Positions 1 through 32,847 of a stretch of 32,847 bases of DNA are shown piece by piece (position 1 is the stretch's first letter; each line of letters opens with the position of its first letter). Made by a program: the position numbers and the translations under genes. The DNA comes from Planctomyces sp. Its GTDB lineage: Bacteria > Planctomycetota > Planctomycetia > Planctomycetales > Planctomycetaceae. The notes beneath the pieces are model-generated. The model was not told where the DNA came from, made no database searches, and was given only the letters and a program-made list of their open reading frames with translations. The stretch covers positions 1 to 32,847 of the forward strand of contig JAIXVG010000173.1 in assembly GCA_027483145.1 (NCBI GenBank), read 5' to 3'.

Positions 1-416
1 ACAGTTGGACTGTTGCACGTCAAAAGAATGCACGGCGCTATAGCGAAATGTTCTCGGCTGAAGGCTTGAGCGACAGTTTGATTGAGCCAGTGGTCGCACC
101 CGAGCGGCGGCATGTGTTTAATCAGTACTGTGTGGTGGTTCGCGACGGCCAGCGCGATCATGTGCAGGCCGAGATGAAGGCCCGCAAGCTGGGCTGTGCG
201 GTCTATTACCCAAAGCCGCTGCACTTGCAAAAGTGCTTTGCCGAGTTGGGCTACAAGCTGGGTGACTTCCCAGTGGCGGAAGCGACGGCAGGGAACATTT
301 TGGCATTGCCGATTTACCCCGAGCTACCTGCTGCTGATCAAGAGCGAGTGGTGGCTGGCCTGGCAGAGATTTGCCACGGTAGTGCGAAGTCGAAGCAGGT
401 ACGCCGGGCGGCGTAG
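1..416 (+). CDS. DegT/DnrJ/EryC1/StrS-family aminotransferase, C-terminal part (truncated by window edge)
   Basis: The reading frame is open from base 3, upstream of the first ATG at 48, so the gene enters from the left and only about 137 C-terminal residues are seen. The visible part carries hallmarks of the C-terminal domain of PLP-dependent sugar aminotransferases: NARRYSEMF, HVFNQYCVVV, then YYPKPLHLQKCF, a GDFPVAE segment and ALPIYPEL near the end. In this family these enzymes transaminate nucleotide-linked keto-sugars for surface polysaccharide or glycan synthesis. The PLP-binding lysine would lie upstream, outside the window. It converges on the ROCO gene, with a 12-base palindrome TTGGCTTGCCAA (422-433) between them. 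The exact sugar substrate cannot be told from this fragment. Confidence 0.9.
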   Translation, partial: SWTVARQKNARRYSEMFSAEGLSDSLIEPVVAPERRHVFNQYCVVVRDGQRDHVQAEMKARKLGCAVYYPKPLHLQKCFAELGYKLGDFPVAEATAGNILALPIYPELPAADQERVVAGLAEICHGSAKSKQVRRAA

Positions 417-453
417 GTGGGTTGGCTTGCCAAGTTTCCAATCCTAACTACAA

Positions 454-3400
454 CTACTTGCCCGGGTAAAGCCGCTCGTACGTGCGATTGAGTCGCTCTG
501 CAACTTGCTGGGCGGTTGGCGTGCTTAGGCGATCATTGAGCGATTCGAGAATCTCGCTCAATCGCTCACTCCAGCTTTTGAGATAGTAGACCTTATCGTA
601 TACGCGCGGCGCCAATGCCCCTTTCCCGGCCAGATCGAGGTGTTCGCTAAACATAGTGCGTGACTTCACGACGCACCGCGCATGTTCAAGATCATCGCGA
701 AGTCTGCTCTCCGGAAAAACAACCGCCATTGTTCGGTCGGCAAACGCTTTGGCATCGTGCGAGAACTTGTCTCGGAACGTGAAAAGCTCACTCAGCGTGT
801 AGAGTGAATCGAGATAGCGGTCACAGAAGACTGGAACGAGAAAGCTGCAGGCGCGAACCTGATCAATGAAGTTTGAGATTGAATCTCCTTCAGCCAGGTC
901 CCGTTCGTCAAACAAGATCTTCCAACCGGTCGGTTCCAATAAGCTTTCAAGCTCGCGCAACAGCAACCGACCCCGTTCCGAACCTGCGATTGACTCATTG
1001 GGATGCCGATACGAGAAAAAGACACTCTTGGGTGGATAAGTCGCTTCCAGTGTGACTGGTTTTGGCTCACTACAATCAACCGACTTCTTCAAACGCCGCC
1101 GCTTGGTTCCGTTCTTCCATTTGATGGTCGGTGCCTCACCAGCCGGGACCTCGGCTAACACTTCAAGCAGGGCTTTAATCAATTTCTTTGGCTGCTCGCC
1201 CCAGGCCTGGATGGACAGCGTATTGTCTCTTTTTCGAATCAGCACTTCGCAATTGGTCGTCGCTTCCCAGAAGTGACAGCCATACTTCCAGTAGGTTGGG
1301 ATATCCATCGCCAAACGGCCAATTGCGGATAGAAACCCGCGGGCAATGCCATCGTGCAGCAAGCGGTAGGCAACAGTGACCTCTTCACCCTGCTTCGCCT
1401 GGAAGTCCCAAATGTTCCCGAGGGGCTGTTCTTCCCAAGACTCTAATAAATCAGGGGAAATGTATTCAGTCGGCTGTTCATACAGGTACTCGTTCGCGAT
1501 AAAGCAGATGCCGCATTGAACCATAAAACTGAGGAATAACTCTTGGTCTTCGACCGAGTGTTTCCTTGTCGGTGTCTCCCAAAAGTAGCGTGCCAAATCC
1601 TCGCGGCTGAAACGGCCCTGTTGACGTTTAAGTTGCCGCTGAAATGATTCGTTACGAGTATTAACCACGTAGATTTCGGAAAGCACCCAGCTTTGGTCGA
1701 CGATGATCTGATCGCCAAAGATCCCCGCCCGATAAAAGATGACTCCCATCAGGTGTAAAGCGTCCCTCAAGATGTCAATCGCTTGAGGGGCGACTCCTTT
1801 TTCCAGGCACAGCATCTGGAACTCGGGTTTCGTCAAAGCACGCGGTGTACGGGCAAGCTGCATCTCGCGAATGGCTGCGCGAACGGCAGCCCAAGTCGCA
1901 GGCAAAGGTGGCTGAGGGTGAGCCGCGAGTAACCGCTTAATGGCATCTTCGATCGAGGGAAGAAGATGCCTCAGACCGCGAGGGTCCTTGGCACTGGTGT
2001 GGACAAGCCGCGAAAGCTGCGGGAACTGCTTGGCACTTGGCCGTGATTCCGGTTCGGGAAACTCGCTGGAGACATCACACTGAGCTTGAACCAGAAGAAC
2101 AGGACTGTGAACAACTCCATCCCTACCCGCTGCCTGCCTCAAATAGTCGAACCAGTAGGGGAGCAGCCGGTTATGCATGAAGAAGCCACTATCTTCGACA
2201 ATAGCCTCGTTTTCGGTCGCTTCTGCAAAGACTACGAAGTAAACAGCCGGTTCACGCAAGAATAACGCATGGGTTCCGTGGTAAATGTCTTGCCCACCGA
2301 AGTCCCATAAGCAAAGTGTGACGGGGTGCGGCAGGTTCCACTCCAGCGGGACAGAGAACGACTCGATTTGTACACCATGCGTAGTGACATCCGAAATCTC
2401 TTCGTAAGGCCTGCCGAGTAACCTTCCGACAAGCTTGGTTTTACCCGCTCGGCCGTTCCCCAACACAAAGGCCTTGATTTCTGCATCAGGTTGGGCACTG
2501 GGGCCAAGTGCTCCATAGTATTGACGAACCGTTTCGACGGCGTTCTCATTTTGGTTCTTACCACAGACAGCAGGATGGAGGTCAGAGAAACGAGAACCAT
2601 AGACCTTGAGTGTGTTGAGTTGGTCGAGCAACCGCACGACCGGCGAAAAGTTCTTTAGACCAATGCACAAAGACAGATCGAGTGTGGTCAGGTTCCCAAG
2701 ACCTCCCACCCCGTTGATGTTAGTGAGACCATAGCACTCAGACAGATTGAGCGAAGTCAGCTTGCCGAGATTCTGCAGCACGTCGATGTTGGTAAGACCA
2801 TGACACCGAGACATATTGAGCGTGGTCAGGTTCCCGAGACCTTCCAGCCCGTTGATGTTGATGAGACCATAGCACCTAAACAGATTGAGCGTGGTCAGAT
2901 TCCCAAGCTTCTTCAGCCCGTCGATATTGGTAAGACCATTGCACCCAGACAGAATGAGCGCTGTCAGCCTCCCGAGATTCTGCAGCGCGTCGATACTGGT
3001 AAGACCATCGCACCCAGACAGATTGAGCGTGGTGAGCTTCCCGAGATTCTGCAGCACGTCGATATTGGTGAGACCATTGCACCCAGACAGATCGAGCGTG
3101 GTGAGGTTCGCCAGACCTTCCAGCCCGTTGATGTTGGTAAGACCTTTGCACCAAGACACATCAAGCGTTGTGAGGTTCCGGAGACCATGCACCCCGTCGA
3201 TGTTGGCGAGACCTTTGCACCAAGACACATCGAGCGTTGTGAGGTTCCGGAGAACCTGCAGCACGTCGATATTGGTGAGACCATTGCACTCGGACAGATT
3301 GAGCGTGGTCAGCTCACGGAGACCCTGCAGCCGGTCGATGTTGGTCAGACCTTCGCACCGATACAGATCGAGCGTGGTCAGCTTCCGGAGACCCTGCAGC

Positions 3401-4233
3401 CCATCGATGTTGGTCAGACCTTCGCACCAAGACAGATCGAGCGTGGTGAGGTTCCCGAGATTCTTCAGCCCGTCGATGTTGGTAAGACCATTGCACTGAG
3501 ACAGATCGAGCCTAGCGAGGTTCCGAAGACCCTGCAGCCCATTGATGTTGGTAACACTATTGCTCCAAGACAGATCGAGCGATTTCAGTTTCCCAAGATT
3601 TTGCAGCCCGTCGAGGTTGGTAAGACCGTTGCATCCAGACAGATTAAGCGCGGTTAGCTTTCGGAGTCCCTGCAGCGCATCGAGCTTGGTAAGGAGATAG
3701 CACCCAGACAAATTGAGCGAGGTTAGTTTTCGGAGACCCTGCAGCGCATCGAGGTTGGTAAGGCCGTGGCACCCAGACAGATTGAGCGCGGTCAGCTTCC
3801 CGAGATTCTGTAGCATGTGGATGTTGGTGAGACCTTTGCGCCAAGACAGATCAAGCGTGGTGAGGTTCCCGAGACCTTTTAGCAAGTCGACGTTCGCGAG
3901 ATCCTCGCACCCGGACAGATCGAGCGTGGTGAGGTTCCCGAGATCTTCCAGCACGTCGATGTTCGTGAGACCCTCGCACCCAGACAGATCGAGCGTGGTG
4001 AGGTTCCCCAGACCCTGCAGCCCGTCGATATTGGCTAGACTATTGCACCGAGACAGATTGAGCGTGGCAAGGTTTTCCAGGCAATGCGTCGACGTTCCAA
4101 GTTCGTCAGGTAACTTGGCCAACGGCAGACCGCTCAAGTCGAGCGCGGTAGCCCTGTTTGCTTCCGCCTCACGAATTCGCCGGACGGCCTCGGTATGTGC
4201 TGCTGTAGAAATCTCCTCCGATGATTCCGGCAT
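454..4233 (-). CDS. LRR-Roc-COR-TIR (ROCO family) protein
   Basis: A large multidomain protein. Numbering here is from the GTG at 4308 (1284 aa); the preferred start is the ATG at 4233 (residue 26), because the family-like N-terminus (AVRRIREAEANRATALDLSG) follows it. Residues 77-580 hold about 22 leucine-rich repeats of exactly 23 residues (LxNLTTLDLSGCxGLTNIDx). A Roc GTPase follows: P-loop GNGRAGKTK at 617-625 and switch-like WDFGGQD at 668-674. The usual G4 motif is weak (VQAQCD, 740-745); SAK at 772-774 fits G5. A COR-like region spans roughly 800-1075. A TIR domain begins at SVFFSYRHPNE (1095) with LYTLSEL at 1169-1175; Glu1174 sits where TIR NAD-hydrolases have their catalytic Glu. Known: Roc-COR is a GTP-regulated dimerisation switch. 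Inferred: LRR sensing controls a TIR effector, possibly in immunity. Lone gene, no partner next to it. Confidence 0.93.
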   Translation of the reverse strand: MPESSEEISTAAHTEAVRRIREAEANRATALDLSGLPLAKLPDELGTSTHCLENLATLNLSRCNSLANIDGLQGLGNLTTLDLSGCEGLTNIDVLEDLGNLTTLDLSGCEDLANVDLLKGLGNLTTLDLSWRKGLTNIHMLQNLGKLTALNLSGCHGLTNLDALQGLRKLTSLNLSGCYLLTKLDALQGLRKLTALNLSGCNGLTNLDGLQNLGKLKSLDLSWSNSVTNINGLQGLRNLARLDLSQCNGLTNIDGLKNLGNLTTLDLSWCEGLTNIDGLQGLRKLTTLDLYRCEGLTNIDRLQGLRELTTLNLSECNGLTNIDVLQVLRNLTTLDVSWCKGLANIDGVHGLRNLTTLDVSWCKGLTNINGLEGLANLTTLDLSGCNGLTNIDVLQNLGKLTTLNLSGCDGLTSIDALQNLGRLTALILSGCNGLTNIDGLKKLGNLTTLNLFRCYGLININGLEGLGNLTTLNMSRCHGLTNIDVLQNLGKLTSLNLSECYGLTNINGVGGLGNLTTLDLSLCIGLKNFSPVVRLLDQLNTLKVYGSRFSDLHPAVCGKNQNENAVETVRQYYGALGPSAQPDAEIKAFVLGNGRAGKTKLVGRLLGRPYEEISDVTTHGVQIESFSVPLEWNLPHPVTLCLWDFGGQDIYHGTHALFLREPAVYFVVFAEATENEAIVEDSGFFMHNRLLPYWFDYLRQAAGRDGVVHSPVLLVQAQCDVSSEFPEPESRPSAKQFPQLSRLVHTSAKDPRGLRHLLPSIEDAIKRLLAAHPQPPLPATWAAVRAAIREMQLARTPRALTKPEFQMLCLEKGVAPQAIDILRDALHLMGVIFYRAGIFGDQIIVDQSWVLSEIYVVNTRNESFQRQLKRQQGRFSREDLARYFWETPTRKHSVEDQELFLSFMVQCGICFIANEYLYEQPTEYISPDLLESWEEQPLGNIWDFQAKQGEEVTVAYRLLHDGIARGFLSAIGRLAMDIPTYWKYGCHFWEATTNCEVLIRKRDNTLSIQAWGEQPKKLIKALLEVLAEVPAGEAPTIKWKNGTKRRRLKKSVDCSEPKPVTLEATYPPKSVFFSYRHPNESIAGSERGRLLLRELESLLEPTGWKILFDERDLAEGDSISNFIDQVRACSFLVPVFCDRYLDSLYTLSELFTFRDKFSHDAKAFADRTMAVVFPESRLRDDLEHARCVVKSRTMFSEHLDLAGKGALAPRVYDKVYYLKSWSERLSEILESLNDRLSTPTAQQVAERLNRTYERLYPGK
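2566..4080 (-). repeat. Tandem 69-bp coding repeats (LRR array)
   Basis: The LRR segment of the ROCO gene is about 22 tandem copies of a 69-bp unit that are strongly alike at the DNA level. The plus strand repeats variants of 'GTGGTGAGGTTCCCGAGA' and 'CAGACAGATCGAGCGTGG' in every unit. This generates long antisense open frames (for example 2800-3657 +) that are artefacts of the repeat. Confidence 0.93.
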
Positions 4234-4416
4234 GCTGGTTGGTCCAGGATTAGTGTCTGTCGGCAGGGTGGCTTGGATTTGGTTGGCCCATAGATGTTGC
4301 CAGAACACGTGCTTATTTTCGAGGCAATGGTTTGGGCCTCGGCCGGGTGGATATCGCTAGCCGTGGATTATTCATGGCTCGGATGGCCAGCCTGTCTCCA
4401 CGCGACCTCGGATTAG

Positions 4417-4512
4417 TAGCGGAAGGGCGCGAGCACACCGGTTCATCGTCATCGGTTGTTTTGCGTAGGCCATTAGTAGCCGTTTTACCGGACGGCTCGC
4501 GCCGTTCCGCTA
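4417..4512. repeat. Imperfect 26-bp inverted repeat enclosing 44 bp
   Basis: The arm at 4417-4442 (TAGCGGAAGGGCGCGAGC...) matches the reverse complement of 4487-4512 at 22 of 26 positions. A short direct repeat ATTAGTAGC occurs at both 4414 and 4473. Such GCGCGAGC-type palindromes are, in my recollection, common intergenic repeats in planctomycete genomes. It could form a cruciform or a transcript hairpin upstream of the ROCO gene. Confidence 0.75.
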
Positions 4513-4684
4513 TCATGCGCGACGACGTTTCCCTTTCTTCCGATGTTTTGCGCTGAATCTCGATGACCGTCTGCTTGGGGGTAAATTGGCCAGAGTCTCA
4601 TTACGCGATCGGGGTTGCGGCCGGGTGACACTGGCGGCCTTCTGTTGCGAGTGTCTTCGCCTTCCATTTTCTCCCGTCTTTTCT

Positions 4685-4709
4685 GGGTGCCACTGGCTCC
4701 GCCAGTGTC
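4685..4709. repeat. CACTGGC/GCCAGTG interspersed palindrome
   Basis: GGTGCCACTGGCtccGCCAGTGTC: a 7-bp stem with a short loop, flanked by GGGTGC. The same motif recurs at 5259-5281, 14914-14937 and 17144-17175, with a looser relative at 5191-5222. Confidence 0.75.
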
Positions 4710-4898
4710 TTCCCTTCTTCTATTCCCCCTCCTCTTCCTCCTCTTCACATTCCATCTAAAGGCTGCCTGGGGTCGAGCTGAGCGAAGCTCTTGGCCTGCA
4801 TTAATCACGCAGGATTTGAAAATTGGAGCAACTGGTTGTGGTCATTTGAGTTGCGTCCAATGATCAAAAAACCGACTGTTTTGAGAAAAGGACCCAAG

Positions 4899-4929
4899 AA
4901 ACCGCACGCTAGCGCGTGGCGGCTGATAA
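4899..4929. repeat. GCTAGCG interspersed repeat, copy 1
   Basis: ACCGCACGCTAGCGCGTGGCGGCTGATAA: a palindromic centre (CACGCTAGCGCGTG, one base off perfect) inside a motif that recurs at 6778-6804. A partial copy of its tail (GGCGGCTGATAA) is at 5049-5060. Confidence 0.6.
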
Positions 4930-5190
4930 GAGCTTCGCATCATGAATTATGCGGGTTAGCTGTTCGCCCCAACGCTCATAACCACCCCAGCGTCTTCAAC
5001 CTCTTCTCCATAATCGATCATCATTCATCCATCATCTCGGCTCCCCTGGCGGCTGATAAACAATTCTCGCGCAACCCCTCCAGATAGGGTAGAGGGGACT
5101 GTTTTGTGACAGTTTCCTTAAACGCAGATTGGCCAGCCCCGGTTTGTTTGTCGGGGGGCGGGCGTGAGAAGACTCGATCGGCCAGTTGGA

Positions 5191-5222
5191 GCCACTGCTG
5201 GGCAAGCCGGCAGTGCCACCCG
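5191..5222. repeat. CACTGC/GCAGTG interspersed hairpin
   Basis: GCCACTGCTGGGCAAGCCGGCAGTGCCACCC: arms CACTGCtGG and CCgGCAGTG around a short loop. It is related to the CACTGGC family through its shared GCCACCC tail. Confidence 0.65.
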
Positions 5223-5258
5223 ACACCGACCGTCGGTTGATCAGAAAAGAGAAATGCG

Positions 5259-5281
5259 CACTGGCAGAGCCAGTGGCACCC
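5259..5281. repeat. CACTGGC/GCCAGTG interspersed palindrome
   Basis: CACTGGCAGAGCCAGTGGCACCC at the downstream side of the fhcB-like gene. It is in the opposite orientation to the copy at 4685, judged by its GGCACCC tail. Confidence 0.7.
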
Positions 5282-5310
5282 GAGAGAAAGAGGCAACAAA
5301 GAAGAGGTCA

Positions 5311-6639
5311 CTAACCACGAAGCTGGTTAAGGATAGCGTCCAAGACTTCGGCGTCGCTGGGGTAGTGGGAGGGGAGGACGGCCTTCAGGGGGATGGGGAC
5401 TTCGTCCATGCGGTAGGCGGTGCCGGAGCGGTGGATGCCGTAAATGTCGGTGGTGAACGAGACGGCTGGCGAAAGGCCCGAACGTTCGAGGCCGGTTTGG
5501 GGAAGAGGGTAGTCGATAGAGATAATGGGGATACGGCTTAGCCCGGCGATGGCATCGGGCGAGAGGGAGGCGACTCCTTCGCTTCCTAAAAGAACAGCAG
5601 CATCGGCTTCGCCATTAGCCCACATTTCTCCTGCAGAGAATTCGCCGGGGTTATAGCGTGGATAGCCCGCGGCCAGGTTGACGCTGAAGGGATAGCCCGT
5701 TTGCCAACAGAGGACGCTATCGGCACCGGCCACATCGCCCGGAATGCGCATGCGACGGGCGTAGAAGCGGGTGTGGTCATTGAGCTCGGTGACCAGCCGC
5801 AGCAGGATTTCGACCAGCCGATGAGGTTGGTGTTGGCGAGTGAGGCCATAGCCAAAGAAGATGACGCCTGAGTGAGCGGCCTTCATGGTGTTGGCTAATT
5901 GCTTGAGGGTATCGAGCGGGAGGCCGTATTCGCCGGGAGGTGGTTCGATATCGCGCAGGAGCATCCGCAGGGCAGAGATGGCCTGAAAGTCGTAGCCGGG
6001 CTTGATGATGAGGGGCCAATCGGCCTTTGCGGTGGTTTCGTTGGGTTCAACATCGATAACGACCAGTTTGCGACCTGCGCGGCCGGTGGGAGTGAAGTAG
6101 CCACGCGGCTCGACGGAGTAGCGTTCAAAATGTCGCGGATGGGTTTTGACCGGGTTCGAGCCCCAGAAGATGACGAGGTCTGATCGATTTTTGACCTCGC
6201 CCAACGTACAGGTTGATTCGCCGACTTGCTGGAGGGCGAGAATGGAAGGGCCGTGGCAGGCCGAGGCGGTGGTGTCGATGGTGGCGCCGAGAAAGTCGGC
6301 GAGGGCGGCTGCGGCCCGTTGACCTTCGGTGCAACTGCGTGAGAGGCCGAAGATAACGGGAGACTTGGCGGCGCGGAGGATGTCGGCCGACCTGGAGATG
6401 GCGTCGGTCCAAGCAGCGGGCTGGCCGGCGATGGTGGCAGAAGGACGAGTGACATCGCCAATCGAAAGAAAGAAGTCGTGCACCAGTTCGCAGGCCCGCT
6501 CGGCCTTGGTGATGCGACCGTTATCGATGGTGAAACGAAGATCATCGCAAAGGCAGCCGCAACCGGTGCAGGCGACGTCTTCGATGATGGTCAGCGAGGT
6601 AGAGATGGCGAAGGGCTTTCCGGTTGAGGGGGGAATCAA
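5311..6639 (-). CDS. fhcB: Formylmethanofuran dehydrogenase subunit B-like protein (Fhc/Fmd subunit B)
   Basis: A 442-residue protein resembling FmdB/FwdB/FhcB. The N-terminus has the cysteine cluster CTGCGCLCDD (Cys24, 27, 29, 31). Further on are SACHGPS (Cys128) and GEVKNRSDLVIFWGSNPVKTHPRH (147-170), typical of this molybdopterin-oxidoreductase-like subunit. In methylotrophs and planctomycetes the Fhc complex passes formyl groups from methanopterin-type C1 carriers to formate; in methanogens subunit B is the catalytic subunit. The other subunits (fhcA, C, D) are not adjacent, so the gene is dispersed here. The start is TTG at 6639, directly preceded by an in-frame stop (TGA); no in-frame ATG or GTG lies before the cysteine cluster. 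Divergent from the regulator at 6871. Family assignment is firm; whether it binds a metal cofactor is unknown. Confidence 0.88.
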   Translation of the reverse strand: MIPPSTGKPFAISTSLTIIEDVACTGCGCLCDDLRFTIDNGRITKAERACELVHDFFLSIGDVTRPSATIAGQPAAWTDAISRSADILRAAKSPVIFGLSRSCTEGQRAAAALADFLGATIDTTASACHGPSILALQQVGESTCTLGEVKNRSDLVIFWGSNPVKTHPRHFERYSVEPRGYFTPTGRAGRKLVVIDVEPNETTAKADWPLIIKPGYDFQAISALRMLLRDIEPPPGEYGLPLDTLKQLANTMKAAHSGVIFFGYGLTRQHQPHRLVEILLRLVTELNDHTRFYARRMRIPGDVAGADSVLCWQTGYPFSVNLAAGYPRYNPGEFSAGEMWANGEADAAVLLGSEGVASLSPDAIAGLSRIPIISIDYPLPQTGLERSGLSPAVSFTTDIYGIHRSGTAYRMDEVPIPLKAVLPSHYPSDAEVLDAILNQLRG

Positions 6640-6777
6640 TCAGTGGTTGGGGGCGGATTGGCTGACGCTTTGGTATCGTACCATAGCAAAGGAGATGAGG
6701 AGGGTGCCAGTCGAGGGTCTGGGTTGGGTTTGCGGGTGGGTTTGTTTGAGGAGTTCAAGAGCGAAGAGAGAAGAGAA

Positions 6778-6804
6778 CCGGACGCTAGCGCGTTCCGGCT
6801 GATG
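6778..6804. repeat. GCTAGCG interspersed repeat, copy 2
   Basis: CCGGACGCTAGCGCGTTCCGGCTGATG, matching the copy at 4899-4929. It lies in the divergent spacer between the fhcB-like gene and the regulator, which argues against a regulator start at 6643 because the repeat would then be translated. Confidence 0.6.
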
Positions 6805-6870
6805 GAGAGAGATGGTTGGTGGAGAGGGAGGGTTGGCGAGTTTCGGTGGTGGATTCTATGGAGCGATTTT

Positions 6871-8280
6871 TTGACCAAGGGACGAGCGAGCGTTGGGAAG
6901 ATTGAGCCGTGGCTGTCGCGGAGCTTGCTACCGGTCTGTTTATTTGATTCGCACCGGAAGCTGCGGTTTTTTAATGCGGGTTGCGAAGAGCTAACGGGAT
7001 ATGCGGCGAGCGATGTGATTGGGCAGGCTGCTCACTATACCAGTGTTGATGAGACGAGTTCGCTGGCAGGGCTGCTGGCTGCGATTGCGCCGCCGCCAGA
7101 GGTATGGGAAGGTAACGGGCTGGAGGTGCCGGTGTATGTTCCCACCAAAAGTGGCGGGACGACCGGGCGACTGATGGTGTTTGTGCCGCTACTGAATGAG
7201 AAGAACGGAGTTGATGGAGTGCTGGCGACGATTCAGCAGCTTCCTTCGATTCCGGCGGCGGCGAAGCCATCTGCGGCACAACAGGTGCATGCAGAGCTGG
7301 CGGCGATTCGTCAAGAGTTGCGTCGGCGATATCAAGAGGCTTCGCTGATTGGTAAGTCGGCTTCGATTCAAGTCATTCATCGCCAGGTGAAACTGACTCG
7401 TCAGGGGGTGGGCGCGCTGGGGATTGTGGGTGAAGCGGGGACAGGCAAAGAACACTTGGCGAGGGTGATTCATCACTTGGGGCCGAAGGGGAAGCAGACG
7501 TTTGTGCCGCTTGATATTACCTGCAGTACGCCGATTGATGTGAAGCTGGCGCTGAAACGTTTGCGGCAGCCTCAGTCGGAGCCAACCCTGGCTGCATTGG
7601 CAGCGGGGACGATTTATCTTGCACATGTTGAACAGCTGCCGCGCGAATTGCAGATGGAAGTGTCGGGCTTTTTGGACAGCGGAACCCCCTCCAGCCCGGC
7701 ATTGATCTGCAGTATGGATCAACCACCGGCCGCACTTGTCGAGGCAAATCTGTTGACTGAGGAGCTGGCGTGGTGGCTGAAACCGCTGGTGATGGAGCTG
7801 GAGCCGCTTAGAGATCGCCGAGAGGATATCTCGCTGTTGGCGCAGTTCTTCATCGAAGAGTTGAATCGGACGGCCACAACGCAGCGATCGGGGATTAGCA
7901 GCGAGGTGCTAACGCAGTTTGTGCGGTACCAGTGGCCGGGGAATATCGAGGAGTTGCGAGTCGTTGTGACGGAGGCTCATGCAGCTGCCAGAGGGGCGAT
8001 GATTGGAGTGAGCGATTTGCCATTTCGATTTCGGGCGGGGCAAGACGCGATGGCAGTTGGGCATGCCGGAAACGCTGGTTCAGGAGTAGGGGGAACGATT
8101 GAGCCACTTGACCAGGCCCTGGAGAGACTGGAACGAGACTTGATTCAACTGGCGATTGGACAAGCGAAGGGAAACTTGACCAGGGCGGCTGAGCTATTGG
8201 GGGTGAACCGGCCACGGTTGTATCGCCGGATCGAGCAGTTGGGGAAAGACGGAAGGCTAGAGATTCAGGATCATGGATGA
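6871..8280 (+). CDS. NtrC-like regulator with PAS, degenerate AAA+ and Fis-type HTH domains
   Basis: A PAS-like sensor (LPVCLFDSHRKLRFFNAGCEELTGY), an AAA+ module and a C-terminal Fis-type HTH (KGNLTRAAELLGVNRPRLYRRI) form the layout of a sigma-54 enhancer-binding protein. The Walker A is intact (GEAGTGKE, 7429-7452), and RREDISLLAQFFIEELN and WPGNIEELR are typical of the family. However, the GAFTGA loop that contacts sigma-54 is missing, and Walker B reads GTIYLAHVEQLP instead of GTLFLDEI, losing both acidic residues. It is probably a DNA-binding regulator that does not remodel sigma-54. Start: TTG at 6871, with GGAG seven bases upstream; an ATG at 6802 and one at 6643 are also in frame, but the sequence before 6871 is repeat-derived. 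Divergent from the fhcB-like gene, so it may control it. Confidence 0.85.
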   Translation: MTKGRASVGKIEPWLSRSLLPVCLFDSHRKLRFFNAGCEELTGYAASDVIGQAAHYTSVDETSSLAGLLAAIAPPPEVWEGNGLEVPVYVPTKSGGTTGRLMVFVPLLNEKNGVDGVLATIQQLPSIPAAAKPSAAQQVHAELAAIRQELRRRYQEASLIGKSASIQVIHRQVKLTRQGVGALGIVGEAGTGKEHLARVIHHLGPKGKQTFVPLDITCSTPIDVKLALKRLRQPQSEPTLAALAAGTIYLAHVEQLPRELQMEVSGFLDSGTPSSPALICSMDQPPAALVEANLLTEELAWWLKPLVMELEPLRDRREDISLLAQFFIEELNRTATTQRSGISSEVLTQFVRYQWPGNIEELRVVVTEAHAAARGAMIGVSDLPFRFRAGQDAMAVGHAGNAGSGVGGTIEPLDQALERLERDLIQLAIGQAKGNLTRAAELLGVNRPRLYRRIEQLGKDGRLEIQDHG

Positions 8281-8411
8281 CGGAGAAATGGCGGGAAGGG
8301 GGCCGGAGTATTGTGGAGGCTGGATTATGGTGGGGGGGGCTCGACGGGTGATGGGAACTTATTCAGAATACGGGACTCTGATTGACTCTTACCTTTTTAG
8401 ACCGCTTTCCT

Positions 8412-9041
8412 ATGCCACCTCGCGAAAAAAAAGCTAATACGAAACCTGTCTCGCTGATGGGGCCTTATCCTGGGCCGCGGAAGCTGGGGCCGCCGGGTGA
8501 ATCCCCGCTGCCGATGTGGGAAATCTTTGTGGGGGGCGACCTGACTGACAATCAAAAAGAGTTGTCTGAGCAGTTGGTCGAACTGCCGCGAGAATCGCGC
8601 GGGGTGATTTACTTTGACTCGTGCGGCGGGAGTGCCTATGTAGGGCTGTGCCTGGCCACGCTGATTCGGTTACGAGGTCTGAAGGCAACCGCGGTGGTGT
8701 CGGGGGAATGCAGTTCAGCAGCGATTATGCCGTTTGCGGCCTGCCATGATCGATATGTGACGCCCCATTCGTCGCTGCTGTTTCATCCGATCAGATGGCA
8801 AAGCGAAGAGCAAGTGCGGCTCGAAGAAGCGGCTGAGTGGACGCGGCACTTCAAGCTGATGGAAGCGGACCACGACCAGTTGATTGCAAAGCTGTTTGGG
8901 TGTAGCGAAGAGCTGCTGGGGACGTGGACAAGGCCAGGGAAGTTCGTCTCGGGGCCAGAGCTGGTGGAAGCGGGGCTGGCGAAGATGGTTGATTTGTTTT
9001 CGGGGACGATCTGGAAGCAGATGGCGGACGTGGGGAGATGA
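8412..9041 (+). CDS. ClpP-like serine peptidase (Clp/crotonase fold)
   Basis: A 209-residue protein from ATG 8412; a TTG ten codons upstream (8382) is also possible. The core is ClpP-like: VIYFDSCGGSAYVGLCLATLIR resembles the ClpP 'INSPGG' strand-turn region. GECSSAAIMPFAA places a nucleophile at Ser102, and SSLLFHP places the base at His125. A clear third catalytic Asp cannot be assigned by eye. It has no signal peptide or membrane segment and a basic, proline-rich N-terminus of about 30 residues. Canonical clpP is longer conserved and usually beside clpX or tig; this one stands alone downstream of the regulator, so it is probably a divergent paralogue. Relatives include the SppA and TepA groups. 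Confidence 0.75.
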   Translation: MPPREKKANTKPVSLMGPYPGPRKLGPPGESPLPMWEIFVGGDLTDNQKELSEQLVELPRESRGVIYFDSCGGSAYVGLCLATLIRLRGLKATAVVSGECSSAAIMPFAACHDRYVTPHSSLLFHPIRWQSEEQVRLEEAAEWTRHFKLMEADHDQLIAKLFGCSEELLGTWTRPGKFVSGPELVEAGLAKMVDLFSGTIWKQMADVGR

Positions 9042-9052
9042 TGGATTAGGGA

Positions 9053-9194
9053 TGAGGGTCAGCCGTGCGGGCCTGGTGATTGAAGTAAACAACAAAGAGC
9101 ATGGCATTCGACTTTCGGCGATGGAAAGTCTTGTTCGTGTTGCGGATGCCTAAGTCGGTGTTGTGTTGCGGTTGACATTCGGGGATGGTCCGCA
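9053..9194 (+). repeat. Cassette repeat, copy 0 (diverged)
   Basis: A weak copy of the long repeat: left arm GGGTCAGCCGTGCGGGCC (9057-9074), middle with GTGATTGAA and an ACAACAAAGAG segment, right arm ATGGTCCGCATGG near 9185. The arms CCGTGCGGGCC and GGTCCGCATGG still pair at all 11 positions if two G-T wobbles are allowed. The following gene starts at its right end. Confidence 0.6.
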
Positions 9195-9703
9195 TGGTGA
9201 AAGCTAATCGGCTTAACGTGTCATTTTCAGAGGAACACATCGAGGCCATAGATACGGTCATCTCGGCACTCGATAGTGCCGGCATTTGGTACAGAGCGAC
9301 AGGTGGTCTAGCAGGGAATCTCCATGGATCGATTTGGCCACTTCATGACATCGACTTAGACTATCGGGCGGAAGATTGGGCAACAATTTCCCAGATACTT
9401 CATCCGTATCGTTTGGAAGGCCCAGCGCAGTACGAAGACGAGGAATTCCGCCTGGTTATGGCGAAGGCTCAAGTCAGTTCCATCGAGATCGAGCTATGCC
9501 AACTTGAGGACTGCTTCGTGGCTGGGCCAGATGGATGGCAGCGACTCGACTCGGACGCCGGACGCCGAGAATCTTGCCCTTGGCGATCGGGAAGGATCTG
9601 GTCACTACCATTGGACGATTTGATTGCCTACAAGGAAATCATCGGTCGCGAGTCGGACCTCAGGGAATTGCGAAAGCTGCGGTCGTTCAGGGACCACGTC
9701 TAA
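9194..9703 (+). CDS. Nucleotidyltransferase-fold protein
   Basis: A 169-residue protein from ATG 9194; an in-frame ATG at 9185 lies inside the repeat. ATGGLAGNLHG (35-45) followed by HDIDLDY (51-57) matches the Gly-rich helix and DxD metal-binding motif of the pol-beta-like nucleotidyltransferase superfamily; SSIEIEL (95-101) could supply the third carboxylate. The C-terminal LDDLIAYKEIIGRESDLRELRKL resembles the tail seen in AbiEii-type and other minimal nucleotidyltransferases, which contain toxins and antibiotic-modifying enzymes. No paired antitoxin-like gene is visible. It is the first gene of the repeat-separated series and looks complete. The substrate is unknown. Confidence 0.7.
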   Translation: MVKANRLNVSFSEEHIEAIDTVISALDSAGIWYRATGGLAGNLHGSIWPLHDIDLDYRAEDWATISQILHPYRLEGPAQYEDEEFRLVMAKAQVSSIEIELCQLEDCFVAGPDGWQRLDSDAGRRESCPWRSGRIWSLPLDDLIAYKEIIGRESDLRELRKLRSFRDHV

Positions 9704-9727
9704 ATCGATTGGCCCAAAAGCATGTGC

Positions 9728-9895
9728 AAGCGAAGTAGGGTCCGCTGTGCGGGTCGAGACGTGATGGAATCGAACAAAAGAACTTAGCTTTGGCGTTTGG
9801 TAGAACGCTAGGGTTGTTGCTGCAAACTTTATGGTGGGTTGTAGCGGGCGGGTAAGGTTGGGTTATGGTCCGCACAGCGAACCCTACTTGGCTAC
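9728..9895 (+). repeat. Cassette repeat, copy A
   Basis: About 168 bp. Left arm GCGAAGTAGGGTCCGCTGTG, then CGGGTC; middle GTGATGGAATCGAACAAAAG; right arm GGTCCGCACAGCGAACCC then TACTTGGCTAC. The arms are near-complementary. It begins 24 bp after the nucleotidyltransferase stop. Confidence 0.93.
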
Positions 9896-9934
9896 TTGGC
9901 CAAGATCTTTGGCAATCGAATTTGAAACGCTTAG

Positions 9935-10513
9935 ATGTCAGCAGATAAACCTTCAGCAAGCGACGACTTCTTCGCCGGTGGTAAACTTCCCCTTGACCCA
10001 AGCTGCAAGCCCAACTTTGATGGAGATGTGCAGAAATTATTTCATATCCCAATGTGGCTTCCGCTTACTGAGTTTCCGTATTCAGCGCAGCCTCTAACGA
10101 CGCACGTTTCCACAATAGGGTATGGCTGGTATTTGTTGTCCGGTATTCGAGAATCGGTGGACGACGATAAGCCAAAAGAGACAATCAGAGCGTGCATGCT
10201 TTTGTGGGCACAGAAGACATCGGATGCGGTACGGGCCAGTCGAAGTGGAGATTCTTGCCAGGAGTTAGAGATGGCGAACAATAGCCTACCGCCTGTTGAG
10301 AAGTTCATGCCAACATCAACAGGATGGTCTTATCGCGAAATGCTTAAGGCTGGGCGTGGCAGGACTATCGAATCTGCCGTCTATGGATCAAGCGGTGAGT
10401 TCGAATTCAAAGTGTTGAGGTTGACCACCGCGCATGTCTACTATCAATCGCGGACCCGCGACTTGTCAGAAATCCCTTTTGCTATCTCATTGATTGGGTC
10501 GTCAGCCAAGTAG
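9935..10513 (+). CDS. Hypothetical protein (cassette gene 2)
   Basis: 192 residues, unrecognised. It has no signal peptide and no membrane segment, is mixed in composition, and has a moderately aromatic centre (TIGYGWYLLSGIRES, HVYYQSRTRD). It occupies the space between repeats A and B as a single plus-strand gene. Its stop codon (TAG 10511-10513) lies inside the left end of repeat B, where the repeat sequence GCCAAGTAG supplies the last codon and stop. The start ATG at 9935 is 39 bp past repeat A, and no strong Shine-Dalgarno is visible. It appears more A/T-rich than flanking genes, consistent with acquisition. No function is proposed. Confidence 0.6.
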   Translation: MSADKPSASDDFFAGGKLPLDPSCKPNFDGDVQKLFHIPMWLPLTEFPYSAQPLTTHVSTIGYGWYLLSGIRESVDDDKPKETIRACMLLWAQKTSDAVRASRSGDSCQELEMANNSLPPVEKFMPTSTGWSYREMLKAGRGRTIESAVYGSSGEFEFKVLRLTTAHVYYQSRTRDLSEIPFAISLIGSSAK

Positions 10514-10678
10514 CCATGTAGGGTCCGCTGTGCGGACCGAGACGTGATGGAATCGAACAAAAGAACTTAGCTTTGGCGTTTGGTAGAACGGTAGGGTTGT
10601 TGCTGCAAACTTTATGGTGGGTTGTAGCGGGCGGGTAAGGTTGGGCTATGGTCCGCACAGCGGACCCTAAATGGCTAC
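10511..10678 (+). repeat. Cassette repeat, copy B
   Basis: About 168 bp, very close to copy A. Left arm TAGCCATGTAGGGTCCGCTG, right arm GGTCCGCACAGCGGACCC then TAAATGGCTAC. Both arms carry the same A-to-T change relative to the other copies (CCATGTAGGG against CCATTTAGGG when read as reverse complement). Confidence 0.94.
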
Positions 10679-11411
10679 TTGGTTTCGACAAGAGAAGTCG
10701 TTCATGCCGGAAGAAGTCGTCGTTTTTTCTGCGGAGATCCCCTCCGGACCGGGCCATCTCAACGTTCTTCACGATGGCCTGAAGACGATCGTTGTTTATG
10801 CCGAGTTTTTTTGCGGTTGGGGTGAAGCATCTATTGAGAAGTCGAAGGTTCTTAGCGATGAAGTACTTTTGGCATGCACAACTCTTGATAAAGTCGTTAG
10901 CCAACTTGACACGACGACAATTACTGCTGCCGCAGATCGATTTTTTGATCCGGTACACGGCAAGGCTTCAACATGCGATGTGATCGAATCTGATAGCGCA
11001 TCGATGATTGTTGCGGTTGTCAGAGACGCGAGTGTGTCTGTGTATTGGATTGGAGACATCGGTGGCTTTGTAAACCGGTCAGACGGATACAGTTGCTTTG
11101 TCGCTCCTCACACATTCTGTTGGTCAGTTGATGGGCGGCCTCCGACGTACATCGTCCATCGGAGCATGCATCTCGGCAGTTCTTGCCAGCTTGATGGTTG
11201 TTTTCTGAGTCGCAACTCGACACCCCAATTAGCCCTGCAGGTTGGACCTCGAATTGATCCAAGCTTACTGATGCAGACTAAAGAAGCAGTTATTCGTGAT
11301 CTAACAAAACGACATCTGTGGTTCGGTAGCGACCGCATTGAACAAGGCAAGATTGGAACCGTCTTTATTGTTGCGCCAGCCGGTTCGAGCTATCGGGTTA
11401 CCGGACTCTAA
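10671..11411 (+). CDS. Hypothetical protein, possibly PP2C-like (cassette gene 3)
   Basis: 246 residues if started at ATG 10671, inside the right end of repeat B, or 235 from ATG 10704 (MPEEVVVFSAEIP). The segment SASMIVAVVRDASVSVYWIGDIGGFVNRSDG loosely resembles the paired strands of PP2C phosphatases ('..VANVGDSRAYL..'), and TVFIVAPAG near the end could be a closing strand. Most metal-binding aspartates expected of active PP2C enzymes are not evident, so this is only a fold-level suggestion. No signal peptide or membrane segment. The stop TAA (11409-11411) is 3 bp before repeat C. It is the sole gene between repeats B and C. Confidence 0.6.
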   Translation: MATWFRQEKSFMPEEVVVFSAEIPSGPGHLNVLHDGLKTIVVYAEFFCGWGEASIEKSKVLSDEVLLACTTLDKVVSQLDTTTITAAADRFFDPVHGKASTCDVIESDSASMIVAVVRDASVSVYWIGDIGGFVNRSDGYSCFVAPHTFCWSVDGRPPTYIVHRSMHLGSSCQLDGCFLSRNSTPQLALQVGPRIDPSLLMQTKEAVIRDLTKRHLWFGSDRIEQGKIGTVFIVAPAGSSYRVTGL

Positions 11412-11414
11412 CTC

Positions 11415-11572
11415 TAGCGAAGTAGGGTCAGCTGTGCGGACCGAGATTTGATGGAATCAAACAAGAAAACTTGACTTCTTCGTTTGGCAGAACGTCAGGG
11501 TTGTTGTCGCAGACTTCATGGTGGGTTGTAGCGTGCGGTTGAGGTTTTGGTTATGGTCCGCTACTTGGCTAC
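11415..11572 (+). repeat. Cassette repeat, copy C
   Basis: About 158 bp. Left arm TAGCGAAGTAGGGTCAGCTG, then TGCGGACC. The right arm is shortened to GGTCCGCTACTTGGCTAC, having lost about 12 bases (the ACAGCGGACCC half) compared with other copies. The middle is closest to copy D (AAACAAGAAAACTTGACTTC). Confidence 0.92.
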
Positions 11573-11651
11573 CCCAGGAAGTCAGGCGGGTGCGTGCCCT
11601 ACTTGGACTATTTTGGTCCAAACGACCCCCAAAATCGAGGACCGCATTTCA

Positions 11652-11873
11652 ATGGATCAAGAGGACAAGGGAGTCCACACTATGAGCATTGATCAAGGAA
11701 ACGTCGAGTTTTTCTATGGCTTGGAAATTCGTACGAAGTTTGACGCTTCTGGCCGTCGAGGGTTGAGTTCAACTGACGTCGAACATCTTGGATGTATTGA
11801 GACGAGTAGTCGACGGGATTGGAACAAAACCGCGATTGCCTTTACGAGCCAATTGACAGCCGACCTGTGCTGA
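11652..11873 (+). CDS. Small hypothetical reading frame, possibly the front half of a broken gene
   Basis: 73 residues from ATG 11652 (MDQEDKG); a second ATG at 11682 is possible, and the open frame reaches back into repeat C. It ends at TGA 11871-11873. The frame then stays open and becomes the next reading frame, so the two lie in one phase separated by a single stop. It may be a short real gene, or the 5' part of a gene interrupted by a nonsense change. No recognisable domain. Confidence 0.35.
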   Translation: MDQEDKGVHTMSIDQGNVEFFYGLEIRTKFDASGRRGLSSTDVEHLGCIETSSRRDWNKTAIAFTSQLTADLC

Positions 11874-11978
11874 TACGCGATAACAGGAGTCAGCTTTCCC
11901 GCCCAATTGTTCCTTGTGGGAGTTTTCTCGAGAGCTATTTCGTTAAAACCGCTTGATGTAAAGCTATTAGAACGAAAC

Positions 11979-12404
11979 ATGCGGATCGAAACGTCAAAAA
12001 CTGCGGAACGGTTTCCCATCGTCGCAGCCGCGACTTACAAGTCAAATCATGAAGTTATGGAAGTCTTCGTTTTTAGAATTCCCTCTGATCTTATTGGGGA
12101 AGCCGTGTATGAAGCGAACCGAGGCATTTGTCAGTTCGAGTGCGTCGCATGTATCGATTGGAACAACTCTTTAGCCAAACCCAGCGAAGAACTAATCAAT
12201 TCAATTTGTGAAACAGCTTGGGAAAACATGTATCCTGATTGCTCATCAGTTACCCGTGATATCACGATAGCCGCCAAACTGAGTCAGTGGCGAATTGGTG
12301 TCCTTCATTCGTATGGCTTTGCAGATGATGCGATCTGTTACGGAACGTTGTTCGCACCCATTGACATAATCCACGAGCTTAACCGACACATTGAAAAACT
12401 ATAG
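11979..12404 (+). CDS. Hypothetical protein (cassette gene 4)
   Basis: 141 residues from ATG 11979 (MRIETSKTAERFPIVAAATY); a TTG at 11907 would add 24. No domain recognised. It looks soluble, with an alternating hydrophobic pattern (VMEVFVFRIPSDLIGEAVYEANRG) as in a mixed alpha/beta protein, and contains four Cys. It is in the same phase as the short frame ending at 11873. It finishes 29 bp before repeat D, the only gap of that size between a cassette stop and the next repeat. Confidence 0.55.
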   Translation: MRIETSKTAERFPIVAAATYKSNHEVMEVFVFRIPSDLIGEAVYEANRGICQFECVACIDWNNSLAKPSEELINSICETAWENMYPDCSSVTRDITIAAKLSQWRIGVLHSYGFADDAICYGTLFAPIDIIHELNRHIEKL

Positions 12405-12432
12405 GCCGGGTGGCTCAGGTGGCAGGGTGACA

Positions 12433-12600
12433 TAGCGAAGCAGGGTCCGCTGTGAAGACCGAGACGTGATGGAATCAAACAAGAAAACTTGACTTCTTCG
12501 TTTGGTTGGAGGTCAGGGTTGTTGTTGTAGACTTCATGGTGGGTTGTAACGTGCGGGTAAGGTTGGGTTATGGTCCGCACAGCGGACCCTACTTGGCTGA
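12433..12600 (+). repeat. Cassette repeat, copy D
   Basis: About 167 bp. Left arm TAGCGAAGCAGGGTCCGCTG then TGAAGACC; middle nearly identical to copy C; right arm GGTCCGCACAGCGGACCC then TACTTGGCTGA. Confidence 0.93.
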
Positions 12601-13099
12601 TTCCAGCCAGAATCCACAAGACGCGGAAGAAACAGGAATCGTTTTGTGCATTTCAGGCTGCGATGACCTTCCAAAGTTTGTCCCGTATCGTCGCGATAGC
12701 AGCCTTGGTAGCAACTGTCGCCTCTCTTCCACTATTGTCCAATTCATGAGTTCACCACCAGCAATCATTAAAGAGCGGTACAACAGTTACGTGACAATGG
12801 CAACGTGCGGTGATAAGCAATCCGAGTATGTGCTGCTTTCAGAACTGGGACAAGAAGTGTTCGTTGTTTGTCTCGACGCCGTAACCGGCCAGCCGCGATG
12901 GACAAACAGATTTGCCCCGATGTATGGAGGATTTAGCGGAGATCCAAACATACCACAATTTCTCACTGGCGAAGTTTACGGCAACAGGTTGCTCGTTGAA
13001 GCGGGAAATGGTTACAGCGTTCGGATTGGTTGCTTCAACAAAGACACAGGCCATTTACTGTTGAGCTTTGATACAGGAATTTTCCACTTGCCGGACTAG
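12593..13099 (+). CDS. PQQ/propeller-like hypothetical protein (cassette gene 5)
   Basis: About 168 residues from TTG 12593, which lies in the right end of repeat D; the open frame extends further back, but only through repeat sequence. VFVVCLDAVTGQPRWTNRF and VRIGCFNKDTGHLLLSFDTG each resemble a PQQ/WD40-like blade ('LDAxTGxxxW'), suggesting a fragment of a beta-propeller or a small two-blade domain. SGCDDLPKFVPYRRD near the start is not recognised. No signal peptide. The stop TAG at 13097-13099 is 8 bp before repeat E. The start choice is uncertain. Confidence 0.55.
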   Translation: MADSSQNPQDAEETGIVLCISGCDDLPKFVPYRRDSSLGSNCRLSSTIVQFMSSPPAIIKERYNSYVTMATCGDKQSEYVLLSELGQEVFVVCLDAVTGQPRWTNRFAPMYGGFSGDPNIPQFLTGEVYGNRLLVEAGNGYSVRIGCFNKDTGHLLLSFDTGIFHLPD

Positions 13100-13106
13100 G
13101 ACCAAG

Positions 13107-13275
13107 GTAGCCAAGTAGGGTCCGACGTGCGGACCAAGACGTGATGGAATCGAACAAGAAAACTTGATTTTGGCGTTTGGTAGAGCGTCAAGGTTGTTGT
13201 TGCAGGCTTCATGGTGGGTTTTAGCGGGCGGTTGAGGCTGGGTTATGGTCCGCATAGCAGACCCGACTTGGCTGC
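13107..13275 (+). repeat. Cassette repeat, copy E
   Basis: About 169 bp. Left arm GTAGCCAAGTAGGGTCCGAC then GTGCGGACC; right arm GGTCCGCATAGCAGACCC then GACTTGGCTGC. The left end shows the full GTAGCCAAGTAGGG that mirrors the right ends of the other copies. Confidence 0.93.
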
Positions 13276-13365
13276 ACATGATTGCCCTGCACGCCGTATC
13301 GACACGGGTGAAGCTGATTCCGTCGAGCGAGGCGTTGTGAAAACTTCTCCTTCTTGCAGGCGACT

Positions 13366-13986
13366 TCATGTTTTTCGGTAGGCCGTTACGAAAGCGTCGA
13401 TGTGGTTTCTTGCGAAAGCTGCGATGTCCATTGGGTATTCCTTCGAGCCGCCCAACGCATTCTGATGCAGGAAAACGATGACGAGTGGGCTAATCAAGGT
13501 GATCGCTGCGTGGCGGGCGTCGGTATCCTTCATTTCCCCACGGGCGATGTGGACTTCGAGCCGCTGTTTGCAGGCGTTCAGCGTCGGCTCCAGGACTTCG
13601 GCCAGATAGGACCGGGCGACCGGGCCGCTGCCGAACCCTTCCAACAGCCCAACGGTGTGTAGCTCACGCAGCCCGCCATATTGGAACCCACCGATGACGT
13701 GCTGCACGAAGTCGTGGATCGACTTGGCGAACGGGCCTGACGGAGTAGCGGCCAGTTCCAGTTCCTTGCGCCCGCCGAGATGACAGTCCGCAAACACCGC
13801 CGCCAGCACGTCGTCCCGATCCCCAAAGTAATGGCGAAGAGTCGGGATGGTGACCTTCGCCGCCGATGCCAAAGCTCGGAAGCTGGACGGAGGATTTTTC
13901 CCCAGCAATGTTTTGCGAAGCCGATCGAGTAATTCCTGTCTCTTTTGTGCGAAATCCGTATTCGCACTTCCTTGTGGTCGGGGCAT
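13366..13986 (-). CDS. TetR-family transcriptional regulator
   Basis: 206 residues. The N-terminal HTH is TetR-like: ASAAKVTIPTLRHYFGDRDDVLAAVFADC (about 47-75) matches the helix-turn-helix plus 'YYHFxxKexLl' signature. The C-terminal ligand domain is helical and typical in length. It is divergent from the tspO-like gene, with a 101-bp spacer containing two palindromes (14002-14021, 14030-14043), so it probably represses that gene and itself. Base composition looks more G/C-rich than the cassette genes to its left. The pair sits between repeats E and F. The effector is unknown. Confidence 0.88.
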   Translation of the reverse strand: MPRPQGSANTDFAQKRQELLDRLRKTLLGKNPPSSFRALASAAKVTIPTLRHYFGDRDDVLAAVFADCHLGGRKELELAATPSGPFAKSIHDFVQHVIGGFQYGGLRELHTVGLLEGFGSGPVARSYLAEVLEPTLNACKQRLEVHIARGEMKDTDARHAAITLISPLVIVFLHQNALGGSKEYPMDIAAFARNHIDAFVTAYRKT

Positions 13987-14001
13987 TTTTTGCTCGTAGT
14001 C

Positions 14002-14043
14002 CTTGACTCTTTTCGGTCAAGAATAGAATATCACACGTGCGAT
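14002..14043. promoter_or_regulatory. Two candidate operators in the tetR/tspO divergent spacer
   Basis: CTTGACtcttttcgGTCAAG (14002-14021) is a perfect 6-bp inverted repeat. ATCACACGTGCGAT (14030-14043) is palindromic apart from one pair and centred on CACGTG. Both sit between the two start codons, as expected for TetR-type sites. Confidence 0.55.
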
Positions 14044-14087
14044 ACAAAACAAGATCGAGTCAACCAGTCCTGTCGGAGAATAGCAAA

Positions 14088-14594
14088 ATGGCGACCCAAT
14101 CGTTCCGGTGGCGGCATGCAGTCCTGATTTTCGTCGTGGTAAACCTCTTGAGCGGCCTGCCAGCCGGGTTCAGTGGTGACAAGGCGTTTTACAACAGCTT
14201 CCGACTGCCGAGCGTGGCCCCACCGGATTGGCTGTTCCCTCCGATGTGGCTGTTCCTGAACATCACTTCGTTGGTGGCGCTCCACCGAGTCGCCAACTCC
14301 CGGGCCAGTGAGCGTCGAACACGATTCTTGGTGGCAGAGGCGGTGGGATGGGTGCTGTTCGCCATTTTCGCCACGTTGTACTTCTGGCTCCAGAGTCCCA
14401 TTCTGGCGGCGATTGATACGGTCCTCTACGGCCTTCTGACGCTCGTGAGCATTGCGAGTTGCCTGGGCAGGGACCGCATCGCAGCGCTGCTTATCGCCCC
14501 TCGGCTGGCATGGCTCGCACTCGCCAGTTACTCCGGCATTTACGGGGCGCTTTACAACATCGACCCGTTCTTTCAGAGCTTCCTCAAACCCTGA
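14088..14594 (+). CDS. tspO: TspO/MBR-family membrane protein
   Basis: 168 residues from ATG 14088, preceded by GGAG at nine bases. FYNSFRLPSVAPPDWLFPPMWLFLN is the TspO signature ('LxxPxwaPPxWlFpxvW'), and about five hydrophobic segments cover the protein, as in the family. The C-terminal RLAWLALASYSGIYGALYN also fits. TspO proteins are tryptophan-rich membrane proteins that bind porphyrins and sterol-like ligands, with roles in stress and tetrapyrrole handling. It has fewer tryptophans than usual (about six). Divergent from a TetR regulator that likely controls it. Confidence 0.82.
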   Translation: MATQSFRWRHAVLIFVVVNLLSGLPAGFSGDKAFYNSFRLPSVAPPDWLFPPMWLFLNITSLVALHRVANSRASERRTRFLVAEAVGWVLFAIFATLYFWLQSPILAAIDTVLYGLLTLVSIASCLGRDRIAALLIAPRLAWLALASYSGIYGALYNIDPFFQSFLKP

Positions 14595-14599
14595 TCATC

Positions 14600-14676
14600 A
14601 CCGATAGGTGTCTCGATGATGAATCCACTGTACGTCCGCTAAATTTTCAACATTTGTAGCCCTCGTACCTATCGGT
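14600..14676. repeat. 10-bp perfect inverted repeat after tspO
   Basis: ACCGATAGGT (14600-14609) and ACCTATCGGT (14667-14676), 57 bp apart, lie just downstream of the tspO stop. This may be a transcript stem or remnant ends of a small element. There is no T-tract after the second arm. Confidence 0.45.
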
Positions 14677-14745
14677 CTGATGACGCTCGTCGGTGGCGAA
14701 CATGGAGGACAAGGCCCCACTCTTCGGGCAAAGTGTGCTAGAAAA

Positions 14746-14906
14746 CAGCGAAGTAGGGGCTGCTGTGAGGACCGGGAATTGATGGAATCGAACAAGAGAA
14801 CTTAGCATTGGCGTTTGGTAGAACGGTCAGGGTTGTTGTCGCAGGCTTTATGGTGGGTTGTGGCGTGCGGTTAAGGTGGGGTTATGGTCCTCACGGCAGA
14901 TCCTGC
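14746..14906 (+). repeat. Cassette repeat, copy F (last copy)
   Basis: About 161 bp. Left arm CAGCGAAGTAGGGGCTGCTG then TGAGGACC; right arm GGTCCTCACGGCAGATCC. Both arms differ from other copies in a matched way (GAGG pairs with CCTC), keeping them complementary to each other but not within each arm. It marks the right end of the series. Confidence 0.9.
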
Positions 14907-14913
14907 GAAAGAA

Positions 14914-14937
14914 GACACTGGCGGAGCCAGTGGCACA
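14914..14937. repeat. CACTGGC/GCCAGTG interspersed palindrome
   Basis: GACACTGGCGGAGCCAGTGGC, directly after cassette repeat F. Same family as 4685-4709 and 17144-17175. Confidence 0.7.
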
Positions 14938-15006
14938 CAGGATAAAGCCGGGAGGGAGAGAAGGCCAAGAGAAGCCCGGCTGGAGAAGAGAGAAGAAAAG
15001 CAGAAA

Positions 15007-15038
15007 GCCCTGCAGAGCTAAGTGGCTCTGCAGGGCTT
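15007..15038 (-). terminator. Strong intrinsic terminator for the YTV gene
   Basis: A 13-bp perfect stem AGCCCTGCAGAGC / GCTCTGCAGGGCT with a 6-base loop. On the minus strand it is followed by a T-rich run (TTTCTGCTTTTCTT). It lies about 60 bp after the stop of the cysteine-rich gene. Confidence 0.85.
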
Positions 15039-15058
15039 TGATTGTTCGTGGTTAGTCG

Positions 15059-15105
15059 GTTTGACTACCTGAATTGTTTGACTAGCTCGACTGTTTGACT
15101 AGCGG
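15059..15105 (-). repeat. Three 17-bp-spaced TAGTCAAAC repeats after the YTV stop
   Basis: GTTTGACTA occurs at 15059, 15076 and 15093 on the plus strand. On the minus strand each gives TAG, and the 17-bp period places a TAG in each of the three frames. The first one met is the gene's own stop codon. Confidence 0.75.
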
Positions 15106-16487
15106 GTGCAGCCGCAACCGGCGGCGGGGGCAGCACCAACGGCCACGGGAGCGGCACAGGTTGGGGCGACTTCAGCACAAGCCGATTGAACTGGGACGCG
15201 GCGGCAAACTGTGCGTGGGACACAGCGGGTCTTCTTTTCGACGATCTGACGTGGCACACAGCGGGTCTTGGTCACCATCTTGGTTTCGCAAACCTGACGG
15301 CAGGTGGTGTATGGGACCTTGCGAGTGCGGGTTTCTTGGGTCATCGAGCAGGTCGTGTAAGGAACCCGCTTGGTGATGCATTCAGTCGTCCAGCTGCAAG
15401 TGGTGTAAGGAACTTGCTTGGTGTGGCATTCTTCCGTCCAGGTGCAGGTGGTGTAAGGAACTCGCTTGGTGCATGTTTCGCGAGTCATGCTGCAGGTGAC
15501 GTATGGAACCTGCTTGGTGATGCACTGCTTTTCGAACCGAACACAGGTGTAAGGAACGTTCTTGGTTTCGCAGACTGGAACCCGTCGGCAGACGGTGTAA
15601 GGCTGCTGGCAGTGACGAACTTCGCGTTCCATGCGGGTGCAGGCCACCGTTTTAGTGACGCACTTGGGGACCCAAGTCCGGCAGCAGACGGTGGTTGGTG
15701 GGAGTTGCTCGCAGACCTTACGGCAGCAACCTGGCTTGTAGCACATGCGGCAGCCGCTGCAGTCCCATTCCCAGGTTCCTGGATCGCAAACGCACTTTTC
15801 GACCATTTGGCCGGGAACTTGCTTTGAAGTGGTGACCCACTCGCCACAGGTTTCCTGGACTTGCTTGTATTCGGTAACTGGCTTGCAGACGGTGTAGCAG
15901 ACGTCGCGATACTTGGTTTCGGTTTCGGTCCGGTAAGTGGTGCAGTTGACCTGACGATAGTGGGTTTCGTAGATGGGCTTGCAGATGGTGCAAGTCACGT
16001 CACGGTAGCAGGTGTTGAAGACTGGCTTGCAGACCGTGTAGCAGACATCGCGGTAGCAGGTCTGATAAACGGGCTTACGAACCTTGCAGCAGACTTGGCG
16101 GTAGCAGGTCTGGAAGACTGGCTTGCGAATTTGGCAGGTCACTTCTTTATAACACGTCTGAAAGACTGGCTTGCAGACGGTATAGCATTCATCGCGGTAG
16201 CAGGTCTCGTACACATTACGAGTGCAGGAAACAGGAGTTGTTTCGGTGCACTGATCGTAAACCGTACGGCAGACGTTGTATTCCTGGTAATCGTAGACCG
16301 TTTCGCGCACGGTCTGGTAGCACGTTGTTGGGCAGCACTTTGCGGCAACGTAGTCGCCGCAGGGTGCACACGCTGCGGTGGGGCAGCACTTGTAGCTGGC
16401 GGCGCCGCAGTACCCTGCGTCGGCTTGGCTGTTGACTGCGAGGGCCAGCAACCCTGCAGCAGCCATGAGAAGTGTTTGATGTCTCAT
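15099..16487 (-). CDS. YTV-type cysteine-rich secreted protein
   Basis: 462 residues from ATG 16487; an upstream frame of 14 codons is open but lacks signal-peptide character. The N-terminus MRHQTLLMAAAGLLALAVNSQADA is a classic cleavable signal peptide. The mature protein is built of short tandem units such as CYRDVCYTVCKPVFQTCYR and VPYTTCSWTTECITKR, repeated many times, with Cys at roughly one residue in seven and many Tyr-Thr-Val/Cys triplets. This matches the planctomycete YTV-repeat proteins, thought to be disulfide-linked parts of the proteinaceous cell envelope. A CNNC-like segment CDCSGC-type (CSGCRMCYKPGCCRKVC) sits in the middle, and the tail is Ala/Pro-rich ending GCGCTR. Structural role inferred from the family. 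A single gene with its own terminator. Confidence 0.85.
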   Translation of the reverse strand: MRHQTLLMAAAGLLALAVNSQADAGYCGAASYKCCPTAACAPCGDYVAAKCCPTTCYQTVRETVYDYQEYNVCRTVYDQCTETTPVSCTRNVYETCYRDECYTVCKPVFQTCYKEVTCQIRKPVFQTCYRQVCCKVRKPVYQTCYRDVCYTVCKPVFNTCYRDVTCTICKPIYETHYRQVNCTTYRTETETKYRDVCYTVCKPVTEYKQVQETCGEWVTTSKQVPGQMVEKCVCDPGTWEWDCSGCRMCYKPGCCRKVCEQLPPTTVCCRTWVPKCVTKTVACTRMEREVRHCQQPYTVCRRVPVCETKNVPYTCVRFEKQCITKQVPYVTCSMTRETCTKRVPYTTCTWTEECHTKQVPYTTCSWTTECITKRVPYTTCSMTQETRTRKVPYTTCRQVCETKMVTKTRCVPRQIVEKKTRCVPRTVCRRVPVQSACAEVAPTCAAPVAVGAAPAAGCGCTR

Positions 16488-16628
16488 CTGTCGATCCCTG
16501 TGTTTTATCAGTCCGTGGTGCAAACTCATGGTGTGTGTATCGTCGGTGGACGGTCGCGCGCTTCCTGCGCAATCGCTCGTCTCTAGGTATCGGCCGTTAA
16601 AGTCAGCCGCCTTGAGCTAGAGTCCGCA

Positions 16629-16647
16629 ATTTTCCAAAACGGAAAAT
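16629..16647. promoter_or_regulatory. Candidate operator upstream of the YTV gene
   Basis: ATTTTCC-AAAAC-GGAAAAT, a perfect inverted repeat about 140 bp upstream of the YTV start, in otherwise unremarkable spacer. Confidence 0.35.
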
Positions 16648-17143
16648 CTTTACACGTATGAGTTGGTGATCTGGTTCCTGATAGTGGCAATCTTTGCCGG
16701 TTATGATTCCTGGGAAACAAAAACTTACGGGGGTCAGACGATGAGCCAGTCTCTTTTCGGAGGCCCATGCAGGTTTGAAGAAATTCCTCAAACTGATCGG
16801 CCGCGTTGGGAGAGAGTTTCCGCGCTCGATGGACTTCCGGGCGGCAGCGCTCCATCGCTTTCTGGCATTAGGATCGACGCGTCGAACCGGAAAGCGCGGC
16901 GGAAATGTTTTCCATGGAAGGGGTTCGCCGTCTGGCAGGCTTTACGCAACAGTTGGAACCAGATGAGTTTTGGCGATCGGATTGATCGGAATAATAGGAA
17001 GAGTTGGCGGCCAGCTAAGTGAGTCGCCGGATGATCGAGGGAAGAGAGTGGTGATTAATGGAGAGGGTGGGAACGGGCGTTTTTGGTGAGGTGAAATTGA
17101 AGTCGGGGGTTCGAAGTGGGGAGATTGAAATCGGCAGTTTGAA

Positions 17144-17175
17144 GACACTGGCGGGACAAAGCTGCCGCCAGTGTC
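17144..17175. repeat. CACTGGC/GCCAGTG interspersed hairpin, long-loop form
   Basis: GACACTGGCGG and CCGCCAGTGTC form a perfect 11-bp stem around 10 bases. It is followed by ACCCAACGCAGTGCCACCCGACC, which carries the family tail. Confidence 0.8.
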
Positions 17176-17338
17176 ACCCAACGCAGTGCCACCCGACCTA
17201 AAAGGAGAAGAGGGTAAGAGCTTGGCCCCTTGAGAAATCTGGCAGGCCTCTATGGGAGCTTGGCCGCTCGCGACAGGTGGACGCTGGCTGTTAGGCTATG
17301 CCCTGTGAGGCGTCGTGTTTATCAACTGGAGATGTGTG

Positions 17339-18163
17339 ATGAGGTTTGGGATCTGCCAAGAGCTGTTTGAGAACTGGAGCTGGGAAGCGCAGTGCCAGAA
17401 GATTGCCGAGATTGGTTACACGGGGATCGAGCTAGCGCCGTTTACAGTGGCACCACTGGTGACCCAGTTCAGCTCGGCGGAGCGGGTGAGATATCGACAG
17501 GTTGCGGCGGAGCAGGGTCTGGAAATTTTTGGCTTGCACTGGCTGCTCGCCAAAACGACCGGGTTCCACTTAACGACAGCCGACCCGAGCGTGCGGCGAG
17601 CGACCGCTGGCTACCTAAGCGAGCTGGCGAACTGCTGTGCAGACCTGGGTGGAACGCTGATGGTGCTTGGTTCCCCCAAGCAGCGAGACATTGAACCGGG
17701 ACTGACGCGCGAGGAGGCGATGGAGAACGCGGCAAGTGTGTTACGGCAGATTGTGCCGGTCCTGGAAGGGCGGCAAGTGCGGTTGTGCCTGGAGCCGCTG
17801 ACGACGAAAGAGACGAATTTTCTGAACACTTGTGCGGAGGGAGTTGAGCTGGCGGACCGCGTGGGGAGCGAGTTTGTTGTTTTGCACCAGGATGTGAAGG
17901 CGATGCTGGGCGAAACGACACCGATTCCGGAGCTGATTGCAAAATTTGCAGAGAGAACGGGGCATTTTCATGTGAATGACAGCAATCTGCTGGGTCCCGG
18001 GATGGGAGAAACGAAGTACGAGCCGATCTTTGCGGCCTTGCTGGCGAGTGGTTACGCCGGTTGGGTCTCTGTTGAGGTTTTCGAGTATGGGCCAGGTGCC
18101 GAATTTATCGCGCGAACGAGCCTCGAGTACATGCAAGAGGTGCTGGCTCGAGTGAAGACGTAG
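17339..18163 (+). CDS. Sugar phosphate isomerase/epimerase-like TIM barrel
   Basis: 274 residues from ATG 17339, with GGAG seven bases upstream; an earlier in-frame start at 17315 is less likely. It reads as a xylose-isomerase-like (AP endonuclease 2 family) barrel: CQKIAEIGYTGIELAPF, LGGTLMVLGSPKQRD, VRLCLEPL (metal-ligand Glu), FVVLHQDVKAML, TGHFHVNDSN (metal-ligand His, Asp) and WVSVEVFEY (Glu). These are the usual four metal-binding positions. Such enzymes epimerise or isomerise keto-sugars or inositols with a divalent metal and are very numerous in planctomycetes, which degrade complex glycans. The gene stands alone, so the substrate cannot be inferred. Confidence 0.85.
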   Translation: MRFGICQELFENWSWEAQCQKIAEIGYTGIELAPFTVAPLVTQFSSAERVRYRQVAAEQGLEIFGLHWLLAKTTGFHLTTADPSVRRATAGYLSELANCCADLGGTLMVLGSPKQRDIEPGLTREEAMENAASVLRQIVPVLEGRQVRLCLEPLTTKETNFLNTCAEGVELADRVGSEFVVLHQDVKAMLGETTPIPELIAKFAERTGHFHVNDSNLLGPGMGETKYEPIFAALLASGYAGWVSVEVFEYGPGAEFIARTSLEYMQEVLARVKT

Positions 18164-19028
18164 TACTTCTGATGAAAGCTGATGCGAAGAAGCTGCCAAT
18201 CGATGATCAGTCGCCTCTTTGAGCTAATTGAATACCGACGAAGCGTGGATCAGCGACTGCGATGAATGATCGAGTGATGTGCTTTTGAAGTATGCGAGTG
18301 ATGTGCGATTGAAGGGTCGAGAAGGCACTGAAAGCGTTTTTGAACGCAAAAAATTGGTCGCGTGCAAAAAATTTTTCAAATTTTTTTGATGACGCTGAAA
18401 GTCACGAATGGTTCTCGCGACTGCATCGCTGGCGTGATGTGACTAACGTCGATCATGCTATGGTGAAAAGTGATTGCTGGTCATTCATCGGAAGCGCGAT
18501 GATTGACGCTTGAGTAACGCTGCTAGAAACATTGCAACACGTATAGGCGTTTTTTATCGTTTTTATATCGATAGTGACGAAGCGCGGGCATATGGTGAAG
18601 AGATAGCGACTCGATACTGATAGCGCTAGTGCAAGGCAAGAGCGTCATACCATGCTGATGCTCGGTGCGATCAAGCCCCCTTGAAGAGGCATCGTAATGC
18701 GATGTGAGTGGCCTTAAGAGGATGCAGAAAGGGGCCATAGGGGGTCAACACGCGAATAATTGGCTTGAAGTATTTCATGAAATAATTAGTATGGCCGCAG
18801 GTCTGCGTCGGGCATGATGTGACGAGACTTGTCAAGTGAGCTAAGAACTGCTGCCGCAGTGACGCAAACAACACAAGTCGAATCCATCGCGAAGTGTCTG
18901 CCGCGCGATTTACCAGGGTTGGTAAGTCGGGATGGAATCGAAAGTGTGAGTGTCTTTTGCACGCCTGCTTAGCCCGGTGCGCCAGCGGCAAAGACGGTCA
19001 CACACGCTCTGGATGAGGAGTATTGACT
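18164..19028. other. Gene-free spacer, partly A/T-rich
   Basis: About 865 bp with no convincing gene. It contains a strongly A/T-rich stretch with phased A and T runs (18346-18390) that may be bent DNA, a direct repeat GCGAGTGATGTGC..TTGAAG near 18271 and 18295, and the likely promoter of the basic protein gene that follows. Short minus-strand frames here show no domain. Confidence 0.6.
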
Positions 19029-19187
19029 GTGGCCAAGAAGAAGGCAGCAAAGAAGGCAACGAAGAAGGTCGCAAAGAAGGTCACCAAGAAGGCCACCAAG
19101 AAGGCCGCTAAGAAGACCTCGAAGAAGACCACCAAGAAGGCAACCAAGAAGAAGGTTGCTGCTCCCGCTCCGACCGGCGGCAAGTAG
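19029..19187 (+). CDS. Lysine-rich Hc1/H1-tail-like DNA-binding protein
   Basis: 52 residues from GTG 19029, with GAGGAG about nine bases upstream. The whole protein is a run of AKK/TKK units (AKKKAAKKATKKVAKKVTKK...) ending VAAPAPTGGK. It corresponds to the basic tail of histone H1-like or chlamydial Hc1-type proteins, without any globular domain. Such proteins bind DNA non-specifically and help compact the nucleoid, which is dense in planctomycetes. Roughly half the residues are Lys, with AAG strongly preferred over AAA. A single gene with hairpins downstream. Function inferred from composition. Confidence 0.8.
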   Translation: MAKKKAAKKATKKVAKKVTKKATKKAAKKTSKKTTKKATKKKVAAPAPTGGK

Positions 19188-19205
19188 TTCTGCCGGGTGA
19201 ACGGG

Positions 19206-19226
19206 CTGCCTCACATGTTGAGGCAG
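19206..19226 (+). terminator. Hairpin after the Hc1-like gene
   Basis: CTGCCTCA-catgt-TGAGGCAG, a perfect 8-bp stem 19 bp after the stop, with no strong T-tract. It is followed by three copies of TTGGTGAGTyAA (19249, 19269, 19285). Confidence 0.45.
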
Positions 19227-19354
19227 TACCTTCCCCGCGAATCTTGAGTTGGTGAGTCAACTCTTCACTTGGTGAGTTAAACACTTGGTGAGTTAAAAGG
19301 GTGAATTTGTCTCGCACTGCGAGGCAGTGAGAACGGCTGAAATAAATCCGAGCA

Positions 19355-19384
19355 GGGGCGGTTGGCGTTGCCAACCGCCCCTTT
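19355..19384. terminator. Strong intrinsic terminator between convergent genes
   Basis: GGGGCGGTTGGC-gtt-GCCAACCGCCCC, a perfect 12-bp stem, then TTTCTGGTTTT on the plus strand. It likely ends transcripts from the Hc1-like gene and could also serve the minus-strand yqgE-like gene. Confidence 0.85.
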
Positions 19385-19559
19385 CTGGTTTTATGGACCC
19401 CAATTCTGGGCGGATCAACTGGATTCGGATTCTTCAGAAGTGCTGATACTGTCGGAAGTTTGCCTGTTCCGGGGGGAAACCGGGTGGCTATTCGTTCAGC
19501 AACACTGACTGACTGCCCGAGAAGTGCCGCAACGGGTCAGATTGAACCAATCTTTGGGT

Positions 19560-20126
19560 TCAATTGAGTTCCGGGTTCTGGCGGGTTGGCGGGAGAAAAG
19601 TGTTCGCCTGGCGGACCCGATCGAGCGACAGATCGTAAATGCTGTAAGGGTCTTCGCCAAAGACAAGGTCGCCAGCAGCACTGATGACGTGCCAGTCGCC
19701 GCGACCTAGCTCTCCTTCGATTTGATTTGGTCCCCAGCCCGCGCAACCCGAGAAGACGCGAATCGGGAGCCGAGGCTCTGAAGTGAACGATTTGAGCAGG
19801 ATTTGCTCGAACGTTTCGTTGCCGTTGCCCAAATAAAGGCCGGGGGCGACTGCGGGTTCATCGGTCGACAGGCCTGAGACCCCATGCAGCAAGAAGAGAG
19901 CAGCTGGTTCGACCGGGCCACCAACGTAGACCATGTCAGCGATCTCAGGGAGGTTGACGACGCCGGTAAGGGCTTGCCTGACCAGGATTCCCGAAGGACG
20001 ATTGGTGACCAACCCCATTGCGCCGCCGGAGTTATGCTCGACGATGAGAACGGTGGTTTTGTAGAAGTTCGGGTCGCGCAAATGCTTGGCTGCGACAAGA
20101 CACTTTCCGCGAAGCGACTTCGGCAT
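19560..20126 (-). CDS. YqgE/AlgH family protein
   Basis: 188 residues, the usual length for the family (DUF179). LRGKCLVAAKHLRDPNFYKTTVLIVEHNSGGAMGLVTNRPSG is the typical N-terminus ('LxGklLiAmPxLxDpxFxrsVvlicEH..GamGlviNrP'). VYVGGPVEPAALFLLHG and FSGCAGWGPNQIEGELGRGDW are its other conserved blocks. It is widespread with a poorly defined role; AlgH was linked to alginate regulation in Pseudomonas. Start ATG 20126. No operon partner; the nearest upstream gene is divergent. Confidence 0.93.
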   Translation of the reverse strand: MPKSLRGKCLVAAKHLRDPNFYKTTVLIVEHNSGGAMGLVTNRPSGILVRQALTGVVNLPEIADMVYVGGPVEPAALFLLHGVSGLSTDEPAVAPGLYLGNGNETFEQILLKSFTSEPRLPIRVFSGCAGWGPNQIEGELGRGDWHVISAAGDLVFGEDPYSIYDLSLDRVRQANTFLPPTRQNPELN

Positions 20127-20318
20127 TTTAGAAGTCCATCCCCTGTCTGGTTTCGTTAGTCATCATGTGACGTCGACATAGCTTAGACGATGGTCCGGGC
20201 GACAATCGATTGTCGATTTCGACCACAGCCGACTCAATTAGCCGATCACAACTCGCTCTTTATGCACCGACAGGAGTATAAAGGAGTGGAAAACAGGAAT
20301 AGAAGTGTCGGCCAGCTT

Positions 20319-20395
20319 ATCCGAGAACCCTCTGACGCGGTAACGTCATACGGCCGATGCCGGGCTTCTGAACAGGCACGATCGGGTTCTCGGAT
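20319..20395 (+). promoter_or_regulatory. Hairpin-rich leader upstream of a small membrane protein gene
   Basis: A perfect 12-bp inverted repeat ATCCGAGAACCC (20319-20330) / GGGTTCTCGGAT (20384-20395) encloses a smaller stem TGACG-cggtaa-CGTCA. It ends 23 bp before the ATG at 20419, and the Shine-Dalgarno AGGAAGG follows directly. It does not match a riboswitch class I know. Confidence 0.45.
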
Positions 20396-20418
20396 CGTTT
20401 TCAAGCAGGAAGGATGGT

Positions 20419-20745
20419 ATGTCAGCCAACGGAAAACAACGCCCTTTGCAGGATGCTGGGTTTATTGTGTTGGCACTGGCCGCCATTGCAGGGCTGGTGA
20501 CGGGGCTGGAATGGCTGATTGGCTACCCGTTGTGGATGGTGCTTTTAGTGCTGGCGTTCTCGGCCTTGGTGATTGATTTTCTGCTGTTTGACCGCTCATC
20601 GTTTGGCGAACTGCTCCGGAGCTTTGCCCGCTGGTTAGGTAGTGGCCTGAGTGGGGCGTTCCAGCAGATCTGGGGGCTGATGAGCCGAGTGAGAGGGCGG
20701 AGAGACGAGAATTCGACTGACCCGACGCCACGTCCGATGGTGTAG
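20419..20745 (+). CDS. Small two-helix membrane protein, hypothetical
   Basis: 108 residues with AGGAAGG five bases before the ATG. Two adjacent hydrophobic segments (about 15-35, GFIVLALAAIAGLVTGLEWL, and 37-57, PLWMVLLVLAFSALVIDFLL) form a hairpin in the membrane. An amphipathic stretch (FGELLRSFARWLGSGLSGAFQQIWGLM) and a charged tail (RVRGRRDEN) follow. No family recognised. It is preceded by a hairpin-rich leader and converges on the HlyD-like gene. Real by composition and ribosome site; function unknown. Confidence 0.7.
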   Translation: MSANGKQRPLQDAGFIVLALAAIAGLVTGLEWLIGYPLWMVLLVLAFSALVIDFLLFDRSSFGELLRSFARWLGSGLSGAFQQIWGLMSRVRGRRDENSTDPTPRPMV

Positions 20746-20945
20746 AGGGGGTGTGATCGCTCTATTCAGAACCTATACAGATAATCGTCTCTCAGAAGAA
20801 ATGCACCAGACCACTCGCGTGGTCGGCTCGGCAAGCAATTGATGGCTCGCACTGAGAGCTGTTTTGAGGACTGGGTGGTGCAGTGACCCGCGCAATACGG
20901 AAATGCGGCTCATGAATCGGCATATAGGGGCTTGCAGATCGATCC

Positions 20946-22880
20946 TTACTGGGGTGGGCCACCGCCGCGCCGGAAACGCAGGATCATGGCCTGCATTTCG
21001 GGTTCGCTGATGAACCCGTCATGGTCGGCGTCGACCTGCGCGAAGTTGTCGGCCAGGGGACCACTCACCTCTGCCGGAGAGAGTTTGCCGTCGCCGTCTT
21101 TGTCCTGCTCTTTGAAGGAGAGTCGCGGGCCACGTGGTGGGGCGCCGTCCATCCCCTGCTTTGGGCGTGGATCTCCCTCTCCCATCGGTGGGGCTGCAGG
21201 CTTGGCTGGGCCTGCTTGCGGAGCTACGGGTGGAATACCTGTTGACTCGGGCCCTCGATCGGGCAATTGAGCTTGCTGCTTCGCCCATAGGGCTTCCAAC
21301 TCCCCCACCTCCTTCGCGAATTGGGAGCGTGGGTTCATGACGACCTGGTCACCAGCCTTGAGTCCACTGATGACTTCGACAACGCGATCGTTCGTTTGGC
21401 CGATGGTGATTGGCTTACGAACGCCGCGCGAACCTTCGATTACGAACGCGTGGTGCTCTTTGCCGATGGTGACAATCGACTGGACCGGCGCCTGGAGGAC
21501 GTCGTCACGGCGATCAACGATGACTTCGATCCCTGCCGTTAAACCTGGGCGAAGCTTGTTGACCTGTTCCCCCGTTCCGCGAAAGCGAATGACGGCTTCG
21601 TATTCTTTGACGTCGGTCCGGCCGAACGAATTTGAAAGAGGGACCGACGAAACACCGTCGACTGTCCCTTCGAAGACTTCGCTAGCATAGGCATCAACCC
21701 GAATGCGGACCTCCTGGCCGGGTTTAATCAGGCTGATGCGCGACTCGTGAATTCTCGCGTTGACTTTCATGGCGTCGAAGTCGGGAAGGTTGATGATCGC
21801 CTGACGTTCGCGGACGCTGGCTCCTTCTTCGATCAGGACACTTTGGTCTGGTCGACCGTCGCGCGTGTTGGCATAAACGACCTGCCCATCTTGCGGGGCG
21901 AAGATTTTGCAGTTTTCGATCTGCATCTTCAGCCGCTTATGCTTGTTGGTCTCAACTTCGTCTGTGAGCTCTTTCGAGTCGAGAAGTGCTTTCTTCTGCA
22001 GAAGGGCTGATGAGGCTTTGCGGCGAGTTCGCTCGAGTTCCCGGCGATACTCTTCGGCGTTTGCTTTCAGTTCTTCCAGGTTGCGCGTGTAGTTGAACTC
22101 TTCGAGGACACGCAGTTTTTCTGAAGCGACCTTAAAATCAATCTCGGCCTTAGTGACGGCGATTCGTTCGGCTTCGACGTCGTTCTGGCTGCGATACCCT
22201 TTGCGAGCCAGCCGCTTCACGAACGCTTCGCTGTCTTTTGCGCGAGTGACATTTTCACGAGCGAGGGTAACCAGCCCGGTAAGTTCGTTTTGCTGTTGCA
22301 GGTACTCCCCTTCCTGAAACTTTTTCAGGTCGAGTTCGGCCAGGCGAAGTTTCAGCTCGGCGGCAGCGATATCGCTGTCGTTTTGGGTCTTCTGGATGGC
22401 GTAGTCTTCTTGAGCCTGGGCGAGTGCAGCTTGAGCCTGGGTGACAGCAATTCGCTGCTGAGTCTCTTTTTCGACCAGAGCGGATGAGTCGAGTTCAACC
22501 AGCAGGTCTCCCTCTTTGACCTGCGTCCCCTCGCGCACGATCGAGATGATGGTGGTCGTTCCTTCGACCTTACTCGACAGAATGGCGTTTCGCAGGCTGT
22601 CGATGGTTCCCTTTTCGTTGATGGAAACCAGGAAGCTTCCTTGTTTGACTTCGCCAATCATCCAACTTTCCGGGAGATTGGCTTTAGAGCTGGGGCTACC
22701 GACGAGCTCCGGATAGGCGTACCAGACCCCCGCGGCCAACGCCGCGGTTGTCAGCAGGCCGATCCACAGCCGGCTCAACAGGGATAGTTGCCGACGGCTC
22801 TGCGATTTGGGAGTTCGGCCGGCTGGTGGCCGGCTCTCCTGTCCAATCGATAGCGAAGTTGTCGTCAGGGGAGTTGTCAT
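20946..22880 (-). CDS. HlyD/MacA-type periplasmic adaptor with C-terminal EF-hand pair
   Basis: About 644 residues from ATG 22880 (GTG at 22883 also possible). An N-terminal membrane anchor (LWIGLLTTAALAAGVWYAYPEL) is followed by a biotinyl-lipoyl half (VREGTQVKEGDLLVELDSS), a long coiled-coil hairpin of about 200 residues, the second lipoyl half (KIFAPQDGQVVYA), beta-barrel and membrane-proximal domains ending near 540. After a Pro-rich linker come two EF-hand loops, DKDGDGKLSPAE (594-605) and DADHDGFISEPE (618-629). Adaptors of this type link an inner-membrane pump to a TolC channel. The EF hands are an unusual addition implying calcium binding in the periplasm. It lies downstream of, and overlaps, the TolC-like gene; no pump gene is next to it. 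Confidence 0.92.
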   Translation of the reverse strand: MTTPLTTTSLSIGQESRPPAGRTPKSQSRRQLSLLSRLWIGLLTTAALAAGVWYAYPELVGSPSSKANLPESWMIGEVKQGSFLVSINEKGTIDSLRNAILSSKVEGTTTIISIVREGTQVKEGDLLVELDSSALVEKETQQRIAVTQAQAALAQAQEDYAIQKTQNDSDIAAAELKLRLAELDLKKFQEGEYLQQQNELTGLVTLARENVTRAKDSEAFVKRLARKGYRSQNDVEAERIAVTKAEIDFKVASEKLRVLEEFNYTRNLEELKANAEEYRRELERTRRKASSALLQKKALLDSKELTDEVETNKHKRLKMQIENCKIFAPQDGQVVYANTRDGRPDQSVLIEEGASVRERQAIINLPDFDAMKVNARIHESRISLIKPGQEVRIRVDAYASEVFEGTVDGVSSVPLSNSFGRTDVKEYEAVIRFRGTGEQVNKLRPGLTAGIEVIVDRRDDVLQAPVQSIVTIGKEHHAFVIEGSRGVRKPITIGQTNDRVVEVISGLKAGDQVVMNPRSQFAKEVGELEALWAKQQAQLPDRGPESTGIPPVAPQAGPAKPAAPPMGEGDPRPKQGMDGAPPRGPRLSFKEQDKDGDGKLSPAEVSGPLADNFAQVDADHDGFISEPEMQAMILRFRRGGGPPQ

Positions 22881-25800
22881 CACTTAGCCTGGGCGGTTGA
22901 TAACCGGAAATGAAGTTGGCTGCGGATCGATCTGGGTCGGGCAGGTCTTCGGTGAGGAAGGACTGGTCAGCGATAGAGATTGCGGAGTTAAGAACTGTAG
23001 CTTGCGGCTCAGACGGGGGTAGATGAGCCGATGGCGGGAAGTCTGGAGATGGCAAAAACGAAGGAGTCTCTGCGGCCATGGACCTGTACACAGGATCATC
23101 CCACAGGCCATCTTCAGACACCTGCATTGTATCCATGTCGCGATGGATGTTAATTCGGTTCCGCTCGTATTCGACCCAAAAGTTAATCAAATCGTTTTGG
23201 GCGTTGAGGACCGATTGAAGTGCGTTAAGCAGATTAAGCCCCTGATTCGCACCGCCACCCGTAGTACGACCTGCATTACCGGCCTGCGCGGCAGCGACCG
23301 GTGCATTCGCACTTTCAATGGCCAGGTCGAGCTGAATGGCTGATGAGCGGAGGTTCTGGCGTGCGGTTTCAAAGTTTTGGCGGAGCACGTTGAGTTGTCG
23401 CCAAGCCGCCCGGACGTCGAACTTAACCTGATCTTCTAATTGCATATAGGCGCGCTTGGCCCGCTGGTAATCGATTTGCGTTTCGCGATAGACGTTACGC
23501 TCGGCGATCTGGTCGAGAGGAGCAGTGACTTGGACTCCGACCTGATAGGTGCTGCGGTCGGCCCTAAAGGCTAACGGTTTGTTGCCTGGAGCTGTCCCCG
23601 CTTGCCCCGAGGCAACGATGTTGAGGACACCCTGCAAACGATTGGCAGCGACTTCCATGGCACGCCGCGCGTCCATAACCCGGGCGCGGGCGTTCATCAG
23701 GTCGAGGCGATTTTCAACGGCATACTGAACGACTTCATCGAAGCCCAACTCGAATTCGGTCAGTGTTATCAGTTCGACTCGCTGACCAACCTGAACGACT
23801 TTCAGTCCCTGGGTGACCTGTAGCAAGTCTTCGTGGGTTACTTTGAGTCGATTAACAAACTGGTTCCACTTTTCGCGAGTTTCAGCCGCGTCACCCATTT
23901 GAATCAAGTCGATCGTAGCTTGTTCAATCGCTGCAAAGTCGTCTTTCAGGCCAGCGAACGTCCGGCGATCCCGTTCCATGTTCTTGAGGACTAATTGTCG
24001 CGAGATTTCGTCGGGAAGCCGTGCGAGACGTTGCGGCTGGTTGGCAGCCACGCGCGCAAAGTCCTCTTCGAGGATGGCAAACCCCTCCTGGCGAACTTGC
24101 TCGACCAACTCCAAAAAGGCTGGTAAGGCCTGGGCCTGGAGATCGGCTGCAGGGAAGTCGGGATCGAGGATTGCCAAATCGTTCACGAACCGGACGACGG
24201 TTTGTTCGATGTTCGTCAAGCGAGGATCGATCAGCTCGAACTGTTTGAGGAGCGACTTATCAATGGTTAACTGGAAGTCGGTCGGTAAGCCCAGTGTTGC
24301 TTTGAACTGATCGATATTGTCGTAGTAGCTTCGTTCGAGACTTCGCAGATTGTTTTGAGAAGTAGCAAGTCGGGGGACCAGTTGGGCCACTTCGAGATTG
24401 ATGATTTCTTGCTGCAGCGTGGCAATGAGATTGCGGACAGCCTGTGCCCACTCGGGCGATTTGCTAAGACCTTCCAGGATGATGATCTCTTCGGGGGAGA
24501 TCGGCCCGCGCCAAATCAGTTCTTTATTTTGTGGATCGTATTCAAACTGACGGACCAGTTCGGGTGGAATGGTGAGTCCTGCCGGCCAGTTTTCAAGTGG
24601 CTCTGTTGTAAGCTTGGGTGGAGGTGACGCCAGAGCACGGGATCGCTCGAGTTGTACGATGATTGATTGAATATTGTCGCGCTGGTTCGAGACTTGCTGA
24701 AATTGGCGCAACAGACCCAGGTAGCCTCCGCCGGGGCCATTCACGACGGTATCGCCGAAGAAAATCTTGCGGAACCGGGCAAGGGTGCGAATGTCGTACA
24801 AGACCTCGCGCTCGCTGCGAGTTAGCGTTTCGAGGACAACCTTGCGGCCTGCACCCAATAACAGCGGCTGAACGATCGAGTAAGATAGGATTGAAGCGCT
24901 ATTGGTTTGGTTGGGTGAGGAAAAGATCCATAATGTGTTGTTGGTTAACTCGGCGATCCACTGGCCACCGGTCGGAAGGAGCTGGCTGACGCCGAAGTTA
25001 CCATTGAGGGCTACCGAGTCGTTGACACTGGGGCGATTAAGATAATTCACCGAGCCACCTGGCTTACGTAAGCCCGTTCCCAAGTAGCGCACGTTGAACT
25101 GGAATTGATCGAATGTGAGCTGCAGCGCAGACAGATAGACGTTCTCGATCTGGGTTTGATACTCGCGACTATTGATGTTCGCCAGTTCGATGGCTTGCGG
25201 GAGGGTCAAGTTCTTGATGGTGGGTACTAGCCGGCCCGTTACGGGATTTGGAGTGGGGACTGGCTGACCCGGACCAGCTTGCTTCGGAAACAATGGATCG
25301 GGGGACGGAGGGAGGGCGGGATCGGTTAGCTCATCTGGGACCGCGTCAGGATCGAGCGGGGCGGCCTGATTGCCTGCGGGAGTGATCCGCGCTGGGCTTT
25401 GAGAAGTCTCGGCGGCGCTGGCGAGGACGATGCCAGCAGACGGTGCCTCATCGTGCGGCGAATCTGCCAGTGCGTGATGGGCCTGAGCTGATGGACGGAC
25501 GCGGGCCACCGTCCAAAGCGAATCGGGGCCCATAATCGCGCTGACATCGCGACTATAGGGGGACCGGATGTCGATCTTGGGACCTTCTCGCGAGTACTGG
25601 CCGGGGATTTCTTCGGGCAAGACGTCGAAGCGATCGAGCCACTGAGGATTCTCGACCGACATCGATTCACCAAATTTGTGCCAGCTTTGGTAACCGGAAT
25701 AGCCAATCACCCGCTCCATATAGATTCCAGCGGCTGGATCGTCTGGCGGGAGTGGCGGCCTGTCGGGCTGGTAGGGATCGTAGAGACGACTACGGGGATC

Positions 25801-26025
25801 AGCTTCGGTTGTCAGGCGTGGCAAATCCCAGCGTGGATCGGCAGTCTTCTTGAGAAGTTCGTTGTAGGTATCGAAGTCGGCTTGTGTTCGCCAAAAGTTA
25901 CGCGAGCAACCACTGACAGCGAATAGAAACAGGCCGGCAATCAGCATCACCGTTCGCGGCTGGCAAACGTGTCTGACAGCCTGATTCCAGGCCAAGCGGT
26001 AAGTAGCGCGCGTAGACAGGAGCAT
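22696..26025 (-). CDS. TolC-like outer-membrane efflux lipoprotein, enlarged
   Basis: 1109 residues from ATG 26025 (GTG at 26034 possible), over twice the usual TolC length. LIAGLFLFAVSGC is a lipoprotein signal with the modified Cys at residue 40. About 230 residues of Pro-rich, low-complexity sequence precede the first outer-membrane efflux repeat (KNLTLPQAIELANINSREYQ). A long helical insert follows (about 420-720), then the second repeat (FELGFDEVVQYAVENRLDLMNARARVMDARRAMEVAANRLQG...). NPGT-like strand segments such as LGTGLRKPGGSVNYLNRPSV suggest barrel strands. The C-terminus is a disordered Pro/Asp-rich tail whose last 60 or so codons overlap the HlyD-like gene in another frame. It forms an export pair with that adaptor. 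Confidence 0.9.
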   Translation of the reverse strand: MLLSTRATYRLAWNQAVRHVCQPRTVMLIAGLFLFAVSGCSRNFWRTQADFDTYNELLKKTADPRWDLPRLTTEADPRSRLYDPYQPDRPPLPPDDPAAGIYMERVIGYSGYQSWHKFGESMSVENPQWLDRFDVLPEEIPGQYSREGPKIDIRSPYSRDVSAIMGPDSLWTVARVRPSAQAHHALADSPHDEAPSAGIVLASAAETSQSPARITPAGNQAAPLDPDAVPDELTDPALPPSPDPLFPKQAGPGQPVPTPNPVTGRLVPTIKNLTLPQAIELANINSREYQTQIENVYLSALQLTFDQFQFNVRYLGTGLRKPGGSVNYLNRPSVNDSVALNGNFGVSQLLPTGGQWIAELTNNTLWIFSSPNQTNSASILSYSIVQPLLLGAGRKVVLETLTRSEREVLYDIRTLARFRKIFFGDTVVNGPGGGYLGLLRQFQQVSNQRDNIQSIIVQLERSRALASPPPKLTTEPLENWPAGLTIPPELVRQFEYDPQNKELIWRGPISPEEIIILEGLSKSPEWAQAVRNLIATLQQEIINLEVAQLVPRLATSQNNLRSLERSYYDNIDQFKATLGLPTDFQLTIDKSLLKQFELIDPRLTNIEQTVVRFVNDLAILDPDFPAADLQAQALPAFLELVEQVRQEGFAILEEDFARVAANQPQRLARLPDEISRQLVLKNMERDRRTFAGLKDDFAAIEQATIDLIQMGDAAETREKWNQFVNRLKVTHEDLLQVTQGLKVVQVGQRVELITLTEFELGFDEVVQYAVENRLDLMNARARVMDARRAMEVAANRLQGVLNIVASGQAGTAPGNKPLAFRADRSTYQVGVQVTAPLDQIAERNVYRETQIDYQRAKRAYMQLEDQVKFDVRAAWRQLNVLRQNFETARQNLRSSAIQLDLAIESANAPVAAAQAGNAGRTTGGGANQGLNLLNALQSVLNAQNDLINFWVEYERNRINIHRDMDTMQVSEDGLWDDPVYRSMAAETPSFLPSPDFPPSAHLPPSEPQATVLNSAISIADQSFLTEDLPDPDRSAANFISGYQPPRLSDDNSPDDNFAIDWTGEPATSRPNSQIAEPSATIPVEPAVDRPADNRGVGRGGLVRLSGARR

Positions 26026-26084
26026 GGGCCTCACCGGAAGACGTAGGGTCTGCCAAGTGTTAGGAGGGTGGGAAGGTGTTGGAT

Positions 26085-26110
26085 GTCAGGCGTCGTCAGC
26101 CACGCCTGAC
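26085..26110. repeat. GTCAGGCGT/ACGCCTGAC interspersed hairpin
   Basis: A perfect 9-bp inverted repeat around CGTCAGCC, 60 bp upstream of the TolC-like gene start. The CAGGCGT..ACGCCTG motif has the look of another planctomycete intergenic palindrome; only one copy is seen here. Confidence 0.55.
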
Positions 26111-26404
26111 GCTTGGGTGCTGCCGTTGACGCCAAGCCGCGAGCCCCCTTGGGATGAAGACCGACGATGAAAGCGCGTGACGGCATGGAGAGGTGACGAA
26201 TCCCCTCCCCTACACTTCCTATCGGTCGAAACTGCTGCCGTTGGTCACCCAAAGTCGTTACGATCGTTAAGATCAACCATTTGTGCCGGGGACTTGGGCG
26301 AGATTGGTTGGCTAAGGTTCCTCGAGGTTCGGCAGAAATGGCCGATGATGAGTTGCGGGCGAGATTCTCGATCGAAGTCAGATAGCTAAGGGTTTGCTGG
26401 AAGC

Positions 26405-26824
26405 ATGTCTGTCGCGTTCACCACCACCCATCGGGTTGAATTCTTTGAAACCGACATGGCAGGGATTGTTCACTTTGCCAACTATTACCGAATGATGGAG
26501 TCGGCCGAGCATCAGTTTTTTCGTTCACTGAAACTGCAGATTGCTGGGACGTTGCCGGATGGGACTCCGTTTGGCTGGCCTCGCATTTCTGCGACGTGCC
26601 GCTTTCGTGCTCCGGCCAGGTATGAGGATGTGATTACGATTGAGGTGAGCGTTAAGACGCGAAGTCATCGCTCGCTGACGCTGACATACGAGTTCCGATT
26701 GAATGAGACCGTATTGGCCGAAGGGGAAATGACGACCGTTTTCTGCCGCGTTGAATCTGGTGGAAAGCTGGAAGCGATGGCGATACCTGAAGATGTCGTC
26801 AGAGCTCTTGAATCATTCAATTGA
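26405..26824 (+). CDS. YbgC/4HBT hotdog-fold acyl-CoA thioesterase
   Basis: 139 residues, typical for single-domain hotdog thioesterases. VEFFETDMAGIVHFANYYRMMESAEHQFF carries the 4-hydroxybenzoyl-CoA thioesterase signature, with Asp17 (ETDMAGIVHFANY) as the catalytic acid. FRAPARYEDVITIEVSV and LTYEFRLNE give the central hotdog strands. Such enzymes hydrolyse acyl-CoA or acyl-ACP thioesters; the substrate is unknown. The spacer to the divergent TolC-like operon is about 380 bp. The permease gene follows 62 bp downstream on the same strand, but a functional link is not obvious. Confidence 0.88.
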   Translation: MSVAFTTTHRVEFFETDMAGIVHFANYYRMMESAEHQFFRSLKLQIAGTLPDGTPFGWPRISATCRFRAPARYEDVITIEVSVKTRSHRSLTLTYEFRLNETVLAEGEMTTVFCRVESGGKLEAMAIPEDVVRALESFN

Positions 26825-26886
26825 CTTGATTGATGGAGCGGGTGCGGCGACTGCTCGCCTGCCAAGATGAGTGAAAGAAACTTGCT

Positions 26887-27720
26887 GTGATTGCTGCGAT
26901 CGACTCAATTCGTGTTTGGTGGTTCATTCTGCGAACCAGCCTGGAAGAGCGTCTGGCTTATCGTGGGGATTTTATCTTTGCGACCCTCGTTCGCTTCCTG
27001 CCGATTGTGACACAGATTTTTCTCTGGGGTGCGATTTTTGAGGGAGCGATTCGAGCTGGCCGCAATACAATAAACACCTACACCTATGGCGATATGGTCG
27101 CTTATTACTTGCTGGTGATGGTGGGGCGAGCGTTCAGCAGTATGCCGGGCCTGACAACCGGGATTGCCCGCGATATTCGAGATGGAACGATTCGGAAGTA
27201 TCTGACTCAGCCGATTGATATGCTGGGCTATTTGTTCTGGTATCGAGTGGCCCACAAGCTGGTCTACTACGTGATGGCGACACTGCCGTTTGCCCTGGTT
27301 TTTTACTTGTGTCGGAGTTACTTCCGAGGCTGGCCCGATACTTACACTCTGGTGGGTTTCGTCCTGGCGTGTGGCATGTCGTTCCTAGTCGGGTTCTTGC
27401 TGGAGGCATTGCTAGGCCTGTTGGCCTTCTGGTTTCTGGAAGTGAGTTCGCTCGTGTTTGTTTACATGATGCTGAACTACTTTTTATCGGGGCATATGCT
27501 GCCCCTTGATTGGCTACCGGGATGGCTGGGCGTGGTTGTGCAGTGGCTGCCGTTTAAGTACCTGGCCTACTTTCCTGCGGCCATCATGCTGCAGCGCTAC
27601 GATCATGGCCAATTGGCCACCGAGCTATTGATTGAGGTGGTCTGGATTGGGGTGCTGCTGATCGCCAACCGGGCGGCTTATCACTTCGGTGTCAAACGGT
27701 ATTCGGCGTTTGGAGGGTAG
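26887..27720 (+). CDS. ABC-2 type permease (DUF990-like)
   Basis: 277 residues from GTG 26887. About six hydrophobic segments: [85 protein letters not shown] and [51 protein letters not shown] is the cytoplasmic coupling region typical of ABC-2 permeases of the PF06182 kind, which usually pair with a second permease and an ATPase. Neither is beside it, so the rest of the transporter must be encoded elsewhere or upstream. The substrate is unknown. Confidence 0.82.
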
Positions 27721-27931
27721 GGTGTTTAAGTGTCTGGAGCCATCACAAGAAGTTTCATCCTTATTAGGCACAAAGTTGATCACTTCGACGGACTCGAAGT
27801 GGTTTGATAACTTGCCGGTGGAATCCTCGGAATCGTGGTTCACGGAGTGACATCCGCCACGAACCGGGTCTCGAAGGCGCTTTGTGATAAACCATTGTGA
27901 CATTGGGTTCGGGGCGCTCATCGTTACTTGA

Positions 27932-28699
27932 CTAAAACTCGCTGATGGTCTCTCCGCCGGCGATTGTCGTTAGGGCAGCACGAGTTCCTTGATCAAGATC
28001 TTCCGATAAAAATCGCACTGAGCCATCGGCCAGCAGGCCAAAGCAACCCCCGCTATGGATGTAGCGCTGATCCGCAGTGGCACTTAGAAATCGCTTGTCA
28101 GAAACATCGTCTGGTTGCATCCAGGGTACCCCCTCACCGATTGGTTGCTCGACAATCAGAAGAGTGTTACTCGTTCCGTCCTTGATATCCTTGACACAGC
28201 GAGACTCAGAATCCGGAAAGCAGGATGTTTGAGAAATGATAGCCGCGTATGGAGTTGTGTTATTCGGTTTACCCAGCGACGGGCAAGAATAGACTTCAAC
28301 CACATGATCTCTGGCTTTGGTGTTCGAAGGATGATCCCAGGGCACAGAGAGATCAATCGAATCGTACAATGTTCTTTGGTTCAGGAATGGCAGAATCAAC
28401 GTCCGCCAACTGTGTAACTTGTTTCCTTTCGCATCGACCGAGAAGGCTGGGGGAAAACAGCCAAAGAAGTCGTGATAGTTGTGTATGGCCGAGCCAATCA
28501 GCTTGAGATGGCTTTTACACGTAGTACGGAAAGCGGCCTCTCTGGCTTGACGAATGCCCGGTAAGAGGAGTCCGAAGAAAATCGCTGCAAGTAGAATGAT
28601 TGCCGCAATAAGTACGATCAATGAGCCTTTCCCAGCCCTGCGCGCATGGTCCGTTCTTGTTGTGGTTTGGCAGCGAAGCAATTGGCGTATCTGGCCCAT
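27932..28699 (-). CDS. DUF1559 family protein with atypical N-terminus
   Basis: 255 residues. A single N-terminal membrane segment (SLIVLIAAIILLAAIFFGLLLPGI) leads into QAREAAFRTTCKSHLKLIGSAIHNYHD and FPPAFSVDAKGNKLHSWRTLILPFLNQ, the DUF1559 signature. The usual C-terminal HSGGCFGLLADGSVRFLSE block is present. DUF1559 proteins are massively expanded in planctomycetes and are pseudopilin-like, but most begin with a prepilin motif 'GFTLVELLVVIAIIGIL'. Here that is replaced by KGSLIVLIAAIILL, lacking the +5 Glu, so cleavage by prepilin peptidase is doubtful. Surface or secretion role is inferred from the family. Confidence 0.92.
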   Translation of the reverse strand: MGQIRQLLRCQTTTRTDHARRAGKGSLIVLIAAIILLAAIFFGLLLPGIRQAREAAFRTTCKSHLKLIGSAIHNYHDFFGCFPPAFSVDAKGNKLHSWRTLILPFLNQRTLYDSIDLSVPWDHPSNTKARDHVVEVYSCPSLGKPNNTTPYAAIISQTSCFPDSESRCVKDIKDGTSNTLLIVEQPIGEGVPWMQPDDVSDKRFLSATADQRYIHSGGCFGLLADGSVRFLSEDLDQGTRAALTTIAGGETISEF

Positions 28700-28737
28700 T
28701 TTTCGATCTTATGCAGAAAAGGCTCCTGACACCTTTT

Positions 28738-29865
28738 TTATCTTCTGGGGCGTTCGCGGCCGGTGAGTTCGCGTTCGAATTCGTCCCAGGCGGGTTCGAC
28801 GACGTTCTTCTTGATGAAAGTTTTGGTTCGTCTTTCCGCCTCTTTGAGCAGGTAAGGGTCTTCTTCCTCGAACTGGGCGTTGCCCTCTAGCTCATCGGCT
28901 GGCAGGTCACGGGAAGGGGGGCGGCGACGTGGGGCGGGAGTGGAGTCTTCATCTTCGTAGAGCGGGTCGGCCGGTACGCGGCGGCCGCTGGATCGGGATG
29001 ACCGGGCGGAGGGCTGAGAACGTGGGTCGCCCAGCGGAGGCTCGTCCCAGGCGGGTTCTTCGGGGTCCCATGCATCGGGCTCTGTGGCAGGACGATTATT
29101 GGGAGTCTTGTTGGGCTGATTTCCCTGGAAGCGAGACCAGATTCCTTCGACGGCTCCGCGCACGGTTCCGCCGATTGAGCTTTCTGATTCTTCATCTGCA
29201 GCGGGGGCGTCTTGTTCCCACAAGTCGGCCCCATCGCTGGCGCGATACCCTGAGCGTGGTCGATTCTTGCTGTTACGAGTCGTATCGGCCCGATCGGGAC
29301 GAGCAGGGGAAGAACGTGGCTTGCGCGTTGTGGCCGATTTACGATTCGTTGCCAGCTGGTCGGCCGGCAATTCATCAAGATTCTGCAGGTAAGGCGTGAT
29401 TACCTTTTGCAGGCCTTCAGGCAGAATGGGGTCGACCTGACGCATGATTGTGCGGGCGATTGTGCTTGATTCGGATCGCAGAATGCGCTCGCGAGCTTCG
29501 GCAGAGACGGTAACCAGCGTGATCGTGATGATCAGCGTGATGACTACACCCTTCACGCCCCCCAAAATGAAGCCAAGATGGCGGTCGAATTCGGAGAGCT
29601 TGAGTTTTTCGAGCGATTCTTTGACCGATCGAACCATCAGATAGACTGCCAGCGCCACCATCACGTATACGGTCAACAAGGCGAACAAGTGGTTACTGGG
29701 AGGGTCCCCGAAGTAAGGGGCCAGGCTGACCGACAGCGGGACCGCGATCATGTATCCGAGGACGAGCGATGCAACCGGGGCGACCTGCCAAGCCAAGCCG
29801 CGCCAGGCACCTTGCACGGCGCTTGCGATAACGATCAGCAGCATTATTACGTCGTATAGCATCAT
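28738..29865 (-). CDS. CvpA-family membrane protein with long charged tail
   Basis: 375 residues. The first 150 or so contain four hydrophobic segments with the CvpA pattern (YDVIMLLIVIASAVQGAWRGLAWQVAPVASLVLGYM, then KLKLSEFDRHLGFILGGVKGVVITLII). CvpA proteins are inner-membrane proteins affecting colicin V production and envelope stress, with uncertain mechanism. The remaining 220 residues are disordered and rich in Pro, Arg, Asp and Ser (TRKPRSSPARPDRADTTR, EDPYLLKEAERRTKTFIKKN), much longer than classical CvpA. It lies 42 bp after the DUF457-like gene in the same direction, so it is probably co-transcribed. Confidence 0.85.
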   Translation of the reverse strand: MMLYDVIMLLIVIASAVQGAWRGLAWQVAPVASLVLGYMIAVPLSVSLAPYFGDPPSNHLFALLTVYVMVALAVYLMVRSVKESLEKLKLSEFDRHLGFILGGVKGVVITLIITITLVTVSAEARERILRSESSTIARTIMRQVDPILPEGLQKVITPYLQNLDELPADQLATNRKSATTRKPRSSPARPDRADTTRNSKNRPRSGYRASDGADLWEQDAPAADEESESSIGGTVRGAVEGIWSRFQGNQPNKTPNNRPATEPDAWDPEEPAWDEPPLGDPRSQPSARSSRSSGRRVPADPLYEDEDSTPAPRRRPPSRDLPADELEGNAQFEEEDPYLLKEAERRTKTFIKKNVVEPAWDEFERELTGRERPRR

Positions 29866-29907
29866 GATGGCGATTCCATTCGGTCACTGATGACGAACTG
29901 CGTGTGA

Positions 29908-30702
29908 CTATCTCAAAATGGGTTGTAGATTATCGGGGTTCCAACCACCCTGGCCAGAAGTCAGAGGTTTCTCGGCTGTTCGACCGGGACGCCTGAGCCG
30001 CTGGACGGGGGCTTCATCCGGCCTCCCGATTGAGGGTGAGACGATATAGTTTGTTTTGATTTGCTGGTGAGGGGTGGTGACATCTTTGAGGACCGTTAGC
30101 CCCAGCATCAGCAGAATTCCATAGGTTGCAGCGGTTGGGCCGAAGTCGTTGCCAACCAGCTTCAGGGCTGTTCCAAACGACTTTTTAAGACGTGGCACGC
30201 CAGCAGCGAAGCTGACGCTCCAGATTTCATCGAGGACCAGATGAGAGCCATAACCGAGCATAGCGCCAGCCGCCTTGAAACTTCGTGAGGCTTCAGCACC
30301 TGGCTCGCAAACGAGGAATACGAGCATCCCTGTAATCAGGATGGCTGGAATACTGTGAAACATTCCGCGATGGACGGTAAATCGCCGCAGGATTTCCCCC
30401 AGCCCGAACCGAAGGACCAAGTACATAGGAACGCCGGCCGCGACCATATGCTCGAGGTTCATCCCCGACATGGCCATGCGGTTCATGACGAGCATGGGAA
30501 GGACTGCAGCGGCGAAGCCGATGGTTTCGCGAGCGGGGATACCACTATCACTGTCCAGGTCAGGCATCATGCCGCCGATGCTGGTTAACCCACCGGCGAC
30601 AACGCAACTGGCGGTGGGGAGGTGGAGCCATTCGGATCCCCACCAGCCGTACCCCACCCCGAGGATGGTGCTTACACTGATATGGGTCCCAAAACCGGCC
30701 AT
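29908..30702 (-). CDS. DUF457/YdjM-type membrane-bound metal-dependent hydrolase
   Basis: 264 residues from ATG 30702; a TTG five codons upstream is also open. GFGTHISVSTILGVGYG at the start, MMPDLDSDSG (metal-binding acids), FTVHRGMFHSIPAIL and GAMLGYGSHLVLDE are the conserved blocks of the family, whose His and Asp residues are thought to bind metal in the membrane. Five or so hydrophobic segments. The C-terminus is a polar tail of about 60 residues. First gene of a pair with the CvpA-like protein. Enzymatic activity in the family is not well established. Confidence 0.88.
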   Translation of the reverse strand: MAGFGTHISVSTILGVGYGWWGSEWLHLPTASCVVAGGLTSIGGMMPDLDSDSGIPARETIGFAAAVLPMLVMNRMAMSGMNLEHMVAAGVPMYLVLRFGLGEILRRFTVHRGMFHSIPAILITGMLVFLVCEPGAEASRSFKAAGAMLGYGSHLVLDEIWSVSFAAGVPRLKKSFGTALKLVGNDFGPTAATYGILLMLGLTVLKDVTTPHQQIKTNYIVSPSIGRPDEAPVQRLRRPGRTAEKPLTSGQGGWNPDNLQPILR

Positions 30703-31323
30703 CGTCGGCGTTCTCAAATCAGGAGGTCGACGACCTGCATGCCGCCCGAGGTGCCAGGTAACCGTGTTCCAAAATCGGATCTTCAGACCAGTGCGGCTCT
30801 GGCGCTAAACGTCCCGCTAGGGGTGCTCTTAAGAAATTAGGCAAACTGGGTCAAGACGAGTTCGCGAACGGCGAATAGAAACTTCCGCGGTTACAGTTCA
30901 GCCTTTCAGAAAACCTGATTCAGCAGTGAGATGTAACTAAATGGGTAGAAATGGCATCGCCTGACCCGTCCGCCTGGTGGTGAAGACGGACTGGAGAACT
31001 ACGCGCACGGTGGAAAATCGCCAGAAGAGGAGGTCGATTGCAGCTAACGTGGAGGCTGGTTACACTTTCAGGTCCTATTCGGACTTGTCAACTGAGGTGA
31101 ACTTGCGTTCATGGCTTGCTGAATTGCGGGTGACTCCTGGCAGTGTCCAGGTCACCTGGCGGCCACTGGTTTAGAAGTTGGCAGGGACGGTTACCGAGTT
31201 TTTGTTTTTTTTACACGCTTGTTTTCCCGCTAAGGCGATAATCAGATCAGTCTGGTTGGGCTGCGACTCGCCACAGAGCGATGTCTCCGGGATTGAACGA
31301 GCCGCGGAAAGCTGTTGAGAGTT
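30703..31323. other. Spacer with the rpmE leader
   Basis: About 620 bp between divergent genes. No convincing coding frame. A T-rich run (GTTTTTGTTTTTTTT, 31198-31212) and an A/T-biased patch precede rpmE. I do not see a known ribosomal leader structure. Confidence 0.55.
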
Positions 31324-31596
31324 ATGCAAGCTGGCATTCATCCCGAATATCGCGACGTTGTGTTTGTTGATTCGTCTACTGGCGAGAAGTTTGTGATCAG
31401 TTCGACGATCCGGACCGATAAGTCGATCGAGCACGACGGAAAGAAGTTCCCGATGGTCACTGTTGATATCAGCAGTGCCTCGCACCCCTTCTTCACCGGC
31501 AAGCAGAAGTTCATCGATACCGCCGGCCGGGTTGAGAAGTTCCAGAAGAAGTACAAGTGGGACAAGCGCAACGAAGGGGCAGAAGCGAAGGGCTAG
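31324..31596 (+). CDS. rpmE: Ribosomal protein bL31, zinc-independent type
   Basis: 90 residues from ATG 31324; a TTG at 31315 is in frame but would add only MRV. MQAGIHPEYRDVVFVDSSTGEKFVISSTI and DISSASHPFFTGKQKFIDTAGRVEKFQKKYKW are the L31 signature. The CxxC zinc-binding pairs of C+ L31 proteins are absent, making this a C- or type B form. It belongs to the large ribosomal subunit. Followed 328 bp on by prfA in the same direction, a frequent neighbour of rpmE. A hairpin at 31667-31688 sits between them. Confidence 0.95.
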   Translation: MQAGIHPEYRDVVFVDSSTGEKFVISSTIRTDKSIEHDGKKFPMVTVDISSASHPFFTGKQKFIDTAGRVEKFQKKYKWDKRNEGAEAKG

Positions 31597-31666
31597 ATGG
31601 TGGCTGGACTTTGCGGGTCACCATCGCACAACCTGCAGCCAGTGCAATAACCAGATTTGTCTGCCG

Positions 31667-31688
31667 GTAGTTGAATCAGTTCAACTAC
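31667..31688 (+). terminator. Hairpin between rpmE and prfA
   Basis: GTAGTTGAA-tcag-TTCAACTAC, a perfect 9-bp stem with a 4-base loop, 70 bp after the rpmE stop. There is no T-tract, so it may be an attenuator or processing site rather than a simple terminator. Confidence 0.5.
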
Positions 31689-31924
31689 TGCGACCGGTGC
31701 GAATAATGACCCTCTGTTCGGGCCGACGTGGCCACGTGCGGAGGGTTGTTTGCTATGCTGTGATGGGGTAGTAGCCTAAACACGGTAGTGGTTTGCAGTT
31801 TGACATGATCATCAGGTTGCTGGTCGACACCTGGTTGAAGCGCCAAACGTTTTACAGGCTTGGGGCTGCTATCATACGGCTTCGCCCGATTTGCTGACCG
31901 GCTCTTAACAGATCGTTTGTTCCA

Positions 31925-32847
31925 ATGGCCATGTTTCCTACCCTGCAAGCCAAGCTGACCCGCTACGAAGAGCTGGAGCGAATGCTACAGGACCCTGACG
32001 TATTGGCCGACACCCAGCGAATGCTTGAACTGCAGCGCGAGCATGGTGGCTTGGGGAAAATCGCTCGTACGGTCAAAGAGTTTAATACTCTGGAAGCAGA
32101 TTTGGCGGCAGCAGAAGAGATGTTGGCCTCGGCCGATGACGAAGAGACAAAAGAGTATGCTCGAGCAGAGATCGGCGAGCTGAAGCAGCGCTATGAGGGG
32201 ATGCGGACCGAGCTGGAGGATATGGTTACTGCGGGGGACTCGCTAACCCGTGGCAGCTTGATTATGGAAATTCGGGCTGGAACAGGTGGCGACGAAGCTG
32301 CTTTGTTTGCCCGTGATTTGTTCGAAATGTATTCGCGGTTTGTGGAGCGCCGTGGCTGGAAGCAGGAAGTACTCGAAGTGAGTCCCTCTGAATTAGGCGG
32401 GATTCGCGAAGTTGTGTTTTCGGTGACCGGCGAATCGGCTTTTCATCAATTGCAGTTTGAAAGTGGTGGGCATCGAGTGCAGCGAGTCCCGGAGACGGAG
32501 ACTCAGGGCCGGGTTCACACCAGTGCCGCGACGGTCGCAGTGATGCCTGAAGCGACCGATGTTGACGTAGAAATTCGGGACGAAGACCTGCAGATCGATA
32601 CGATGCGAGCCGGTGGTCCTGGGGGCCAAAAGGTGAATAAAACAGAAAGTGCGGTGCGCATCACCCACGTTCCGACCGGGATCGCGGTTCGAATTCAGGA
32701 CGAAAAGAGTCAGCACAAGAACAAAGCCAAAGCCCTGCGTGTGTTGCGAACGAGGCTACTCGAAGCGCGGCAAGCCAAGCTGAATCAGGAGCGCTCGGCC
32801 CAGCGCCGCACGCTGATTGGAACCGGTGACCGCAGCGAACGAATTCG
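31925..32847 (+). CDS. prfA: Peptide chain release factor 1 (RF1), 3' end outside window
   Basis: The open frame from ATG 31925 ([21 protein letters not shown]) runs to the window edge, about 307 of the usual 355-365 residues. It has an N-terminal helical domain, then [24 protein letters not shown], and [27 protein letters not shown] with PET in the position of the RF1 PxT tripeptide that reads UAA/UAG. The catalytic GGQ is in [25 protein letters not shown] near 32600-32670. RF2 would show SPF instead. Essential for translation termination. Confidence 0.96.

Follow-up and report, generated by a model that had tools for sequence, protein, structure and literature searches.

Activation of sigma-54 promoters requires the L1 loop and ATP hydrolysis. 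Relatives of NtrC that act independently of sigma-54 are known singly, namely VpsR, NtrX and some NtrC proteins. NtrX is a response regulator with a receiver domain, VpsR has a receiver-like N-terminus, and FleQ has sigma-54-independent roles. The portions of PMC10274813 that deal with such proteins state that some bEBPs without GAFTGA work at sigma-70 promoters. VpsR (spelt VspR there) is described in these portions as a regulator of sigma-70 promoters with no ATP required, and the NtrC proteins of Rhodobacter capsulatus and Caulobacter, in which L1/GAFTGA is deleted, likewise work at sigma-70 promoters. In the same portions, R. capsulatus NtrC is said to require ATP binding rather than hydrolysis, and Caulobacter NtrC to require both the Walker A lysine and the Walker B aspartate for ammonium growth (PMC10274813).

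We analysed a 32,847-nucleotide stretch of a Planctomyces sp. assembly (contig JAIXVG010000173.1), referred to here as the window, which carries an NtrC-like regulator gene on the + strand. The features of the regulator and its divergent neighbour are as follows; residues are numbered on a query protein that started four codons upstream of the TTG start, at 6859, so that residue n starts at 6859+3(n-1).

5311-6639, - strand: fhcB, formylmethanofuran dehydrogenase subunit B (TIGR03129, 411.8 bits)
6640-6870, no strand: spacer of 231 bases separating the divergent fhcB and regulator genes, covered by simple promoter scans
6860-6863, + strand: Shine-Dalgarno-like GGAG, 7 bases before the TTG at 6871, seen in the sequence
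6871-8280, + strand: regulator gene (PAS, pseudo-AAA+, Fis), 469 amino acids, TTG start and TGA stop, called from the open reading frame, domains and orthologues
6907-7236, + strand: N-terminal PAS-like domain (PAS_9, E 0.002, 18.8 bits, below the cut-off of 27)
7270-7329, + strand: helical linker between the PAS-like domain and AAA+, family consensus HAELxALRxxLR
7339-7809, + strand: AAA+ core, Sigma54_activ_2 (PF14532, 48.6 bits), also in the predicted fold
7429-7452, + strand: intact Walker A, GEAGTGKE, from sequence and alignment
7537-7605, + strand: region expected for the L1/GAFTGA loop, motif absent in the alignment
7606-7629, + strand: degenerate Walker B, GTIYLAHV, with A and H replacing D and E
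7753-7779, + strand: arginine-finger segment LTEELAWWL, lacking both arginines in the alignment
7810-8049, + strand: AAA+ lid (PF25601, 71.1 bits)
7933-7956, + strand: sensor II motif WPGNIEEL, with E364 replacing the arginine
8119-8238, + strand: Fis-type helix-turn-helix (HTH_8, 38.8 bits)

The + strand frame is open from 6643 to 8280 and offers three in-frame starts, GTG at 6643, ATG at 6802 and TTG at 6871. The TTG is the best start because of the GGAG ahead of it, whereas no Shine-Dalgarno-like sequence precedes the ATG at 6802, and the gene bounds given in the original prediction were therefore kept as the best call. That prediction had described the product as an NtrC-like regulator with an intact Walker A, GTIYLAHV in place of a normal Walker B and no GAFTGA between the two, and we recovered every part of this description. 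The domain order is a PAS-like domain, an NtrC-type AAA+ core, a lid and a Fis-type helix-turn-helix. The match of the AAA+ core to PF14532 lies well above the curated cut-off of 25 bits, and PF00158 likewise exceeds its cut-off (35.2 versus 20.2 bits). The PAS match is weak; the N-terminus gave PAS-type matches only, and N39 of this domain is conserved in 46 of 49 family members. Thus, the regulator shares with sigma-54-dependent bEBPs of the NtrC/NifA/PspF type the AAA+ core with its lid, Walker A and the Fis-type helix-turn-helix, and lacks their GAFTGA loop, Walker B D-E pair, arginine fingers, sensor II arginine and L2/pre-sensor I insertion. The finger, sensor II and L2 losses go beyond the original prediction: the finger positions are occupied by T300 and W306, and among the six residues scored the regulator keeps the Walker A lysine only.

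These losses were then placed against canonical bEBPs in an alignment of 49 family sequences, from which the orthologue L003 (genome G003), carrying an in-frame TAG, was left out. As controls we included 13 bEBPs out of 19 loci of the regulator's own genome, selected by a filter for Walker A, GAFTGA or WPGNxREL, a set that contains two partial or divergent members (L081 and L083). GAFTGA was present in 0 of 49 family members, whereas a GAFTGA-type loop was found in all 13 controls; in L048 a loosely GAFTGA-like stretch was matched 87 residues past the start of Walker A, away from the L1 site. The Walker B aspartate was kept in 4 and the glutamate in 8 of the 49, never both together, as compared with 13 of 13 controls for each. 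The first finger arginine was found in 14/49 family members and 12/13 controls, the second in 10/49 and 13/13, and the sensor II arginine in 17/49 and 13/13. The distance from Walker B to the first finger was 40-50 residues in 48 family members and 64 in one, as against 54 in every control, indicating that the L2/pre-sensor I insertion has gone too. The family picture is not uniform, and L006, L042 and L043 keep four or five of the six catalytic residues. Since the whole clade lacks the contact loop and the bulk of the catalytic residues, canonical activation of sigma-54 by ATP hydrolysis appears very unlikely for the regulator. The original expectation that it could neither contact sigma-54 nor hydrolyse ATP productively is in line with the motifs of this protein and of its whole clade, and the regulator probably controls genes in a different way from NtrC activators.

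The Walker A lysine behaves differently from the other positions, being K in 34, R in 14 and G in one of the 49 family members (K in 12 of 13 controls, the remaining row being partial and without the site). Because 48 of 49 retain one of the two basic residues, K or R, nucleotide may matter to the family. The intact Walker A of the regulator could also be read as the mark of a still active ATPase whose catalytic acids have been displaced and which remodels another substrate, and 26 of 49 members do have an acid in at least one of the two Walker B positions. We consider this highly improbable, as the Walker B acids, the fingers and sensor II have been lost in varying combinations, which has the look of relaxed selection on catalysis.

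Of the six loci dropped by the filter, L085 was cut by a contig end and four gave no bEBP alignment. The sixth, L084 (G000:C33:2988-3458 and around), is full-length and bEBP-like, and resembles the regulator in lacking GAFTGA and in having both the Walker A lysine and the Walker B glutamate replaced. It differs in its receiver-like N-terminus and in keeping the Walker B aspartate, the L2 stretch and the arginines of the first finger and of sensor II, and at about 23% identity to the regulator query it is a separate case. Degenerate NtrC-like proteins are therefore unusual but not unique in this genome, where the alignment points to at least two, of different kinds.

To place the regulator among proteins of known structure, we used an AlphaFold2 model built from 40 sequences (mean pLDDT 80.4, pTM 0.60), according to which the AAA+ fold is predicted to be retained. 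The top Foldseek match of the model was NtrX from Brucella (PDB 5m7n/5m7p). On VIA-align, NtrC1 (Z 22.7), NtrX (22.3) and VpsR (21.6) were nearly tied, as were LuxO and FleQ, all within Z 21.6-22.7 over 222-259 residues. When only the AAA+ segment was searched, VpsR (PDB 7v2b) was the top solved sequence (1e-18), whereas FleQ and NtrX, and not VpsR, ranked first among PDB sequences with the full-length protein. FleQ is like the regulator in having an AAA+ domain and a Fis helix-turn-helix, in giving the best full-length PDB sequence match and in its high fold match, but it keeps GAFTGA and LDE. NtrX likewise has no GAFTGA in the alignment, but it keeps the Walker B LDE. The NtrC proteins of R. 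capsulatus and Caulobacter, as characterised in PMC10274813, differ in having a receiver domain and in requiring ATP binding.

VpsR resembles the regulator in its losses, as it also lacks GAFTGA and the finger arginines and has a degenerate Walker B (LLLND) in the alignment. It differs in that its sensor II arginine is intact and its L2 stretch longer. At the N-terminus the regulator family has PAS rather than a VpsR-like receiver domain and so falls outside a VpsR-like class there; VpsR binds c-di-GMP, according to the title of 7v2b. VpsR was rejected as a true sister, since a search with the whole protein does not rank it first and the family profile does not single it out. Because that profile puts VpsR no nearer than other bEBPs, we regard it as an analogue whose likeness to the regulator family may be convergent.

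We further studied how widely the family occurs. A protein search identified an orthologue in 50 of 59 related genomes, the regulator's own genome included; the set consists of the own locus, 29 further loci from a first search and 20 from a second, of which L050 in G047 was the weakest accepted. No orthologue was accepted in the other nine genomes (G007, G013, G021, G028, G039, G041, G044, G054 and G055). We then searched 392 genomes of the phylum with a profile made from the 49 family sequences, scoring four candidates per genome. A family score of at least 369 bits was reached in 35 of the class's 40 genomes, namely 24 of 28 from the taxonomic family to which the window belongs and 11 of 12 from other families, and in none of the 352 genomes outside the class, and only one match per genome, among the four scored, attained it. 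The best match outside the class (G220, 344 bits) has GAFTDA. In a 70-row tree, which was a quick one without bootstrap and with the catalytic columns kept in, the 36 family rows were split off together by a branch with SH-aLRT 100, and the G220 protein was their sister row with support 86. On this tree the regulator family is one clade. A contig scan returned at least 80 loci, of which 39 were inspected: L111, among the matches listed, is an orthologue from a Planctomycetaceae MAG, and the 38 others fell outside the family, most of them carrying GAFTGA-type and Walker B motifs. Given the origin of L111, the class that holds the family is probably Planctomycetia. Our literature search found no description of the regulator family; work by Studholme and Dixon from 2004, which is said to treat Pirellula enhancer-binding proteins, may mention such proteins.

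The odd motifs and the in-frame TAG of L003 might suggest a decaying gene or an assembly artefact. We give this next to no credence, because 48 other orthologous frames are open (one of them, L025, cut by a contig end) and dN/dS is well below 1. Of 47 within-genus pairs, 23 yielded a ratio, in the range 0.022-0.122, many of these ratios coming from near-saturated dS, and the other 24 had no usable dS; the nine pairs with dS of about 1.1 or less gave 0.033-0.122. The regulator family is kept under purifying selection and is not decaying.

The regulator had also been described as divergent from a C1-transfer gene. The arrangement itself was confirmed, fhcB lying on the opposite strand across the 231-base spacer, whereas the functional link was not borne out by comparison. 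In a survey of the neighbours at 69 other loci, with flanks of about 1.5 to 12 kb, some of them ended by contig ends, fhcB adjoined the regulator at none within the flanks covered, although 38 of 59 relatives carry an fhcB above cut-off. In four single-contig genomes (G001, G004, G018 and G053), the two genes are more than 1 megabase apart. Synteny thus lends no support to fhcB as a conserved partner, and judging from these loci the pairing looks local to the window. A role of fhcB as a target of the regulator is possible. That the protein is a dedicated regulator of fhcB, as the divergent orientation and the spacer might suggest, seems improbable to us in view of the 69 loci and of neighbours that vary among lineages. 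Within the spacer (6640-6870) we found none of the 16 sigma-54-like matches of the window (10.3 expected by chance). A sigma-70-like scan of 6500-8500 found no match, and a palindrome scan of 6600-6900 found a single 6-base one under the settings used.

Concerning FhcB itself, we observed an in-frame TGA that aligns with Cys 128 of the window FhcB in 10 of 12 loci (L250-L259, from ten related genomes; TSL-TGA-HGP versus SACHGP), the ten having been picked for a listed TGA and the other two having Cys and Gly there. A TGA at this position is what a selenocysteine-containing FhcB would show. Elsewhere in the window, positions 454-4308 on the - strand encode a 1284-residue protein with leucine-rich repeats, a Roc GTPase, COR and a weak TIR match. 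At 20946-26034, also on the - strand, an HlyD-type membrane-fusion protein with an EF hand at its end overlaps a frame of 1112 residues that contains an outer-membrane efflux domain.

The neighbours of the regulator vary by lineage. Downstream of it in the window (8382-9041, + strand) lies a gene for a stand-alone ClpP-like protein, weakly like a phage head maturation protease; we rejected it as a partner, since it adjoins the regulator in the window only and at 0 of 69 other loci. A PfkB-type sugar kinase gene lies upstream of the regulator in 12 of 69 loci, nine of them from genus g56, and its best models, all below cut-off, are the kinase half of a KHG/KDPG aldolase-sugar kinase fusion and the 2-dehydro-3-deoxygluconokinase type. 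An S24/HTH repressor-like gene and lpxB occur near the regulator in five of 69 loci, which are five of the six of lineage f2 (L033, L036, L037, L040 and L070; not L043). In six loci of f3, a small degenerate receiver-like protein is encoded downstream. Against the Pfam VpsR cut-off of 23.7 bits, the copy at L045 passes (23.9) and that at L048 falls below (18.6), while L042 gave sub-threshold Response_reg and FleQ matches only and L046 and L050 gave no match. Another small protein, without such a receiver or VpsR match, is encoded downstream in four loci of genus g49 of f5.

The kinase-regulator pair provided a lead on DNA binding. All nine g56 genomes (L191-L198 and L099) share a 24-base palindrome, GGTRTGACAA-CTGT-TTGGCAYACC with minor variants, at a distance of 228-251 bases ahead of the kinase start. 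Searching for the exact pattern recovered it in 9/9 g56 genomes, with one extra site each in G289 and G430 inside a 1007-residue frame, while the reversed control matched once, in G278. A further block, GCTGGAATGATT ... GGTAAGCT, perhaps a promoter, is conserved at the same nine loci and lies after the palindrome and before the kinase gene. A copy in the regulator's own genome (G000:C50:9125) has one mismatch in 22 and lies in a gap before a large frame, which we take to resemble a planctomycete surface protein. The spacer in the window gave no match to the palindrome. With two mismatches allowed, the g56 genomes held 45 places, exact sites included, versus 21 for the reversed control, and no clear regulon emerged. 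With three mismatches to the 22-base core, four of 59 relatives held a place and the reversed control matched in three. Among 30 kinase upstream regions in other genomes, a shuffle fraction of 0.01 or less was obtained in two (L222 and L232), and the three further genera that have this kinase-regulator pair scored low (shuffle fractions L224 0.81, L225 0.05, L230 0.18). The palindrome is therefore unsupported as a universal site of the regulator, as other genera with the same gene pair show no clear site and loose searches do not rise far above the reversed control.

Sigma-54 is present in 56 of the 59 genomes, and many canonical bEBPs are encoded in the regulator's own genome, which makes a modulatory role on canonical activators the main rival explanation. 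The inactive protein would join canonical bEBP rings as a trans-acting partner, poisoning or tuning them and so acting indirectly on sigma-54 promoters, and the predicted retention of the AAA+ and lid folds is compatible with this. We nevertheless think it unlikely, as the regulator keeps a PAS-like domain and a helix-turn-helix of its own, the finger arginines are missing in most members, and another bEBP-like frame lies near the regulator in only two of 40 loci (L040 and L063), so that there is no steady partner gene.

Together with the predicted loss of the L1 loop and of ATP hydrolysis, the precedents given in the portions of PMC10274813 considered above make it most likely that the protein is a DNA-binding regulator controlled through PAS and built on a pseudo-AAA+ scaffold. 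We therefore propose, with reasonable confidence, that the protein is a sigma-54-independent, PAS-sensing one-component regulator from a clade derived from sigma-54 activators. The PAS domain would sense a signal, and the pseudo-AAA+ domain would provide the scaffold for oligomerisation, which nucleotide might switch by being bound without being hydrolysed. The helix-turn-helix would bind DNA, and the protein would activate or repress promoters of sigma-70-type holoenzyme, as VpsR and R. capsulatus NtrC reportedly do. Much more tentatively, we suggest a wider scheme that is possible but rather doubtful, in which an NtrC ring has turned, across the class, into a non-catalytic PAS-gated switch. 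In f3 this switch would be aided by the separate downstream degenerate receiver (a 'split VpsR'), and it might act on ordinary promoters through a palindrome like that of g56. Whereas such NtrC relatives were known one by one, the present case is a whole clade that is retained across a bacterial class despite loss of the L1 loop, of the L2 insertion and of most catalytic residues. Such a clade provides many natural variants with which to probe how an AAA+ transcription factor may work without ATP hydrolysis and sigma-54 contact.
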